64,000 nucleotides of DNA from Arthrobacter sp. B6. Its GTDB lineage: Bacteria > Actinomycetota > Actinomycetes > Actinomycetales > Micrococcaceae. The stretch lies in the NCBI RefSeq assembly GCF_001663775.1, contig NZ_KV467168.1, positions 2,545,846 to 2,609,845 of the forward strand. Direction: 5' to 3'. A program made the translations under genes and the position numbers. Positions 1 through 64,000 of the stretch are shown one piece after another; positions within the stretch are counted from its first letter, which is position 1, and each line of letters begins with the position of its first letter. Below the pieces are notes generated by a model. The model was given only the letters and a program-made list of their open reading frames with translations, was not told where the DNA came from and searched no databases.

Positions 1-868
1 TCTTCTTCTCCCCCGCCGATTTGGCCTGCCGGTCGAGGCTGACGCCGCGATCGTAGACGCTCAGCCGCTGCTGGGGATTGAGGTCGTCCCACACCAGGGT
101 GCGCAGGGACCCGCCTATCACCATTTGCCGGATCTTGGTGGGGCTCAGCCAGTTCACGTGGACGTGGGCGGTGGCATCGTTGGGCAGCCGGAAATTCAGG
201 TGCCCCACGCAGTCCCTGCCGGTCCCCAGCGGGTCGGCACCGAAGGCCGAAACCTCCGTCGGGTTAAGGCCGCCGGGAAGGACAAAGTCAAGGATTGCGA
301 GATCGTGCGGGGCAAGATCCCAGAACACATCAACATCGGGCTGCACCAGCCCCAGATTGATCCGCGTGGAGTCCACGAAGAGAATTTCGCCCAGCGACCC
401 CGCCTGCACCAGCTCCTGCATTTTCAGCACCGCCGGTGTGTAGCAGTACGTGTGGTCCGCCATCAGCACCAGGCCGTTGGCCTCGGCTTCCGCCACCATC
501 TCCAGCCCATGCGCTCGGCTGTCCGCGAGCGGCTTCTCCACCAGTACGTGCTTGCCGGCGCGCAGCGCCGTCATGACGGTCCCGTGGTGCGTGCGGGCCG
601 GCGTCGCGATCGCCACAGCGTCCACGTCAAACGTGTCCAGCAGCTCATCGAGGGACTCGACGACGGGAATGTCACCCAGCGTCGCAGCCAGCTTGGCCGC
701 CCGTTCAATGTCCAGGTCACAGATTGCCACGAGGTCCCAGTCGGTGCTGGCCTGCAGGTTGCGGGCCAGGTTTGGCCCCCAGTAACCGGCCCCGACGACG
801 GCGATCTTCAGTTTCGGCGTCGGCTGACGGTGGGTGGGGACGTGGAACGGATTGGCGAAGGTTCTCAT
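1..868 (-). CDS. Gfo/Idh/MocA family NAD(P)-dependent oxidoreductase, 3' end cut by the window
   Basis: Reading the minus strand from ATG at 868 gives about 289 residues with no stop before the window edge, so the C-terminus is missing. Residues about 15-30 form a Rossmann start (IAVVGAGYWGPN), followed by the family's lysine motif EKPLA near residue 110, as in the nucleotide-sugar and inositol dehydrogenase family. The gene lies 26 bp downstream of the sugar transferase on the same strand, so an operon for cell-surface polysaccharide synthesis is likely. A role such as a UDP-N-acetylhexosamine 3-dehydrogenase is inferred from this context only. The substrate cannot be read from the sequence. 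The Shine-Dalgarno is weak (GGGAAAG about 10 nt upstream). Confidence 0.85.
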   Translation of the reverse strand, partial: MRTFANPFHVPTHRQPTPKLKIAVVGAGYWGPNLARNLQASTDWDLVAICDLDIERAAKLAATLGDIPVVESLDELLDTFDVDAVAIATPARTHHGTVMTALRAGKHVLVEKPLADSRAHGLEMVAEAEANGLVLMADHTYCYTPAVLKMQELVQAGSLGEILFVDSTRINLGLVQPDVDVFWDLAPHDLAILDFVLPGGLNPTEVSAFGADPLGTGRDCVGHLNFRLPNDATAHVHVNWLSPTKIRQMVIGGSLRTLVWDDLNPQQRLSVYDRGVSLDRQAKSAGEKK

Positions 869-894
869 GTCACTTTCTTTCCCGGGTGAGGTGT

Positions 895-2499
895 TTAGTA
901 GGCGCCGGAGGGCTTGACGACCGTGCGGAAGGTCCGCCACAGGATCAGCAGGTCCCCGGCGATCGACCAGTTCTCGACGTAATAGAGGTCCAGCCGCACT
1001 GCCTCATCCCAGGAAAGGTCCGAGCGGCCATTGATCTGCCACAGGCCGGTGATTCCCGGCTTGATGAGCAGGCGACGGTGGGTGTGGCGTTCGTAGCCGT
1101 TGACTTCACGGTCCAGCGGCGGCCGGGGTCCCACCATGCTCATGTTGCCGAGCACCACATTCCAGAGCTGCGGCAGTTCATCGAGCGAATACTTCCGCAT
1201 CCAGCGCCCGCACGCGGTGACGCGTGGATCATCGCGGAGCTTGAACAGCACCCCCGACCCTTCGTTTTGCTGATTGAGTGCCGCGAGGCGGGCCTCGGCG
1301 TCAACCACCATGGAGCGGAACTTGAACATCCCGAACACGGTGCCGTCCTTGCCCACCCGGTCCTGCCGGAAAAGAACCGGTCCGGGGCTATCCAGCCGAA
1401 CGATCACGGCCAGCACCAGGAGCAGTGGCGACAGCGCGAGGAGGGCAGCCAGCGCCATCGCCACATCCATGACCCTCTTCAGTGCATGTTTCGCCCCCGA
1501 GTACTGGGGAATATCCACGTGCATGAGGGGGAGGCCTTCCACGGGGCGCCAGTGGATGCGGGGCCCAGCGACGTTGGTGAGGGTGGCCGCAAGGACCATT
1601 TCCGCGGCGCACTCCTCCAGCTTCCAGCCGAGCTCACGGATGAACTTGTTGCCGCCGGGCAAAGGCCCCGCCACGATGACTGCGTCCGCGTCGGACAGCC
1701 GCGCGGTCCGGGCGATGTCGTCAGTGGAGGAAAGGACCGGGATCTGCTGGCCGTCCACGCGCAGGCTCGCCCCGCGCCTGGCGCCGGGAAGGCAGACTCC
1801 CAGGATCTTGTACACGGGGCCGGATTTCCTGGCCACCTGCTGGACCACGTAGCGGACGTCCTCGGGTTCCCCCACCACGATGGTCCTGGAGAGGTGGCGT
1901 CCGCGGGCCTTTTCCCTGGTGAGCCGGCGCCGGAATGCCCAGCGGTTTCCGGTCAGGGCCACCAGCCCCAACGGCAGCGAGACGGTGACGAAGGCGGTCC
2001 CGCCGTGCACCGAAAAGACGACGGCCGTGATGGCCATCAGGCCGAAGATGCGCAGGCTCGCAGAGGCGACCCGCTTGTATTCGTCCGCCCCGACTCCGAG
2101 TACTTTGGAGTCGCGGGTCCGGTAGAACTCCAGCGCCATCAGCCAGAGCAGCGTTACCGTGGCGGCTGTCAGGACGCCACCTTTGTCGCTTTCAACCCCT
2201 GGGGCGAATCCGACACTGGAGAGCAGGGAGCCGATGAGCACTGCACCCGCCACCACGAGCGAATCAGTGATGCGGAGGAGATTGATGTGCGTGGAGATCC
2301 ACGCTGCCGCCGCCTTGCGGCCCGGCTTTGCAGGGACGGCAGAGGGCGTTGGGGGGACGGCAGCCGGCGGCAGCAGAAGCCGGGTTCCTGCGGCTTCTGC
2401 TGCCGCCAACGGCGCTGTTGCGGACCGCTGTGCAGCAACGGGCGCAACGGGCCAGTCAAAGGCTGCACGCCGGGTTCGGGCTACTGGAATTTCCGCCAT
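895..2499 (-). CDS. Polyprenyl-phosphate sugar-1-phosphate transferase (exopolysaccharide priming enzyme)
   Basis: 534 residues from the ATG at 2499, preceded by GGGAAGGGG; an upstream in-frame ATG exists but has no comparable ribosome site. Residues 1-65 are Ala/Pro rich. Hydrophobic segments follow at about 75-95, 110-127 and 152-183, then a nucleotide-binding-like middle domain with IVVGEPEDV near 207. The C-terminal bacterial sugar transferase domain starts near 340, with a membrane segment at 345-369, the KFRSM block near 393 and later [14 protein letters not shown] and PGITGLWQ motifs. The family transfers a hexose-1-phosphate from a nucleotide sugar to undecaprenyl phosphate at the inner face of the membrane. 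This is a WbaP/WcaJ-like architecture. The donor sugar is unknown. Confidence 0.92.
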
Positions 2500-2653
2500 G
2501 ATGACCCCTTCCCGGAGTGTCCGCTTTTTGCTCTGACCGTGAAGCAAAATTAGCCCGGAACCGGCGGGTATAACGGGGAAAAGCAGGGGCTTTGTGGTAT
2601 CGGGAAGGGAACAGTGTGGATACTGTGGGTACCTGCATTTGCAGGGTTTTGCC

Positions 2654-5341
2654 CTAAAGGACTGGCAGGACGTACGGTTCCCGGGCAGCGGCATCCTTGC
2701 CGGCGGCGAGGGCCGTCAGCTGGGCGCGGGACTCCACACCCAGCTTGCGGTAGATCGCGGTGAGGCGTACTTCCACAGTCCGCACGGAGACATACAGCGT
2801 GGCTGCGATTTCCTTGTTGCGCATGCCGCGGGCCACCATCTGCGCGAGGGCGCGCTCGTGGTCGGCCAGCATGAGCATGGCAGGGTTGCCTGGTGCACGG
2901 GCAGGCTCAACCCGCTCGTCCAGCAACAGGGAATCAACGTGCTGGGTCCAGGCATCGGCGCCGGCCTCGTCAAACATCACCTTGGCCCGCAGCAGTCCGT
3001 CCCTGGCATCCCGCAGCCGGCCGAACGCACCCAGCCGTTCCGCGTAGCACAGCAGGGTCCTGGCGCGTTCCAGGAGCGAGTCGTGGGCGCTCCTGCTCTC
3101 CAGCGCGTGGCTGAACAGCTGAAGCGACTGCTCGCCGTCGGCGAGCATGGCACGGCTGCGCGCCACGGCAGCCAGCAGCCACGGGGACCTCAGCCCCACG
3201 GAGCGGCTTTCCAGCCGATAGAGGGCCTGGGTGGCTTCGCGGTGCCGTCCCAGCCGGACCAGCACTTCCACCAGGTCCGCTTCGCAGCGGAGCAGTGTTG
3301 GGTTGCCGAAGGCCGTGCCGATCTCCGCGGCACGTGACAGCTGCGCGAACGACTCGGCCAGGTTGCCGCGCATGAGCGCAAAGTGGCCCTGGCAGGCGGC
3401 CAGTTGGGCAGTCATGGCAGGGTGGCTTTCGGCTCCGGAGAAGCGCTGTGCCTCGGCCACGTAGAGCCTGGCCAGCGCCTCATCGCCCAACGAGTGGGCC
3501 CGCCAGACCCTGAAAATATGCCGGATCCCGCGGTGGTACTTGGATTCCGGCTCGGTCAGTTCCAGGTTCTCGATCAGCCGGACGGCCGTCCGCACATTTC
3601 CCGCCCGGATCTCGTTGTCCACAGCCAGATAGTCTGCGGTTTCCCGCCAGTTGACGTTGCCTGCATCAACGGAATTCCGCACCATGGCGAAGGCTTCCTG
3701 GGCAAGTTCGTGGTGTTCGGCGTAGCTCAGGGCGCGTGCCTGCACCAGGAGCGTGACCACCGTGCCGGCGGCGTCATGCTTGCGGCCGAGATGCTCGGCC
3801 TTGCCGCTGATCGCCTCGATCAGCAGCTTGGCGCGGTCTGCCACCGCGAGGCAATCCTTGGAGGCGGCGTCCTGGAACTGTTCGGCGTGCCGAAGCAGGC
3901 TCACCGCATCTTCCAACTCCCACCGCTCCGCATAGTAGATCGAACCGACGGCCAACAGGGTGGCGGCGTAGGCGGGGTCGTGCTGGCCGAACTCCTTCAC
4001 CAGGCGAAGCACCATGCTGGACCGCACGGCGGCGCCCTGGATGAACTGGATTTCGAAGGAAAGACCCGTCAGGCGCAAAATAAGGGCAGGATTGCGTGTC
4101 ACCCGCTGCGCCCAGTCCAGGTACCGCTTGGCGTAAACGAACTCGCCCCTGTTAAACAGCAGTTCAGCCACCGTGGTGAGCCGTGCCGCAGTCTCGGCTT
4201 CCCACGGATTGATGGTGAGCGCGCGCTCTATGTACTCCACAGCGAAGGACACGTCCCCGCCCCGGATCAGGTCAACGGCGAACCGCAGGAGGCCAAACGG
4301 GGTCTGGCGCTCCAGCGTGGTAAAGCTCAGGTGCCACCGGCGTGCGTACGGGTCGGTCTCGCCCGCCGCTCCGGCCAGTGCGCGGTGGCTTGCGGTCCGG
4401 ACGGCCGGAGTCATGCTGGCGAAAACATACCCGCGCAGCAGCTGGTCCTGGATCCGCAGGTGCGGTCCGGACCGGCTGACCATGCCGTTGGCCAGGAGTT
4501 CGTCCACCCCTGTCCACAGGTCGCCGTAAACCATTTCCAGTGTGGCAATGTCGCTCCGGCAGGACAGCGACAACAGATCAAGGACGTGCCGCGCAGCAGG
4601 GGTGAGGCTGCCCACCGACGCAGCGAATTCGGACTCGAAGCTTCCTTTGCAGGGCAGCGGGATGGGGAGGGCGTATTTGCCCTCGGCCTGGCGTTCCAGC
4701 AGGCAGGTGTAAAGCTCGACGGCGGCAAGCGGGTTGCCCTGGGTTGCCGCCGCCACCGCGTGGACTGCCGCTGTCGCAGTCTGCCGTGCCGGAATAGACT
4801 CCAGCATCCGGACCGTGTCGTTGTAGTTCAGCGACTTCAGGTGAAGGGCCGGGAGGCTGCCGAAGGGGCTGTCCGGCGATTCTTCGCGAACGCTGATGAA
4901 AAGAGCCATGTCCGTGCCGGACAGGCGACGGGCGAGGAACCCGATGACGGCCTGGCTGCTGGGATCCAGCTGGTCTGCATCGTCGACGACGATGACGGTG
5001 CGCGACGAGGATCGCTGATGGAGCCCGTTCAGGAGCATGGTGGATACGGTGGGGACATCCAGGGCGCCGGTGGAATCCCGCAGCAGTTCGTCGGCGAACC
5101 GGTTGAGGACGGGATCGTCGATTCCGTTCAGCAGCGCGGTAAGGCCGGAAAGCGGCCAGTCCGATTCGGAGGCACTTGCCTGCAGGAAAACTGTCCGGTA
5201 GTCGGAAAGCCGCGGAATCTCGGCCAGGAGTGCGGATTTACCCACACCCCGCCGCCCGACAATTGTCAGGGCGGATTCCTTCGGCCCACGGATCACCGAA
5301 AGGATCCGGTCCAGCTCCTTGCTTCGGCCTATTAACGACAT
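2654..5341 (-). CDS. Large ATP-binding LuxR-family transcriptional regulator (LAL/MalT type)
   Basis: 895 residues, typical for LAL regulators. The N-terminus has a Walker A motif GRRGVGKS at about 29-36 and a Walker B VIVVDD near 115-121. The centre is a long helical, TPR-like region. The last about 65 residues carry a LuxR helix-turn-helix (NKEIAATLYVSVRTVEVRL). I chose the ATG at 5341 because GGGGA stands about 7 nt before it; the ATG at 5356 has no ribosome site. The family senses a ligand through the central region and activates a nearby promoter. The adjacent minus-strand polysaccharide genes are plausible targets, but no target site is evident. Confidence 0.9.
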   Translation of the reverse strand: MSLIGRSKELDRILSVIRGPKESALTIVGRRGVGKSALLAEIPRLSDYRTVFLQASASESDWPLSGLTALLNGIDDPVLNRFADELLRDSTGALDVPTVSTMLLNGLHQRSSSRTVIVVDDADQLDPSSQAVIGFLARRLSGTDMALFISVREESPDSPFGSLPALHLKSLNYNDTVRMLESIPARQTATAAVHAVAAATQGNPLAAVELYTCLLERQAEGKYALPIPLPCKGSFESEFAASVGSLTPAARHVLDLLSLSCRSDIATLEMVYGDLWTGVDELLANGMVSRSGPHLRIQDQLLRGYVFASMTPAVRTASHRALAGAAGETDPYARRWHLSFTTLERQTPFGLLRFAVDLIRGGDVSFAVEYIERALTINPWEAETAARLTTVAELLFNRGEFVYAKRYLDWAQRVTRNPALILRLTGLSFEIQFIQGAAVRSSMVLRLVKEFGQHDPAYAATLLAVGSIYYAERWELEDAVSLLRHAEQFQDAASKDCLAVADRAKLLIEAISGKAEHLGRKHDAAGTVVTLLVQARALSYAEHHELAQEAFAMVRNSVDAGNVNWRETADYLAVDNEIRAGNVRTAVRLIENLELTEPESKYHRGIRHIFRVWRAHSLGDEALARLYVAEAQRFSGAESHPAMTAQLAACQGHFALMRGNLAESFAQLSRAAEIGTAFGNPTLLRCEADLVEVLVRLGRHREATQALYRLESRSVGLRSPWLLAAVARSRAMLADGEQSLQLFSHALESRSAHDSLLERARTLLCYAERLGAFGRLRDARDGLLRAKVMFDEAGADAWTQHVDSLLLDERVEPARAPGNPAMLMLADHERALAQMVARGMRNKEIAATLYVSVRTVEVRLTAIYRKLGVESRAQLTALAAGKDAAAREPYVLPVL

Positions 5342-5922
5342 GTGGTCCCCATCCATCGAAGAAGGAGACCGATATTGCGTTGTATTTCATATTGACGAGG
5401 CCCGTCCAGTCACTTGCATGACTGTGCGGGCCAACTTCTGGCCGCTTCATTACGTCCAGCACGGTACCCAGCCGTTGGATGCCAATATAGACCCGATCCG
5501 GTTCCCGCACCAGAGAAATTCAAGCTCCCCTGTACTCGAGTTTCGTGTCCCGACCTCCTGTCACGCAGGGCTCCCTTTTGCCCCGTCACCGCCGACCGGA
5601 CCCGGCGCTGGCGCCGATGGGCCGCCGTCGGCCCTCCAATAGTGTGCCTGGAGTGACGGGGAGGGCTCCAGACCTGGTGGCCGCAGCTACTCGGGGTGCC
5701 GCGGTTTTCCACATATCCGCACCCGTGCTTCCGCTCCGGAACCACGGCGCCTAGCCTTGGGTCAAGCGCGAATCGCCTAACCGGTCCAAATGCACTAAGA
5801 TATTGAAGTCTGTGCTGCGTCCTGCCTCCGTTCCGGTGGCCGGACATTTGCATGGCATCGCAAATGAACCTCCTGTTACGGAAATGCCGTAACCGCTTAG
5901 CCCAAAGGAGGTGGGTTCACAT
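5342..5922. other. Non-coding region between the LuxR regulator and rpsF
   Basis: About 580 bases separate two divergent genes. Open frames here have no recognisable protein, biased composition or ribosome site, and I treat them as non-coding. The right end holds the rpsF leader with two perfect hairpins. A possible -10 box TAAGAT lies at 5796-5801, without a good -35. A pair of 9-bp inverted sequences (CCCCGTCAC and GTGACGGGG, about 65 nt apart near 5580-5660) is noted without a function. Confidence 0.6.
5845..5893 (+). promoter_or_regulatory. rpsF leader with two tandem perfect hairpins
   Basis: Two 7-bp perfect inverted repeats stand side by side just before the rpsF ribosome site. The first is CATTTGC/GCAAATG at 5845-5851 and 5860-5866. 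The second is GTTACGG/CCGTAAC at 5875-5881 and 5887-5893, with a 5-nt loop. In many bacteria an S6:S18 complex represses its own operon by binding a leader hairpin that presents a CCG. The second hairpin holds CCG in its 3' arm, so it is a candidate for that element, though the known motif needs CCG in a bulge. The strong ribosome site AAAGGAGGT follows at 5904-5912. Confidence 0.5.
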
Positions 5923-6228
5923 ATGCGTCCTTACGAATTGATGGTAATCATCGACCCCGAGGTCGAAGAGCGTACCGTTGAGCCGTCGCTTCAGAAGTTC
6001 CTGAATGTCATCACCAACGATGGTGGAACCATCGAAAAGGTTGACATCTGGGGCCGTCGCCGACTGGCCTACGACATCAAGAAGAAGTCCGAAGGTATCT
6101 ACGCCGTGGTGAACTTCACCGCCAAGCCGGAGACCGCCAAGGAACTTGACCGCCAGCTGTCTCTTAACGAGACCATCATGCGCACCAAGATCACCCGCCC
6201 CGAAGAGCAGAAGGTTGTTGCTGAGTAG
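5923..6228 (+). CDS. rpsF: 30S ribosomal protein S6
   Basis: 101 residues starting [13 protein letters not shown], a standard S6 beginning, with the [10 protein letters not shown] motif in the middle. The ATG at 5923 is preceded by AAAGGAGGT at 10 nt spacing; a GTG at 5911 overlaps that ribosome site and is not the start. S6 pairs with S18 on the platform of the small subunit. It heads the classic group rpsF-ssb-rpsR-rplI, all on the plus strand here. Length is normal for an actinobacterial S6. Confidence 0.98.
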
Positions 6229-6301
6229 TTTCAGCTCCGATTTTCATTCTTCACCCCGCAGGATCGAATTCTTCATCCAGGATCGAACAAGGAGGCAGTA
6301 G

Positions 6302-6877
6302 ATGGCAGGCGAAACCACCATTACGGTCATCGGTAATCTCACCAATGACCCGGAATTGCGGTTCACACCGTCAGGTTCGGCAGTAGCGAACTTCACCATC
6401 GCTTCCACCCCACGCACCTTTGATCGCCAGTCCAACGAGTGGAAGGACGGGGAAACCCTGTTCCTCCGCGCTGCGGTTTGGCGTGAAGCAGCCGAGAACG
6501 TCGCCGAGTCCCTCACCAAGGGCATGCGCGTGATCGTTTCCGGCCGGCTGAAGAGCCGTTCCTACGAAACCAAAGAAGGCGAAAAGCGCACCGTTATTGA
6601 GCTCGAAGTCGATGAAATCGGCCCGAGCCTGCGCTACGCCAATGCCAAGGTCAACCGCACCCAGCGCTCCGGCGCTTCGGGTGGACAGGGTGGCTTCGGC
6701 GGCGGCAACAGTGGCGGTGGCTTCGGAGGGGGCGGCGCTGGTGCAAACCAGGGCGGCAACTCCGGCGGAAATTGGGGCGGCAACCAGCCCGCAGCGCAGG
6801 AAGATCCCTGGGCAACGCCCGGTGTCTCCAACGCAGGCGGCTGGGGCAACGGCCCGGATTCCGAACCTCCCTTCTAA
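6302..6877 (+). CDS. ssb: Single-stranded DNA-binding protein
   Basis: 191 residues. An OB-fold domain covers about residues 1-115 ([16 protein letters not shown] at the start, with [15 protein letters not shown] in the middle). A Gly/Asn/Gln-rich linker follows, and the acidic tail ends DSEPPF, the usual docking site for replication and repair partners. AAGGAGG stands 7 nt before the ATG. The protein coats single-stranded DNA as a tetramer. The setting between rpsF and rpsR is the conserved bacterial one and supports this as the main replicative SSB rather than a competence paralogue. Confidence 0.98.
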
Positions 6878-6912
6878 CCACCAAATTAAGGCCCAACGCC
6901 GGGACCGCCGTG

Positions 6913-6993
6913 GGTGCCGTAAGGCACCAGGCGACGACGCCGGGCCACCACCATCCCGTGGATCAATATCCACGGGCTCCATAGAATAGGAGC
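6913..6993 (+). promoter_or_regulatory. Structured rpsR leader between ssb and rpsR
   Basis: The 122-nt gap holds a 6-bp hairpin GGTGCC/GGCACC with a GTAA (GNRA-type) loop at 6913-6928. A 9-bp perfect hairpin CCCGTGGAT/ATCCACGGG with a CAAT loop follows at 6955-6976. GCTCC at 6976-6980 can pair with GGAGC at 6989-6993, which covers the rpsR ribosome site. The last two helices share base 6976. A switch that controls S18 translation is possible but is inference only. Confidence 0.4.
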
Positions 6994-6999
6994 TCCACG

Positions 7000-7239
7000 A
7001 TGGCTAAGGCTGAACTCCGTAAGCCCAAACCAAAGTCCAACCCCTTGAAGGCCGCTGACATCACTGTCATCGACTACAAGGACGTAGCATTGCTGCGCAA
7101 GTTCATCTCCGACCGCGGAAAGATCCGCGCCCGTCGCGTCACTGGCGTTACGGTGCAGGAACAGCGCAAGATCGCACAGGCAATCAAGAACGCCCGCGAA
7201 GTTGCCCTGCTGCCTTACTCCGGCGCTGGCCGCGGCTAA
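7000..7239 (+). CDS. rpsR: 30S ribosomal protein S18
   Basis: 79 residues, the normal length for S18, with the core [25 protein letters not shown] split over the middle (the first part is [13 protein letters not shown]) and a tail ending [15 protein letters not shown] lies 8 nt before the ATG. S18 binds S6 on the 30S platform. No Cys4 zinc motif is seen, so this is a zinc-independent form. The gene sits between ssb and rplI as expected. Confidence 0.97.
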
Positions 7240-7256
7240 GGAAGGGATTAACTAAC

Positions 7257-7709
7257 ATGGCAAAGCTCATTCTGACCCACGAAGTAACCGGTCTCGGTGC
7301 TGCTGGCGACGTTGTTGAGGTCAAGGACGGTTACGCACGTAACTACCTGCTGCCCCGCAACTTCGCCCTGACCTGGTCGAAGGGTGGCGAGAAGCAGGTT
7401 GAGTCCATCAAGGCTGCCCGCGCCGCCCGCGAGCACGCTTCCCTGGAAGACGCTCAGAAGCAGGCCGCTGCACTCTCCGCCAAGCCGGTCAAGCTCGTTG
7501 TCAAGGCTGGCGAGACCGGACGCCTGTTCGGCACCGTCAAGCAGGGCGACGTAGCCGACGCTGTTGAGGCCGCCGGCCTTGGCCGCATCGACAAGCGCAA
7601 GGTTGAACTGCCGGCACACATCAAGTCGGTTGGTTCCTACCAGGCCAACGTCCGTCTGCACGACGACGTTGCCGCTGTGATCGAGCTCGACGTAGTCGCC
7701 AGCAAGTAG
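7257..7709 (+). CDS. rplI: 50S ribosomal protein L9
   Basis: 150 residues starting [20 protein letters not shown], with the signature [16 protein letters not shown] near residues 22-38, the connecting helix, and a C-terminal RNA-binding domain. It starts 17 bp after rpsR with AAGGGA as ribosome site. L9 binds 23S rRNA near the L1 stalk and helps keep the reading frame. It is the last gene of the ribosomal group and is followed by a strong terminator. Confidence 0.98.
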
Positions 7710-7797
7710 CAGGGTTCCTAGAAACCGAGCTTGCGAGGTTTCAGGGACGCTACGCGGGGCAAGTAGCCTTTACGGCTACGAAGTCCTGAACTGCACG

Positions 7798-7833
7798 AAA
7801 ACCCCCGTTGCCGTAACCGGCGGCGGGGGTTTT
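7798..7833. terminator. Bidirectional rho-independent terminator after rplI
   Basis: AAAACCCCCG at 7798-7807 pairs with CGGGGGTTTT at 7824-7833, giving a 10-bp perfect stem with A and T runs on either side. It lies between the convergent genes rplI and the DUF1801 protein and can serve both strands. Two smaller hairpins (GAAACC/GGTTTC at 7721-7742 and GTAGCC/GGCTAC at 7763-7779) precede it. Confidence 0.85.
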
Positions 7834-7849
7834 CTTGTGCGTCCGGAGG

Positions 7850-8272
7850 TCAGGGGCTGTGGATCTCTGTAGTGACATGCCGGTAGCCCGCGCGGATCAG
7901 CTCGGCGAGGACGTCCCGGTCAACGTCGTCCAGCTTGTTGACGTAGAGGCAGGCTGCGCTTGTTTTGTGCTTGCCGAGGTCGGGCAGCAGCCGGTCGGCG
8001 TCGGGCCCCTCCGTGAGGCCGTACAGCACCAGGTTCGCCTTGCGCGGTGAGAATCCCACGGCGGCCGCGTCACCTTCCCGCCCGCTTTCGTACTTGTAGT
8101 GGTAGGTGCCGAATCCCACGATTGTCGGACCCCACATGACGGCTTCCTGGCCGGTGATCTGGCGCATCATGTCCAGCAGCTCGAGGCCGTCCGCACGGCG
8201 CCGGGGATGCTCCACGGCCGTCAGGAACTCTTCAGCAGACACATTTGTGGGTTTGGTCTTGTTCTCCGCCAT
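7850..8272 (-). CDS. DUF1801 (YdhG-like) domain protein
   Basis: 140 residues from the ATG at 8272. The body has MMRQITGQEAVMWGPTIVGF and a later FSPRKANLVLYGL block, the usual pattern of DUF1801/YdhG proteins, which have an iron-chaperone-like fold but no proven general reaction. A longer frame upstream would overlap the divergent PhzF gene and has no better ribosome site, so I use the internal start. The gene is single, convergent with rplI and divergent from PhzF. The function in this organism is unknown. Confidence 0.8.
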   Translation of the reverse strand: MAENKTKPTNVSAEEFLTAVEHPRRRADGLELLDMMRQITGQEAVMWGPTIVGFGTYHYKYESGREGDAAAVGFSPRKANLVLYGLTEGPDADRLLPDLGKHKTSAACLYVNKLDDVDRDVLAELIRAGYRHVTTEIHSP

Positions 8273-8330
8273 ATCCGTAGTTTCGCAGACGCGGCGCAGG
8301 CCTTCCAGCACCCGGTGATAGCCTGCAGCG

Positions 8331-9191
8331 GTGAGCCAGAACCCAGCCCCCGTGCGCCGACGTCGTCCTTTCGCCCAGGTGGATGTGTTCACCGCCGAGC
8401 ACTACCGGGGCAATCCGCTCGCGGTGGTGGTCGACGCGGAAGGTCTGACTACCGATCAGATGCAGCAGTTCGCCAACTGGACCAACCTGTCGGAGACCGC
8501 CTTCCTGCTGCCGCCCACCCACCCGGAGGCCGACTACCGGGTCCGGATCTTCACGGCCCACGAGGAGTTCCCCTTCGCCGGGCATCCCACGCTCGGATCG
8601 GCGCACGCCTGGCTGGAAGCCGGTGGCGTCCCGAAGAAGGACGGAGCGCTCATCCAGGAATGCGGCGCCGGCCTGGTCCCGGTGAAGAACGACGGCGGAA
8701 GGCTGGCTTTCGCTGCGCCGCCGCTGACGCGCTCCGGACCCGTGGACGAAGCGGACATGGCAAGGATCGCGGCAGGCCTCCGCGTGCCTCGCCAGGCCCT
8801 TCTGGACGCTTCCTGGCTGGTCAACGGACCCGACTGGATCGGTGTGCTCTTTGGCTCAGCGGAACAGGTCCTGGACATCAGGCCGGACTACGCCGCCATG
8901 GAAGGACTCAAAATAGGTGTGATCGGGCCGCATGCCGCCTCGGGAGGGGCCGACTTTGAGGTGCGAACGTTCATCCCCGGTGACGCATCCGCCGAGGACC
9001 CCGTGACCGGCAGCTTCAACGCAGGAGCGGCGCAGTGGCTGATTCGCAGCGGGCGGGCGCCGGCGTCGTATCTGGCCGCCCAGGGCACAGTGCTGGCCCG
9101 GGCCGGGATGGTTCACGTGGACGCCGTGGATAAGGACATCTGGGTGGGCGGCCACTCCATCACGTGTATCAGTGGAACGGTGATCCTGTAG
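8331..9191 (+). CDS. PhzF family isomerase/epimerase-like protein
   Basis: 286 residues with family marks: the N-terminal VDVFTAEHYRGNPLAVV, then FAGHPTLGSAHAW near residue 85, and the C-terminal EDPVTGSFNAG. The family catalyses proton shifts (PhzF, diaminopimelate epimerase fold); the substrate is unknown here and no phenazine genes are nearby. The GTG start at 8331 has no Shine-Dalgarno but has TAGCCT at 8319-8324, six bases before it, which suggests a leaderless mRNA. This is a common housekeeping PhzF-like protein rather than part of a secondary metabolite cluster. Confidence 0.87.
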   Translation: MSQNPAPVRRRRPFAQVDVFTAEHYRGNPLAVVVDAEGLTTDQMQQFANWTNLSETAFLLPPTHPEADYRVRIFTAHEEFPFAGHPTLGSAHAWLEAGGVPKKDGALIQECGAGLVPVKNDGGRLAFAAPPLTRSGPVDEADMARIAAGLRVPRQALLDASWLVNGPDWIGVLFGSAEQVLDIRPDYAAMEGLKIGVIGPHAASGGADFEVRTFIPGDASAEDPVTGSFNAGAAQWLIRSGRAPASYLAAQGTVLARAGMVHVDAVDKDIWVGGHSITCISGTVIL

Positions 9192-9227
9192 GCCCGTGGA
9201 ATAAACACGGACATCCGCCGGTTACGT

Positions 9228-9251
9228 CGGTACATGCATATACATGTACCG
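9228..9251. promoter_or_regulatory. 24-bp palindrome before the FMN reductase gene, likely operator
   Basis: CGGTACATG at 9228-9236 and its exact reverse complement CATGTACCG at 9243-9251 flank a 6-bp CATATA spacer. The centre overlaps a -10-like TATACA (9239-9244), which would place transcription start about 30 nt before the GTG at 9282. A dimeric repressor site for the reductase gene is the simplest reading. The regulator is not identified. Confidence 0.6.
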
Positions 9252-9281
9252 TAGTTACGTGCCGAACCTCAGGAGTCCTCA

Positions 9282-9908
9282 GTGGAAACCCGCCGCCTTA
9301 CCGTACTGTCCGCAGGCCTCGGAGTGCCGTCCTCGAGCAGGCTGCTCGCAGACCAGCTTGCAGCTGCCGCAGAGCGCCGGCTTGCCGGTGCGGGTTATGC
9401 AGTTGCGGTAGACGTTGTTGAGCTCCGGGACCTCGCCGTGGATATCGCCAACAACTTTGTCACCGGCTACGCGGCCCCGCGCCTGGCGGACGTCATTGCC
9501 GGGGTCGAGGCATCCGACGGCATCATTGCAGTCAGCCCGGTGTTCAGCGCGTCCTACAGCGGCCTGTTCAAGTCCTTCATTGACGTCCTGGACCCCAAAT
9601 CATTGGACGGCAAGGCCGTTCTGCTGGGGGCGACTGGCGGCACGGACCGACACCAAATGGTCCTGGACTACGCGATGCGTCCACTGTTCAGCTACCTGCG
9701 GACCCGTACGGTCGCTACCGGCGTTTTTGCCGGCCCGCAGGACTGGGGAAACGCGGACGACGGCGGCTCGCCCCTTTCATCCCGGATCGACCGTGCAGCG
9801 GCTGAGTTTGCCGGCCTCCTGACAGGGGAACAGCCCGGCCGTAAGCCGGCAGCCCTGGAGTCCCTGCCGTTTGAACAGCTCCTGGCGGGCATCTCCGGCG
9901 GACACTGA
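9282..9908 (+). CDS. NAD(P)H-dependent FMN reductase (flavodoxin-like fold)
   Basis: 208 residues from GTG at 9282, with CAGGAG 8 nt before it. The N-terminus LTVLSAGLGVPSSSRLLADQ and the VSPVFSASYSGLFKSFIDVL segment near residue 88 are typical of the MsuE/SsuE-like, CE1759-type FMN reductases. These reduce free FMN with NAD(P)H for partner monooxygenases or for redox balance. No monooxygenase is adjacent. The upstream 24-bp palindrome suggests its own regulation. Confidence 0.85.
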   Translation: METRRLTVLSAGLGVPSSSRLLADQLAAAAERRLAGAGYAVAVDVVELRDLAVDIANNFVTGYAAPRLADVIAGVEASDGIIAVSPVFSASYSGLFKSFIDVLDPKSLDGKAVLLGATGGTDRHQMVLDYAMRPLFSYLRTRTVATGVFAGPQDWGNADDGGSPLSSRIDRAAAEFAGLLTGEQPGRKPAALESLPFEQLLAGISGGH

Positions 9909-9949
9909 CGGGGCAGGCTCTCTGTACGGGGAGGTCCCGCGGCCGATCT

Positions 9950-10351
9950 ATGCCGCCGAACTATCCGGAGCCGCCGATCGTTGACCCGGACATGAAGTGT
10001 CCTGTGGATTCCATTGACCTGATCATGAGCGAACGCAGCGGTGTGGAGATTGACTACTGCCCCCAGTGCCGCGGCGTCTGGCTCGACCGCGGTGAGCTGG
10101 ACAAGATCATCGACCGCGCCAACGAGGCCATGGGCGGGGGATCCCCGGCGCCTGCCCGGCCGGCGGCCCCGGCACCCGGACCGACGCCGCCTCCGCTATA
10201 CCCGAACTTTGAACCGCGCCGCGACCAGCCGCGTTATGACGAGCCGCGGTACGACGACCGGAAGTACGCCAGGCAGGGCCATGACCGCGACTATGACCGC
10301 CGCGGGCACAAGAAGAAGGAAGGATGGCTGGGGGACCTCTTCGACTTCTAG
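9950..10351 (+). CDS. Zinc-ribbon (TFIIB-type) domain protein
   Basis: 133 residues. The N-terminal domain has two Cys pairs, CPVDS near residue 16 and CPQC near 38, followed by RGVWLDRGELDKI, the standard zf-TFIIB pattern. The rest is Pro-rich and then Arg/Asp/Tyr-rich, ending in the basic stretch RRGHKKKEGW and LGDLFDF, so it is probably flexible. The start at ATG 9950 has only a distant GGGGAGG; a second in-frame ATG at 9992 directly precedes the first Cys. The function is unknown; nucleic-acid or protein contacts are plausible. Confidence 0.78.
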   Translation: MPPNYPEPPIVDPDMKCPVDSIDLIMSERSGVEIDYCPQCRGVWLDRGELDKIIDRANEAMGGGSPAPARPAAPAPGPTPPPLYPNFEPRRDQPRYDEPRYDDRKYARQGHDRDYDRRGHKKKEGWLGDLFDF

Positions 10352-10407
10352 CCCGGTGGGGCTTCGCGAAGGAAGGCGGAGCGGCGGCGTCCTGTGAAAA
10401 GCTGGCG

Positions 10408-10983
10408 CTAGTCGTCCAGGAGGGCGATGAACTCGCGTGCCTGCTTGAGCGAGATGTCCGAGTGCCGGGTCAAGGCCGTGGCGGCAGCTTCTGTATCGCC
10501 GCTGCGTGCCAGTGTCCGGATCCGCCCGTAGATCTCGTCATTGAGCATGTTGCTGCTGACCTCGCGGGTCACGTCGCCTTTGCTGGCGATGGCCCGGTAG
10601 CGGTAGGGGAAGCGCTGGGGCGTATCGTCGTCGTCCGCGTCCTGGACAGGCTCCGGGGACTCGGGACTGCGATACGGCTGGGGGTGGGCTGCCAGTGCGC
10701 CCACCGCATCCCGTGCGGCCCTCAGGCCGGCATCCGTCGCCTCATAGTAGAGCTTGATCGCCGCCATGGCCTGTCCCTGGGCGATGAGTGCATAGAGCCG
10801 GCGGTGCTGGTCTTCGGTGAGCTTCGCGGCGGCTGTCCGCGCCAGCTCCGCTGCATCAACGGCGGGGGTGGCCGTGCTGGCTGCGCCGGAAGCCGTCCTG
10901 CGCCGGCTGATGGCGCGGGCACCGAGGGCAACCCCGGCAGCAACGATCACCAGGATGAGGGCGGGGATCACAAGCGATTCCAT
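10408..10983 (-). CDS. Membrane-anchored protein with an L7/L12-like segment (paralogue 1)
   Basis: 191 residues. One N-terminal membrane segment covers about residues 4-24 (IPALILVIVAAGVALGARA). A middle segment near 62-95 (QGQAMAAIKLYYEATDAGL) and the last 30 residues (ALTRHSDISLKQAREFIALL) resemble the C-terminal domain of ribosomal L7/L12, whose pattern is AIKLVRE..GLGLKEAK. It starts 2 bp after the stop of the related gene at 10986-11441, so the two are co-transcribed and probably arose by duplication. The role is unknown; L7/L12-like modules bind GTPases or partner proteins. Confidence 0.75.
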   Translation of the reverse strand: MESLVIPALILVIVAAGVALGARAISRRRTASGAASTATPAVDAAELARTAAAKLTEDQHRRLYALIAQGQAMAAIKLYYEATDAGLRAARDAVGALAAHPQPYRSPESPEPVQDADDDDTPQRFPYRYRAIASKGDVTREVSSNMLNDEIYGRIRTLARSGDTEAAATALTRHSDISLKQAREFIALLDD

Positions 10984-10985
10984 TT

Positions 10986-11441
10986 CTAAAGCCGATCTAC
11001 GTACTTCTTGGCGGTAGCCAGGTCAAAATGCGTCGCCTGGCGGAGGAGTTTGATGGCCTGGGGCTTTTGCCCGCTACGGGCCATTGACTGCAGCTGCAGG
11101 GCGAACTGGGGGTTGAGCTGCCCGCCCGGAAGTGCCGTGTAACCGTGCTGGCCGGACGCTCCGCCGGCCTGCGCCTGCATCGCTGCCCGTGCGTTGTCAG
11201 CCTGCTGGGACTGCTGTGCCTCGTTCTGGCTCGGGCGGGTCTTGGCGTCCAACCGGGCGCGGGCAGCGGTGGCCGCCCGAACCTGTGCTGCATAATGTTC
11301 GGCTGAGCGCATCGCGAGGTCCTGCTGGTATTTTTCGGCGTCGGAGATGCCGGAGCCGCGGGGAGTGAGGGCTGTTGAAAGCGCCCAGATAACCGCCACC
11401 AAAACCAACGCAGGCAACAGCACCATCAGTATTTCGCCCAT
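10986..11441 (-). CDS. Membrane-anchored protein with an L7/L12-like C-terminus (paralogue 2)
   Basis: 151 residues with an N-terminal membrane segment at about 3-24 (EILMVLLPALVLVAVIWAL), a long Ala/Gln-rich, probably helical stretch, and a C-terminal KPQAIKLLRQATHFDLATAK like the L7/L12 C-terminal domain. It is first in a two-gene minus-strand operon with the preceding paralogue. The DnaA-box-rich region starts just upstream. Function unknown; inner membrane location with the tail in the cytoplasm is my inference. Confidence 0.75.
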   Translation of the reverse strand: MGEILMVLLPALVLVAVIWALSTALTPRGSGISDAEKYQQDLAMRSAEHYAAQVRAATAARARLDAKTRPSQNEAQQSQQADNARAAMQAQAGGASGQHGYTALPGGQLNPQFALQLQSMARSGQKPQAIKLLRQATHFDLATAKKYVDRL

Positions 11442-11466
11442 GTATAAAGCTTATGCCAGATCCCGG

Positions 11467-11952
11467 TTATCCACAGCATATTCCGCGCTTCGCATACAGT
11501 CAGGCGGGCGCCGCGTCAATTCGGAACGCCGGCTGTGGAATGGATCACGTTTTAGGTATGGACAGTGGGGATTTGGTCCCTAATTCCGTCCGCAATCAAC
11601 AGCTTCTGCCTGCAAGCTGTGGATGAAGGTTTGGCCAAAGAATATTTCCTCCACAACTAGGGGCGGGAGTTTGCGCAGGTCACAGGCCTATTAGCGCTGA
11701 AAGTTTTTTTATTTCCACAGGGAAACCCACAGGCTGTGCACAAGCTATGCCACTTAGTGCACAGGTTATCCACAGATGGCGGGAACATGCGGCTTTGCCC
11801 TTTGGGAATGGACGGCTAGCGTAGCGGAGTACCTCTTTTTGAGGTGCTAAAGCGCTGCGGAGGAGTAGTCGGAGCGCCACGGCTAATCCTCGGATCCCGC
11901 CGTGGCGGATGCCAGTGTGGATAACCTGTGGATATTGGGGATAACTCTTTGT
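11467..11952. promoter_or_regulatory. DnaA-box cluster in the 690-bp non-coding region before dnaB
   Basis: Three perfect TTATCCACA 9-mers occur at 11467-11475 (+), 11766-11774 (+) and 11916-11924 (-). One-mismatch copies lie at 11618-11626 and 11927-11935, and TTGTGCACA-type sequences near 11735 and 11951, the second within a CTTTGTGCACAAAG palindrome. The region (11442-12127) has no credible gene and includes a T-rich tract at 11701-11715. A DnaA-binding site that controls dnaB or titrates DnaA fits. oriC itself is expected at dnaA-dnaN, outside this window. Confidence 0.65.
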
Positions 11953-12127
11953 GCACAAAGCCCGGGGGTTTGTTGGGGCGGCCGGTCAGCAATTGTCGGC
12001 GCCGTCCGGTAGACCTGACCCGTTGGGTGTGTCGCGGATGCCCCACGGCAACCGCACCGCTCGGGAAGAAAAGCATTAACCACGGCAGGACCTGTTCCGC
12101 CGCGGCACACAATGGAGGACGGCAGCT

Positions 12128-13507
12128 TTGTCAGTAACGCACCTGGACTCGATCGAGGGCACCCGCGGATCAGAAGGCAGCCGGAAGCCGCCCCAGGACA
12201 TTCCGGCGGAACAGTCCGTTCTGGGCGGCATGATGCTCTCCAAGGATGCGATTGCGGATGTTGTGGAGATCCTCCGCGGCCAGGACTTCTACCGTCCCGC
12301 GCACGAAACCATCTACGAAGCCATCATCGACCTTTACGGCCGCGGCGAACCAGCCGACGCCGTCACCGTTTCGGATGAACTGACCAAGCGCGCCGAAATC
12401 AACAGGATCGGCGGACCCGCGTACCTGCATGAACTCATTCAGACCGTGCCAACCGCAGCCAACGCCGGCTACTACGCCGAGATCGTGGCCGAACGCGCAG
12501 TTCTGCGCCGCCTGGTCAACGCGGGAACCAAAATCGTCCAGCTGGGTTACGGCTCGGACGGCGAGGTGGAAGACCTCGTCAACCAGGCCCAGGCCGAGGT
12601 CTACGCCGTGGCCGAGCGCCGCACCGCCGAGGACTACGTCGTCCTCAAGGACGTCATGGAATCCACGGTGGACGAGATCGAAGCCTCCGGCCACCGCGGC
12701 GAAGGCATGGTGGGCGTGCCCACAGGCTTCTATGAACTTGATGAGCTGACCCACGGACTTCACCCGGGGCAGATGATTGTTATCGCTGCCCGCCCCGCTG
12801 TTGGCAAGTCAACGTTCGCGCTGGACTTCGCCCGGTCGGCGGCCATCAAGAACAACCTGGCAACGGTGATGTTCTCGCTTGAAATGGGCCGTAATGAGAT
12901 CGCCATGCGACTCCTGTCCGCCGAGGCAACCATCGGGCTGCAGGACCTCCGCAAAGGCACCATCAAGGACGAGCAGTGGTCCAAGATCGCCACCACCATG
13001 GGCCGGATGAACGATGCCCCGTTGTTCATCGACGACAGCCCCAACATGTCGCTGATGGAAATCCGCGCAAAGTGCCGGCGCCTCAAGCAGCAGCATGACC
13101 TCAAGCTCGTGATCCTGGACTACCTGCAGCTCATGAGCTCAGGCAAGAAAGTGGAGTCACGCCAGCAGGAGGTTTCGGAGTTCTCACGTGCCCTCAAGCT
13201 GCTGGCCAAGGAGCTCCAGGTTCCGGTGATCGCGCTGTCCCAGCTGAACCGTGGTTCCGAGCAGCGGCAGGACAAGCGGCCCATGGTCTCTGACCTTCGT
13301 GAATCGGGCTCCATCGAGCAGGATGCGGACATGGTGATCCTGCTCCACCGCGAGGACGTCTATGACAAGGAGTCACCGCGTGCAGGCGAGGCAGACATCC
13401 TGATCGCCAAGCACCGCAACGGCCCCACCAAGGACATTGTCGTGGCGTTCCAGGGCCATTATTCGCGGTTCGCCAACATGGCGGCCGACGCCGGCGGCGG
13501 CTTCTAA
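12128..13507 (+). CDS. dnaB: Replicative DNA helicase DnaB
   Basis: 459 residues. The start is TTG at 12128, with GGAGGA 9 nt before it. The N-terminal domain begins near residue 20 (PPQDIPAEQSVLGGMML), and the RecA-like helicase domain has Walker A ARPAVGKST near 220 and Walker B VILDYLQLM near 335. There is no intein, unlike dnaB of some actinobacteria. The hexamer unwinds DNA 5'-3' at the replication fork and is loaded after DnaA opens the origin. Its position a few kb after rplI is the usual actinobacterial arrangement, here with five unrelated genes between. Confidence 0.97.
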   Translation: MSVTHLDSIEGTRGSEGSRKPPQDIPAEQSVLGGMMLSKDAIADVVEILRGQDFYRPAHETIYEAIIDLYGRGEPADAVTVSDELTKRAEINRIGGPAYLHELIQTVPTAANAGYYAEIVAERAVLRRLVNAGTKIVQLGYGSDGEVEDLVNQAQAEVYAVAERRTAEDYVVLKDVMESTVDEIEASGHRGEGMVGVPTGFYELDELTHGLHPGQMIVIAARPAVGKSTFALDFARSAAIKNNLATVMFSLEMGRNEIAMRLLSAEATIGLQDLRKGTIKDEQWSKIATTMGRMNDAPLFIDDSPNMSLMEIRAKCRRLKQQHDLKLVILDYLQLMSSGKKVESRQQEVSEFSRALKLLAKELQVPVIALSQLNRGSEQRQDKRPMVSDLRESGSIEQDADMVILLHREDVYDKESPRAGEADILIAKHRNGPTKDIVVAFQGHYSRFANMAADAGGGF

Positions 13508-13535
13508 AGTCCGGTCACCGCAGGGCGCGGCCGGC

Positions 13536-14504
13536 TCAGCCCTGGGTCAGCATGTGGTTGGGCAGCCGATTCCCGGGCGCTGTGCCCCGGATTTCCAGCA
13601 ACTCGCGCGCATGCGCGTGCAGCCGTTTGTCCTCCTCGGAGACCGGCACCCAGCGGGGGATGGGCACTGACGTGCCTTCGGCGTCGCGTGCCACCATCAC
13701 GGTGAGGCAGTAGGTGGTGAGGTTCAGTTCCTTGCCCTTGGGATCGCCCGAACGGACGTGCACGGCAATGTGCATTCCCTTGGTCCCGGTATACACAAGC
13801 CTCGCCTCCACTTCCACGACGTGCCCGATGAGCAGCGGACGGTAGAAACGGACGCCGCCCGAGAACACGGCCACGGTGTCCTTGCCGCAATACCGGGACG
13901 CACAGACATAGGCTGCCTCGTCGATCCACTTCATCACGATGCCGCCATGGACCTTGCCGCCCCAGTTGACATCCGTGGGGGCAGCCATGAAACGCAACGT
14001 GACGCGTTCGGCAGTCCCGGCTTCGGTATATTCCTGGGCGTTCATGGCTGCAACGATCTGCTCACGGACTTTGACCCTGGCCAGGGCATGGTCGCGCTGT
14101 TCGATTTGTTCGGCAGTGACCGGCTCAAACTGTCTGACCGGGATCGGCTTGCCGTCCTCGCCCACGGCCACAAAGATCACCATGCACTGGCTGCGCATCG
14201 TCGCCGCGCCGCCCTTGGGATCACCGGAGGAGACAACTGTGCGGATGTGCATCGAGGAGCGTCCCGTGTACACGATAGTGGCCTCCACCTCCACCATGTC
14301 GCCGCTGTTGACGGGGTCCGCGAAGTGGATGTTGCCCACGTAGGCGGTGACGCAGTACGACTGTGCCCAGCCGACGGCTGCCGCGTACGCTGCCTTGTCC
14401 ACCCATTCAAGGACGGTCCCCGCGTCCACGGACCCGCTGTGTCCCACATCCATGGGGGCGGCCAAAAAGCGGAGGGTTACGGAGTTGGCTGCGGTCTCAG
14501 TCAT
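13536..14504 (-). CDS. Acyl-CoA thioesterase with two tandem hotdog domains
   Basis: 322 residues made of two similar halves. Each has a hotdog motif: GTVLEWVDKAAYAAAVGW near residue 30 and GGIVMKWIDEAAYVCASRY near 188. Each half is followed by DPVNSGDMVEVEA or its counterpart. The YciA/BFIT-type family hydrolyses acyl-CoA to free acid and CoA. A tandem form forms a pseudo-dimer active site. It is convergent with dnaB and stands alone. The acyl chain preference is unknown. Confidence 0.9.
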   Translation of the reverse strand: MTETAANSVTLRFLAAPMDVGHSGSVDAGTVLEWVDKAAYAAAVGWAQSYCVTAYVGNIHFADPVNSGDMVEVEATIVYTGRSSMHIRTVVSSGDPKGGAATMRSQCMVIFVAVGEDGKPIPVRQFEPVTAEQIEQRDHALARVKVREQIVAAMNAQEYTEAGTAERVTLRFMAAPTDVNWGGKVHGGIVMKWIDEAAYVCASRYCGKDTVAVFSGGVRFYRPLLIGHVVEVEARLVYTGTKGMHIAVHVRSGDPKGKELNLTTYCLTVMVARDAEGTSVPIPRWVPVSEEDKRLHAHARELLEIRGTAPGNRLPNHMLTQG

Positions 14505-14565
14505 GCTGCGATCTTACTGAGGTGCGCGTCACCAGTGGGTTGGGACTGACACAAACCGGCAACAG

Positions 14566-14604
14566 GAACTGCCCCGCCCGCCATTTCGGCGCACGGGGCA
14601 GTTC
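14566..14604. terminator. Hairpin terminator after the DoxX gene
   Basis: GAACTGCCCCG at 14566-14576 pairs exactly with CGGGGCAGTTC at 14594-14604, an 11-bp stem with a 17-nt loop. It lies just downstream of the DoxX gene on the minus strand. There is no T run, which is common in high-GC actinobacteria. Confidence 0.65.
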
Positions 14605-14640
14605 GGTTCGGTTGAAGCTCTGGCGCCGGTGTTACAGCCG

Positions 14641-15075
14641 TTAGGCCAGGACGGCCAGCTTGGAGTTGGCACGGCCGAACATCGCCCGGTCCACGGAGAT
14701 GCGGCCGGCGCCGGTGAGTGCCACCGCCAGGGCCGCTGCTGCCAGAAGCAATACAAGTTCGTAGCCGCCCGTTGCTGCGAAGACGCCCGCAGGGGCGTGC
14801 ACCAGGAACAGGGCGCCCAGCATGTCAAGGGCCAGGAGGAGGGCGAAAACCCGGGTGAGAACACCCAGAATGAGCGCGATGCCGCCGCCCAGTTCGAGGA
14901 CTGCCACCGCCGGAGCGGCGATTTCGGCCGCGGGAACGCCCATCTTCGCGAAGGAGGCTTGAGTGCCGGCGATGGTCCATTCATTGAACTTCTGCCAGCC
15001 GTGGGCGGCGAAAAGGAAACCGAGGACGATGCGCAGGATGGTAACTGCCGTGGTGGTAAGCGGGGTCTGGTTCAT
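14641..15075 (-). CDS. DoxX family membrane protein
   Basis: 144 residues with four membrane segments and the family pattern LRIVLGFLFAAHGWQKF near the N-terminus, then PAVAVLELGGGIALILG. DoxX proteins are small inner-membrane proteins tied to redox or thiol stress in several bacteria; the reaction is not established. The gene is single, with a terminator behind it. GTTGA-N4-TCAAC at 15100-15113 overlaps a TTGACA -35-like hexamer on its strand, so repression by a MarR-type protein is possible. Confidence 0.85.
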   Translation of the reverse strand: MNQTPLTTTAVTILRIVLGFLFAAHGWQKFNEWTIAGTQASFAKMGVPAAEIAAPAVAVLELGGGIALILGVLTRVFALLLALDMLGALFLVHAPAGVFAATGGYELVLLLAAAALAVALTGAGRISVDRAMFGRANSKLAVLA

Positions 15076-15099
15076 GGTTCCGAGCCTTCCAGAACTTTG

Positions 15100-15113
15100 G
15101 TTGAAGTGTCAAC
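15100..15113. promoter_or_regulatory. Short inverted repeat in the DoxX promoter
   Basis: GTTGA at 15100-15104 and TCAAC at 15109-15113 are perfect reverse complements around a 4-bp spacer. On the minus strand the site includes TTGACA, a good -35 hexamer for the DoxX gene, about 25 bp before its start. The arms are short, so chance remains possible. Confidence 0.35.
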
Positions 15114-15219
15114 TAAGTATGTCGTTGTGTGTTGTTGGTCAGTGCGCGCCCGGTGCCCGGGGGAGGGCCGTCCCCGGATCAGGGGCGTAATGTCCGGGCG
15201 CCCCGATAGGCTGGCAACC

Positions 15220-16572
15220 GTGCCACGTCAATCCGCCCCTGCTGCCGCAAAGACACCCGCCGGCCACTCGCGGGAAATCCTGCGGCTCGCCGTCCCCGCG
15301 TTTGGTGCCCTGATCGCCGAGCCGCTGTTCCTGCTGGCAGACTCCGCGATCGTGGGCCACCTCGGCGTCGCCCAGCTGGCCGGAGTCGGCCTTGCGTCCG
15401 CCGTGCTGCACACCGCCGTGGGCCTCATGGTCTTCCTCGCCTACTCCACCACGCCGGCCGTGGCACGTGCGCTCGGTGACGGCCAGCTTGGAAAGGCGTT
15501 GGCCGCAGGGCGGGACGGTGTTTGGCTGGCGCTCCTCCTGGGAGTCATCCTGGCAGCGGCGGGTTCCGTGGCGGCCGATCCCCTGGTGGGCCTCATGGGG
15601 GCAGAGGGCGAGGTGCGGGCCTTCGCGGCCGACTACCTCCGCTGGTCCATGCCTGGGCTGGTGGCGATGCTGCTCATATTCGCCGGCACGGGAGTCCTTC
15701 GCGGGCTCCAGGACACCCGGACTCCCCTTGTGGTGGCCACGGCCGGTTTTGGCCTGAACATCGTCCTGAACCTGTGGCTGGTTTACGGCCTGGGCTGGTC
15801 CGTCGCCGGTTCGGCGATTGGCACCAGCATCGCTCAGTGGGCCATGGCTGCCGTCTACCTGGTGATGGTCCAGCGCAACGCGTCACGGCACGGCGTCAGC
15901 CTGCTCCCCGACTGGCGTGGCGTCCGCGACATGACGCGGATCGGATCCTGGTTGATGCTGCGCACCCTCAGCCTGCGCATCGCCATCCTGGCCACGGTGC
16001 TGGTGGTGACGGCCCAGGGACCGGTGAACCTGGCAGCGCACCAGCTCGCCATGACGATCTTCTCGTTCCTCGCCTTCGCCCTGGATGCGCTGGCCATCGC
16101 GGCGCAGGCCCTCATCGGCAAGGAGTTGGGGGCGTCCCACGCTGCCAAGGCGCGGGTCCTCACCGGGACCATGATCAGGTGGGGTATCGGTTTTGGCGTG
16201 ATCACCGGCGTGCTGCTCGCCGTGGCCGCGCCCTGGGTGGGTGTGTTGTTCACGTCCGACGCCGGCGTCCGCTCCGTGCTGACCGTAGCCCTGTGGGTAC
16301 TTGCCGCCGGGCAGCCCATCGCCGGGTACGTGTTTGTCCTCGACGGGGTGTTGATCGGCGCCGGCGACGCGAAGTACCTGGCGATTGCCGGCGTCGTCAA
16401 CCTGGCCGTGTATGTCCCGCTGCTCCTGTGGGTGGCCGGCTCCGGAGCCACCGGCCTGGCCGGGCTGGGGTGGCTCTGGGCTGCCTTTGCCTTGGGCTAC
16501 ATGGCAGCGCGGGCTGCAACCCTTGGCGCCCGCGCCCGGTCCGACCGGTGGATGGTGCTCGGTTCGCACTGA
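15220..16572 (+). CDS. MATE family efflux transporter
   Basis: 450 residues from GTG 15220, with 12 predicted membrane segments. The N-terminus ILRLAVPAFGALIAEPLFLL and ADSAIVGHLGVAQLAGVGL are typical of the DinF-like branch of MATE exporters, which pump organic cations or drugs out by Na+ or H+ antiport. I favour GTG 15220 because TAGGCT at 15207-15212 stands 7 nt before it, the leaderless pattern seen at other genes here; ATG 15190 is the alternative. The substrate is unknown. Confidence 0.87.
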   Translation: MPRQSAPAAAKTPAGHSREILRLAVPAFGALIAEPLFLLADSAIVGHLGVAQLAGVGLASAVLHTAVGLMVFLAYSTTPAVARALGDGQLGKALAAGRDGVWLALLLGVILAAAGSVAADPLVGLMGAEGEVRAFAADYLRWSMPGLVAMLLIFAGTGVLRGLQDTRTPLVVATAGFGLNIVLNLWLVYGLGWSVAGSAIGTSIAQWAMAAVYLVMVQRNASRHGVSLLPDWRGVRDMTRIGSWLMLRTLSLRIAILATVLVVTAQGPVNLAAHQLAMTIFSFLAFALDALAIAAQALIGKELGASHAAKARVLTGTMIRWGIGFGVITGVLLAVAAPWVGVLFTSDAGVRSVLTVALWVLAAGQPIAGYVFVLDGVLIGAGDAKYLAIAGVVNLAVYVPLLLWVAGSGATGLAGLGWLWAAFALGYMAARAATLGARARSDRWMVLGSH

Positions 16573-16597
16573 CACCCGCGCCCACTAAACTGGACAG

Positions 16598-17188
16598 GTG
16601 ACCCGCCCTTTGACGCCCGCAGAAGCCGCGCACGGTACCGCCACGCAGGAAGACCTGTGGAAACCGGTCCTGCTGCGCGCCATTGCCGCGCTGTTGTTTG
16701 GGGCCGTCACGATCTTCTGGGCCACACCATCTGTTGAGGTCATGGCCTGGGTTGGCGGTATCTATGTGCTGGCCACCGGCGCCCTGCTGCTCTGGACGAC
16801 TCCCAAGGCCGGCCTCGCGTGGGACAGCATGTCCGGAAAGCTGCTGTCAGCGGCCGGTTCCATCCTTACGGGCAGCGGCGTGGCCCTGCTGCTGCTCCAC
16901 GGCGACCTGCTCTTCGGCGTGATCGCAGCGCTGGGACTCGGCATCGCAGGGGTGATCGAGCTGGTCTGCGGGCTCAGGAACCGCGGCAGCCATGTCCTGG
17001 CCAGGGACTGGATAGCTTCCGGAGTCATCGGCATTGGAACGGCCGCGGCACTTCCGTTCTTCATCAGCCTGGGCGCCCACGCCCTGCTGGGCGTTGCCGG
17101 CGGCGGCGCCATCATTGCCGGCGTGCTCTGGGTGCTCTCAGCGCTGACCCTGCGGCATGATGCCCGGGCCGCCGTCGTAAAGCCGTAA
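16598..17188 (+). CDS. DUF308/HdeD-like membrane protein
   Basis: 196 residues, with about six hydrophobic segments after a short cytoplasmic N-terminus (VLLRAIAALLFGAVTIFW, then GGIYVLATGALLLWT). The layout is like HdeD/DUF308 proteins, whose exact role is unknown though HdeD links to acid resistance in enterics. The GTG start has TAAACT at 16586-16591 six bases upstream and no Shine-Dalgarno, so the transcript is probably leaderless. It starts 25 bp after the MATE stop but has its own promoter. Confidence 0.75.
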   Translation: MTRPLTPAEAAHGTATQEDLWKPVLLRAIAALLFGAVTIFWATPSVEVMAWVGGIYVLATGALLLWTTPKAGLAWDSMSGKLLSAAGSILTGSGVALLLLHGDLLFGVIAALGLGIAGVIELVCGLRNRGSHVLARDWIASGVIGIGTAAALPFFISLGAHALLGVAGGGAIIAGVLWVLSALTLRHDARAAVVKP

Positions 17189-17293
17189 ACTAGACAGGTA
17201 CGGTTCTACCCGGCGTAGAAGTTCGCCGTACAAACACACCGCACCATTCGAACCGGGCAGGCCTCCGCGCCGTGCCTGCAGGGAGGAAACACC

Positions 17294-17674
17294 TTGGCAG
17301 ACCAGCAACCAGGAAAACCGCGGAAGATGCGGACCTCGGTGAAGGGGCCGCTGATGTTCTCCGCGTTCTGGGCCGTCCTCGCCTTTCTGACAGTCCTCAT
17401 TTTCGCCTCCGGAGGCAGCTCCCGCGCCCTGCGGTTCGACCTGGCCTTCACCGGCGCGGGAATCGCGTTCATTGTCACACTGGTCATCGCTGCCATGCTC
17501 TCCATGAGCTACAAGGACAATGCCGAGCACCTTGGCAAGGGATCCGGCGTCAACCTGAGCTCGGCGCGCAAGCCCTCCCACGGGTTCGGCGGCCTGTCCA
17601 CGCCCGGCCAGGACGGCGCCCGGCCGGGTGCTGACCAGGGCGACCCCGACGCCGATGGGCCGCCAAGGCGCTGA
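17294..17674 (+). CDS. Small two-segment membrane protein, function unknown
   Basis: 126 residues from TTG 17294, with GGGAGGA 7 nt before it. Two membrane segments (about 22-38, LMFSAFWAVLAFLTVLIF, and 55-73) are followed by a hydrophilic Gly/Asp/Pro-rich tail of about 45 residues. I recognise no family motif. A TAAACT -10 box at 17186-17191 overlaps the stop of the previous gene and could start its transcript, with a leader of about 95 nt. Confidence 0.7.
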   Translation: MADQQPGKPRKMRTSVKGPLMFSAFWAVLAFLTVLIFASGGSSRALRFDLAFTGAGIAFIVTLVIAAMLSMSYKDNAEHLGKGSGVNLSSARKPSHGFGGLSTPGQDGARPGADQGDPDADGPPRR

Positions 17675-17716
17675 GCCAGCTGTTGCCCCGGCAGTTCGCC
17701 CGGCGGAGCTTTGGCC

Positions 17717-18262
17717 TTAGCTGGCCGTTGCCTGGCGCGCCCGGTAGGCCGCAACATGTGCCCGGTTTGCACAGTTGCCGGTGTCGCAATATCGCTTGGA
17801 CCGGTTGCGCGTGAGGTCCAGGACCACGGCATCGCAGTCATCCCCTTCGCACACCAGCATGCGGTCCATTTCTTTGCTCCGGATCACGTCCACCAGGGCC
17901 ATGGCCGCCTCGGTCCCCATCCTGTCCGCCAGTGGCGCCTCGCGGGTGGTGGCATGCAGGTGCCAGTCCCACTGATCGTGCTTCATCAGCTGGGGCAGGG
18001 CGTTGGCATCGCGCAGCAGGCGGTTCACGGTTTCCACAGCATAATCCTCATCTGACGTCCACACCTGGGCTAGCTCGCTGCGCAGCCTGTGGATGCTGGC
18101 CAGTTCGGCCGTGGTGCGTGTTCGGGACCCGCTGAAGCCTTCGGCCTCGAGGAATCGGTCCAGGTCCGCGACGGTAGCCAGGGTTTCCCTGCCGTTCGCG
18201 GCGCTGTTGATCAGATTCACCACGGTGCGCAGAGCCACCTCAGTGTCAGGGGCAAAGACCAT
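17717..18262 (-). CDS. CGNR zinc-finger domain protein (ABATE family)
   Basis: 181 residues. The N-terminal 120 residues fit the ABATE-type domain (VALRTVVNLINSA at the start), and the C-terminus carries the zinc finger with Cys in CEGDDCDAV and RYCDTGNCANR near 150-170. Such proteins are thought to be actinobacterial transcription regulators, often next to transporters. It is divergent from the EamA transporter with a 70-bp gap, so it could regulate that gene. AAGGAG stands 6 nt before the ATG. Confidence 0.85.
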   Translation of the reverse strand: MVFAPDTEVALRTVVNLINSAANGRETLATVADLDRFLEAEGFSGSRTRTTAELASIHRLRSELAQVWTSDEDYAVETVNRLLRDANALPQLMKHDQWDWHLHATTREAPLADRMGTEAAMALVDVIRSKEMDRMLVCEGDDCDAVVLDLTRNRSKRYCDTGNCANRAHVAAYRARQATAS

Positions 18263-18332
18263 CTTGACTCCTTACATCGCCGGGCGTAATGTCATGACCA
18301 ATACCCCACTTTACTCCTGACAGGAGGCGACG

Positions 18333-19385
18333 ATGCCTGCCGCCACCAACGCCGCCCAGACATCGGGCGCGTCCACTGCCAGCCGCGGCTTCATGGCTTC
18401 CGGCCTGGGAATCGCGCTGTTCTCCTCCGCTGTCTTCGGGCTCTCCGGGTCCTTCGCCAAGGCGCTGCTGGAAACGGGCTGGACCCCCGGGGCCGCCGTG
18501 ACCGCGCGCCTCACCGGCGCCGCCCTGATCCTTGCGATTCCGGCCATCCCTGCCCTGCGCGGCCGGTGGCACCAACTGCGCGACAACTGGGTCACCATTG
18601 GCCTGTTCGGCCTCATCGGGGTGGCCGCTTGCCAGCTGTTCTACTTCAACGCGGTGGCCCGGCTCTCGGTCGGGGTGGCGCTCCTGCTGGAGTACCTCGC
18701 CCCCGTCATTATTGTGCTGTGGCTCTGGGCAGCCAGCCGGAAGCGGCCGCGCGCGCTGACCTTCGGCGGCACGCTGTTGTCCCTCGCAGGCCTGGTCCTC
18801 GTCCTGGACCTCACGGGCACTGTCAAAATCGACGTCATCGGCGTGCTCTGGGGAATAGCTGCCGCAGTGTGCCTGGCGATGTATTTCTTCATTACCGCCA
18901 AGAAGAACGATTCCCTGCCGCCCATCGTCCTGGCCTCCGGCGGCCTCATGGTGGGGGCGGCCGCTATGTGGCTCGCCGCCGCAACCGGCCTGTTGCCGAT
19001 GGCGTTCAGCGCGGCGGACACCAAACTTGGCCCGTGGGTCACGCCCTGGTGGGTTTCCCTGGCCGGCCTGGTCATCCTGGCGACAGTCCTGGCGTATGTA
19101 TCGGGGATCATGGCGGCCCGTGCCCTGGGCTCCAAGGTGGCGTCCTTCGTTTCACTGACCGAGGTGCTCTTCGCGGTGGTCTGGGCATGGCTGCTCCTCG
19201 GGGAACTCCCGGGCGCAATCCAGCTCCTGGGCGGGGCACTCATTGTCGGCGGCGTCATCCTGGTCAGGCTCGACGAACTCCGGAGCCCGCCCCTGGCCAC
19301 CGCTCCGGCGAGGGGCGATGGCGCACCCCGGCCAAAGGCGGCGTCACCGCTGGAGCACGCGAACGACGTCGAGCCCGTCCCCTAG
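18333..19385 (+). CDS. EamA/DMT family transporter
   Basis: 350 residues with ten hydrophobic segments arranged as two EamA repeats (about 25-155 and 165-300), then a hydrophilic tail of about 45 residues. AGGAGG precedes the ATG. Drug/metabolite transporters of this kind export amino acids or other small metabolites; the substrate is not visible. It is divergent from the CGNR regulator and followed by a 16-bp-stem terminator. Confidence 0.87.
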   Translation: MPAATNAAQTSGASTASRGFMASGLGIALFSSAVFGLSGSFAKALLETGWTPGAAVTARLTGAALILAIPAIPALRGRWHQLRDNWVTIGLFGLIGVAACQLFYFNAVARLSVGVALLLEYLAPVIIVLWLWAASRKRPRALTFGGTLLSLAGLVLVLDLTGTVKIDVIGVLWGIAAAVCLAMYFFITAKKNDSLPPIVLASGGLMVGAAAMWLAAATGLLPMAFSAADTKLGPWVTPWWVSLAGLVILATVLAYVSGIMAARALGSKVASFVSLTEVLFAVVWAWLLLGELPGAIQLLGGALIVGGVILVRLDELRSPPLATAPARGDGAPRPKAASPLEHANDVEPVP

Positions 19386-19445
19386 GGTCCTGCAGAGCCC
19401 CAAACCCATGGCACAGTCCCAACGCTTTGGGGACCCTCTACAGAC

Positions 19446-19483
19446 CGCAGGCCCCGGACACTGTGCTGTGTCCGGGGCCTGCG
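19446..19483. terminator. Strong bidirectional hairpin between EamA and WXG100 genes
   Basis: A 16-bp perfect inverted repeat (19446-19461 with 19468-19483) with a 6-nt TGTGCT loop lies between two convergent genes. It is GC-rich and lacks a T run on either side. It should stop transcription from both strands. Confidence 0.75.
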
Positions 19484-19499
19484 GGCAGCGCTGCGGTGG

Positions 19500-19763
19500 C
19501 TAGCGTGAAGCCTGGTCCTGCTCGTTGGCGTTCTTGGTGGCCTTCTGGCCTGCGTCCTTGAGCGCCTGGATGACCTGGTTCAGGGCCGATGTGTGGTTGC
19601 CTGACCATTCGCTGCGGAAGTTCTGCGCGTCCGGGCCTTCCCAGGTGGTGCTGTCCAGCACGCGGGTGAGGTTGGTCCTCTGCTGCTCGATCTCCGAAGC
19701 ACCGGCCTGCAGCTTCGTGCCAAGAGTCCTGAGCTGCTCTACATCTGCGCCCCAAATAGCCAT
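19500..19763 (-). CDS. WXG100 family (ESAT-6-like) protein
   Basis: 87 residues, all predicted helical, with the central WEG (W-X-G) turn near residue 41 in LDSTTWEGPDAQNFRSEW. WXG100 proteins form helical hairpin dimers and are exported by type VII secretion systems. No EccC, EccD or partner toxin gene is nearby, so this is an orphan copy. GAGGAG lies 7 nt before the ATG. It may serve as a secreted scaffold or as a partner for a distant LXG-type protein. Confidence 0.85.
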   Translation of the reverse strand: MAIWGADVEQLRTLGTKLQAGASEIEQQRTNLTRVLDSTTWEGPDAQNFRSEWSGNHTSALNQVIQALKDAGQKATKNANEQDQASR

Positions 19764-19974
19764 CAGTTTCTCCTCGTTAAGTCTTGGATCCGATCAAGGT
19801 CGGCATCCCCAGCGGCCCCCGGCTGATCCGGAAGATCCATTACCTAGAACCTATCCCGGCCCCAAAACACTGTCGATGGGGACCGCTGCCCATGCAGCAC
19901 TCCCCTTCGCGGAAGACCTCAAGGAGTACGGGCAGGGGGTCGATCCCAGGCGTTCCAGAGCCTAGCATGGGCTT

Positions 19975-20247
19975 ATGTGCCGGAACATCCGAACCCTCCA
20001 CAACTTCGAACCGCACGCCACGTCCGAGGAGGTGCACGCCGCCGCCCTGCAGTACGTGCGCAAGATCAGCGGCAGCACCAAGCCGTCCAAGGCCAATGAG
20101 GCAGCCTTCAACGAGGCTGTGCACGAAATCGCCCACATCACCGCGCACCTCCTGGATTCGCTGGTCAGCCACGCGCCCGCCAAGGACCGGGCGGAGGAGG
20201 CCGCCAAGGCGAAGGCCCGGGCTGCGGTGCGCTTCGGCGCGGCCTGA
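19975..20247 (+). CDS. DUF2277 family protein
   Basis: 90 residues starting MCRNIRTLHNFEPHATSEE, the hallmark of DUF2277, a small conserved family of unknown function. The second half is helical and Ala/Lys-rich. There is no Shine-Dalgarno; TAGCAT at 19963-19968 lies six bases before the ATG, so a leaderless transcript is likely. A long inverted repeat follows 5 bp after the stop codon. The 210 bp before it (19764-19974) show nothing else. Confidence 0.87.
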   Translation: MCRNIRTLHNFEPHATSEEVHAAALQYVRKISGSTKPSKANEAAFNEAVHEIAHITAHLLDSLVSHAPAKDRAEEAAKAKARAAVRFGAA

Positions 20248-20252
20248 GCCAT

Positions 20253-20316
20253 CCAACTGGGTAGCAGTTGATGTCGTTATGGGCGCTCATAACGACATCA
20301 ACTGCTACCCAGTTGG
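20253..20316. repeat. Long inverted repeat, element A (29-bp perfect arms)
   Basis: Bases 20253-20281 are an exact reverse complement of 20288-20316 around a 6-nt GGCGCT loop. It lies between the convergent DUF2277 and copA genes. The same sequence, with compensated changes in both arms, recurs at 58245-58310. It could act as a terminator, but the arms are longer than a terminator needs. Confidence 0.95.
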
Positions 20317-20367
20317 GGAGGTTATATTTCGGCGGGCTCCCAGGGTGGCCGCCCAGCCGCTGTGCGG

Positions 20368-22749
20368 TCACCTGCCGAAGCTGCGCAGCCGGAGTGAGTT
20401 CGCCACGACCAGGACGGAACTTGCTGCCATTGCGGCTCCGGCGATCATGGGGTTCAGCAGGCCCAGGGCAGCCACCGGGATGCCCACGGCGTTGTAGAAG
20501 AAGGCCCAGAACAGGTTGGTCTTGATGGTGGCCAGCGTCCTGCGGGACAGCTCGATGGCCTGCGCCACCTGGGCAAGGTCATTGCCCATCACTGTGAGGT
20601 CGGCGGCCTCTATGGCCACGTCGGTACCCGAACCCATGGCGATCCCGAGGTCCGCCTGCGCCAAGGCCGCGGCATCGTTCACTCCGTCGCCCGCCATGGC
20701 CACGATGGCTCCGCCGGCCTGCAGCTTCCGGACAGCATCCACTTTCCCGGCCGGCAGAATTCCGGCGTACACGTCATCCGACGGAATTCCGACGGCGTCA
20801 GCCACCTGCGCGGCCACCGCAGCGTTGTCACCGGTCAGCAGGATGGGGCGAAGCCCCAGGTGCCTTAGCCGTGCGATGGCTGCCGCGGATCCTGGCTTAA
20901 TGGTGTCCCGGAGGCTGACGATGCCCGCCGGAGCCCCCTCCACTGCCACCCAGATGGCAGTTGCTCCGGATGCCTCGGCGGCTTGGAGGGCATCGCGCTG
21001 TTCGCGGGAGATGCGGACGCCGCTCTCCTGCAGCCAGCCGGTGCGGCCCGCCACAACCAGCCGGCCATCCACCGTTCCGGCCACACCGCCTCCGGGTGCC
21101 GAACGGAACTGCCCGACGGCGGGAAGCCGCGCGCCGTCGTCGTCCCGGCCGTCCTGGCTTTCCAGGCGCAGGAGCGGGCTGCCTGCGACAGCTGTCCGGG
21201 CCGCGGATTCAGTGATCTGAGCGAGGGCGGATGCTGCAATGGCATGGGCTATCGGGTGCTCTGAAGCTGCCTCCACAGCTCCGGCGAGGCGCAGCACCTC
21301 GGACGGGCTGAACCCCTCGAAGGCCATCGTGTTGTCCACGGCCAGGCGGCCGGTGGTGACCGTCCCGGTCTTGTCCAGCAGGATGGTGTCCACGGTGCGG
21401 GTGTCCTCCAGCACCTGCGGGCCTTTGATCAGGATGCCCAGCTGGGCGCCGCGTCCTGTTCCGGTGAGCAGCCCTACGGGTGTGGCAAGACCCAGCGCGC
21501 AAGGGCAGGCGATGACCAGGACCGCGACGGCGGCGGTGAAGGCGGCCCGCAGTTCGGCTTCGCTGACGGCCGGACCCGCGAGGAGCAGCCACGCCCCGAA
21601 AGTGAGCACAGCGATGACCAGCACCACGGGAACAAAGACCGCGCTGATGCGGTCGGCCAGGCGGGCGATCGGTGCCTTGCCTGTCTGGGCCTCGGAAACG
21701 AGCCTTGCCATTTGGGCCAACGTGGTTTCGGCACCCACGCGGGTTGCGCGGACCAGCAGCCGGCCCGAAGCGTTGATGGTGGCTCCGGTGACCTTGCTGT
21801 CCGGGCCCACCTCAACCGGCACTGACTCGCCGGTGATAAGGGAAGCGTCCACCGCGGAGCTGCCCTCAATGACCAGGCCGTCTGCAGCAATCTTTTCGCC
21901 CGGCCGGACCACAATGACATCGCCCACTTGGAGCTGGTCGGCCGGGATCTTGGTTTCCCCGCCGCTGCGCAGGACCGTGGCGTCCTTGGCACCCAGGTTC
22001 AGCAGTGCCTTGAGCGCATCGCCTGCTTTTTGCTTGGCATTGGCCTCCAGGTAGCGGCCCAGGAGCAGGAACGTGGTGACGACGGCGGCCACCTCGAAAT
22101 AAAGGCCGCCCGGTTCCATTCCCTCCATGCCGGGGTGTTCGGTCATCCTGGGGTTGCTGAACAGCTGCCAGGCCGAGAACAGGTAGGCGGCAGCTACTCC
22201 GATGGATACCAGGGTGTCCATGGTGGACGCCAGGTGGCGGGCATTGATGGCGGCGGCACGGTGGAACGGCCAGGCCGCCCAGCTGACCACGGGCAACGCG
22301 AGGGCGCCCGCCACCCAGCCCCAGTGCGCAAACTGGAAAGCCGGGACCATGGAAATCAGGAACACCGGCACAGTGAGGATGGCTGCCAGGACGAGGCGGG
22401 GCCTGAGCTGGGATGCCGCACCGCCGTGGGCCATGTGGTCGCCGGGCGCGGCGCCGTGGGCCATGTGGTCGCCGGGCGCGGCGCTACCGGACACTTGCTC
22501 GGCATGCTCGCTCGGGCGGATCTTTGCCTTGTAGCCCGCTGCGTTTACTGTATCCACCAGCTGTTCGTCCGTGATGCCCGCGGGTACCGTTACGTGCGCC
22601 GATTCCAGGGGGAGGTTGACCGAGGCTTCCACGCCGTCGAGCTTGCCGAGTTTCTTCTCCACGCGGTTAACGCAGGAGGCGCAGGTCATGCCTTCGATAT
22701 CAAGGTCAACCACGCGGCTTCCGCCTGGGTGTGGATGTTCAGTGCTCAC
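20368..22749 (-). CDS. copA: Copper-exporting P-type ATPase
   Basis: 793 residues. One heavy-metal-associated domain with GMTCASC sits near residue 20, followed by a His/Met/Asp-rich linker made of two copies of APGDHMAHG. Eight membrane segments follow, with the CPC metal site (IACPCALG) near 415, the DKTGT phosphorylation site near 460, and GDGVNDAAAL near 690. The family pumps Cu(I) out of the cytoplasm at the cost of ATP. It is the last gene of csoR-copZ-copA on the minus strand, 26 bp after copZ, and should be induced by copper through CsoR. Confidence 0.95.
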   Translation of the reverse strand: MSTEHPHPGGSRVVDLDIEGMTCASCVNRVEKKLGKLDGVEASVNLPLESAHVTVPAGITDEQLVDTVNAAGYKAKIRPSEHAEQVSGSAAPGDHMAHGAAPGDHMAHGGAASQLRPRLVLAAILTVPVFLISMVPAFQFAHWGWVAGALALPVVSWAAWPFHRAAAINARHLASTMDTLVSIGVAAAYLFSAWQLFSNPRMTEHPGMEGMEPGGLYFEVAAVVTTFLLLGRYLEANAKQKAGDALKALLNLGAKDATVLRSGGETKIPADQLQVGDVIVVRPGEKIAADGLVIEGSSAVDASLITGESVPVEVGPDSKVTGATINASGRLLVRATRVGAETTLAQMARLVSEAQTGKAPIARLADRISAVFVPVVLVIAVLTFGAWLLLAGPAVSEAELRAAFTAAVAVLVIACPCALGLATPVGLLTGTGRGAQLGILIKGPQVLEDTRTVDTILLDKTGTVTTGRLAVDNTMAFEGFSPSEVLRLAGAVEAASEHPIAHAIAASALAQITESAARTAVAGSPLLRLESQDGRDDDGARLPAVGQFRSAPGGGVAGTVDGRLVVAGRTGWLQESGVRISREQRDALQAAEASGATAIWVAVEGAPAGIVSLRDTIKPGSAAAIARLRHLGLRPILLTGDNAAVAAQVADAVGIPSDDVYAGILPAGKVDAVRKLQAGGAIVAMAGDGVNDAAALAQADLGIAMGSGTDVAIEAADLTVMGNDLAQVAQAIELSRRTLATIKTNLFWAFFYNAVGIPVAALGLLNPMIAGAAMAASSVLVVANSLRLRSFGR
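22423..22482. repeat. 30-bp perfect tandem duplication inside copA
   Basis: Bases 22423-22452 are repeated exactly at 22453-22482. The unit is ten codons and adds one AAPGDHMAHG copy to the linker between the metal-binding domain and the first membrane helix. The identity shows a recent event or ongoing unit number change. Confidence 0.95.
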
Positions 22750-22775
22750 GGCGTTTCCTCTGCTCAGTGGGGGAT

Positions 22776-23006
22776 TCAGGCCTCGTTGGCCACTACCAGA
22801 TATCCGGCTTCGGCCACGGCCTCGCCAATTTCCGACGGTGACAATTCCTGGCTCGACGTGATGGTGACGGTGGAAATGCCGCCGGCGTTGAGGTCGACGT
22901 CGACCGCTTCGACGCCAGCGAGGGATTCAAGCTCTTCGCTGACCGACGAGATGCAGTGCCCGCAGGTCATGCCCGAAACGCTGACAGTGGTGGAGATGGT
23001 GCTCAT
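22776..23006 (-). CDS. copZ: Copper chaperone, heavy-metal-associated domain
   Basis: 76 residues that form a single HMA domain with VSGMTCGHCISSV near residue 8. I start at ATG 23006, where AAGGAG stands about 8 nt upstream; longer in-frame starts lack this. CopZ carries Cu(I) to CopA and can hand copper to CsoR. It is the middle gene of the csoR-copZ-copA operon, 48 bp after csoR. Confidence 0.93.
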   Translation of the reverse strand: MSTISTTVSVSGMTCGHCISSVSEELESLAGVEAVDVDLNAGGISTVTITSSQELSPSEIGEAVAEAGYLVVANEA

Positions 23007-23054
23007 GGCTGGCTCCTTGGTGGTGGGCCGGCGGGTGGCCGGCACATGGGTGGT

Positions 23055-23405
23055 TTAGCGAAGCAGGCGGCCGATGGCGTCGGCTGCTTCCTTGACCTTG
23101 ATGTCGATCGCTTCGGCCCGGAGTTCGGGATCGGACTCGGAGGCGGCTCCCACGACGCAATGGCCGATGTGCTCCTCCACGAGCCCGAGGCTTACCGCGT
23201 GCAGTGCCTTGGTGACGGCAGAAACCTGGGTCAGGATGTCGATGCAGTACTTGTCTTCGTCGACCATCCGGGCGATGCCGCGCACCTGTCCCTCGATGCG
23301 CTTGAGTCGGCGCAGGTATGCCTCTTTGTTGCCCGTGTAGCCGTGCTCCGGTGTGGAACCCGCGGCAGGGGCCGCCTCGGTAGCAGATTCTTCCTCTACG
23401 TTCAT
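23055..23405 (-). CDS. csoR: Copper-sensing repressor CsoR
   Basis: 116 residues from ATG 23405. After an acidic N-terminus comes the CsoR core YLRRLKRIEGQVRGIARM, with the metal ligands Cys in KYCIDIL, His in EEHIGHCVVG and the second Cys in GHC. Cu(I) binding releases the repressor from DNA. Two operator palindromes lie just upstream at 23417-23433 and 23442-23458. It leads the copper operon, so it represses its own transcription as well as copZ and copA. Confidence 0.95.
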   Translation of the reverse strand: MNVEEESATEAAPAAGSTPEHGYTGNKEAYLRRLKRIEGQVRGIARMVDEDKYCIDILTQVSAVTKALHAVSLGLVEEHIGHCVVGAASESDPELRAEAIDIKVKEAADAIGRLLR

Positions 23406-23416
23406 GGTGCAACCGT

Positions 23417-23458
23417 ATACCCCATGGGGGTATCCATGCAAGTACCCCCTGGGGGTAT
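23417..23458. promoter_or_regulatory. Twin CsoR operator palindromes
   Basis: ATACCCCATGGGGGTAT at 23417-23433 and GTACCCCCTGGGGGTAT at 23442-23458 both match the CsoR operator type (TACCCC...GGGGTA). The centres are 25 bp apart, and the first ends 12 bp before the csoR start. The rest of the gap to 23725 holds one terminator and no gene. Confidence 0.85.
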
Positions 23459-23523
23459 GGGGGCAGCCGCAGGCCTGCTTGCGCCGGCGCAGTGGAGCGG
23501 CGCAGCCAGGCATTTCGGGCATT

Positions 23524-23567
23524 AAAAAGCTCCGGAGTGCGTTATTGGGGGATACGCACTCCGGAGC
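23524..23567 (-). terminator. Rho-independent terminator downstream of the universal stress gene
   Basis: GCTCCGGAGTGCGT at 23529-23542 pairs exactly with 23554-23567 (14 bp). On the minus strand the stem is followed by TTTTT, the classic form. It should end the transcript of the universal stress protein gene at 23726 and insulate the copper operon. Confidence 0.85.
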
Positions 23568-23725
23568 AGCTTTCGGGGCAGAATCCCGATCCGTTGCTTT
23601 CGGCTGGATCGGTCTGCTTGAACCAGCTTACTTGCCGGTAGGGCGGTCCGCCACCACCTCGAATAACTACTTTCGCTTTATTTTTTCAGGGTGCCTTAAG
23701 CAGGCGTGTTGCGGCAGCTTCGGGC

Positions 23726-24238
23726 TCAGCCAGCGTCCTCGTGGGCAGGCATCCGGTAGGGAACAACCAGGACGGGCCGGCTCTGATGATGGCTGAGCCA
23801 CGACGCTACGGAGCCGTTGAGCGCCTCCGAGATCCGGTGGGCAAGCCCCCGTTCCGATGTTCCCACGACGATCATGGGAGCGTTCGTCTCCGCCGCGAGC
23901 CGGGCGAGGGCCCGCGCAGGATCGCCGGCCAGGGTGCGGAGGGTCCAGTCGAGGGAGGGGCTTCCCGTGGCACCGACGGCATCTTCAATGACCGCCCGGA
24001 TTTCCATCGTCACAGCGCGCACCTCCGCGTCATCCTTCTCGGGATGAAGGGACAATCTGTGCGCGGAGCGGGCCGGATCCCACTCCACGAGGTAGCTCGC
24101 TTCGTCAACGTAGGCGCAGAGCAGAGGGGCGGAGAGCCGCGCCGCCATTTGGGTTGCCGTGCGGAGGACCTCGGGGTGCTGATCAGGAATAACACCCACC
24201 AGCACAGGCGGCGGACCGCTGAATCGTTCTGAAGTCAT
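23726..24238 (-). CDS. Universal stress protein (UspA family)
   Basis: 170 residues, one Usp domain. It starts with VLVGVIPDQHPEVLRTA, and the ATP-binding signature VVGTSERGLAHRISEALNGS sits near residues 125-145. The family binds ATP or acts as a dimeric stress factor. The gene stands alone, with its own terminator. The trigger and role here are not shown by the sequence. Confidence 0.9.
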   Translation of the reverse strand: MTSERFSGPPPVLVGVIPDQHPEVLRTATQMAARLSAPLLCAYVDEASYLVEWDPARSAHRLSLHPEKDDAEVRAVTMEIRAVIEDAVGATGSPSLDWTLRTLAGDPARALARLAAETNAPMIVVGTSERGLAHRISEALNGSVASWLSHHQSRPVLVVPYRMPAHEDAG

Positions 24239-24293
24239 AGCTCATTCTCTGCCCGGCCGGTGTACTTGAACAGTGCCCCGGGAGCTGCAGCCG

Positions 24294-25049
24294 TCAGGCG
24301 GGTGAGGCGGAAACCACCACGTTCTTCCCCCACGGGTCTTCCGTGTAGCAGCTGATCAGCACCAGCCGGCTGGGCACCATGTCCCAGATGGGGCTGTCCT
24401 TGAGGGCGGCCTTTAGATAGGTGGTCACGCTGTCCACGCGGTAGCGGATGGTTCCGGTGGCTGTGGCAACGTCGAATTCGTCGCCCACTGCTGCCGCGGA
24501 GCTGAGGTGGTTGAACGGGGCGTCCTGGCCTTCCCAGCTGTGTCCTATGACGTAGGTGGTGTTCGTCGAGCCGTTTCCCGGGACGCCGAAGGGCGTCAGC
24601 CAGTACCCGTCCATCGTGGTGGGCGGCACAATTGTCTGGCTTTCGACGGCGGTACTGTCCGGCGCAAGTGCATGCACGGCCGTGTCCATAGCAGCTTTCG
24701 GGTAGATGATCCGCTGCGGCGCAGAAGCTTCCGGGAGAACCGGCCCCGTGGTTGCGGGCGGCGCAGCAGCGGGTGCGGATGCAGCCGGTGCTGCAGGCAT
24801 CATGGACGCAGCCGGCGGGGCCGGGCGTCCCGAAACAGCCAGGGGCAACGGCAGCTGGATGGACGACGTCCCGGCGGAGCGGACGGCCGCGGTTGTTCCC
24901 GGCGCTGTGCCCCCATCCTGGTCCAGCAGCGGTCCACCGAACGTGAAGGACAGGAATCCCAGGACACCGCAGGCCAGGATGGCGATATCTCCACGGTTCA
25001 AGCCGCGCGGCCGTTTCGCCAGTTCGTGCCGTCCACTTTGCTTTGCCAC
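24294..25049 (-). CDS. Class E/F-like sortase
   Basis: 251 residues from GTG 25049, with GAGGAG 5 nt upstream. A basic N-terminus and one membrane segment (about 20-40, IAILACGVLGFLSFTFGG) precede a Pro/Ala-rich linker and the sortase domain. The catalytic His lies in YVIGHSW near 170 and Cys in LVLISCYTEDPWGKN near 232. The usual Arg after the Cys (as in YRDNVVV) is replaced by WGKNVVV. Sortases link surface proteins to the wall at a sorting signal. The likely substrate is the repeat protein just upstream (25152-25859). Confidence 0.88.
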   Translation of the reverse strand: MAKQSGRHELAKRPRGLNRGDIAILACGVLGFLSFTFGGPLLDQDGGTAPGTTAAVRSAGTSSIQLPLPLAVSGRPAPPAASMMPAAPAASAPAAAPPATTGPVLPEASAPQRIIYPKAAMDTAVHALAPDSTAVESQTIVPPTTMDGYWLTPFGVPGNGSTNTTYVIGHSWEGQDAPFNHLSSAAAVGDEFDVATATGTIRYRVDSVTTYLKAALKDSPIWDMVPSRLVLISCYTEDPWGKNVVVSASPA

Positions 25050-25085
25050 GATGCTCCTCAGGCGTTTGGAAGTGTGCTTACAGGA

Positions 25086-25118
25086 AGGGCGCCCCGCCTT
25101 GTGCCGGCGGGGCGCCCT
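25086..25118 (-). terminator. Hairpin between the surface protein and sortase genes
   Basis: AGGGCGCCCCGCC at 25086-25098 pairs perfectly with 25106-25118, with a 7-nt loop. It lies after the surface-protein stop and before the sortase start, so it may reduce read-through into the sortase gene. No T run. Confidence 0.6.
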
Positions 25119-25151
25119 GCATGTCAGTTCGGCCAAGGCTGAACTTGGGGA

Positions 25152-25859
25152 TCAGCCTGCCTGCGCTTCCAGGGACCTGCGGCGCAACGCCACCACAGCC
25201 CCTGCGCCCAGCATCACACCCAGTCCCGCGAGCCACGGGGGAGCACTGTCGGTTCCGCCCACTGCGGTCTGCGCGTTGAAGCCCTGGTTGGTGCCCTGGC
25301 TGACAGCCACTGCCCCGGTAGCGGCCGGCGTCTGCACCGTCGCCGGTGCGGCGGCGGGCGGTTGGACCGTTGGGGTTACCGTGGTGACCGGCGTCTGGAC
25401 AACAACCGGTGACTGCACCGGAGTTTCCACGACAACGGGAGTGTCGACCACAGGTGGATCCACTACGACCACGGGTGGGTCCACTACGACGACGGGTGGG
25501 TCGACCACGACGACGGGTGGGTCGACCACGACGACGGGAGGATCGACGACGACGGGCGGGTCCACCACGACGACCGGCGGGACCACAGGTGGAACGGGGA
25601 CGCAGTTGTTGAGGTGGGTCGCAATGCCCGAAGCTGTCCAGTTCCGGCCATCCGGCAGCAGCGCGTTCGGCGGAATGATGTCTCCGGTGTCAGCGTCGTG
25701 ACCGTTCAAGGCATTGACGTTGACCTCGACAAGTTCGTACGGGTTGGTCCCGCTGCCGGTTGCGTGGCAGATGATAATTCTGTCAGCAGCCATGGCCGGT
25801 GCTGTCAGGCTGATCAGCCCCAGCCCTATGACCCCCAGTGTTGCAAAGGTACGTTTCAT
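25152..25859 (-). CDS. Exported surface protein with Val/Pro repeats, probable sortase substrate
   Basis: 235 residues. Signal peptide about 1-25 (MKRTFATLG...APAMA), then a small domain with IICHATGSGTNPYELV known from actinobacterial surface proteins, then about seven VVVDPPV units (residues about 90-140), a Thr/Pro/Ala-rich stalk, and a C-terminal membrane helix followed by RRRS. This end resembles a sortase sorting signal, though no clean LPxTG or LAxTG is visible; AQTAVGG lies at the right distance. GGGGAG precedes the ATG. Wall attachment and stalk function are inferred from structure and from the neighbouring sortase. Confidence 0.82.
   Translation of the reverse strand: MKRTFATLGVIGLGLISLTAPAMAADRIIICHATGSGTNPYELVEVNVNALNGHDADTGDIIPPNALLPDGRNWTASGIATHLNNCVPVPPVVPPVVVVDPPVVVDPPVVVVDPPVVVVDPPVVVVDPPVVVVDPPVVDTPVVVETPVQSPVVVQTPVTTVTPTVQPPAAAPATVQTPAATGAVAVSQGTNQGFNAQTAVGGTDSAPPWLAGLGVMLGAGAVVALRRRSLEAQAG
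25447..25594. repeat. In-frame 21-bp codon repeats in the surface protein gene
   Basis: About seven near-identical 21-bp units (core GGTGGGTCGACCACGACGAC) encode the VVVDPPV repeats on the minus strand. Units differ by a few silent changes. Such arrays change copy number easily. Confidence 0.85.
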
Positions 25860-26159
25860 TGTTTTCTCCCCAGTGTGTGTGAAACGGACCATGATGAGGG
25901 GGAGTAGCGGTGACTCTGAGTGCCCCAGCAGCACGGTCAGCTTGCTTGTCACTTCAGGCTAGGGTGGCCGCAAGAGGCAGTCGCGAGTAGCAGGTACTCG
26001 ACTTTGGAAGGCGCTGAACTGCGGCGATACCTGATACTACGCGGAAACGGGAGAACACTACTTGCTCCTTCCGCAGGGCGCGGGCCCGCCAAGGTTTGCA
26101 CCCTTGAACGTGGACATGCCCGCGCCTAACGTTGAGTCATACGAAAGGGCGTGACGGGC
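25860..26159. other. Non-coding gap before the small protein at 26160
   Basis: 300 bases between the divergent surface protein and small-protein genes. It holds the ribosome site for the surface protein at the left end and a possible TAACGT -10 near 26127. I see no gene or strong repeat in it. Confidence 0.5.
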
Positions 26160-26360
26160 ATGGAAATCTACATGTGGTGGCTGGACCTGGATCTGGCATC
26201 CAAGGAATGGCTCCGGGAGAACCTGCGTGCAGAGGAGTTGCCCCTCCCGGTGCTGCAGGGAATCGCCGAGGCGGGCGGACCCCACCCTGAGAATCCGGCT
26301 GCGGTACTTACCGAAGCCGACTGGGATTTCATCGAGACCCAGTCTGAATTTGTAGACTAA
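26160..26360 (+). CDS. Small acidic protein, function unknown
   Basis: 66 residues from ATG 26160, with AAAGGG about 12 nt before it. The sequence is Trp-rich near the start (MEIYMWWLDLDLASKEWL), strongly acidic at the end (DWDFIETQSEFVD), and has no membrane segment or Cys. I recognise no family. It precedes the BNR-repeat gene by 63 bp on the same strand and might be co-transcribed with it. Confidence 0.55.
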   Translation: MEIYMWWLDLDLASKEWLRENLRAEELPLPVLQGIAEAGGPHPENPAAVLTEADWDFIETQSEFVD

Positions 26361-26423
26361 GCCTGCGGACTAAAGCCTGCACTGTCCAAAGGCCCGTTGC
26401 AGCCTTCGGGCCGGAGTGGTTGC

Positions 26424-27578
26424 ATGGGGTGCATGGCAACCACAGAGAGTATTGTCCTGGCGATCGGAACCAAAAAAGGCCTGTGGCTGGCCACCAGCCA
26501 GGACAGGCAACAGTGGTCCTTCTCCGGTCCGCACTTCCTCATGAGCGAAATCCCCAGCATCGGCATCGATACCCGGAATGGCCGGACCCGGATCATGGTG
26601 GGCGTCCGGTCCGAGCACTGGGGCCCCACGGTTGCCCACTCCGATGACCTCGGCGCCACCTGGTCCGAGCCCGAACAGGGGGCCATCACGTTCCCTGAAG
26701 ACACAGGTGCCGCCGTCGAGCGCATCTGGCAGATCTATCCGGACGCAGAGGCTCGGCCCGGTGTGGTGTGGGCAGGCGCCGAACCCATTTCCGTGTGGAA
26801 ATCCACCGACGGCGGCGAGCACTTCGAACTGAACCGCGGACTGTGGGACCACCCGCACCGGGGTGACTGGGGTGCCGGATACGGTGGTGCCGCCGCCCAT
26901 TCGATCGTGGTTAACCCGGCGGGTGACAACGTCCACATCGCCATGAGCACCGGCGGCGTGTACCGTTCGCTCGATGGTGGCACGTCCTGGGAGGCCAGGA
27001 ACAAGGGCATCTCCGCATACTTCATGCCAGACCCCAACCCCGAGTTCGGCCAGTGCGTGCACAAGATCGCCGCGGATGCCGCCGTCGAGGGCCGCCTCTA
27101 CGCGCAGAACCATCACGGTGTCTACCGCACGGATGACAACGGCGAGCACTGGGAATCCATCGCTGAGGGGCTGCCGGCGGACTTCGGCTTTGTCATGCTC
27201 ACCCATCCCCGGCGGGAGGGGACCGCCTGGGTGGTACCGCTCAAGGCCGACGGCGAACGCATCCCTCCGGAGGGAAAGCTGGCAGTGCACCGCACGGATG
27301 ACGCCGGGGCCACCTGGAAGCGCCTGGCCACCGGCCTTCCTGAGGGGGAGTACAACAGCGTGCTCCGGGACGCCGCGGGCGTGGATACCGCCGAGCCGGT
27401 GGGCGTCTACTTCGGCACCCGCGGTGGCGCGGTATATGCCAGCGCGGATGAAGGCGAGACGTTTACGGAAGTGGCCACCCATCTGCCGGACGTTCTCTGC
27501 GTCCGTGCCGCCGTTGTCGCGGACGCGGAGCTGCCAGGAGCATCCGTTCCGGAAGTGGCGGCGGCCCAGGGTGCCTGA
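26424..27578 (+). CDS. BNR/sortilin-like beta-propeller protein
   Basis: 384 residues. Several Asp-box-like repeats are visible (for example SDDLGATWSEP, STDGGEHFELN, SLDGGTSWEAR, TDDAGATWKRL), which mark a BNR/VPS10-like propeller related to sialidases and photosystem assembly factor YCF48. No signal peptide, so it is probably cytoplasmic. I use ATG 26424 with GGAG 7 nt upstream; ATG 26433 is the alternative. It overlaps the MoaD-like gene by 8 bp, so the two are translationally coupled. The reaction, if any, is unknown; a true sialidase is unlikely. Confidence 0.82.
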   Translation: MGCMATTESIVLAIGTKKGLWLATSQDRQQWSFSGPHFLMSEIPSIGIDTRNGRTRIMVGVRSEHWGPTVAHSDDLGATWSEPEQGAITFPEDTGAAVERIWQIYPDAEARPGVVWAGAEPISVWKSTDGGEHFELNRGLWDHPHRGDWGAGYGGAAAHSIVVNPAGDNVHIAMSTGGVYRSLDGGTSWEARNKGISAYFMPDPNPEFGQCVHKIAADAAVEGRLYAQNHHGVYRTDDNGEHWESIAEGLPADFGFVMLTHPRREGTAWVVPLKADGERIPPEGKLAVHRTDDAGATWKRLATGLPEGEYNSVLRDAAGVDTAEPVGVYFGTRGGAVYASADEGETFTEVATHLPDVLCVRAAVVADAELPGASVPEVAAAQGA

Positions 27579-27858
27579 CATCAGCGTGGTGCTGCCCAGC
27601 ATCCTCCAGCCGCTGGCCGGCGGGCAGCCCATCCTGACTGCGCCCGCCGAGGGGCCGGTGACGGTGGGGAAGCTCCTGGACTCGGTGACCGGGGATTACC
27701 CGGTTCTGGCGAGGCGCCTGCGGGACGAAACCGGAGCCCTGCGCCGCTACGTGAACGTCTACGTGGGCGGCGAGGAGGTGCGCAGGCTCCAGGGCCTGGA
27801 AACTGAAGTGGCGGACGGCCAGGAAGTGCTGATCATCCAGTCGGTGGCCGGCGGCTAG
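27571..27858 (+). CDS. MoaD/ThiS-like beta-grasp sulfur carrier
   Basis: 95 residues from GTG 27571, ending in VAGG. The C-terminal Gly-Gly is the site for adenylation and thiocarboxylation in MoaD/ThiS carriers. The middle has YVNVYVGGEEVRRLQGLETE, a standard beta-grasp pattern. Its start overlaps the stop of the BNR gene. No moaE, thiG or cysM-like partner is nearby, so what it supplies sulfur for, or modifies, is unknown. Confidence 0.85.
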   Translation: MPDISVVLPSILQPLAGGQPILTAPAEGPVTVGKLLDSVTGDYPVLARRLRDETGALRRYVNVYVGGEEVRRLQGLETEVADGQEVLIIQSVAGG

Positions 27859-27987
27859 GCAGGTCCCTCCAGCTGGCCACTGCCGGCGCCCCTGCCATGA
27901 CCGGCCACTGCGGCGTATCGTGAGTCTCAGCAAGAACGACGCCGTTCATTGCAGTGTGCGGTGTCCCAGTCCAGTGGAGGGATCGCC

Positions 27988-29340
27988 ATGACCAGCCAGA
28001 GCCTTCAGTCCGCCATCGATGAGCAGGGCAGTGCCGTCGAGGTGTTGCGCAACGCGAAGTCACGGCCGTTCACCTTTCCGGTGACCCCCGAGTTCACCAA
28101 TTGGCGAAGCGAGCAGGCGTCCTGGCAGGACTCGTGTGCCTTACTCGACCAGTCGCACCACATGGCAGACCTCTTCGTGACCGGTTCCGACGCGACCAAG
28201 TTCTTTACTTGGATTGGCACGAATTCCGCCGCCGGCTACCGGGTCGGGCGGGCGAAGCAGCTGGTCGCCGTCAACCATGACGGATACCTCATCGGTGACG
28301 GTATTCTGTTCCACCTCAGCGAGAACTCCTTCGACCTCGTTGGCCTTTCCATGCTGACCGACTGGGTCGAATACAACATCGCCTCCGGCGACTGGGACGT
28401 CACCCTTGAACGCGATGACCACTCGCTGATCCGCAAGGGCGATCCGAAGGTCTTCCGGTACGAACTGCAGGGACCGAACGCGCTCGCGATCATTGAGAAG
28501 GTCACAGGCAAGCCGGCGCCTGAGCTCAAGTTCTTCCACATGGGCGAGGTTGAAATCGACGGAAACAACGTGGGCGTCCTGCGTCACGGCATGGCGGGCC
28601 AGCCGGGCTTCGAGCTGTGGGGTCCGTGGGCCGCAGCAGCCGCGGTGCACGCAAAACTGCTTGCTGACGGCGAGGAATTTGGCATCACGCAGGTGGGGGC
28701 AAAGGGATATTCGTCGGCCAACCTCGGCTCGGGATGGGTGCCGAGCCCTCCGCCGGCGATCTTCCAGCCCGAGCTCAAGGCATACCGTGAATGGCTGGAC
28801 CTGTCGAAGGCGGGTTCGTTGGGAGGCAGCTTCTACTCGGCCGATATCACTGACTATTACGTCACTCCCTACGACATCGGGCTGGGCCGTTCTGTGTCGT
28901 TCGATCACGATTTCCTCGGCAAGGAAGCCCTGCAGCGGCATTCCGAAAACCAGCGGCGCACCAAAGTAACGCTCGTTTGGAATATCGATGACGTGACGAA
29001 AGCGCTCGGATCGATCCTCGGTGACGCAGTCCCCGCAAAGTACATCGAGCTCCCCAAGTCCCGTTACGCGCTGTACCAGACCGATCGGGTCCTGAAGGGA
29101 GGCGAGACGGTGGGAATGTCTCTCGACGTCGGCTACCTCGCCAACGAGCGGGCCTTCCTCTCCCTGGCAACCATCGACGTCGCCTACTCGCAGACCGGAA
29201 CGGAGGTGGTGGTTGTCTGGGGGGAGGAGCCCAATTCCCGAAAGGGCCAGGTGGAGCGCCACCGCCAGGTGGAGATCCGCGCAACCGTCGCTCCGGCACC
29301 GTTCACGGAGTACGCGCGCGCGGGCTATCGGGCGCCATAA
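27988..29340 (+). CDS. Tetrahydrofolate-dependent aromatic O-demethylase, LigM/DesA-like (copy 1)
   Basis: 450 residues, GcvT-fold family, close to the length of LigM (vanillate and 3-O-methylgallate O-demethylase) and DesA (syringate O-demethylase). Visible marks are FTNWRSEQASW and DQSHHMADLF near residues 37-62, [10 protein letters not shown] near 105, and YELQGPNALAIIEK near 160. These enzymes move the methyl group of a methoxy-benzoate to tetrahydrofolate. GGAGG stands 7 nt before the ATG. It is the most divergent of the three copies here and lies before the Liv transporter genes. Which acid it demethylates cannot be told from the sequence. Confidence 0.85.
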   Translation: MTSQSLQSAIDEQGSAVEVLRNAKSRPFTFPVTPEFTNWRSEQASWQDSCALLDQSHHMADLFVTGSDATKFFTWIGTNSAAGYRVGRAKQLVAVNHDGYLIGDGILFHLSENSFDLVGLSMLTDWVEYNIASGDWDVTLERDDHSLIRKGDPKVFRYELQGPNALAIIEKVTGKPAPELKFFHMGEVEIDGNNVGVLRHGMAGQPGFELWGPWAAAAAVHAKLLADGEEFGITQVGAKGYSSANLGSGWVPSPPPAIFQPELKAYREWLDLSKAGSLGGSFYSADITDYYVTPYDIGLGRSVSFDHDFLGKEALQRHSENQRRTKVTLVWNIDDVTKALGSILGDAVPAKYIELPKSRYALYQTDRVLKGGETVGMSLDVGYLANERAFLSLATIDVAYSQTGTEVVVVWGEEPNSRKGQVERHRQVEIRATVAPAPFTEYARAGYRAP

Positions 29341-29368
29341 CGGTCGGATCAAGGCTCACTCAAAATCG

Positions 29369-29397
29369 TTGACAATTTCGTTTCCGATCCGTAGCGT
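29369..29397 (+). promoter_or_regulatory. Sigma-70-type promoter for the liv operon
   Basis: TTGACA at 29369-29374 and TAGCGT at 29392-29397 are separated by exactly 17 bp, about 60 bp before the livG-like GTG at 29459. This is the best housekeeping promoter I see in the island. It separates the first demethylase gene from the transporter genes. Confidence 0.65.
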
Positions 29398-29458
29398 CGG
29401 TTTCGAGCGGTCGTGACGATCGCGCCTATCCCGAGCAATGATGCGACAGGAAGGTACA

Positions 29459-30241
29459 GTGGCCGCAAGCCTCAGCCTCAAGGGCGTGGACCTGCACTTC
29501 GGCGGCGTCAAGGTCCTGCAGGACGTGACCTTCGACGTCGAACCGGGTGTGATCTTCGGCCTGGTAGGCCCAAACGGCGCCGGTAAGACCTCCCTGTTCA
29601 ACTGCATCAGCGGCCACTACAAACCCAATTCCGGATCGATCACGATCAGCGGCACCGAGGTGCTGGGAAGCGCACCATACCGCCTGGCGCGCCTCGGGCT
29701 GGCGCGCACCTTCCAGCAACCCGCACTGCAATTGCACGCCACCGTGCTGGAGAATGTGCTCCTTGGCGGGCACATCAGGCTCCCCGGTTGGCCTGTTTCG
29801 TGGGCGCTGCGGCTGCCGTACACAGCGCGAGCGGAGCGCGGGATCCGCGCCGAAGCGCTCGAGCTGCTCAACCGGGCCGGGTTGGGCTGGGCTGCGGGGC
29901 TGCCCGCGGGGGAACTTTCGCATGGGCTGCACAAAGGGGTAGAGCTCTGGCGGGCGCTGCTCTCCAAACCGGCCCTCCTCCTGCTCGATGAGCCCGCCGC
30001 GGGTCTGTCGCATGGCGAGGTGGAGCAGTTCATCAAGACCGTGAGGAGGATCCGCGCCGAGCAGGACATCACGATCATCATCGTCGAGCACCATATGGGG
30101 CTGATCTCCGCCCTTACTGACCGGGTGGTGGTGCTGGACCACGGCCGCAAACTCATGGAGGGCACCGCTGCCGAGGCCCAGTCCGACGCGCGCGTGATCG
30201 AAGCGTACATCGGGAAGGACGCGGCTGATGACGCTGCTTGA
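29459..30241 (+). CDS. livG: Branched-chain-type ABC importer, ATP-binding protein (LivG-like)
   Basis: 260 residues from GTG 29459, preceded by AGGAAGG. Walker A GPNGAGKTS lies near residue 38 and Walker B LLLLDEPAAGL near 175. The signature, normally LSGGQ or LSYGQQR, reads LSHGLHKGVELW, which is unusual. Liv-type (HAAT) transporters carry amino acids, ureas and many aromatic acids. The setting among demethylase genes points to aromatic acid uptake. Overlaps livF by 14 bp. Confidence 0.88.
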   Translation: MAASLSLKGVDLHFGGVKVLQDVTFDVEPGVIFGLVGPNGAGKTSLFNCISGHYKPNSGSITISGTEVLGSAPYRLARLGLARTFQQPALQLHATVLENVLLGGHIRLPGWPVSWALRLPYTARAERGIRAEALELLNRAGLGWAAGLPAGELSHGLHKGVELWRALLSKPALLLLDEPAAGLSHGEVEQFIKTVRRIRAEQDITIIIVEHHMGLISALTDRVVVLDHGRKLMEGTAAEAQSDARVIEAYIGKDAADDAA

Positions 30242-30938
30242 ACTCACCGGCGTGACTGCGTCCTACGGGCCTGTCCAGGTGCTCGACGGGGTGGAGCTGA
30301 CTGTGCCGGAGGGCGGCTCAGTCGGGATCCTGGGCGCGAACGGGGCCGGAAAGACGACGACGCTGCGTGCCATCAGCGGCACGGTGCGCACCGGTGGACG
30401 GATCAAGTTCGAGGGACGGGACATCCGCGGTTTGCGCCCTGACCAGGTGGCAGCGCGGGGGGTTGCCCATGTTCCGGAGGGCCGTGGAACCCTCGGCCAG
30501 CTGAGCGTGCGGGAGAACCTCCTGGTGGGGGCCTACCTCCGCAAGGACAGGGGCGCCATCTCGCGCGATATTGACTACTGCCTTGACCTGTTCCCGCAGT
30601 TGCAGGACCGCGTCGGCTCGCGGGCGGCATCACTGTCAGGCGGTGAGCAGCAGATGCTCGCCGTCGCCAGGGCCTTTATGGCCAAACCCAAACTGTTGTT
30701 GCTCGATGAAGCATCCCTCGGCCTTGCGCCCAGCACATCCAAGGCGGTGTACGAGGCGATCAGGCGGCTGCGGCTCGAGTCAGGTATCGCCATGGTGGTG
30801 GTGGAGCAGAACGCCAACCTCGCGTTCTCGCTGGTGGATACTGCCACGGTGCTCGAAACGGGGCGCAACGTGCTGACCGGATCCTCGGCCGAACTCAAGG
30901 GCATGGACGAGATCCGCCGTGCCTACCTGGGGGGCTGA
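30228..30938 (+). CDS. livF: Branched-chain-type ABC importer, ATP-binding protein (LivF-like)
   Basis: 236 residues. Walker A GANGAGKTT near residue 37, signature LSGGEQQM near 138, Walker B LLLLDEASLGL near 158. The start overlaps the livG stop, so translation is coupled. It forms the ATPase pair with the LivG-like protein at the inner face of the membrane and powers the LivH/LivM permease. Confidence 0.93.
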   Translation: MTLLELTGVTASYGPVQVLDGVELTVPEGGSVGILGANGAGKTTTLRAISGTVRTGGRIKFEGRDIRGLRPDQVAARGVAHVPEGRGTLGQLSVRENLLVGAYLRKDRGAISRDIDYCLDLFPQLQDRVGSRAASLSGGEQQMLAVARAFMAKPKLLLLDEASLGLAPSTSKAVYEAIRRLRLESGIAMVVVEQNANLAFSLVDTATVLETGRNVLTGSSAELKGMDEIRRAYLGG

Positions 30939-30943
30939 ACCAC

Positions 30944-31825
30944 ATGGGCACCTTTATACAACTTGTGGTCGACGGGCTTTCGACCGGCTCAATCTACGCG
31001 GCCTTGGCCCTGGCCATTGTGCTTGTGAACCAGGCGACCGGCCTGATCAACTTCGCTCAGGGCGGCATGGCCGTACTGTCCGCTTACACCGCCTATGCAT
31101 TCCTGCAGCTCGGGCTGCCGCTCATCGTCGCCATCCTGGTCGCTGTGGTGATTTCGTTCCTCATGGGTGCGGTGATCGAGCGGTTGCTCGTCCGCAGGTT
31201 CGAGGGGGGCGATCCCGACACGGCCGTTGTGGTGACCATCGGTCTGCTCACTCTGGTCACCGGCATCTCCGCCGTACTCTGGGGCTACAACAACCTGGCG
31301 TTCCCTTCGCTTTTCCCGCTGACGAGCGTGGAGATCCTCGGCGCGGTGGTGAGTGTCCGGTCGCTCGCGACAACAGTGACAATTGTGGCGATCATGGTGG
31401 TTCTGCAGGTGCTCTTCCTCCGAACCAAGCTGGGGCTCGCGCTCCGGGCTGTCGCCGACAATCCGGGTTCCGCTGCCTTCTCGGGCCTGCCTGTCGGCCG
31501 GCTGCTGATGGTCGGCTGGGGGCTCGCCGCGGTTTTGGGAGCGATCGCCGGCGTCCTGGTTGCCCCGCAACTGACCCTCACCCCGGGCATGCTCGATACG
31601 GCGCTCGTCTACGCGCTCGCCGCCGTGATCCTGGGCGGCCTGAGCAGCCCGATCGGATGTGTGGTGGCTGCTTCGGCTATCGGCGTGCTTGAGAACCTCG
31701 TGGCCGTTTACGTGCCGCTCATAGGGCATGACCTCAAGATTGCAGTGCCGTTTGTGCTGATCTTCGTTATCCTCGTCATCCGTCCCCAAGGCCTGTTTGG
31801 ACGAAAGGTCGTGGTGAGGGTCTGA
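30944..31825 (+). CDS. livH: Branched-chain-type ABC importer, permease (LivH-like)
   Basis: 293 residues, eight or so membrane segments, starting MGTFIQLVVDGLSTGSIYAA, typical of LivH permeases, with GLALRAVADNPGSAAFSGL near residue 165 (the EAA-like loop that contacts the ATPases). It starts 5 bp after livF and its stop overlaps the livM start (TGATG). Confidence 0.93.
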   Translation: MGTFIQLVVDGLSTGSIYAALALAIVLVNQATGLINFAQGGMAVLSAYTAYAFLQLGLPLIVAILVAVVISFLMGAVIERLLVRRFEGGDPDTAVVVTIGLLTLVTGISAVLWGYNNLAFPSLFPLTSVEILGAVVSVRSLATTVTIVAIMVVLQVLFLRTKLGLALRAVADNPGSAAFSGLPVGRLLMVGWGLAAVLGAIAGVLVAPQLTLTPGMLDTALVYALAAVILGGLSSPIGCVVAASAIGVLENLVAVYVPLIGHDLKIAVPFVLIFVILVIRPQGLFGRKVVVRV

Positions 31826-32901
31826 TGCCCGCGATGTCCTCTGTTCTTGCGAATAAATCCACGCGCGTCATCCTGATTGCGGTAGTGGCCATCGCGTTGG
31901 TCGTTGCCCCGCTTATCCTGCCGGCGTTCACGAACCAGACGCTGGTGCGCATCGGAGTCTATGCCGTGGCCGTGCTGGGCCTGAACATCGTGATGGGCTA
32001 CACCGGGCAAGTAAACCTTGGGCAGATCTTCTTCGTCGGGCTCGGGGCGTATGTCACCGCCTACGGTGTCAACCACGACTGGAACATCATCCTGGTGTTC
32101 GTCGCGGCCTGCGTCGTTCCGGGCCTCGTTGGGCTGCTTGTGGCCCTGGCCGCAGCCCGGCTCGGTGGCCTGGCGATAGCGATGGTCACCATCGCCCTGC
32201 CGATCGTAGGTGTGCCCCTGGCCAAGCGCCTTGATGAGTTCACCGGCGGCTCGCAGGGCACCTCAGCCCGCTTCACGGATGCGCCGGACTGGTCGGGTCT
32301 CTACAACGACCAGTGGCAGTTCTACATTGTGTTGCTCGTGACGGCCGCCGCGTTCCTGCTGGGCCGCAGCCTCGTCCGGGGCAAGTACGGCCGGGCATTC
32401 GGCGTGGTGCGGGAGAACGAGGCCGTCGCCGCGTCCATGGGCATCTCGCCGTACCGGACCAAGGTGCTCGCATTCACGGTCGCATCGATCTTCGGCGGTG
32501 CAAGCGGCTTCCTTTACCTCGCAGCCGTGCAGTACACCTCTCCGGAGACCCTCAGCTTCGGCCACTCCATCAGCCTCGTGGCCGCGATGGTCATCGGCGG
32601 CGCGGGAAGCATCGCTGGCGCGCTTATCGGCGGCGCCTACTATGTCTTCGTTCCGCAGCTGACGAACGCCATCGATCCGAATTTGACCACCATCAGCCAG
32701 GGCGCGATTCTCCTCGTAGTGCTCTTCCTGTTGCCCCAAGGACTGGTCAGCCTTCCGCGAGTGGTCCGTCGGCTCTTCCGCCGGCGCACGTCCCGCTCCT
32801 CACTACCGGGGAATCCCCCGCAGAACTCTCCTGTGCATCAGCCGGCTACTGACGCCGCGCGGGAGGGACTCGAAAAAACAGAGAGGCAAGATCGATCATG
32901 A
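31825..32901 (+). CDS. livM: Branched-chain-type ABC importer, permease (LivM-like)
   Basis: 358 residues with about ten membrane segments and LGLNIVMGYTGQVNLGQIFF near residue 50, the LivM hallmark, then YGRAFGVVRENEAVAASMG near 185 as the ATPase-contact loop. The C-terminal 45 residues are hydrophilic and Arg/Ser/Pro-rich. It overlaps livH at its start and the substrate-binding protein gene at its stop (ATGA). Confidence 0.93.
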   Translation: MPAMSSVLANKSTRVILIAVVAIALVVAPLILPAFTNQTLVRIGVYAVAVLGLNIVMGYTGQVNLGQIFFVGLGAYVTAYGVNHDWNIILVFVAACVVPGLVGLLVALAAARLGGLAIAMVTIALPIVGVPLAKRLDEFTGGSQGTSARFTDAPDWSGLYNDQWQFYIVLLVTAAAFLLGRSLVRGKYGRAFGVVRENEAVAASMGISPYRTKVLAFTVASIFGGASGFLYLAAVQYTSPETLSFGHSISLVAAMVIGGAGSIAGALIGGAYYVFVPQLTNAIDPNLTTISQGAILLVVLFLLPQGLVSLPRVVRRLFRRRTSRSSLPGNPPQNSPVHQPATDAAREGLEKTERQDRS

Positions 32902-34154
32902 AGATTAGAAATAAGCCAGACGGGGTCCTCGGTATCGTCGCTATGGCGTCGATCATCGCGCTCTCCCTATCAGGTTGCGCCCGCGACGGTGCCGGGCAGG
33001 GTAACGGCTCGGGCTCGAGCCCCGGCATCACAGACACAGCGATCACGCTTGGGGTCACCACTCCGCTCAGCGGTCCGACAGCCGGGCCTGGAACCTGCAC
33101 TGTCGCGGGCCTCGCCGCCTACTTCGGTTCAGTGAACGCGGCTGGCGGGGTGGAGTTCGGCGACGGCAAGACGCGCACCGTCGACATCAAGTCCTACGAC
33201 GACGCATACGATCCGCAGAAAGCGCTGTCGAACTTCCAGCAGATGGTGTCCGATGGCGTATTTGCCGTCACATCCGGTCTCGGTACCCCCACCAACCGCG
33301 CCTTCCGCGAAGCCGCTATCAGCCAACAGGTCCCGCAGGTGCTCGTGATGACCGGTGACCCCCTGTTCAGCGACCGGGAGGAAAGCCCGTGGCAGCTCGG
33401 GTTCGTACCGATTTACGAGAATGAAGGAGCTGCCTTCGGCAAGCTGCTGGCAGAGTCGGACGCTCAGCATAAGGTCGCGATCCTTTCCCAGAACGACGAC
33501 TATGGCAAGGGATACGTTGCGGGGTTCAAGGAAGCCATCGGGGGCGCAGCGAATGTCTCGGTCGTTGGAGAACTGACGTACGAGGCCACCGACACGTCGG
33601 TCGATGCGCAGCTCACCCAACTCGCTGCGTCAGGTGCCGACGTCTTCTTCAACGCGATGTCGATCACTCCGCTGGTGATCTCCTCGCTGCAGAAGGCGCA
33701 ACAGATTGGCTGGACCCCCAGCTGGTTCCTCCCGTCCAATACGTCGAGCCCGACGGCGATCCTCCAGCCCGGAGGTGCGGGTGCCTACCCAGGCATTTAC
33801 TCGGTGTCGTTCTCCAAGGCGCCGCAGAGCCCGGCCTTCGCCCAGGACGCCGACGTCGTCAAGTTCCTGGCGGACCTCAAGCAGTACGGCAACTACCCAG
33901 ACATGCCTGCGTTCCCGCACTGCATGTGGAGCTACATGGTAGGAGCGACGCTGGAGGAGGCGTTCAAGAACATGACCGAACCCACGCGTGAGAACTTCAT
34001 GACCGCGCTGAGGGACATCAAGGGCCTGCAGGCGCCACTGATGCTGGAAGGCACGGCTGTGGACACCACCACCGACGGTCAGCCGGCCGTATCGACGGTT
34101 CTTGTGCAGAAGTACGACGGCAGGGGATACGGCACCGTTGAGAACTTCGGGTAG
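32898..34154 (+). CDS. livK: ABC importer substrate-binding lipoprotein (LivK-like)
   Basis: 418 residues. A lipoprotein signal peptide ends with LSLSGC near residues 22-27, then a Ser/Gly linker and a periplasmic-binding fold type I domain (ITLGVTTPLSGPTAGPG). The coding start overlaps livM. As the specificity subunit, anchored outside the membrane, it would bind the imported compound. A methoxylated aromatic acid is my inference from neighbours. Its stop lies only 5 bp from the end of the convergent padR gene, with no clear terminator. Confidence 0.92.
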   Translation: MKIRNKPDGVLGIVAMASIIALSLSGCARDGAGQGNGSGSSPGITDTAITLGVTTPLSGPTAGPGTCTVAGLAAYFGSVNAAGGVEFGDGKTRTVDIKSYDDAYDPQKALSNFQQMVSDGVFAVTSGLGTPTNRAFREAAISQQVPQVLVMTGDPLFSDREESPWQLGFVPIYENEGAAFGKLLAESDAQHKVAILSQNDDYGKGYVAGFKEAIGGAANVSVVGELTYEATDTSVDAQLTQLAASGADVFFNAMSITPLVISSLQKAQQIGWTPSWFLPSNTSSPTAILQPGGAGAYPGIYSVSFSKAPQSPAFAQDADVVKFLADLKQYGNYPDMPAFPHCMWSYMVGATLEEAFKNMTEPTRENFMTALRDIKGLQAPLMLEGTAVDTTTDGQPAVSTVLVQKYDGRGYGTVENFG

Positions 34155-34159
34155 TACCG

Positions 34160-34780
34160 CTACACGCGGGCGGCGTTCGGGTCAGACCAGACACCGCCCG
34201 CGTCTGCCAACTGGTCAATCAGCGTCAGTCCGCGCTGCGCCCAGGCGATTTCGCCACGGGCGCGGTCTACAAGGCCCTCGTAGGTGAAGCGTTTGAACGC
34301 AATGGTGCGCTCGCGGTCCTCAGGTGCAGTGACCGCGAGGCGCCGCATCAGCATGGGATTGGCGACCTCAGCGATCCTCAGGAGTTCACCTTCCCATTGG
34401 GCGAGTTCACCTTCCCATTGCACGATGTGGCGGTGGAAAAAGTCGCGGGCAGCCTCGGGTGTTGCGGTCTCGAGGTAGGCGGCCCGCAGATGGGCCGGGT
34501 CGCGGACCCGCGCGTACTCCAGCGGCGCGTGCATCCAGGCGAGGAAGGCCTGCTCCCCGGCATCGGTCACGTGGTAGATGCGCCTGGTGGCCCGCTGGCC
34601 CCGCGGCTGCTCCTCACCCTCTATCAGGTTTTCAGCTTCCATCTTGCGGAGCTCGGGGTAGATCTGCGAGTCGGGCGCATGCCACACGTGCCCCACCGAC
34701 ATGGAGAACTGCTTTTGCAGTTCGTAGCCTGAGAGCGGACCCACGCGAAGCAGCGCGAGCAGCGCGTATCGCAGGCTCAT
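34160..34780 (-). CDS. PadR family transcriptional regulator, VanR-like candidate
   Basis: 206 residues from ATG 34780, with AAGGAG 7 nt before it. The N-terminal winged helix (LRYALLALLRVGPLSGYELQ) and the C-terminal Vir_act_alpha_C-like helical domain are PadR features. Known PadR proteins answer to phenolic acids, and VanR of Corynebacterium glutamicum, which represses vanillate demethylase genes, is of this type. It is last in the unit metF-demethylase 2-padR, and a VanR-like palindrome precedes metF. A 21-bp tandem duplication (34382-34420) gives QWEGELAQWEGELL in the effector domain. Confidence 0.9.
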   Translation of the reverse strand: MSLRYALLALLRVGPLSGYELQKQFSMSVGHVWHAPDSQIYPELRKMEAENLIEGEEQPRGQRATRRIYHVTDAGEQAFLAWMHAPLEYARVRDPAHLRAAYLETATPEAARDFFHRHIVQWEGELAQWEGELLRIAEVANPMLMRRLAVTAPEDRERTIAFKRFTYEGLVDRARGEIAWAQRGLTLIDQLADAGGVWSDPNAARV

Positions 34781-34852
34781 GGAGTACTCCTTAGGTGACC
34801 GGACCGGGGTTCCAAAGGGCGTCGCCGCACCCTGAAGCCCCAGCATTCCAGC

Positions 34853-36325
<1,473 letters not shown>

Positions 36326-36336
36326 CTACGGCTGCC

Positions 36337-37230
36337 TCACTCCTGCCCGGCCGTGAATCGCCGGGCCCAGTTCGCCGTCTCCGACAGGCCGCCGAAGGTG
36401 TAGAAGTGAAGCCCTACCTGCCCCGGAAGGCCGGGGCCACGGCCTGCGGAATGGTCTGCGAGTACAGCGGCAAGATCGTTGACAAAGTTGTCAGGTCCGG
36501 CCACGCCGACGAGGTTGGTGAGTGAGAAGCCGTACTTCTTCACGATCATTGCATTCGCGCCCACGCCGAATCGGCGGGCAAAGCCCAGAAGGCGCTTGAT
36601 CCCCGCCGGGCCCGGGGTCCCGACTCGGATCGGAGCAGTGATGCCCTTGGCCCGAACCGCCTCGATCCACTCCGCGACGGGAGCGGTATCGAACGCGAAC
36701 TGGGTGAAGATGACAGTGTCAAGCCCCTGTTCCTGGAGCGCGGCGGACTTGTCTTCAAGAGCACGCCAGAGGATTTCCGTTGGGATGTCCGGGTGACCCT
36801 CGGGGTAACCTCCGATTCCGACTTCGCGTACTCCGAACTCCTGCAGGACGCCGCTGCGAATGACCGAGAGTGAGTCGCTGTAAGGACCCTCGGGGCGGGC
36901 GGGGTCACCGCCGACGGCTAGGATGTGTTGCGTGGCGTCCACATCCTGCAGGCGCCCGAGGAACTCCCTGAGCCCCTGTGTGGACTCCAACCGCCGGGCC
37001 GAGATGTGGGGTACGGGAACGAAGCCCATTTCCCGGGCTGACCTGGCGGCGGCCACGCGCATCTCAAGGTCTTCGTTGCCCAGGAAAGTCACATTGATCC
37101 TGGTGCCAAGGGGGATGAGCGTCCTTGCCTCCAAAAGGGCAGGAATGTCCTTGCCCGTCATCTCGAGGGAGAAGTCCTTCATAAGTTGATGCGATGCTGC
37201 ACGGTTGATCGCCTGCGTGCTTTTAGTCAC
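36337..37230 (-). CDS. metF: Methylenetetrahydrofolate reductase
   Basis: 297 residues from GTG 37230, with GAAGGGA about 12 nt upstream; ATG at codon 17 (MKDFSLEM) is another possible start. The TIM-barrel marks include FVPVPHISARRL near residue 70, ILAVGGDPA near 103 and FTQFAFDT near 180. In the usual direction it makes methyl-THF; in O-demethylation it runs in reverse and oxidises methyl-THF to methylene-THF, which frees the carrier. Its place directly before demethylase copy 2 supports that role. A VanR-like palindrome lies 50-67 bp upstream of its start. Confidence 0.92.
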   Translation of the reverse strand: MTKSTQAINRAASHQLMKDFSLEMTGKDIPALLEARTLIPLGTRINVTFLGNEDLEMRVAAARSAREMGFVPVPHISARRLESTQGLREFLGRLQDVDATQHILAVGGDPARPEGPYSDSLSVIRSGVLQEFGVREVGIGGYPEGHPDIPTEILWRALEDKSAALQEQGLDTVIFTQFAFDTAPVAEWIEAVRAKGITAPIRVGTPGPAGIKRLLGFARRFGVGANAMIVKKYGFSLTNLVGVAGPDNFVNDLAAVLADHSAGRGPGLPGQVGLHFYTFGGLSETANWARRFTAGQE

Positions 37231-37275
37231 AATGCCATGTCCCTTCAGCGGACCCCCATTGCACCTGCCATCCCA

Positions 37276-37301
37276 ATTTTACCTATGTGGATAGGTACTG
37301 T
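37276..37301. promoter_or_regulatory. Palindrome before metF, candidate PadR/VanR operator
   Basis: TACCTATGTGGATAGGTA at 37280-37297 is a perfect 7-bp inverted repeat with a 4-bp spacer. A further ATAGG copy lies at 37304-37308. The architecture (ACCTAW-N4-WTAGGT) is the one I recall for the PadR-type VanR operator of C. glutamicum. It sits in the 108-bp gap before metF, upstream of the unit that ends with a PadR gene, so autoregulation is likely. Confidence 0.6.
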
Positions 37302-37338
37302 CCATAGGCATCTGTTTGGGATGGACGAGGCTCTTCCC

Positions 37339-38832
37339 TCAGCCCGCGGCCAAGGCGTCGGGATCGAGGTGGGCGATCGCGCGGGTGTCCTGGAATGCCC
37401 GGACTCCCTCGATTCCCTGCTCGCGGCCCATTCCGGACTGCTTCATTCCCCCGAACGGAGCGCGCAGGTCGAGCCGGGTAGCGCCATGGTCGTTGACCCA
37501 GACATAGCCGCAGACCAGCCGTCCGCCCACGCGGTTGGCTGATTCAGCGTCGGCCGTCCATACCGAGCCGCAGAGTCCGGACCAGGTGTCATTGGCCATC
37601 CGGACCGCCTCATCCTCGGTATCGAACGGAATGAGCGGGATCACCGGCCCAAACTGCTCCTGGGTGACGACGCGCAGCGATGGGTCGGGGTTGATCACCA
37701 GGGCCGGGCGCAGGAAGTTGCCGCCCTGGAGGTCAGGATCCGGCGGCAGCGTCCCGAACTCCCTGACATCGGCGCCCGCTGCCTTTGCCTCCTCGATGAT
37801 CTCAGTGACGAAAGCCTTCTGCGCCGGCTGGTGCAACGGTCCCATGGTGGTCCCCTCATCCAGTCCGTAGCCGATGACGGCCTTGTCGAGCCGGGCGGAC
37901 AGCCCCGCAACCACCTCGTCCAGGCGCGAACGGTGTACGTAGATCCGCTTTGCGTTCATGCAGATCTGCCCGGTGGTGTCGAAGATCGAGGCGTAGAGCC
38001 GGTCCAGGTGGGCGTCGTCGAGGACTGCATCCTCCAGCATGACGGCTGCGTCGTTTCCGCCGAGCTCCAGCGTCACCCTGGTCAGGGATTTGGAAGCCAT
38101 CTCCATAATGCGTTTGCCGCCGGCGACGCTGCCGGTAAAGCAGACCTTCGCGACGTCGGGGCTGGTGATCAGTGCCGACAGATCGGCGTCGTTCCCGGTC
38201 ACCACGTTGAGCACACCCGGAGGAAGTTTCTCGGCAATCCTTTGGACCACGCGTGTGGTGGCCAGCGGTGTGGTGGGCGGCGGCTTGACGATGGCGGTGT
38301 TGCCCGCGAGAAGCGCGTGAGGCAGCGAGGCCGCGAGGATGGCGATCGGCCAGTTGAACGGCACGATCACCGTCACCACTCCCAGCGGCTGGTACTGAAC
38401 GGTGGTGGACACAGGGATGCCCGGCGCCGGGGGAAGCACCTTGGCCGCATCCACGTCGTCGGCGAGGTCAAGCGCAAGGTTCCACCGGATCTCGAACACG
38501 AGCGAGTCCACCCATGACTCCATCCGGATCTTCCCGTTCTCCTGGGACAGGATCGCGGCATCCTCATCCCTGTAGTCCGCGATGCCCTCGAGGGCGGTAC
38601 GCATCTGGTCCGCGCGCTCCCTGGTGCTCAATGCCGACCAGCCGGCGTAGGCTCCCTTCGCCGCCGCAATCGCGTCCTCGACGTCGGCGGGACCAGCAGC
38701 CGCTGCATAGCCGACGATAACGCCTGGCTTGCCCGGGTCCACGACTTTGAGCGTGGAGTCTGACTGACGCTCCGTGCCCCCGATGTAAAGGCCCGTGGTC
38801 ACCGGCGCCGACGTATTGATGGTGTTGGTCAT
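37339..38832 (-). CDS. NAD(P)+-dependent aldehyde dehydrogenase, vanillin/syringaldehyde type by context
   Basis: 497 residues, standard length. Marks are PFNWPIAILAASLPHALLAG near 150, VTLELGGNDAA with the general-base Glu near 252, and the catalytic Cys in TTGQICMNAKR near 289. The family oxidises aldehydes to acids. Next to the demethylase and dioxygenase genes the best guess is an aromatic aldehyde such as vanillin or syringaldehyde. It begins 44 bp after the dioxygenase stop, on the same strand. Confidence 0.9.
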   Translation of the reverse strand: MTNTINTSAPVTTGLYIGGTERQSDSTLKVVDPGKPGVIVGYAAAAGPADVEDAIAAAKGAYAGWSALSTRERADQMRTALEGIADYRDEDAAILSQENGKIRMESWVDSLVFEIRWNLALDLADDVDAAKVLPPAPGIPVSTTVQYQPLGVVTVIVPFNWPIAILAASLPHALLAGNTAIVKPPPTTPLATTRVVQRIAEKLPPGVLNVVTGNDADLSALITSPDVAKVCFTGSVAGGKRIMEMASKSLTRVTLELGGNDAAVMLEDAVLDDAHLDRLYASIFDTTGQICMNAKRIYVHRSRLDEVVAGLSARLDKAVIGYGLDEGTTMGPLHQPAQKAFVTEIIEEAKAAGADVREFGTLPPDPDLQGGNFLRPALVINPDPSLRVVTQEQFGPVIPLIPFDTEDEAVRMANDTWSGLCGSVWTADAESANRVGGRLVCGYVWVNDHGATRLDLRAPFGGMKQSGMGREQGIEGVRAFQDTRAIAHLDPDALAAG

Positions 38833-38876
38833 GACTTTGCACCTTTCTGTGCAGTACTTGCGGTTTTTTCATGTCG

Positions 38877-39857
38877 TCACTGGCGGACGACGGGTGTTCC
38901 ATGAGTGTGGAACGTTTCGATGGTCTTCATTCCCCAGGCCTGCCCTTTTTTGCGTTCTTCCTGGGTCCACTCCACCACCGGCGAGTCGGGGTCCAGCAAC
39001 AGCCGCGCACCGGCGTTGGCGAGTTCAATGCGGTTGCCGCCGGGCTCCCAGACATAGAGGAAAAAGGTCTGGTTGATGGCATGCTTGTGCGGGCCTGACT
39101 CGATGTGGATGCCGTTCTCCAGGAAGATATCGGCTGCCTTGAGGATGTCCTCGCGGGTGTCAGGGGCGAAAGCGACGTGGTGCAGCCGGTTGCCGTGCTT
39201 AAGCCAGTCATCCGAGTAAACGATGTCGTAGGACTTGTTGTTGAAGTGGAACCACCAGGCGGCGTAACCGCCGTCGTCCAGCTTGATCCGTTCACTTTCG
39301 CGTCCCCGCAGGGCTGTAGCCACGAATTCTCCGTTGGCCACCACATCCCTGGCAAGGTAATTAATATGGTCCAGCCGCCTGGCGTTGACGCCTCGGCCCG
39401 GAAACGCGGAGGCCTGGTTCTTCAAGGCAGGCTTGTCATCGGTAGCCACGTACCGCTCGGTTTCATAGTAAATAGCCATGTCGTGCCCGTCGGGATCCCG
39501 AAAAGCATAGGCGGGGCCGGTACCCACTTCGCCGTCCACCCAGCCGACTCCGAGTCCAGTGGCTTCGATCGCCGCCACCCGTCGCTCCAGCGCCTCCGGG
39601 CTGGTGGTCCGGAACGTCGTCCGGCCAACGCCGGCGGCATCGGATGCGGTGAGCTTCAGCGTATAAAGCTGATATTCGTCCCACGTGCGCAGGTACACCG
39701 ATTTCTTTCCGGCCCTGCCATTTCCGGGGTCGCCGGACTCCGCGACGACACGCATGGCGAGCAGGTCGCGAAAGAACCACAGGCTTTCGTCGAACGTAGG
39801 CGTCAGCAGCTCCACATTCCCCAGGTGGGCGACGTCGAACGAGGTGTAATCGGTCAT
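38877..39857 (-). CDS. Type I (vicinal oxygen chelate) extradiol dioxygenase
   Basis: 326 residues from ATG 39857, with GGAGAGG upstream. Two VOC halves are visible, FDVAHLGNVELLTPTFDESL at residue 7 and RLDHINYLARDV at 161. The iron ligands of extradiol enzymes are present: His164, His226/227 (RLHHVAF) and Glu278 (GGNRIEL), with the active-site Tyr in FLYVWEP near 268. It cleaves an aromatic diol next to its hydroxyls. The neighbours (GalD-, LigK- and GalB-like) predict gallate or a related substrate, although known gallate and protocatechuate 4,5-enzymes are of the unrelated LigAB type. Confidence 0.88.
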   Translation of the reverse strand: MTDYTSFDVAHLGNVELLTPTFDESLWFFRDLLAMRVVAESGDPGNGRAGKKSVYLRTWDEYQLYTLKLTASDAAGVGRTTFRTTSPEALERRVAAIEATGLGVGWVDGEVGTGPAYAFRDPDGHDMAIYYETERYVATDDKPALKNQASAFPGRGVNARRLDHINYLARDVVANGEFVATALRGRESERIKLDDGGYAAWWFHFNNKSYDIVYSDDWLKHGNRLHHVAFAPDTREDILKAADIFLENGIHIESGPHKHAINQTFFLYVWEPGGNRIELANAGARLLLDPDSPVVEWTQEERKKGQAWGMKTIETFHTHGTPVVRQ

Positions 39858-39882
39858 GGACTTTTCCTCTCCAGGGTCGCTT

Positions 39883-40962
39883 TCACAGGCGGGGGCGCGG
39901 GAAGACGCGCCCGTCGAAAATCTTCCGCGCAGTGCGGAGGGCTGCAGAAGTGGTGACAGTGAACCCGTCAGGGGTTGATTCGACTCCGATTTCGACGTCG
40001 AAGTGGCCGGTGGGATGTTCGATCCGCAGCGGGGAGCCGGGTGACGGCAGCGCCGCGAGTCCGCGGCCCACCGACCCCTCAGCGAGCACTCCCGCGCCGA
40101 CGGTAAGGGCCCCCAGCACCCCAATTGATGTGTGCACACGCACCGGCAGGAAACTGCGGGTGGCAATGGCGCCGCCGGCGCGCGGCGGGGCCAGCAGCAC
40201 CAGCTTCGGCACGGTGGCGTCCGTGACATCTCCCATGCCCATCACCTTGGCCGCCTCAAGGCGGAGCCCCTTCAGGCGGTCTGCCAGATCGCCGTCGGCC
40301 TCAAGGTCCTCAGGTGACTCGTCGCCCTCCAGCCCGAGGTCGGCGGCGCGCATCAGGACGGTGGGCATGCCATTGTCCACGCACGTGACGTCCACTCCGG
40401 CAACCCGGTCCAGCACGTTGCCGGATGGGAACAGCGCCCCTGTTGACGAGCCGGCGGTTCCCTCGAAGTTGAGCCTGATTGCGCCCGCACTGCCGGGGAC
40501 GCCGTCGATCTCGAGGCCGCCGTCGTAGTCCACCAGGCCGCCGGGGGTGGCGAACCTGGCAATCGCCAGGCTGTCCGTGTTCAGCATGCGGATGCGGACG
40601 TCGGTGTGCCCGTCGCCGGCCGGAACGAGGCCGCGTTCAACCGCGAACGGGCCGACGCCGGCCAGGATGTTGCCGCAGTTCTGGCGGTCCGTCACGAACG
40701 CGCTGTCGACGCCCAACTGGAGGAAGAGATAGTCGACGTCGGCGCCGCCGTCGGCTGACGGTGAGATGACAGCGACCTTGCTCGTGAGGGGGTGCGCACC
40801 GCCAAGCCCGTCGATCTGCCGTGGATCGGGTGTGCCCATGATTCGCAGGAGCAGGTTGTCGCGTTCGTCGGGGTCTGCGGGGAGGTCCGCGGCGAGGAAG
40901 AACGCACCCTTGGAGGTGCCGCCGCGCATATACAGGCAAGGGATCCCCTCAACCGCGGCCAT
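39883..40962 (-). CDS. PrpF family isomerase, 4-oxalomesaconate tautomerase (GalD/LigU-like)
   Basis: 359 residues from ATG 40962 (GGGGCGG upstream); ATG 40983 is a longer option. The N-terminus GIPCLYMRGGTSKGAFF is the PrpF family signature, with GNILAGVGPFA near 90. GalD and LigU of this family interconvert the keto and enol, or the double bond isomers, of 4-oxalomesaconate in gallate and protocatechuate 4,5-cleavage. The gene start overlaps the aldolase gene, and the dioxygenase gene follows 25 bp downstream, so the four are one operon. Confidence 0.87.
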   Translation of the reverse strand: MAAVEGIPCLYMRGGTSKGAFFLAADLPADPDERDNLLLRIMGTPDPRQIDGLGGAHPLTSKVAVISPSADGGADVDYLFLQLGVDSAFVTDRQNCGNILAGVGPFAVERGLVPAGDGHTDVRIRMLNTDSLAIARFATPGGLVDYDGGLEIDGVPGSAGAIRLNFEGTAGSSTGALFPSGNVLDRVAGVDVTCVDNGMPTVLMRAADLGLEGDESPEDLEADGDLADRLKGLRLEAAKVMGMGDVTDATVPKLVLLAPPRAGGAIATRSFLPVRVHTSIGVLGALTVGAGVLAEGSVGRGLAALPSPGSPLRIEHPTGHFDVEIGVESTPDGFTVTTSAALRTARKIFDGRVFPRPRL

Positions 40963-41689
40963 GATCCGCCCCGTACTCGGCATCCCCGTACTCAGAGCCT
41001 CCGTACTCGGCAGCGCTGACGTACCGCACTCCCAGGTCCTCCAACACGCTCCGAAGCCGGTTGCGGTCCAGGCTCAGCTCGCCCTCGAGATAGGCCGCCC
41101 GGGACTCCGCCTCCTTCATCACCCTTGCATCGGCTGCTTCGCGGGCTGTCTGCGCCTCGAGGCGCGGAACGCACAGTACGCCGTCGTCATCGGCCACAAT
41201 AATGTCGCCCGGACGTACCACCGTGCCGCCGACCGTTATCGGCACATTCACCGAGCCGGCAGTCGCCTTGACAGTTCCCTGTGCGTTGACCGCGGCGGAC
41301 CAGACGGGGAACCCCATGGCCCGCAGGTCAGCGACATCCCGGACCCCGCCCGTTGTCACGAGCCCACGCACCCCGCGGTGCTGCAGCGCCGTCGCGAACA
41401 GTTCTCCGAACGATCCATCAAGCGAGGGGGAGGCAGTGGTCACAACAAGCACATCGCCTTCGCGGCACTGCTCCACCGCAGCATGGATCATCAGGTTGTC
41501 GCCGGGCCAGCACAGCACGGTGACAGCCGAACCGGCAATGCGGATCCCTTCCTGGATGGGGCGGAGCGAGGCGCCCACCAGCCCTGTGCGCCCGATTGCT
41601 TCGTGTACAGTCGCGACGCCGTGCGACCTGAGGGCGTCAATGGACGAAGGATCCGCCCGCGGGACGTCAGTGACCACTACGGTCTTCAT
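40949..41689 (-). CDS. RraA-fold aldolase, 4-carboxy-4-hydroxy-2-oxoadipate aldolase (LigK/GalC-like)
   Basis: 246 residues. The class II aldolase marks of the RraA/HMG aldolase family are present: CWPGDNLMIHAAVEQ near 60 and TTGGVRDVADLRAMGFPVW near 112 with the metal-binding Asp and Arg. The product pair would be pyruvate and oxaloacetate. The start overlaps the GalB-like stop (ATGA). The C-terminus has repeated EYG units (AAEYGGSEYGDAEYGADHG), unlike the usual end, from a short direct repeat of CCGTACTCGG. Confidence 0.88.
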   Translation of the reverse strand: MKTVVVTDVPRADPSSIDALRSHGVATVHEAIGRTGLVGASLRPIQEGIRIAGSAVTVLCWPGDNLMIHAAVEQCREGDVLVVTTASPSLDGSFGELFATALQHRGVRGLVTTGGVRDVADLRAMGFPVWSAAVNAQGTVKATAGSVNVPITVGGTVVRPGDIIVADDDGVLCVPRLEAQTAREAADARVMKEAESRAAYLEGELSLDRNRLRSVLEDLGVRYVSAAEYGGSEYGDAEYGADHGRG

Positions 41690-42417
41690 TCGAGGACCTT
41701 GGTGACCTGCGGGTAGTAGCGCATGTAGGCCTCTCCCTTGGTGTCAACCGGAAGGCCGAGGTTCGGACCCGCATTGCGCCTGACCTGGACGCCGCGGCGC
41801 ACCGCCAGTGACGTGTAGTAGTCCCACATGTGCTGCTGGGCCGGCAGGCATTGCATGGCCTGCTCCTTGGCGGCGAAGGCGGCGGTGATATCCAGCAGGA
41901 CGTCGGGTTTGAAGTCGCATTGTTCGGGCTGATGGGGCTCGAAGAAGAACACCGGCGGTGCACCCAGCACGTCGCCCGGGGCCTCGTAACCGATTGCCTG
42001 GGCAAGGATCCTGGCCTCGATTGCCAGCTTGCCGGCTGCGGGGTGGTCACCGTTGTAAGGGTCCAGCAGGGGGTGTGTCAGCACGACGGTAGGCTGCAGC
42101 CGCCGGTAGATCCGCACCAGCTCATCAAGCAGTTCCCGGCTCGGCAGAAGGGGATAATCCCCGGCGTCGAGGAATTCGATTTCGGCGCCGAGGGCCGCGG
42201 CGGCGGCCTCGGCCTCTTCGCGCCGGATCGCCTTGATTTCGTCCAGGGACTTTCCCGCCAGCCACTGGCTGGCGGACTCGCCGCGCTCACCATACGAGAG
42301 GCAGACGACGACGGCGCGGTCACCGCGGGCAGTCGCGGCGGCGATGGCGCCGCCGGCCCGCCAGACGAAGTCGCCGGCGTGCGCACTCACGACCAGCACG
42401 GTGCCTCCATTGGCCAT
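41686..42417 (-). CDS. PIG-L family hydrolase/hydratase, 4-oxalomesaconate hydratase (GalB-like)
   Basis: 243 residues from ATG 42417, with GGGAGGGA upstream. The metal site motif of the PIG-L fold appears as VSAHAGDFVW near 10 (AHPDD in deacetylases) and a second His in NGDHPAAG near 125. In Pseudomonas putida the PIG-L protein GalB hydrates 4-oxalomesaconate to 4-carboxy-4-hydroxy-2-oxoadipate. As the first gene of the minus-strand run galB-aldolase-prpF-dioxygenase-ALDH it fits that role; a deacetylase role is the alternative. Confidence 0.85.
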   Translation of the reverse strand: MANGGTVLVVSAHAGDFVWRAGGAIAAATARGDRAVVVCLSYGERGESASQWLAGKSLDEIKAIRREEAEAAAAALGAEIEFLDAGDYPLLPSRELLDELVRIYRRLQPTVVLTHPLLDPYNGDHPAAGKLAIEARILAQAIGYEAPGDVLGAPPVFFFEPHQPEQCDFKPDVLLDITAAFAAKEQAMQCLPAQQHMWDYYTSLAVRRGVQVRRNAGPNLGLPVDTKGEAYMRYYPQVTKVLE

Positions 42418-42510
42418 GATGGGTCCCTCCCGGATCGCTGTCCCATCTCTCCGCATCCTCTTGCCAGACAACCACTCTCTGGTACTCCGGTCAAGGCATC
42501 GGCTACAATT

Positions 42511-42520
42511 TTGTTACCAA
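42511..42520. promoter_or_regulatory. Candidate GntR operator in the galB/demethylase divergent region
   Basis: TTGTTACCAA resembles TTGTCTACAA at 45043-45052 in the gntR promoter (7 of 10 bases, both TTG-N4-CAA). A TACAAT hexamer at 42504-42509 could be a -10 box. The site is 94 bp before the GalB-like start and 93 bp before the relic demethylase start. Confidence 0.35.
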
Positions 42521-42612
42521 TCCTGACCCTCGTGTTTGTTGCTTCCACTGTTACTGCAACGGCCTGGATCGCCCGGTGCGATCCCCGCCGTCAGCGAACA
42601 AAGGAGTTCACC

Positions 42613-42802
42613 GTGTCGCAAACATCGCAGGAAGCGACCGGACGGCTGGGCTCGTCGGTCGGACGGCTGCGCAACTCGACGGCACGGCCCACCGTGGACT
42701 ACCAGGGTCCACCTCATCGGCGACGCTATCCTTGCCCATCTCGACGCGGACTCTTACAACCTCGTGGGCCATCCCATGGTGGAAAGCCATCGCGCAGCCT
42801 GA
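42613..42802 (+). pseudogene. Relic of a fourth LigM/DesA-like demethylase gene
   Basis: GTG 42613 with AAAGGAG upstream starts a frame whose first 28 residues (GSSVGRLRNSTARP within them) match the N-terminus of copy 1 (GSAVEVLRNAKSRP). After about 42695 the frame changes by one, and 42707-42802 encodes HLIGDAILAHLDADSYNLVG, which matches copy 1 residues near 103-125 ([20 protein letters not shown]). About 75 codons between the pieces and the whole C-terminal part are gone. It keeps the ribosome site and lies 39 bp before the intact copy 3. It also explains most of the 424-bp gap 42418-42841. Confidence 0.75.
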
Positions 42803-44281
<1,479 letters not shown>

Positions 44282-44282
44282 C

Positions 44283-44984
44283 TCAGCTGTCGGCGGGGGC
44301 CCCCGGCTCCGACGTCGAGAGGCTTCGCAGTGCGTCGATCACGCTGAGCAGGTGGCTGCGGACGGCCTGCTCGGCAGCAGCAGGATCGCGGGCGACAACG
44401 GCGTCGATGATTGCGGCATGCTCCAACACCGAGATCTTTGCCCGCTGCGGCCGCGACGAGAGTTTGAACTGGTGCCGGACGCTCTGGGCATGCAATCGGG
44501 CCAGCACGTCGGAGGCGGTGGCATGATTGCTGAGTTCACGGACCCGGACATCGAGGTAACGGTTCAGGCGCGCATATTCGACAAGGTCGCCCTCGGCGAC
44601 CGATTCAATCAGCTGGGACCGCAGGCGACCGAGTGCCTCGGCATCCTCGTCGGAAATGCTTGCCGCAGTCTTCGCCGCGCACAGGCCCTCGACACCGATC
44701 CGAACCTCAAGGATTTCGATGGCCTCCTCGAGGGAGATCGCCCGCACCCGGGATCCGCGGTGGGGCAGGCGTTCCACGAGGCCTTCGGCTGCGAGCTGGA
44801 GCAGCGCAATGCGCACTGTCGCCCGGCTCGCCGAGAAGACGTCGCCGAGATCTGCCTCGACGAGCCGTTGGTTCGGTACGTACTCACCCCGAATGATGGC
44901 ATCACGGATGAGGTCGGTCACCCTCTGATCGACGGCGGCTTCAGCTTCGGCCACCGGTGAAGCACTTTCAAGCGCTGACGACAT
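44283..44984 (-). CDS. GntR family regulator with FCD effector domain
   Basis: 233 residues. The N-terminal winged helix covers about 20-85 (VTDLIRDAIIRGEYVPNQRL, then SRATVRIALLQLAAEGLVE). The C-terminal FCD helical domain has the metal-ligand pattern with Asp and His in LDVRV, HAAIIDAV and RSHL. FCD regulators usually respond to organic acids and repress adjacent catabolic genes. It is divergent from the reductase gene at 45082 and convergent with demethylase copy 3. TTGTCTACAA in the divergent gap is its probable site. Confidence 0.9.
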   Translation of the reverse strand: MSSALESASPVAEAEAAVDQRVTDLIRDAIIRGEYVPNQRLVEADLGDVFSASRATVRIALLQLAAEGLVERLPHRGSRVRAISLEEAIEILEVRIGVEGLCAAKTAASISDEDAEALGRLRSQLIESVAEGDLVEYARLNRYLDVRVRELSNHATASDVLARLHAQSVRHQFKLSSRPQRAKISVLEHAAIIDAVVARDPAAAEQAVRSHLLSVIDALRSLSTSEPGAPADS

Positions 44985-45042
44985 GTCGACTCAGACTCCC
45001 AAATCACCCGATAACGACGGGCCCCGGATAGGGGCACCCATT

Positions 45043-45052
45043 TTGTCTACAA
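45043..45052. promoter_or_regulatory. Candidate GntR operator between gntR and the reductase gene
   Basis: TTGTCTACAA is a perfect 4-bp-arm palindrome (TTGT-CT-ACAA) of the type bound by FadR/FCD regulators (GT-N-AC core). It overlaps a TACAAT -10-like hexamer at 45048-45053 and lies 30 bp before the reductase start. Confidence 0.45.
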
Positions 45053-45081
45053 TCTTAGAACCAACGGAGGGAAGTGCTCCC

Positions 45082-45867
45082 ATGCGCGTTGCCGTTTTGG
45101 GTCTCGGGGAAGCCGGAAGCATCTACGCCGCCGATCTCGCCGAGCGGGGACTGAGCGTCAGTGCGTCCGATCCTTTGGCTCCGGCACCGCCGGGTGTCAC
45201 GCCCGCCGACGACATCGGTGGGGCAGTCCGGGGGGCTGCCCTGGTGTTGAGCCTCGTCGGTGACGAGGCGTCGGAGGCAGTCCTCGAGGAGGCCCTGCCT
45301 GCGATGGAGCCGACCGGCATCTTCGCGGACATGAATACCGCTGGTCCTGCTCGAAAGCAGCAGCTCGCGAAGCGCGCGGACCGGGACGGAATCCTTTTCG
45401 CCGACGTGGCCATCCTGGCTCCGGTTCCCCGGGCACGGATCACGACACCCTTGGTAGTGAGCGGTTCAGGCGCAGGGGAGTTAGTGCACGTCCTCTCCGG
45501 GCTCCGGATACCGGCCACCAGTGTGGGCGACAAGGCCGGGGCTGCCGCCGGACTGAAGCTGCTGCGCAGCGTTTTTATGAAGGGACTTGCCGCTACGGTT
45601 CTCGAATCCGTCACGGCCGCCCGGGCTGTTGGGGCCGAGGAGTGGATCATTAACCAGATTGCCTCAGAGCTTGGCCCCGCCGGCCCCGGGCTCGTAGCGC
45701 GAATACTTGAAGGCACGCCGGCGCACGCCCGTCGACGCGGGCTTGAGATGAGCGAGGCGCGGCTGTTCCTTGAATCGCTGGGTACCTCGCACTCCATGAC
45801 AGACGGCGCGATCGAGTGGCTGCGTTCACTGTCGGGATCGGGCGCGTCGCAATCGGATCAAAGCTGA
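45082..45867 (+). CDS. NAD(P)-dependent 6-phosphogluconate-dehydrogenase-like oxidoreductase
   Basis: 261 residues from ATG 45082, with GGAGGG upstream. The Rossmann start VAVLGLGEAGSIYAADLAER and the C-terminal helical DUF1932-like domain (AAGLKLLRSVFMKGLAATVL near 155) place it in the beta-hydroxyacid dehydrogenase group. Its place beside the GntR gene in the island suggests a side step, for example reduction of an oxo-acid intermediate, but no defined step of gallate breakdown requires it. Followed by about 140 bp without a gene. Confidence 0.82.
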   Translation: MRVAVLGLGEAGSIYAADLAERGLSVSASDPLAPAPPGVTPADDIGGAVRGAALVLSLVGDEASEAVLEEALPAMEPTGIFADMNTAGPARKQQLAKRADRDGILFADVAILAPVPRARITTPLVVSGSGAGELVHVLSGLRIPATSVGDKAGAAAGLKLLRSVFMKGLAATVLESVTAARAVGAEEWIINQIASELGPAGPGLVARILEGTPAHARRRGLEMSEARLFLESLGTSHSMTDGAIEWLRSLSGSGASQSDQS

Positions 45868-46006
45868 CGCAGGTCCCTGCTGTCGCCCTGCGGAAGGCGT
45901 CAGCGCAGGCCTGCCGGGCGGCGGGCAGTCCTTACTGACTACGCCCGCCGGCACGGTTGAATGGTGCCGGTGAAGCAACTCCTGGGGCCGACGGCGGCAC
46001 CGCGGG

Positions 46007-46243
46007 TCAGGCGACGCGCCAGATGCTGCACTCGTCCGTATTGATCGCCTTGCGCATTCCTGTGTGGCGGTCCATGATCCAGACGACGCCGATGCCCGGG
46101 GCGGTCTCCTGGACGCTGCCGCGGCGGATCACCACGTCGTCATAGCTGGGGCCCACGGAGAGGCGGGCTTCGATTTCGTCGCCGCGGTGGAGCTGGTCCA
46201 GGGTGCGGACCCGGGTTACATGGGCTTTGACTTCCTTCAACAT
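46007..46243 (-). CDS. Small beta-rich protein, function unknown
   Basis: 78 residues from ATG 46243, with AGGAGGG 7 nt before it. No membrane segment or known motif; alternating hydrophobic residues (VIRRGSVQETAPGIGVVWIM) suggest beta strands. The strong ribosome site supports expression. I cannot name a family. It stands alone, between the island and the next plus-strand gene. Confidence 0.65.
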   Translation of the reverse strand: MLKEVKAHVTRVRTLDQLHRGDEIEARLSVGPSYDDVVIRRGSVQETAPGIGVVWIMDRHTGMRKAINTDECSIWRVA

Positions 46244-46415
46244 GGCTGGACCCTCCTGGACTGGAGCTGGACGCCTGCGCTTGCCGGCACTTCCAGTGTG
46301 GCGGGGCATTGTTGCGCCCGCGTTTCCTCTCGGTTAGGGGCCGGTTAGATTCCGGCGCCGGGCCAGTTTCCGCGCACATCGGCTGATCCAGCGGCGGGGT
46401 GCCTAAGGTGGTGGC

Positions 46416-46901
46416 ATGGAGATCATGGACGGGATCTGGACTGCCGTGCTGGGCGCCGCGGCGGTGGCGCCCCTGGCCACGTTCGGGGTGGTCCTGGTGG
46501 CCTACCTGACATACCGGCAGAAGGCGCACGCAGACCGGCGCGACCAATGGTGGAAGCGCGCGCAGTGGGGCATCGACTCGGCCCTGAGCGACGCGGACCC
46601 GCAGCGCCGGTTGGCAGGCATCAAGGTACTGGTGCAGCTGATCGGCAGCGACCTGGCCACGGCCGAGGACGCCGAGCTGATGAGCGCGCTGGCCGTGGGC
46701 ATCCAGGACCAGGAACTGGACCGCCTGGCGTCGCTGGAGGGCGTTCCCGGGGTCCGTCCCGGTGCCGGCCAGCGGCCGGACCGCGAAGTACGCCTGCCCT
46801 CCAGGAGCATGACCTTACCCGTCGGTTCGCCGGCGGCGGCCCTCGTCCTGCGGGAGGCTGAGAGGCTTATCGACGCCGCGAAGGAACGGACAGCGCTCTA
46901 G
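46416..46901 (+). CDS. Single-pass membrane protein, function unknown
   Basis: 161 residues. One membrane segment at about 8-33 (IWTAVLGAAAVAPLATFGVV) is followed by a basic RQKAHADRRDQWWKRAQW and a helical, acidic cytoplasmic part. There is no Shine-Dalgarno; TAAGGT at 46404-46409 lies six bases before the ATG, which suggests a leaderless mRNA. No family recognised. Its stop is 7 bp from the convergent aminotransferase stop. Confidence 0.7.
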   Translation: MEIMDGIWTAVLGAAAVAPLATFGVVLVAYLTYRQKAHADRRDQWWKRAQWGIDSALSDADPQRRLAGIKVLVQLIGSDLATAEDAELMSALAVGIQDQELDRLASLEGVPGVRPGAGQRPDREVRLPSRSMTLPVGSPAAALVLREAERLIDAAKERTAL

Positions 46902-46908
46902 CTGCGGG

Positions 46909-48135
46909 TCAGTCCGCCACGCTGCTGCGGTACGTCGCCAGGAACGTGGAGATCCGGCGCACGGCTTCCTCGATGTCCAGGACCGAGGGGAGGATCACAA
47001 AGCGGAAGTGATCCGGTGCCGGCCAATTGAAGGCTGAGCCGTGGGATACCAGGATCTTCTGGTCCTGCAGGAGGTCCAGCACGAACTGCTCATCGCTCCT
47101 GATCGGGTAAAGCTCCGGATCAAGGCGGGGAAACAGGTACATGGCTCCTGCCGCGGGGACGCACGTGACGCCGGGAATTGCGGTGAGGAGCTTGAAGGCG
47201 AGGTCGCGCTGGTCGCGCAGCCTGCCCCCGGGCTTCACCAGCGCCTCGATGCTTTGGTAGCCGCCCAGGCAGGTCTGGATTGCATGCTGGGCGGGGACGT
47301 TGGGGCACAGGCGCAGCGAGGCAAGGAGCTCCAGTCCCTCGCGGTAATCCGCAGTGGCCGCGAGGGGACCGGTGACGGCCACCCAGCCCGCCCGGTACCC
47401 GGGCATGCGGTAGGCCTTGGACAGGCCGCTGAAGGTCAGGCAGCACACGTCTTCAGCGACGGCGGCCGTGTGGATGTGCTGGGCGTCCTCGTAAAGCACC
47501 TTCTCGTAGATCTCGTCCGAGAACAGGACCAGGTTGTGCTTTCGGGCCAGCGAGGCGAACTGTTCCAGCACGTGGCGGGGGTATACAGCGCCGGTGGGGT
47601 TGTTGGGGTTGATGATCACGATCCCCTTGGTGCGGCCGGTGATCTTCGCTTCCACGTCTGCAAGGTCCGGCCACCAGTTGTCGGCCTCGTCGCAAAGGTA
47701 GTGCACCGGCGTGCCGCCGGTCAGGGTCACCGCGGCCGTCCAGAGCGGGTAGTCCGGTGCCGGGACCAGGATTTCGTCGCCGTTCTCCATGAATGCCTGC
47801 AGGCACATGGAGATGAGTTCGCTGACGCCGTTGCCGATGAAGATGTCCTCCACCCCGATCTGCATCAGGCCGCGGGTCTGGTAGTACTGCGAAATGGCTG
47901 TCCGGGCCGAGAAGATTCCCTTGGAATCGCTGTACCCCTGCGCGTCGCGCAGGTGGTGGATCATGTCCACCACCACCGATTCCGGCGTCTCCAGCCCGAA
48001 CGGAGCGGTGTCTCCGAGGTTCATCTTGAGGATCCGGTGTCCCTCGGCCTCCATGTTCTTGGCCGCCTGGAGGATCGGCCCGCGGAGTTCATACCGGACG
48101 TTCTGGAGTTTGCTGGAGTGTTGCATAGCGCGCAT
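46909..48135 (-). CDS. Class I/II pyridoxal-phosphate aminotransferase (AlaA-like)
   Basis: 408 residues from ATG 48135 (MRAMQHSSKL), with AAAGGA 6 nt upstream. Fold type I marks include NPNNPTGAVYPRHVLEQFA near 175 and the cofactor lysine in LTFSGLSKAYRMPGYRAGW near 240. The overall pattern (GPILQAAKNMEAEGHRILKMN at the start) matches the AlaA-type alanine/pyruvate-glutamate aminotransferases of many bacteria. It is divergent from the alpha-glucosidase gene. Housekeeping amino acid metabolism is the likely role. Confidence 0.9.
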   Translation of the reverse strand: MRAMQHSSKLQNVRYELRGPILQAAKNMEAEGHRILKMNLGDTAPFGLETPESVVVDMIHHLRDAQGYSDSKGIFSARTAISQYYQTRGLMQIGVEDIFIGNGVSELISMCLQAFMENGDEILVPAPDYPLWTAAVTLTGGTPVHYLCDEADNWWPDLADVEAKITGRTKGIVIINPNNPTGAVYPRHVLEQFASLARKHNLVLFSDEIYEKVLYEDAQHIHTAAVAEDVCCLTFSGLSKAYRMPGYRAGWVAVTGPLAATADYREGLELLASLRLCPNVPAQHAIQTCLGGYQSIEALVKPGGRLRDQRDLAFKLLTAIPGVTCVPAAGAMYLFPRLDPELYPIRSDEQFVLDLLQDQKILVSHGSAFNWPAPDHFRFVILPSVLDIEEAVRRISTFLATYRSSVAD

Positions 48136-48235
48136 GGTTGATCCTTTCACAGCAGGGGCCATTGACCGCAGTACCTACGGGAACCAGACTTTCACTGAGC
48201 CTGCATCCCGTCGCGCCGTGTACCAGGAGGAATCC

Positions 48236-49969
48236 ATGACCAGCCAGGAAATCCAGTCGGAAACGGCCCGCCGTGCGGGGCGGGAATGGTTCAAGAGCGC
48301 CGTCGTCTACCAGATCTACCCCCGCAGCTTCGCTGATTCCGACGGCGATGGCGTGGGCGACCTGCGCGGGATCATCGGGCGGCTGGACTACCTTCGGAAC
48401 CTGGGCGTCGACGTCGTCTGGCTTTCCCCGGTCTACCGCTCGCCGCAGGACGACAACGGCTACGACATCAGCGACTACCGTGATATCGACCCGGTGTTCG
48501 GTGACCTCGGCACCCTGGACGAACTGCTGGATGGCCTCCACACCCGCGGCATGAAGCTGGTGATGGACCTGGTGGTCAACCACACCTCGGACGAGCATCC
48601 GTGGTTTGTCGAATCCCGCTCGTCCAAGGACAACCCGAAACGGGACTGGTACTGGTGGCGCCCTGCGCGGGACGGTGCGGAGCCCGGCGCTGCCGGCGCC
48701 GAACCCAACAACTGGGGCTCCGCGTTCTCCGGCCCGGCGTGGGAGTACGACCCCGCCAGCGGCGAGTACTACCTGCACCTGTTCTCGAAGAAACAGCCGG
48801 ACCTGAACTGGGAGAACCCGGAGGTCCGTGCCGCCGTCTACGACATGATGAACTGGTGGCTGGACCGCGGCGTCGACGGCTTCCGGATGGACGTCATCAA
48901 CTTCATCTCCAAGGACCAGGCACTGCCGGACGGCCCGCGGGCTGACGGCATGCTCTATGGCGACGGCGGCCCGCACTATATCTGCGGCCCGAGGATCCAC
49001 GAATTCCTCCAGGAGATGCACCAGGAGGTCTTCGCCGGCCGGGACAAGGACCTGCTGACCGTGGGCGAAATGCCCGGTGTCACCGTCGAGGACGCCGTCC
49101 TGTTCACCGATCCCGCGCGGGAGGAAGTGGACATGGTTTTCCAGTTCGAGCACGTGGCACTGGACCAGGACGGCGGCAACAAATGGCGGCCGAGGAAGCT
49201 CCTGCTCACCGACCTGAAGAAGTCCTTGGGCCGCTGGCAGGAGGCGCTGGGGGAGCGTGGCTGGAACAGCCTCTACTGGGGGAACCACGACCAGGCCCGG
49301 GCCGTATCCCGGTTTGGCGACGATGGCCAGTTCCGGGAGTTATCCGCCAAAATGCTGGCCGCCATCCTCCACCTGCACCGCGGCACGCCCTACGTCTACC
49401 AGGGCGAGGAACTCGGCATGACCAACATGACTTTCGGTGCCATCAGCGACTACCGGGACATTGAAGTCCTGAACCACCACCGTGAGGCCACCACCCACCT
49501 CGGCCATACTGACGCCGAGGTACTGGCGGCACTGGCCCCGCTGAACCGGGACAACGCGCGCACTCCCGTCCAGTGGGACGCCACCCGCCACGGCGGCTTT
49601 ACCACCGGGGCGCCGTGGATCGCCGTGAACCCGAACGCCAACACGATCAACGCCGCCGCGCAGGTGGACGACCCGGACTCGGTGTACAGCTTCTACCGCC
49701 GGGTCATCGACCTGCGCCACACGGATCCCTTGGTGGCCTACGGCGACTTCACCATGCTGCTCCCCGACGACGAACACATCTACGCCTTCACGCGATCGTT
49801 GCCTGACGCCGAACTGCTGGTGCTGGGCAACTTTTCCGGATCAGTCCAAAGGGCCGACGTCGGCAATCCCGCCTGGGCGGGCGCCGCCCAGGTCCTGGGG
49901 AATTACCCGCCCGACGGCGGCACGGACCTCCGGCCGTGGGAAGTGAAGGTCCTGCGCCGGGACCTGTAA
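48236..49969 (+). CDS. GH13 alpha-glucosidase / oligo-1,6-glucosidase
   Basis: 577 residues from ATG 48236, with AGGAGG upstream. The GH13 conserved regions are DLVVNHTSDEHPWF near 105, the nucleophile Asp in VDGFRMDVINF near 218, the acid Glu in TVGEMPG near 280, and NHDQARAVSRF near 350. No signal peptide, so it acts in the cytoplasm on imported oligosaccharides such as maltose, isomaltose or sucrose; the exact linkage is not certain. It is convergent with the other GH13 gene at 50007. Confidence 0.92.
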   Translation: MTSQEIQSETARRAGREWFKSAVVYQIYPRSFADSDGDGVGDLRGIIGRLDYLRNLGVDVVWLSPVYRSPQDDNGYDISDYRDIDPVFGDLGTLDELLDGLHTRGMKLVMDLVVNHTSDEHPWFVESRSSKDNPKRDWYWWRPARDGAEPGAAGAEPNNWGSAFSGPAWEYDPASGEYYLHLFSKKQPDLNWENPEVRAAVYDMMNWWLDRGVDGFRMDVINFISKDQALPDGPRADGMLYGDGGPHYICGPRIHEFLQEMHQEVFAGRDKDLLTVGEMPGVTVEDAVLFTDPAREEVDMVFQFEHVALDQDGGNKWRPRKLLLTDLKKSLGRWQEALGERGWNSLYWGNHDQARAVSRFGDDGQFRELSAKMLAAILHLHRGTPYVYQGEELGMTNMTFGAISDYRDIEVLNHHREATTHLGHTDAEVLAALAPLNRDNARTPVQWDATRHGGFTTGAPWIAVNPNANTINAAAQVDDPDSVYSFYRRVIDLRHTDPLVAYGDFTMLLPDDEHIYAFTRSLPDAELLVLGNFSGSVQRADVGNPAWAGAAQVLGNYPPDGGTDLRPWEVKVLRRDL

Positions 49970-49973
49970 GCCG

Positions 49974-50009
49974 TGACCCGGCACTGTGGATGAGCTGGGG
50001 TGCCGGTCA
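49974..50009. terminator. Probable bidirectional hairpin between the two GH13 genes
   Basis: TGACCCGGCAC at 49974-49984 pairs with GTGCCGGTCA at 50000-50009 with one bulged base. It spans most of the 37-bp gap between convergent stops and touches the stop codon of the minus-strand gene. Confidence 0.4.
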
Positions 50010-51701
50010 GGGTGCCAGCCGGTCGCCCGGCTGATGCACGCGGAACCACCGGTAACCGTAACGGCCCAGCTCAACGCTGAACGTGCCGTCGGGCTCCAGC
50101 GGCACGTTGTCGCCGTCGAGCAGGTCCAGCAGGATGGCGTTCCTGTACTTGCGCGGCGGAGCGTCCTCGGGGCCTGCCTTGCCGGTGACCTTCACTTTGC
50201 CCTTGCCGAAGTTGTGCAGGAGGACCAAGGTGCCGCCGTCGGTGCTGAGCGTGTGCGCAAAGACCGCGGGCTCGGGCTGGTCGATGATGGCGAAGTCTCC
50301 CCAGCCCAGCTCCGGCGACTCCCGGTACCGCCGCATGAGGGTTGCCATGAAGTTCCACAGTGAGGCCGGATCCCGCTTGGCCTTGGCGGCGTTGATGTTC
50401 TCCGGACCGTATTCGCCCCGGACCATGGGTACCACCACGTCGGACACTTTGGCGGAGGAGAACCCGCCGTTTTTGTCGTCGTTCCACTGCATGGGGGTGC
50501 GGACGGCGGCGCGGCTCTTCTGCCGCAGGTCCTCGCCCATCCCGATTTCTTCGCCGTAGAACAGCACCGGCGTGCCCGGCAGGGAGAACATCAGCGAGTA
50601 CACCATGCGGATCCGGCCGGCATCTCCGCCGAGCATCGGAGGCAACCGCCGGCGCAGGCCCCGGCCGTAAATCTGCATGTTCTTCTCCGGGCCGAACGCG
50701 TCAAAGACCTCCTGGCGCTCGCCGTCGCTGAGTTTGTCAAGCGTGAGCTCGTCATGGTTGCGCACGAACATGGCCCACTGGTTGTCCGGATGCAGCGGCG
50801 GACGGCTCTTCAGGGTCTCCGCCAGCGGCCGGGCGTCCTGCCGCGCCAGCGAGAGGTAGATGTGCTGCATGGTCATGAAGTCGAACTGCATGTGCAGCTC
50901 GTTGCCCTCCGGGCCGCCGAAGTACTCCAGCTGCTCCTTGTAGGGCAGATTCACCTCGCCCAGGAGCACGGCGCTGCCGTTGCGGCGGCTGAGGAAACTG
51001 CGCAGTGCCGCCAGGTATTCGTGCGGGTCCAGGACGGCGGCCTGGTCCTTGGGCTGGCCGCGGGTTTCCAGGAAGAACGGCACGGCGTCCAGCCGGAAGC
51101 CGTCAAGTCCCACTTCAAGCCACAGGCCCATGGCCTTGGCGATTTCGTTCCGGACCTTTGGATTTTTCACGTTCAGGTCCGGCTGGTGCGTGGCGAACAT
51201 GTGCAGGTACCACTCGCCGGTGGCGTCATCCTGGGTCCAGAGGGACGTCTCTTCCCCGGGGAACACCACCTCCGATGACGTGTCCGGGGGAGTGTCCGCC
51301 CGCCAGACGTAATAGTCCCGGTACGGGTTGTCCGTCGATTTCCGTGACTCCACGAACCAGGGGTGCTGGTCGGAAGTATGGTTGACCACGAAGTCGGCGA
51401 TCACGCGCATGCCCCGGTCCTTGGCCGATCGGATGAACTCCACGAGGTCCCCCATGGTGCCCAGCCGCGGATCCACGGTGAAGAAGTCCGTGACGTCGTA
51501 CCCGTCGTCGCGGTCCGGTGACGGGTAGAAGGGCATCAGCCAGATACATGTCACGCCAAGGGCGGCGAGGTAGTCCACGCGCTGGGTGAGCCCGGCGAAA
51601 TCGCCGGTGCCGTCGCCGTCGTCGTCAAAGAAGGTCTCCACATCCAGGCAGTAGATGACCGCGTTCTTCCACCAGAGGTCCGAGGTCTCGGCGATCCTCA
51701 C
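50007..51701 (-). CDS. GH13 alpha-amylase family protein (trehalose synthase-like)
   Basis: 564 residues from GTG 51701, whose bases overlap the stop of the flavin oxidoreductase gene (GTGA). GH13 marks are DFVVNHTSDQHPWF near 120, the nucleophile Asp in LDGFRLDAVPFFL near 220, Glu in LLGEVNLPY near 265 and FVRNHDELTLDKL near 330. The overall pattern (VIYCLDVETFFDDDGDGTGD at the start) is close to trehalose synthase and related alpha-glucan enzymes, but it lacks a maltokinase part. The product could be trehalose from maltose, or simple hydrolysis. Confidence 0.87.
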   Translation of the reverse strand: MRIAETSDLWWKNAVIYCLDVETFFDDDGDGTGDFAGLTQRVDYLAALGVTCIWLMPFYPSPDRDDGYDVTDFFTVDPRLGTMGDLVEFIRSAKDRGMRVIADFVVNHTSDQHPWFVESRKSTDNPYRDYYVWRADTPPDTSSEVVFPGEETSLWTQDDATGEWYLHMFATHQPDLNVKNPKVRNEIAKAMGLWLEVGLDGFRLDAVPFFLETRGQPKDQAAVLDPHEYLAALRSFLSRRNGSAVLLGEVNLPYKEQLEYFGGPEGNELHMQFDFMTMQHIYLSLARQDARPLAETLKSRPPLHPDNQWAMFVRNHDELTLDKLSDGERQEVFDAFGPEKNMQIYGRGLRRRLPPMLGGDAGRIRMVYSLMFSLPGTPVLFYGEEIGMGEDLRQKSRAAVRTPMQWNDDKNGGFSSAKVSDVVVPMVRGEYGPENINAAKAKRDPASLWNFMATLMRRYRESPELGWGDFAIIDQPEPAVFAHTLSTDGGTLVLLHNFGKGKVKVTGKAGPEDAPPRKYRNAILLDLLDGDNVPLEPDGTFSVELGRYGYRWFRVHQPGDRLAP

Positions 51702-52696
51702 AGCGTTGCCTCTTCCACGCGTGGGTCCGGAACGCCTGCCGGGCGCAGCTGAGGCAGCACGCCTGCTGCGAAGGCGTCGATGAACGGGGCCTGGTCCTGC
51801 CCCACAAAGTGGAGGTACAGCTCGTCGAAGCCCAGGGCGGCGTACCCTGCCAGCCACTCGGCGTGCTGGTCCAGGCTTGCCGAGATGTTCACCGATTTCC
51901 GGACCTGGTCCTCACCCACGTGGCCGCTGACGCCGTCGAAATGGGCTGCGGTTGGCAGGTCCCAGGGGACGGGGGGAGCAAAGGTGTTGGTCCGCCACTG
52001 GTCCAGGGCCGTGGCCACGGCGTCCTCCTCCCGCGGCGCCCACGACAGGTGCACCTGCAGGACGGCGGGGCCCTGCCCGCCGCTGTCCCGGTACGCGGCC
52101 AGCATGTGCTTCAGCTTCTCCGGCGGCTGGTTCACCGTCACCAGGCCGTCAGCCCAGCCGGCCGCCCGGCGTGCGGTCTCCACGCTGATGGCCGGGGCAA
52201 TCAGCGGCGGCGGAGGCTCCGGAACATCCCAGATCCTGGCCTGCTCCACGGTCACCAGGCCGTGGTGGGTGACCTCTTCGCCCCGGTGCAGGCGGCGGAT
52301 GACGTCCACGCACTCCTCCAGCCGCCGCTGGCGGGTCTCCTTGGGTGGCCACGCATCGCCTGTGACGTGCTCGTTCATGTTCTCGCCGCTGCCCGGCGCC
52401 AGCCAGAACCGGCCCGGGAACATGCTGGCCAGGGTGGCCGAGGCGTGCGCGGTGATGGCGGGGTGGTACCGCTGGCCGGGGGCCGTCACCACGCCGAACT
52501 TCAATGACGTGGTGGCCAGCGCGGCACCCAGCCAGGACCAGGCGAAACCGGAGTGGCCCTGCCGGGCGGACCACGGCTCGATGTGGTCCGAGCACATGGC
52601 GGCGTCAAAGCCTGCCTGCTCGGCGTGCCGGACGTCCTTGAGGAGCTGGCGGGGGCTGATTTGTTCATGCGAGGCGTGAAAGCCGACGGTGACCAT
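51698..52696 (-). CDS. LLM-class flavin-dependent oxidoreductase
   Basis: 332 residues in the luciferase-like TIM barrel family (VGFHASHEQISPRQLLKDV at the start, WLAPGSGENMNEHVTGD near 95). It resembles the F420-type glucose-6-phosphate dehydrogenase-like subgroup and a branch thought to have gone back to FMN. Which flavin it uses cannot be decided by eye. It is translationally coupled to the GH13 gene downstream (GTGA overlap), which suggests a shared sugar substrate or product. Confidence 0.85.
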   Translation of the reverse strand: MVTVGFHASHEQISPRQLLKDVRHAEQAGFDAAMCSDHIEPWSARQGHSGFAWSWLGAALATTSLKFGVVTAPGQRYHPAITAHASATLASMFPGRFWLAPGSGENMNEHVTGDAWPPKETRQRRLEECVDVIRRLHRGEEVTHHGLVTVEQARIWDVPEPPPPLIAPAISVETARRAAGWADGLVTVNQPPEKLKHMLAAYRDSGGQGPAVLQVHLSWAPREEDAVATALDQWRTNTFAPPVPWDLPTAAHFDGVSGHVGEDQVRKSVNISASLDQHAEWLAGYAALGFDELYLHFVGQDQAPFIDAFAAGVLPQLRPAGVPDPRVEEATL

Positions 52697-52800
52697 CGTT
52701 AAGGTCTACAGGCCTGCGGCGCACGGTGTCGAGGCTTTCAGCTGGGCTTTTGCAGATCCAGGCCTACCGCTGGCGCAGCCGCCGGGCAAGAATGGGGCCT

Positions 52801-53889
52801 ATGAAACTTCCCGTGATGCCGCCCGTCCCGCCGATGCTCGCCAAGTCTGTCAGCGGAATTGGTGGTATCCCGGCGGGGCGTGCCCTTAGCTACGAACCCA
52901 AGTGGGACGGTTTCCGGTCCATCATCTTCCGCGACGGCGACGAGGTGGAGATCGGCAGCCGCAACGAAAAACCCATGACGCGGTACTTCCCGGAAGTGGT
53001 GGAAGCGCTGAAGGCGAACCTTCCTCCGCGGTGCGTGCTGGACGGTGAGATCGTCCTGGTGGGCGCGTCCGGGGACCGGCTGGATTTCGATGCCCTGCAG
53101 CAGCGCATCCACCCGGCGGCCAGCCGGGTGAAGCTGCTGGCGGAGCAGACCCCGGCGAAGTTTGTGGCCTTTGACCTGTTGGCACTCGGGGATGAGGACT
53201 ACACCGGCCGGCCCTTTTCCGAGCGGCGGGCCGCCCTGGAAAAAGCGCTCGCGGACAGTGCTGCTCCGGTCCACGTCACGGCCGCCACGCAGGACAAGGC
53301 GGTCGCCGAGCAGTGGTTCCGGCAGTTCGAGGGGGCTGGGCTGGACGGTATTGTGGCCAAGCCCCTGGACGGCCCGTACCAGCCGGACAAGCGCGTGATG
53401 TTCAAGGTCAAGCACGAACGGACCGCCGACTGCGTGGTGGCCGGCTACCGCGTGCACAAGAGCGGGCCGGATGCGATTGGATCGCTCCTGCTTGGCCTGT
53501 ACAAGGACGACGGCGGCCTGGCCAGCGTCGGCGTGATCGGCGCCTTCCCGATGAAGCGCCGCCAGGAGCTTTTCGAGCAGCTTCAGCCGCTGGTCACCGA
53601 TTTCGACGGGCACCCGTGGGCGTGGGCGAAGCAGGAGGAAGGCGGGCGGACGCCGCGGAACGCTGAAGGCAGCCGCTGGAGCGCCGGCAAGGACCTGTCC
53701 TTTGTGCCGTTGCGGCCCGAGCTGGTGGTGGAGGTCAGATACGACCATATGGAGGGCGAGAGGTTCCGCCACACGGCCCAGTTCTCCCGGTGGCGGACCG
53801 ACCGGGACCCCGAATCATGCACCTTCGAACAGCTGGAAGAGCCGGTCAACTTTGACCTGGCCTCCGTGCTCGAGACCGGACGGCCCTAG
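52801..53889 (+). CDS. ligC: ATP-dependent DNA ligase, LigC type
   Basis: 362 residues, the size of mycobacterial LigC. The adenylation motif is YEPKWDGFRS with Lys34, followed by VLDGEIVLVG near 80, DGIVAKPLDGPY near 182 and MFKVKHERTADCVV near 200, then the OB-fold domain. LigC seals nicks in DNA repair apart from LigA and works with polymerase/primase partners in Mycobacterium. No Ku, polymerase or primase gene is adjacent here. I use ATG 52801; ATG 52792 is possible. The 104 bp before it show nothing else. Confidence 0.92.
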   Translation: MKLPVMPPVPPMLAKSVSGIGGIPAGRALSYEPKWDGFRSIIFRDGDEVEIGSRNEKPMTRYFPEVVEALKANLPPRCVLDGEIVLVGASGDRLDFDALQQRIHPAASRVKLLAEQTPAKFVAFDLLALGDEDYTGRPFSERRAALEKALADSAAPVHVTAATQDKAVAEQWFRQFEGAGLDGIVAKPLDGPYQPDKRVMFKVKHERTADCVVAGYRVHKSGPDAIGSLLLGLYKDDGGLASVGVIGAFPMKRRQELFEQLQPLVTDFDGHPWAWAKQEEGGRTPRNAEGSRWSAGKDLSFVPLRPELVVEVRYDHMEGERFRHTAQFSRWRTDRDPESCTFEQLEEPVNFDLASVLETGRP

Positions 53890-53951
53890 GCACCTGGCGC
53901 GCGACCCGCCGTCGTCCGTTTGCTGTTTTCACGCGGGTGCCCGCTGCCTTG

Positions 53952-53968
53952 TGTTCGTATGCCGAACA
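53952..53968. promoter_or_regulatory. Candidate PcaR (IclR-type) operator before pcaH
   Basis: TGTTCGTATGCCGAACA is a perfect 6-bp inverted repeat with a 5-bp spacer. The inner 15 bp, GTTCG-N5-CGAAC, has the form known for PcaR/PcaU sites. It is centred about 35 bp before a TACTGT -10-like box (53995-54000) that has no good -35, as expected for a promoter needing an activator. Confidence 0.65.
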
Positions 53969-54031
53969 TGAGTGCGTAGTGTGAACAATTGATGTACTGT
54001 AGGGCCACAGCCACCACGAAAGGGGCCAGCC

Positions 54032-54907
54032 GTGCCGCAGCACATTAATGCCCAACAGCTTCCCGGCGACGAGGCCGTACCGGCCGCCGAACCCCATGCC
54101 GGCCACCTGCCCCCTGACCGCGCCATCGAGACCCAGGCCGATCTCAGTGCAGAGATCAATGCCTTGGCCGACGCCTATGCGCGGGCGCTCAAGGACGGCG
54201 GGGCCGTGGAGACCCAGCCCCGTTTGGACTACCCGCCCTACCGCAGCAGCATCCTGCGGCACCCCACCAAGAGCCTGCACCACGCGGATCCCGAGACCAT
54301 CGAGCTGTACTCGCCGGCGTTCGGGCACCAGGACGTGCACGCCCTGGAGTCGGACCTGACCATCCAGCACAACGGCGAACCCCAGGGTGAGCGCATTATT
54401 GTCGCAGGCAAGGTCCTGGACGGTGACGGCCGCCCGGTGGCCGGCCAACTCGTGGAAATCTGGCAAGCCAACGCCGCGGGCCGCTACATCCACAAGCGTG
54501 ACCAGCACCCGGCTCCGCTGGACCCCAACTTCACGGGCATCGGCCGCTGCATCACCGGCCCGGACGGCTCCTACCGGTTCACCACCATCAAGCCCGGCGC
54601 ATACCCGTGGAAGAACCACCTGAACGCCTGGCGTCCGGCCCACATCCACTTCTCCATGTTCGGCACGGAGTTCACGCAGCGGATCATCACCCAGATGTAT
54701 TTTCCCGGCGACCAGCTGTTCCCGCTGGATCCCATCTACCAGACCATCGTGGACCAGGACGCCCGGGACCGGCTGGTGGCCAAGTACGACCACAGCCTCA
54801 CCGAGCCGGAGTGGGCGCTGGGCTACACCTGGGACATCGTCCTGACCGGTCCCAAACGGACGTGGACCGAAAACGAAGCGCTCGGCGCAGAGGGTGATGA
54901 GGAATAG
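54032..54907 (+). CDS. pcaH: Protocatechuate 3,4-dioxygenase, beta subunit
   Basis: 291 residues from GTG 54032, with AAAGGGG upstream. The intradiol fold covers about 115-270, with iron ligands in the Tyr of GRYIHKRDQ and GAYPWKN and the His pair in RPAHIHFSMFG. The N-terminal 70 residues are longer than in proteobacterial PcaH, as usual in actinobacteria. With PcaG it opens protocatechuate between the two hydroxyls to 3-carboxy-cis,cis-muconate. First gene of the cluster, with the candidate PcaR site upstream. Confidence 0.97.
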   Translation: MPQHINAQQLPGDEAVPAAEPHAGHLPPDRAIETQADLSAEINALADAYARALKDGGAVETQPRLDYPPYRSSILRHPTKSLHHADPETIELYSPAFGHQDVHALESDLTIQHNGEPQGERIIVAGKVLDGDGRPVAGQLVEIWQANAAGRYIHKRDQHPAPLDPNFTGIGRCITGPDGSYRFTTIKPGAYPWKNHLNAWRPAHIHFSMFGTEFTQRIITQMYFPGDQLFPLDPIYQTIVDQDARDRLVAKYDHSLTEPEWALGYTWDIVLTGPKRTWTENEALGAEGDEE

Positions 54908-54911
54908 CCTG

Positions 54912-55478
54912 ATGAGCAACCAGACCACGAAGCTTGTTCCCACCCCCGGGCAGACCGTCGGCCCGTTCTACGGCTATGCGCTCCCGTTCGAGAAGGACAG
55001 TGAACTCCTTGCCCCCGGCTCGCCGGGCTCCATCCGGCTCCAGGGCACCGTTTATGACGGCGCCGGCGAGACCGTTCCGGACGCGATCCTGGAAATCTGG
55101 CAGCCCGACGCCGACGGCAAGGTCGTCCAGAAGACCGGATCCCTGGTCCGCGACGGCTACACCTTCACTGGCTGGGGCCGCGGCGCCGTGGGCTATTCGG
55201 GAGTGTTTACCTTCACGACGGTCAACCCCGGGCCCATGTCACCCGGCGCGGCGGCGTTCATTTCTGTGGCCGTCTTTGCCCGCGGCCTGACGAACCGACT
55301 GTTCACCCGCATTTACCTGCCGGAGAACGAGGACGCCCTGGCCAAGGACCCGCTGCTGTCCTCCCTGGACCCGGGACGCCGCAGGACCCTGATCGCGCGC
55401 CGCGATACTGACGGCGGTCTGACCTGGGACATCCACCTGCAGGGTCCGGACGAGACAGTCTTCCTGGACTTCCGGTGA
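54912..55478 (+). CDS. pcaG: Protocatechuate 3,4-dioxygenase, alpha subunit
   Basis: 188 residues from ATG 54912, with GAGG upstream inside the end of pcaH; length is normal. TPGQTVGPFYGYALPF near residue 10 and DAILEIWQPDADGKV near 60 are intradiol family marks. The alpha subunit lacks the iron ligands and shapes the active site with PcaH. It starts 4 bp after the pcaH stop and overlaps pcaB by 4 bp. Confidence 0.96.
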   Translation: MSNQTTKLVPTPGQTVGPFYGYALPFEKDSELLAPGSPGSIRLQGTVYDGAGETVPDAILEIWQPDADGKVVQKTGSLVRDGYTFTGWGRGAVGYSGVFTFTTVNPGPMSPGAAAFISVAVFARGLTNRLFTRIYLPENEDALAKDPLLSSLDPGRRRTLIARRDTDGGLTWDIHLQGPDETVFLDFR

Positions 55479-57004
55479 ACGAGACCCCCGGCACGGCAGC
55501 GCCCGTCCACATCGGAAGCACCGCAGACGGCGACGTCGGCCTGTTAAGTCCCGTCTCGGCGTCGCCCCTGGTGGCGGCGCTGACGGGGGACCGCGCGGTG
55601 CTGGCGGCGATCCTCGCCGTCGAGGCCGGCTGGGCCGCCGTGCTGGAGAAGGCGGACCTGGCGCCTGCCGGTTCCGCCGCCGTCGTGGCCTCCGCCGCTG
55701 AGGCAGGCCGTTACGACCTCGCAGATATCGCACGCCGGGCCCAGGGCGGTGGCAACCCGGTGATCCCGCTCCTGGCCGACCTGCGGAAGCAGGTCCAGGC
55801 GAGGGACACCGCCAACGTTGGCGCCGTGAAGGCGGTGCACACGTCACTGACCAGCCAGGACGTGCTGGATACCGCCCTGATGCTGGTGGCCCGCAACACC
55901 GTTGAGGCGCTGTTGGCGGACCTGAAAACTACGACGGCGGCGCTTGCCGGTTTGGCAGACCGGCATGCGGACACGCTGTGCGTCGGCAGGAGCCTGGCCC
56001 GGCACTCGCTTCCGTTCACCTTCGGGCTCCGCGCCGCGCAGTGGTTCCACGGCGTGGCGGCGGCCGGCCGGCAGTTGGAGCGGTTGGAGCTGCCGGTACA
56101 GTTCGGCGGAGCGGCGGGCACCTCGGCAGCGGGAACCTTGCTGACCTCCGGGACGGCGTACACCCCCTTTGACCTGGCGGATTCGCTGGCCGCGCAGCTG
56201 GGCCTGGCCGCGGTGCCCGCGCCGTGGCACACCAACCGTTTGGCCATCACGTCGCTCGGGCATGCACTGGCCTCGGTGCTTGACGCCTACGGCAAGGTCG
56301 CCGCCGATGTCCTGTTCCTTAGCCGGCCGGAGGTGGCAGAGCTGGCCGAGCCTCGGGCGGCGGGGCGGGGCGTGTCCTCGGCCATGCCGCAGAAGCAGAA
56401 CCCAGTATTGTCGGTCCTGGTCCGCAGTGCCGCCCTCCAGGCACCGCAGCTCGCTGCCCAGCTGCATCTGGCCGCCGCCAACTTCAACGACGAACGTCCC
56501 GACGGCGCCTGGCACACGGAATGGCCTGCCCTCTGCGGCCTGCTCCGTCTTGCCCTGGCCGCCGCCGGCCACGCGAAGGAACTGGCCGAAGGCCTGCAGG
56601 TTTTCCCCGATGCCATGCGCCGCAACCTGGACCTCGCCGGTCCGCTGCTGATGGCCGAAGGGGTAGGCGCCGCCGTTGCTCCGCTCTTGGAGGACAAGGA
56701 CGGTGCCACCGGCAAGCAGCAGCTGCAGGTTGTGGTGGACCGGACGCTTGCGGCGCCGGCCGCGGAACAGGCAGGCACGTACCGGCGGCTGCTCCGCGAA
56801 GCCGTGCCGGTTGGCCAGCTGACTGATCTCCGTCTGGACCAGCTCCTGGATCCGGCCAGCTACCTGGGCCAGGCCGCTGAGATCTCCCGGCGCATCCTCG
56901 CTGCGTTTCCGGACTTTGCACTGCCCGCATCGCATTCTTCAGCCGACATCGATCCAGCTCCCACCGACGCGAACGGAGCCAAACCGTGGCTAAACCGACC
57001 CTGA
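55475..57004 (+). CDS. pcaB: 3-Carboxy-cis,cis-muconate cycloisomerase
   Basis: 509 residues from GTG 55475, overlapping the pcaG stop (GTGA). It belongs to the fumarase/aspartase superfamily, with the signature SSAMPQKQNPV near 305 and TSLTSQDVLDTALML near 125. It turns 3-carboxymuconate into 4-carboxymuconolactone. Compared with the usual about 450 residues it is slightly long at the C-terminus. It overlaps pcaD by 19 bp. Confidence 0.95.
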   Translation: MNETPGTAAPVHIGSTADGDVGLLSPVSASPLVAALTGDRAVLAAILAVEAGWAAVLEKADLAPAGSAAVVASAAEAGRYDLADIARRAQGGGNPVIPLLADLRKQVQARDTANVGAVKAVHTSLTSQDVLDTALMLVARNTVEALLADLKTTTAALAGLADRHADTLCVGRSLARHSLPFTFGLRAAQWFHGVAAAGRQLERLELPVQFGGAAGTSAAGTLLTSGTAYTPFDLADSLAAQLGLAAVPAPWHTNRLAITSLGHALASVLDAYGKVAADVLFLSRPEVAELAEPRAAGRGVSSAMPQKQNPVLSVLVRSAALQAPQLAAQLHLAAANFNDERPDGAWHTEWPALCGLLRLALAAAGHAKELAEGLQVFPDAMRRNLDLAGPLLMAEGVGAAVAPLLEDKDGATGKQQLQVVVDRTLAAPAAEQAGTYRRLLREAVPVGQLTDLRLDQLLDPASYLGQAAEISRRILAAFPDFALPASHSSADIDPAPTDANGAKPWLNRP

Positions 57005-57804
57005 AGGCAGTGCTGCTTTCCCCCCAGCGCCCGCTGGGGGACAGGCCCCTGCTGGTGGCCGGACCGTCCCTGGGCACATCCACCCTCCTATGGACCGACG
57101 CGGCAACAGCGCTGGGCACGGACTATGACGTGGTGGCCTGGGACCTGCCCGGCCACGGTGTCTCGCCGGCGGCCACCGAACCCTTTGACGTGGCCGACCT
57201 CGCCGACGCCGTAGTGGAACTCGTTGACTCCATTGCACCCGGGGCGGCTTTCCACTACGCCGGGGTTTCGCTCGGCGGCGCCACCGGCCTGCAGCTGGGG
57301 ATCAAGCACGGCGTACGCCTCAAGAGCCTCTCGGTCCAGTGCAGCGGCGCCAAGCTGGGCACTCCGGAGGGCTGGCTGGAACGCGCGGAAACGGTCCGCA
57401 CCCAGGGCACCCCTGTGATGATCCAGGGCTCCGCCCAGCGCTGGTTCGCGCCGGGCTTCATGGACCGCGAACCTGCGCGGAGCAGCCGCCTCCTGCACGC
57501 CCTCCGCGACGCAGACCGCTTCAGCTACGCCTACTGCTGCGAGGCCCTGGCATCCTTTGATGTCCGCGGCGACCTCGGCAGCATCAGGGTGCCCACGCAG
57601 GCGCTGGCCGGGGCGGAGGACACTGTTGCGCCGCCGTCGTTTGCTGAAGAAGTGGCGGCAGGCATCACCGCCGGCGGGGGAACCGCCAGCGCCGTGACGC
57701 TGGGCGGGGTGGCGCACCTGGCCCCGTTTGAGGCCCCCGGGCACGTGGCTGAACTGCTCCGGAACCTCATTTCCTGGAGCGAATCCCACGGGGCAGCCAA
57801 ATGA
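56986..57804 (+). CDS. pcaD: 3-Oxoadipate enol-lactonase
   Basis: 272 residues from GTG 56986, alpha/beta hydrolase fold. The nucleophile is in YAGVSLGGATG near residue 94, with the acid Asp in AGAEDTVAPPS near 210 and the His in GVAHLAPFE near 245. It hydrolyses 3-oxoadipate enol-lactone to 3-oxoadipate. In many actinobacteria pcaD and pcaC are fused (PcaL); here they are separate genes that overlap by 4 bp. Confidence 0.94.
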   Translation: MAKPTLKAVLLSPQRPLGDRPLLVAGPSLGTSTLLWTDAATALGTDYDVVAWDLPGHGVSPAATEPFDVADLADAVVELVDSIAPGAAFHYAGVSLGGATGLQLGIKHGVRLKSLSVQCSGAKLGTPEGWLERAETVRTQGTPVMIQGSAQRWFAPGFMDREPARSSRLLHALRDADRFSYAYCCEALASFDVRGDLGSIRVPTQALAGAEDTVAPPSFAEEVAAGITAGGGTASAVTLGGVAHLAPFEAPGHVAELLRNLISWSESHGAAK

Positions 57805-58253
57805 ACGGGCTTCCGGGCACGGAGCGGAACGGCGTCGTCCAGCCGGACGCAACCAGCCAGGAGATCTACGACGGCGGCATGGTGGTCCGCCGCGAAGTGC
57901 TGGGGGCCGCACACGTGGACCGGGCCAACGCCACCAAGGACGAATTCACTGAAGACTTCCAGGACATGATCACGCGGATCGCGTGGGGTGGCATCTGGAC
58001 CCGCCCGGGCCTCACGCGGCAGATGCGCTCTGCCGTAACCATCACCGCCATGGTGGCCCACGGGCACTGGGATGAACTGGCAATGCACCTCCGCGCCGCC
58101 ATCACCAACGGTCTGAGCAGGGACGAAATCAAGGAAATCCTGCTCCAGACCGCGATTTACTGCGGAGTTCCCTCCGCCAACACAGCATTCAAGACCGCCC
58201 AGCAGGTGTTCCGCGACATGGACAGCACCGTAACGGACACCCCGCCCAACTAG
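57801..58253 (+). CDS. pcaC: 4-Carboxymuconolactone decarboxylase
   Basis: 150 residues, AhpD/CMD fold, with MITRIAWGGIWTRPGL near 55 and ITAMVAHGHWDELAMHL near 80. It removes CO2 from 4-carboxymuconolactone to give the enol-lactone for PcaD. The ATG overlaps the pcaD stop (ATGA). The last nine bases of the gene, including its TAG stop, are part of the left arm of inverted repeat B. Confidence 0.95.
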   Translation: MNGLPGTERNGVVQPDATSQEIYDGGMVVRREVLGAAHVDRANATKDEFTEDFQDMITRIAWGGIWTRPGLTRQMRSAVTITAMVAHGHWDELAMHLRAAITNGLSRDEIKEILLQTAIYCGVPSANTAFKTAQQVFRDMDSTVTDTPPN

Positions 58254-58310
58254 GTAGCAGCAGATGTCGTTTTGAGCCCCCATAACGACATCAGCTGCTA
58301 CCTAGTTGGG
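58245..58310. repeat. Long inverted repeat, element B (30-bp arms, 28 paired)
   Basis: Bases 58245-58274 pair with 58281-58310 (two mismatches) around a 6-nt AGCCCC loop. It is a second copy of element A at 20253-20316. The left arm includes the pcaC stop codon, and pcaF starts 24 bp after the right arm. Confidence 0.95.
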
Positions 58311-58334
58311 GCCCCACAGAATCAGAGGAGCATT

Positions 58335-59534
58335 ATGAATCAGGCTTTTGTGTACGACGCCGTTCGCACACCGTTCGGTAAGTTCGGGTCCGGCCTCGCG
58401 GGGGTCCGTCCGGATGACCTGGCCGCGCACGTGATCACGGAGTCCGTGAAGCGGGCGCCCGGGCTGGATCCCGAGCGGATCGATGAGGTGGTGTTCGGCA
58501 ACGCCAACGGCGCGGGTGAGGAGAACCGGAACATCGCCCGGATGGGCACGCTGCTGGCCGGTTTGCCGGTGTCGATTCCGGGCACCACGGTGAACCGGCT
58601 CTGCGGGTCGTCTTTGGATGCGGCGATTATCGCCTCGCGCCAGATCAACGCCGGGGATGCGGACGTGATGCTGGTGGGCGGCGCGGAGTCGATGTCCCGT
58701 GCCCCGTGGGTGCTGCCCAAGACGGAGAAGCCTTACCCGGCCGGCGACATGACCCTGGCGTCGACCACGCTGGGCTGGCGCCTGGTAAACAAGGCGATGC
58801 CGAAGGACTGGACGATTTCCCTGGGCGAGGCCACGGAGCGGCTCCGGGAGAAGTACGGCGTCACGCGTGAGCAGCAGGATGAATTCGCGGCGAGTTCCCA
58901 CAACCTCTCCGCGGCCGCCTGGGACGAGGGCTTCTACGACAACCTGGTGGCGCCGGTGCCGGGGACGGATCTGGTCCGGGACGAAGGGATCCGGGCCGGT
59001 TCCTCGGCGGAGAAGCTCGCGGGGCTCAAGACGGTCTTCCGGACCGAAAACGGCACGGTCACCGCGGGAAATGCTTCGCCGTTGTCCGACGGCGCCTCCG
59101 CGGCCTGGATCGGCTCCGAGGCTGCCGTCGGGCTGCTGGGGCTGGAGCCCCTGGCACGGATTGCCGGGCGCGGCGCGCACGGCAACGATCCCCAGTACTT
59201 CGGCTACGCCCCGGTGGAGGCGGCGAACAAGGCCCTCGCGAAGGCGGGCATCGGCTGGGACCAGGTCGGCGCCGTCGAACTTAACGAAGCGTTCGCCGCG
59301 CAGTCCCTGGCCTGCATCAACGCCTGGGGCATCGACCCCTCGATCGTGAACCGGCACGGCGGCGCCATCGCGATGGGCCACCCGCTCGGCGCGTCCGGTA
59401 CCCGGATCCTGGGCACCCTTGCCCGGTCGCTGCAGGCTTCCGGTGAGCGCTGGGGCGTCGCGGCGATCTGCATCGGCGTCGGGCAGGGGTTGGCAGTGGT
59501 GCTGGAGAACGTCTCTGCCGGAGCGAAGGGTTAG
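58335..59534 (+). CDS. pcaF: 3-Oxoadipyl-CoA / acetyl-CoA acyltransferase (thiolase)
   Basis: 399 residues from ATG 58335, with AGAGGAG upstream. The nucleophile Cys90 is in TVNRLCGSSLDA, and the C-terminal NRHGGAIAMGHPLGASG (His) and AICIGVGQGLAV (Cys) complete the thiolase site. It splits 3-oxoadipyl-CoA with CoA into succinyl-CoA and acetyl-CoA. It follows element B, so it may be less strongly coupled to pcaHGBDC than those genes are to each other. Confidence 0.95.
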   Translation: MNQAFVYDAVRTPFGKFGSGLAGVRPDDLAAHVITESVKRAPGLDPERIDEVVFGNANGAGEENRNIARMGTLLAGLPVSIPGTTVNRLCGSSLDAAIIASRQINAGDADVMLVGGAESMSRAPWVLPKTEKPYPAGDMTLASTTLGWRLVNKAMPKDWTISLGEATERLREKYGVTREQQDEFAASSHNLSAAAWDEGFYDNLVAPVPGTDLVRDEGIRAGSSAEKLAGLKTVFRTENGTVTAGNASPLSDGASAAWIGSEAAVGLLGLEPLARIAGRGAHGNDPQYFGYAPVEAANKALAKAGIGWDQVGAVELNEAFAAQSLACINAWGIDPSIVNRHGGAIAMGHPLGASGTRILGTLARSLQASGERWGVAAICIGVGQGLAVVLENVSAGAKG

Positions 59535-59538
59535 GAAC

Positions 59539-60198
59539 ATGCTGAATTTTGTAGACACGGTGGCAGATGCCGTCGCCGGGATCCGGGACGGTTCCACCGT
59601 GATGATCGGCGGGTTCGGCAACGCCGGGCAGCCGTTCGAGCTGATCGATGCGCTGATGGACTGCGGCGCCACGGACCTGACGGTGGTGAACAACAATGCC
59701 GGCCAGGGCGATCAGGGCCTGGCGTTGCTGATCAAGGAAGGACGGGTGAAGAAGATGATCTGCTCGTTCCCGCGGCAGTCGGACTCCTGGCACTTCGACG
59801 CCAAGTACAAGGCCGGGGAGATCGAGCTGGAACTGGTGCCGCAGGGCAACCTGGCCGAACGGATCCGCGCGGCCGGGGCCGGGATCGGCGGGTTCTTCAC
59901 CCCCACCGGGTACGGCACCATGCTGGCCGAGGGCAAGGAAACCCGGATCATCGACGGCCGCGGCCAGGTGTTTGAGACCCCCATTCACGCCGACGTCGCA
60001 CTGATCAAGGCGCTGAAGGCCGACGGCAAGGGCAACCTCGTCTACCGCAAGACCGCCCGGAACTTCGGCCCCATCATGGCCGCCGCCGCGAAGCACACCA
60101 TCGTCCAGGTCTCCGAGGTCGTGCCCACCGGGGGATTGGACCCGGAGACTGTGGTCACCCCGGGAATCTACGTCAACAAGATTGTGAAGGTGGCCTGA
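59539..60198 (+). CDS. pcaI: 3-Oxoadipate CoA-transferase, subunit A
   Basis: 219 residues from ATG 59539, 4 bp after pcaF. The glycine-rich VMIGGFGNAGQPFELIDAL near 20 is the subunit A signature. With PcaJ it moves CoA from succinyl-CoA to 3-oxoadipate. Its stop overlaps the pcaJ start region (1-bp gap), as for a typical coupled pair. Confidence 0.95.
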   Translation: MLNFVDTVADAVAGIRDGSTVMIGGFGNAGQPFELIDALMDCGATDLTVVNNNAGQGDQGLALLIKEGRVKKMICSFPRQSDSWHFDAKYKAGEIELELVPQGNLAERIRAAGAGIGGFFTPTGYGTMLAEGKETRIIDGRGQVFETPIHADVALIKALKADGKGNLVYRKTARNFGPIMAAAAKHTIVQVSEVVPTGGLDPETVVTPGIYVNKIVKVA

Positions 60199-60199
60199 G

Positions 60200-60904
60200 A
60201 TGGGCGCACAGACCAACAGCCAGGCCGGCAGCCGGGCCAGCCTCCAGACCAGCAACAAGGCGCTGGGCCGGGATGACCTCGCCCGGCTCGTGGCACGGGA
60301 CATCAAGCCGGGCTCGTTCGTGAACCTGGGGATCGGCCAGCCCACCCTGGTATCCAACTACCTCACCGCGGACCAGGACATCACCCTGCACACCGAGAAC
60401 GGCATGCTGGGCATGGGTCCGGAAGCCCAGGGCGACGAAATTGACGGCGACCTCATCAACGCCGGCAAGATCCCCGTCACCGAACTCCCGGGAGCGTCCT
60501 ACTTCCACCATGCCGACTCGTTTGCGATCATGCGCGGCGGGCACCTGGACATCTGCGTTCTCGGCGCGTTCCAGGTGTCCGCCACCGGTGACCTCGCCAA
60601 CTGGCACACCGGTGCACCTGGCGCCATCCCCGCTGTGGGTGGTGCGATGGACCTCGCCACCGGCGCCAAGGACGTGTTTGTGATGATGACGCTCCTGACC
60701 CGCGAAGGCGCCTCCAAGATCGTGGAGACCTGCACCTACCCGCTCACCGGCGTCGGCTGCGTCACCCGCGTCTACACCGACAAAGCAGTGTTCCTCACCG
60801 GCCCCGACGGCGTCCAGGTCCGCGAAACCTTCGGCTGCACGCTCGAGGAGCTCCAGGAACTGGTGCCCGTCCCGCTCACCGCAGCCCCCGCCGTCGCCCC
60901 CTGA
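60200..60904 (+). CDS. pcaJ: 3-Oxoadipate CoA-transferase, subunit B
   Basis: 234 residues from ATG 60200. The catalytic Glu66 is in LHTENGMLGMGP, and the VNLGIGQPTLVSNYL block is near 41. It forms the active site with PcaI. The N-terminal 20 residues are Gln/Ser-rich and slightly longer than usual. Inverted repeat C begins 11 bp after the stop. Confidence 0.95.
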   Translation: MGAQTNSQAGSRASLQTSNKALGRDDLARLVARDIKPGSFVNLGIGQPTLVSNYLTADQDITLHTENGMLGMGPEAQGDEIDGDLINAGKIPVTELPGASYFHHADSFAIMRGGHLDICVLGAFQVSATGDLANWHTGAPGAIPAVGGAMDLATGAKDVFVMMTLLTREGASKIVETCTYPLTGVGCVTRVYTDKAVFLTGPDGVQVRETFGCTLEELQELVPVPLTAAPAVAP

Positions 60905-60915
60905 CCCCCGCTTCT

Positions 60916-60980
60916 GCGCGAACGTACACTTGGGGCCCCTTGCGAGTCGCGTTTTTGGGGCCACAAGTGTACGTTCGCGC
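60916..60980. repeat. Long inverted repeat, element C (24-bp arms, 23 paired)
   Basis: Bases 60916-60939 pair with 60957-60980 with one mismatch, around a 17-nt loop that contains TCGCGTTTTT. It lies between pcaJ and pcaR. Its outer ends (GCGCGAAC and GTTCGCGC) and its loop sequence recur in element D, while the inner stem differs. Confidence 0.93.
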
Positions 60981-60998
60981 CAAATAGGATTGGTAACC

Positions 60999-61808
60999 AT
61001 GACCCACGCACCAGCAGACACGCAGGCCGCTCCGCAGGCGGGCGACCAGTACGTGCAGTCGCTGGCGCGGGGGCTGGCCGTGATCCGTGCCTTCGATACG
61101 GACCACCCCCTGATGACCCTCACGGAAGTCGCGGCCCGCACAGGCCTGACCCGGGCCACTGCCCGGCGCTTCCTGCACACGCTGGTGGAACTGGGCTACG
61201 TCCGTACCGACGGAAAGACGTTCGCGCTGACGGCCAAGGTGCTCCAGCTCGGCTACGCCTACCTCTCTGGCCTGTCGCTCCCGCAGCTGGCCCAGCCTCA
61301 CCTCGAGGAACTGTCACTGAAGCTGGGCGAGTCCACCTCCGCCGCGGTGCTGGACGGTACCGACATCGCCTACATCGCCCGGGTGACCACCCGCCGGATC
61401 ATGAACGTAGGCATCACTGTCGGCACCCGCTTCCCGGCGTATGCCACCTCAATGGGCAGGGTGTTGCTTGCCGCCCTTCCGCCAGCCGAACTTGAGGCCT
61501 ACCTCGCCGCCGCGGAGATCAAGCCGCTGACGCCCCGGGCGCTCGGGACTGTCCGGGAACTGCTCGCTGTCCTTGAGAAAGTCCGGGCCCAGGGCTGGTG
61601 CCTGCTGGACCAGGAGCTGGAGCTTGGGCTGATGTCCGTGGCCGCTCCGGTCCATGACGGACCCAAGGTGGTAGCGGCCGTGAACGTCTCCCTGCAGGCC
61701 CAGTCCGTCGCGGCCCAGCCGGACCCGGAAGCGTACCTGGCCGCGGTGGCAAAGGAAATCGTTGCGACGGCGGAACTCACCTCCGCGGACCTGAGCGCAC
61801 GGGGTTAG
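60999..61808 (+). CDS. pcaR: IclR family regulator of the pca genes
   Basis: 269 residues from ATG 60999. The N-terminal winged helix covers about 22-85 (SLARGLAVIRAFDTDHPLMTL, ARTGLTRATARRFLHTL), and the C-terminal IclR effector domain has TVGTRFPAYATSMGRVLLA near 150. IclR proteins of this type (PcaR, PcaU, PobR) activate pca genes with 3-oxoadipate or protocatechuate. TAGGAT eight bases before the ATG suggests a leaderless mRNA. It is in the same direction as the pca genes and is flanked by inverted repeats C and D. Confidence 0.93.
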   Translation: MTHAPADTQAAPQAGDQYVQSLARGLAVIRAFDTDHPLMTLTEVAARTGLTRATARRFLHTLVELGYVRTDGKTFALTAKVLQLGYAYLSGLSLPQLAQPHLEELSLKLGESTSAAVLDGTDIAYIARVTTRRIMNVGITVGTRFPAYATSMGRVLLAALPPAELEAYLAAAEIKPLTPRALGTVRELLAVLEKVRAQGWCLLDQELELGLMSVAAPVHDGPKVVAAVNVSLQAQSVAAQPDPEAYLAAVAKEIVATAELTSADLSARG

Positions 61809-61809
61809 C

Positions 61810-61872
61810 GCGCGAACTGGCAGTAAATGCCCCCAAAACGCGAATCCGGGGGAATTAGCTGCCAGTTTACGC
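61810..61872. repeat. Long inverted repeat, element D (25-bp arms, 20 paired)
   Basis: Bases 61810-61834 pair with 61848-61872 (five mismatches) around a 13-nt loop. It starts 1 bp after the pcaR stop. Read on the minus strand, its TGCG...AAC start, TCGCGTTTTGGGGG loop side and GTTCGCGC end align with element C, with a different inner stem. Confidence 0.88.
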
Positions 61873-61992
61873 AGGGGGTCATAGACTCTAGCCAACTACG
61901 TGCAGCAGTGCCGCTCCGCGAAGTTCCTGCCGGTCACCGGATGGGCACGGATCCTGAGGCGCTGCCGCACTCGTTTGCGAGGGGAGTGGCGG

Positions 61993-63231
61993 GTGAAACT
62001 GGGCATACCGCGGGAACGCCATGAGGGTGAACGGCGCGTGGCCGGCACCCCGGAAACGGTCAAGCAACTCACAGGACTGGGCCTGGACGTGATCGTCGAG
62101 GCAGGAGCCGGCGATGCGTCCGGACACAGTGACCACGAATACGTACATGCCGGCGCCAACGTAGTCCCGGTTCTGGTCCCGGCCGACCTGGACATCCTCG
62201 CCCACGTCCGACCGCTGGATCCGGCAGTGGCCGCTTCGCTGAAACCCGGCGCGGTTACGGTGGGCCTGGCCTCGCCGTCGTCCGAGCTTGCCACCGTCCA
62301 GGCGCTCGCTGACTGCGGCGTCACCTCCTTCGCCCTCGAGCTGGTTCCCCGCATCTCCCGTGCCCAGTCCATGGACGCGCTCAGTTCCCAGGCCCTGGTG
62401 GCCGGCTACCGCTGCGTGCTGGAGGCCGCCATCCGCTTGCCGCGGTTCTTCCCCCTCTACATGACGGCCGCCGGAACGGTTCCGCCGGCCCGGGTGCTGG
62501 TGCTCGGGGCGGGCGTTGCCGGGCTGCAGGCCATCGGCACCGCCAAACGGCTCGGAGCCCGCGTCTCCGCCAACGACATCCGTCCCGCGTCCGCCGATGA
62601 GGTCGCGTCGATGGGAGGCACGTTCGTCAGGCTGGACCTCGAAACCGCAGAAGCCTCCGGCGGCTACGCCCGGGAACTCAGCGCCGACCGTGGCGCCCTG
62701 CAGCGTGAGCTTCTCGCGCCGCATGTGGCCCAGGCGGACGTTCTGATTACGACGGCGGCCGTCCCCGGCAGGCACGCGCCGCTCCTGGTGAGCCGCCAGA
62801 TGGTGCAGGCCATGCGGCCAGGTTCGGTCGTCGTCGACCTCGCCGCGGAGTCCGGCGGCAACGTGGAGGGTTCGGTTCCCGGCGTGGACATTCTGGTGCC
62901 CACCGCGGACGGGCAGGGGCATGTCACCTTGGTGGGGCTGAAGGATGCGCCCTCGGCGATGGCCTCGGACGCGTCCCGGCTGTACGCCAAGAACGTGGCC
63001 AACCTGCTGGCCCTGATTGCCCGGGACGGCGTGATCGCCCCCGATTTCGACGACGAGGTGGTGGCCGGTGCGTGCCTCACGCACGACGGCGCGGTGCGGC
63101 ACCTGCCCACGGCGGAGGCACTCGCCGGACTCATCCCGGCTCCGCCGGACCATTCGCCCACGGTCCAAAACGATACGGTCCACAACGAAGGCGTCCGCAG
63201 TGAAGGCGTCCGCAGCGAAGGGGGAACCTGA
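61993..63231 (+). CDS. pntAA: NAD(P) transhydrogenase alpha subunit, part 1 (NAD(H)-binding)
   Basis: 412 residues from GTG 61993, with GAGGGGAG upstream. It starts VKLGIPRERHEGERRVAGTP, the usual PntA start, and the NAD-binding Rossmann motif VLVLGAGVAGLQAIGTAKRL lies near 170. The soluble domain I faces the cytoplasm and passes hydride from NADH to NADP+ together with PntB. The last 15 residues contain a small direct repeat (EGVRSEGVRSEG). It overlaps pntAB (TGATG). Confidence 0.94.
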   Translation: MKLGIPRERHEGERRVAGTPETVKQLTGLGLDVIVEAGAGDASGHSDHEYVHAGANVVPVLVPADLDILAHVRPLDPAVAASLKPGAVTVGLASPSSELATVQALADCGVTSFALELVPRISRAQSMDALSSQALVAGYRCVLEAAIRLPRFFPLYMTAAGTVPPARVLVLGAGVAGLQAIGTAKRLGARVSANDIRPASADEVASMGGTFVRLDLETAEASGGYARELSADRGALQRELLAPHVAQADVLITTAAVPGRHAPLLVSRQMVQAMRPGSVVVDLAAESGGNVEGSVPGVDILVPTADGQGHVTLVGLKDAPSAMASDASRLYAKNVANLLALIARDGVIAPDFDDEVVAGACLTHDGAVRHLPTAEALAGLIPAPPDHSPTVQNDTVHNEGVRSEGVRSEGGT

Positions 63232-63551
63232 TGGACGGCATGAGCCTGCTGACCATCACCGTACTGGCCATCTTTGTAGGCTTCGAAGTGGTCTCCAAGG
63301 TCTCCAGCACCCTGCACACACCGCTGATGTCAGGGGCGAACGCCATCCACGGCATCATCCTGGTGGGCGCCATCATCGTTGCGGGCCAGGCCGCCGAACC
63401 CTTGATCCTTGCAGTGGCGCTGCTGGCCGTGGTGCTGGCTACCGCCAACCTCGTGGGAGGCTTTGTGGTCACCGACCGGATGCTGCACATGTTCCATGGC
63501 CGTAAGGAAACCGGCCGCAAGGACGCCGCGGCCACGGAGGACGGAAAATGA
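63231..63551 (+). CDS. pntAB: NAD(P) transhydrogenase alpha subunit, part 2 (membrane)
   Basis: 106 residues with three membrane segments (LLTITVLAIFVGFEVVSKVS, INGIILVGAIIV-like, and VALLAVVLATANLVGGFVVT), then a charged tail. It supplies part of the proton channel. ATG 63231 overlaps the pntAA stop; ATG 63240 is possible. Splitting of the alpha subunit in two genes is common in actinobacteria. Confidence 0.93.
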   Translation: MDGMSLLTITVLAIFVGFEVVSKVSSTLHTPLMSGANAIHGIILVGAIIVAGQAAEPLILAVALLAVVLATANLVGGFVVTDRMLHMFHGRKETGRKDAAATEDGK

Positions 63552-64000
63552 CCCTCCTCGACCCTGTCTGGACGTCGCTCCTCTACCTCGCCGCGGCCGT
63601 GTTTTTCATCCTGGCCCTCCGCGGCCTCAGCTCGCCGCGCACCGCCCGGCGGGGCAACCTGATCGGCGCGTTCGGGGCCTTAGTCGGCGTGGTCACGGTG
63701 TTCCTGTCCTCCCGGCTGGACAACGTCCCGTGGATTATCGGTGCCATCGCGGTGGGATCCGCCGTTGCCGCACCCGTGGCCCGGCGCGTGAAAATGACCC
63801 AGATGCCCCAGCTGGTGGCGCTCTTCAACGGCGTGGGCGGCGGCGCTGCAGCCCTGGTGGCGCTTCTGGAGCTCGGCCATACGGAGGATCCGTGGGTGCG
63901 CGTCGCCGTTGTCTTCACCCTCCTGGTGGGTGCCGTGTCCTTCGCCGGTTCCGGGGTCACCTTCGCCAAGCTCCAGGAGCTGATGACCACCCGCCCGGTG
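63548..64000 (+). CDS. pntB: NAD(P) transhydrogenase beta subunit, 3' end cut by the window
   Basis: The first 151 residues are present, from ATG 63548, which overlaps the pntAB stop (ATGA). Several membrane segments and the block MTQMPQLVALFNGVGGGAAA near 80 identify PntB, followed by GSGVTFAKLQELM. The NADP(H)-binding domain lies beyond the window. The complex uses the proton gradient to make NADPH. Confidence 0.95.
   Translation, partial: MTLLDPVWTSLLYLAAAVFFILALRGLSSPRTARRGNLIGAFGALVGVVTVFLSSRLDNVPWIIGAIAVGSAVAAPVARRVKMTQMPQLVALFNGVGGGAAALVALLELGHTEDPWVRVAVVFTLLVGAVSFAGSGVTFAKLQELMTTRPV

Follow-up and report, generated by a model that had tools for sequence, protein, structure and literature searches.

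A candidate gallate-cleaving dioxygenase of the VOC fold in an Arthrobacter O-demethylation island

We analysed a stretch of 64,000 nucleotides from the soil bacterium Arthrobacter sp. B6 (contig NZ_KV467168.1, positions 2,545,846 to 2,609,845; hereafter the window), in which a VOC-family ring-cleavage gene is accompanied by the following features.

29438..34154, plus strand: ABC importer of the branched-chain amino acid type (two ATPases, two permeases and a binding protein; subunits named by eye)
34160..34846, minus strand: PadR family regulator (PF03551)
34853..36265, minus strand: LigM-type tetrahydrofolate-dependent aromatic O-demethylase 1 (NF047885, 853.5 bits, cut-off 580)
36337..37230, minus strand: MTHFR-like protein of the tetrahydrofolate-dependent O-demethylation module (PF02219, 27.7 bits, cut-off 24)
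37339..38832, minus strand: aldehyde dehydrogenase (ALDH; PF00171)
38877..39857, minus strand: VOC (type I) extradiol ring-cleavage dioxygenase (ligands H164, H227, E278; Y210 and K208)
39883..40983, minus strand: 4-oxalomesaconate (OMA) tautomerase, GalD/LigU type (NF033377, 488.7 bits, cut-off 440)
40949..41689, minus strand: 4-carboxy-4-hydroxy-2-oxoadipate (CHA) aldolase, GalC/LigK type (NF006731, 311.7, cut-off 179)
41686..42471, minus strand: PIG-L family protein, probable OMA/KCH hydratase of the GalB type (PF02585; GalB by context)
42842..44281, plus strand: LigM-type O-demethylase 2, divergent (NF047885, 909.5 bits, cut-off 580)
44283..44984, minus strand: GntR/FCD regulator (PF00392, PF07729)
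44983..45867, plus strand: DUF1932/NAD-binding protein (PF09130, PF03446), a recurrent companion of OMA clusters
54032..55478, plus strand: pcaHG, protocatechuate 3,4-dioxygenase beta and alpha subunits (TIGR02422, 349.7, cut-off 296.4; TIGR02423, 180.3, cut-off 126.25)

The VOC gene, complement(38877..39857), is an intact minus-strand open reading frame of 326 amino acids with an ATG start, directly upstream of which lies the purine-rich GGAGAGGAAAAG. It belongs to a minus-strand series in the order PIG-L, aldolase, tautomerase, VOC, ALDH, MTHFR-like, LigM-type and PadR, in which the PIG-L and aldolase genes overlap by 4 bp and the aldolase and tautomerase genes by 35 bp, and gaps of 25 bp and 44 bp separate the VOC gene from the tautomerase and ALDH genes, respectively.

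The initial annotation had taken the neighbours for genes of gallate/protocatechuate 4,5-cleavage, and the family models bear this out: the GalD-like tautomerase and both LigM-like proteins score above their cut-offs, the GalC-like aldolase passes one of two (under the second CHA-aldolase model, TIGR02798, it reaches 277.3 vs. 304.5), and a PIG-L protein, 76% identical to that of an R. opacus island discussed below, stands in the place of GalB. The two LigM-type proteins, which are 72.7% identical, both pass the vanillate/3-O-methylgallate O-demethylase cut-off, and neither passes that for syringate O-demethylase (DesA model; 614.1 vs. 800 for O-demethylase 1). From the O-demethylase, tautomerase and aldolase scores we therefore conclude that the island encodes the O-demethylation of methoxylated aromatic acids together with the steps that carry OMA into central metabolism, which are known from gallate catabolism by the gal genes of P. 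putida (excerpts of PMC12314914). At E 1e-6 the window gave no match to LigI-like, LigJ, LigA, LigB, tannase, PobA or VanA references, nor to the hydrolases linked to LigAB in R. opacus and Roseomonas. For the ALDH, none of the 25 matches listed (out of 41) reached its NCBIfam cut-off; its candidate substrates are syringaldehyde/vanillin or, in a rival reading considered below, CHMS. The importer could possibly serve aromatic acid uptake; its binding protein had no NCBIfam match at 1e-20, and in Agrobacterium, Roseomonas and Thermus the VOC gene also has an annotated importer of this kind next to it.

The VOC protein is clearly of the type I fold. It passes Pfam PF00903 (55.2 bits vs. a cut-off of 20.6) and no other Pfam family, the LigB domain PF02900 of the type II enzymes GalA/DesB and LigAB being absent. 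An AlphaFold2 model (pLDDT 84.6, from a 52-row alignment) has the two-module fold and superimposes over nearly the whole chain on the type I extradiol dioxygenases AphC (Z 40), XylE (Z 36) and HPCD (Z 33), with Z scores of 26.7-40.3 across the 50 structure entries shown. Among family models it comes closest to catechol 2,3-dioxygenase (TIGR03211), and among folds to the alkylcatechol enzyme AphC (34% identity), as would be expected if it were simply a catechol or alkylcatechol 2,3-dioxygenase standing beside OMA genes by chance or with a broad specificity. Against this, the score lies below the equivalog cut-off (295.2 vs. 320.2 bits), a tyrosine replaces the catalytic histidine, and the genomic contexts described below differ, so that we consider this explanation highly improbable. 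The homoprotocatechuate 2,3-dioxygenase model TIGR02295 (HpaD) also gave a score under its cut-off (162.4 vs. 321.4 bits).

Alignment with HPCD places its ligands H155, H214 and E267 at H164, H227 and E278 of the VOC protein, and the positions of N157, W192, H248 and Y257 are kept. Of the intact His164, His226/227 and Glu278 reported in the initial annotation, the metal ligands of a two-domain VOC enzyme thus stand, with H227 as the ligand and H226 a mere neighbour; the second-sphere histidine does not, since HPCD His200, which we take to be the catalytic acid/base residue (His199 being its counterpart in XylE), aligns with Tyr210. Two HPCD arginines that presumably lie at the substrate carboxylate, R243 and R293, are also absent, being replaced by S254 and G305.

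The tyrosine is characteristic of a whole group of relatives. In an alignment from which matches spanning fewer than ~230 query residues were dropped, and the window's own copy (L001) excluded, 105 of the 107 relatives that share at least 50% identity with the protein carry Tyr at position 210 and the other two His, a count in which a single Nonomuraea gene supplies two rows (L037 and L044), whereas all 20 relatives below 50% carry His. With P0001 and PDB entry 9wgj added, the Tyr group has 107 rows, all of which have Lys at 208; the metal ligands H164 and E278 are present in 107/107 and H227 in 106/107. The Tyr group is one side of a branch with support 97/84 in a tree of 78 rows, and two His-type rows of the phylum, L020 and L021, lie just outside it. 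Judged from the alignment and tree, the relatives at 50% identity or more are one clade and the His-to-Tyr substitution at position 210 is a notable change within it. Because the His-type L021 also adjoins aldolase and hydratase genes (none being found in the short L020 stretch), the association with OMA genes may predate the substitution. One further locus, L131, appeared as a Tyr-210 member in pairwise tblastn, but in the MAFFT alignment the same gene (L024) carries His, and we counted it as distant. Two oddities were seen in this set: in the clade member of Microbacterium sp. 67-17 (L069), which has no OMA gene near and is possibly decaying, H227 reads Arg; and L079 comes from a contig titled Rhodococcus sp. 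(MAG) whose taxonomy line in the tree reads Cyanobacteriota, a conflict of labels.

The initial annotation had also called the VOC gene the only ring-cleavage gene in the island. It is the only one that we recognised in the island; beyond the island the statement does not extend, since pcaHG is located ~14 kb away (window positions ~54.0-55.5 kb) and a separate HpaD-type VOC enzyme occurs elsewhere in the genome (449.8 bits on TIGR02295, cut-off 321.4). Of the findings named there as speaking against a new activity, neither was made at the level of sequence. No LigB-family gene was found in the genome, which is 99.99% complete, by a search that was positive in 4 of 14 control genomes, and this rules out a LigAB system elsewhere in the genome as far as LigB is concerned; the LigA search gave no match either, but as it was negative in every control genome too, its result carries no weight on its own. 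As for a homoprotocatechuate or catechol enzyme, the genome has its own HpaD-type gene, and the VOC protein falls under both model cut-offs and is without the HPCD arginines 243 and 293.

Across bacteria the gene keeps similar company. The clade occurs in Actinomycetota, Alphaproteobacteria, a Pantoea plasmid and a Thermus plasmid. Among the 80 named loci that ranked highest of 576 confirmed in a contig scan, and which are thus not an even sample, at least one of GalB, GalC, GalD, LigJ and LigI lies within 8 kb (or the stretch end) in 59, an aldolase and a tautomerase accompany a hydratase (GalB or LigJ) in 42, LigM is present in 24, a DUF1932-type marker in 25 and a LigI-like gene of the PDC hydrolase type in 12; LigA or LigB was found within 8 kb in none. 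Around 17 distant VOC loci (44% identity or less, flanks of up to 8 kb), an OMA-pathway gene or tannase was found in 0/17. The same picture emerges from 396 genomes drawn evenly from the phylum, of which 62 had some VOC match: GalB, GalC or GalD lies within ~1.5 kb in 14 of 15 other-genome loci at 54% identity or more (the exception being L020) and in none of the 14 loci retrieved at less than 40% (~29-39%). Loci that share ancestry are not independent events, and 59/80 vs. 0/17 must be read as such; with 14/15 vs. 0/14 beside it, we regard chance placement next to OMA genes as ruled out, which weighs against the catechol explanation. So does the catechol-type context of a Geobacillus relative at 35% identity (keto-pentenoate hydratase, aldolase, acetaldehyde dehydrogenase), which was not recognised among the island proteins scanned.

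The 21 loci of the 80 that lack an OMA gene within 8 kb, a point against the gallate reading proposed below, come from Bradyrhizobium (14), Microvirga (1), a short Bradyrhizobiaceae contig (1), Sinomonas (2) and Microbacterium (3); a CHA aldolase over cut-off was found elsewhere in all 17 of their genomes that were searched and in 1 of 14 controls. Plasmid-borne VOC genes lie between hydratase and aldolase genes in Agrobacterium (followed by tautomerase and tannase), Thioclava and Rhizobium, and a Thermus plasmid carries the VOC gene together with a hydratase and an aldolase. Five clade members, namely L038 and four of the 80 named loci (L055, L057, L074 and L093), have a tannase-family gene nearby (PF07519, 366.8 to 437.9 bits, cut-off 29.8); in A. 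tumefaciens the tannase directly follows the series hydratase-VOC-aldolase-tautomerase. Since tannase releases gallate, these neighbours point to gallate as the substrate, independently of the methoxy-acid genes.

A second line of evidence came from the same genus and from LigC. Protocatechuate 4,5-cleavage yields a semialdehyde that needs the LigC dehydrogenase and the PDC hydrolase LigI, whereas the cleavage of gallate gives OMA directly. Among 101 genomes of the genus, the VOC clade is present in 16 (14 with at least 91% identity and two with 68-69%), GalB with at least 90% in nine, all of them VOC carriers, and the tautomerase with at least 77% in 13, again all VOC carriers. LigB-family genes occur in 39 of the 101 genomes and in six of the 16 carriers, none being found in the other ten. 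The co-occurrence is incomplete, which weighs against the gallate reading: five of the 14 close carriers (91% or more; G403, G405, G411, G420 and G429) miss the GalB ortholog; four of these five keep the tautomerase beside the VOC gene, with the nearest listed CHA-type aldolase ~26-30 kb away. Three loci of the genus (L187-L189) have aldolase-tautomerase-LigJ-LigI-LigA-LigB-LigC clusters without a VOC match, and LigC stands with LigB in all 13 genus loci read (L187-L189 and L160-L169), these being the best 13 of 58 listed LigB matches. With the LigC query at E 1e-8, matches were found in 0/94 VOC-clade loci (four of which span less than 8 kb) and in 0/12 further same-genus loci; the window has a weak match at 284-811 (33% over 185 residues), 38 kb away, and a weaker one lies in L134, of the distant group. 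As LigC accompanies LigB but no VOC-clade locus, gallate, cleaved directly to OMA, is the favoured substrate. The formation of OMA from gallate has also been shown for PcaA (excerpts of PMC8431788).

On this evidence we propose, with a probability of roughly 70%, that the VOC protein is a type I extradiol dioxygenase which opens gallate to OMA in a syringate/3-O-methylgallate pathway, in place of the type II enzymes GalA/DesB. Three options had been left by the initial annotation, a new substrate, a new cleavage position or two folds converged on gallate, and it is the last that the operon, the tannase links, the absence of LigC and the lack of a LigB gene in the genome favour.

The arrangement of the ALDH gene bears most directly on a different substrate. 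The order VOC-ALDH-MTHFR-LigM is kept in 10/10 same-genus loci read (L170-L174 and L177-L181, out of 13 other close carriers), and an ALDH so constantly placed directly downstream of the VOC gene suits a semialdehyde product, against the gallate reading. The VOC protein would then be a protocatechuate 4,5-dioxygenase of the VOC fold in a route from vanillate through protocatechuate to CHMS, with the ALDH replacing LigC in the conversion of CHMS to OMA and bypassing PDC. Both O-demethylases, which score as vanillate/3-O-methylgallate types, would fit, as would a plasmid of Thermus oshimai (pTHEOS01, L125), on which the VOC gene is grouped with genes for an ALDH, a GntR regulator, DUF6282, a PIG-L hydratase, a CHA aldolase and a DUF1932-type protein, and with a nearby 4-hydroxybenzoate 3-hydroxylase that scores over one model's cut-off and under another's, so that a thermophilic protocatechuate meta-pathway is possible there. 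Yet no ALDH match was found in 37 of 42 complete VOC/OMA clusters, and neither an ALDH nor a DUF1932 match in 18 of the 42, in the stretch read; in a Microbacterium locus (L062) the ALDH-MTHFR-LigM genes lie on the strand opposite to GalBCD-VOC; pcaHG is available for protocatechuate in the same window; and LigC is absent from all 94 clade loci at the threshold given above. We therefore read the ALDH, on the strength of the Microbacterium strand split, as belonging with the demethylation genes, where it might act on vanillin or syringaldehyde, and consider protocatechuate an unlikely substrate for the Arthrobacter protein. The clade as a whole may be mixed in substrate: the Thermus context favours protocatechuate, which part of the clade may therefore cleave, and the LigI-like genes near 12 of the 80 loci, which a direct cleavage of gallate to OMA would not require, suggest that the products of some members pass through PDC. 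A DUF1932 protein as the missing CHMS dehydrogenase is also unlikely, given that L187-L189 carry both LigC and a DUF1932-type gene (the L187 copy at 20.5, below the Pfam cut-off of 25) and that 18 of the 42 complete VOC clusters are without DUF1932 and ALDH. DUF1932/NAD-binding proteins recur beside VOC and LigAB OMA clusters alike, in the window (44983-45867) and in L038, L039, L040, L042, L125 and L187-L189.

The ring could also be opened before the second demethylation, which would make the protein a 3-O-methylgallate dioxygenase whose product reaches OMA through CHMOD or PDC. The LigM island and the LigI-like neighbours of 12 of the 80 clade loci are compatible with this, and in R. opacus and Roseomonas comparable islands carry a LigA-LigB-alpha/beta hydrolase set like the mga system of Pseudomonas NGC7 (excerpts of PMC12314914). 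At E 1e-6, however, nothing in the window matched LigI-like references or the hydrolases from R. opacus and Roseomonas, two LigM copies could take syringate on to gallate, and the obvious substrate of the tannase-linked members is gallate, not its methyl ether; we judge this route somewhat less probable still than cleavage of protocatechuate.

The R. opacus island, on a plasmid of DSM 44186, has GalB, GalC and LigM at 76%, 65% and 73% identity to those of the window and also an MTHFR gene, and the 25 kb read contained class III LigA/LigB genes, with neither VOC nor LigC matched there. In this island one ring-cleavage fold is naturally exchanged for the other. As an exact swap it is weakened by the resemblance of its LigA-LigB-hydrolase set to the mga system for 3-O-methylgallate (excerpts of PMC12314914), a substrate that the island may likewise serve, and by the lack of a tautomerase match in the stretch. 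On a Roseomonas mucosa plasmid (L039, 7046-9963), genes for a LigA-like protein, LigB, an alpha/beta hydrolase and the VOC protein stand in a row, both ring-cleavage folds being adjacent.

If gallate is indeed the substrate, the LigM-type enzymes, identified by model, would transfer methyl groups to tetrahydrofolate, and the resulting gallate would chelate Fe(II) or Mn(II) at H164, H227 and E278, ligands that are placed by alignment. Attack by O2 would then cut the bond adjoining the chelated diol and, because the neighbouring carbon bears a hydroxyl group too, would be expected to give the diacid OMA with no need for an ALDH; GalD, GalB and GalC, of which GalB is assigned by context, would convert OMA to pyruvate and oxaloacetate. 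Proton transfer would presumably be taken over by Tyr210, tuned by Lys208 or aided by the third hydroxyl of gallate. Loss of the catalytic histidine could equally mean altered or weak activity. We hold only tentatively, at somewhat less than even odds, that the clade evolved gallate cleavage independently of GalA/DesB, with the Lys208-Tyr210 pair or the third hydroxyl of the substrate replacing the catalytic histidine as acid/base.

Among known systems, GalA/DesB and LigAB, of the type II LigB superfamily, occupy the same pathway position, with OMA passing to tautomerase, hydratase and aldolase, as in the OMA route fed by GalA of P. putida (excerpts of PMC12314914), but their fold is unrelated to that of the VOC protein, which has no LigB match. 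That known gallate and protocatechuate 4,5-dioxygenases are of another fold, as first supposed, agrees with excerpts of PMC3962378, where three SYK-6 ring-cleavage enzymes are type II and the convergent evolution of types I and II is discussed, and with excerpts of PMC4250580 (AromaDeg), which place gallate dioxygenases in the LigB superfamily. AphC of Rhodococcus RHA1 (7q2a, 3lm4), a type I alkylcatechol dioxygenase, shares the fold and the metal ligands; unlike the VOC protein, it retains the catalytic histidine and falls outside the Tyr clade. HPCD/MndD and HpaD share the fold, the ligands and the N157, W192, H248 and Y257 positions, and differ in that H200, R243 and R293 of HPCD correspond to Y210, S254 and G305; HPCD variants at position 200 have been crystallised and their structures solved. 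The best PDB sequence match, 9wgj (352.5 bits, residues 5-324), has Tyr at 210 and lies in the clade on a long branch, so that someone may already have worked on the clade; it was deposited as 'Catechol 1,2-dioxygenase', a name at odds with its VOC extradiol-type fold. PraA, the protocatechuate 2,3-dioxygenase of Paenibacillus JJ-1b, has the type I fold and a product outside the OMA route. It likewise cleaves the ring of a catechol acid (excerpts of PMC7814577), a likeness drawn from its description.

Gallate is a breakdown product of lignin and tannins, and gallate and syringate are central to their breakdown. The AromaDeg list of substrates for VOC dioxygenases, given 'among others', names neither gallate nor protocatechuate in the excerpts of PMC4250580, and in the open-licence literature of PubMed Central, which leaves subscription journals mostly outside, we identified no description of a VOC-fold gallate dioxygenase. 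Going by sequence comparison, what is new here is probably a new substrate and an altered catalytic site for a type I extradiol dioxygenase. If this holds, gallate degraders would have been overlooked in many actinobacteria and rhizobia because their enzyme carries the label 'catechol 2,3-dioxygenase' or 'VOC family protein', and the clade would offer a clear example of the same reaction reached from two folds, in which nature has swapped a residue that is well studied in HPCD. Two further kinds of locus were noted: tautomerase-LigJ-aldolase-LigI clusters (L190, L191, L192 and L193) with no VOC-clade or LigB match in the stretch to supply their OMA or PDC, and loci of Bradyrhizobium and Roseibium in which genes for molybdenum hydroxylase and cytochrome c are found close to the VOC gene (L106, 11163-15038; L041, 4596-7688).
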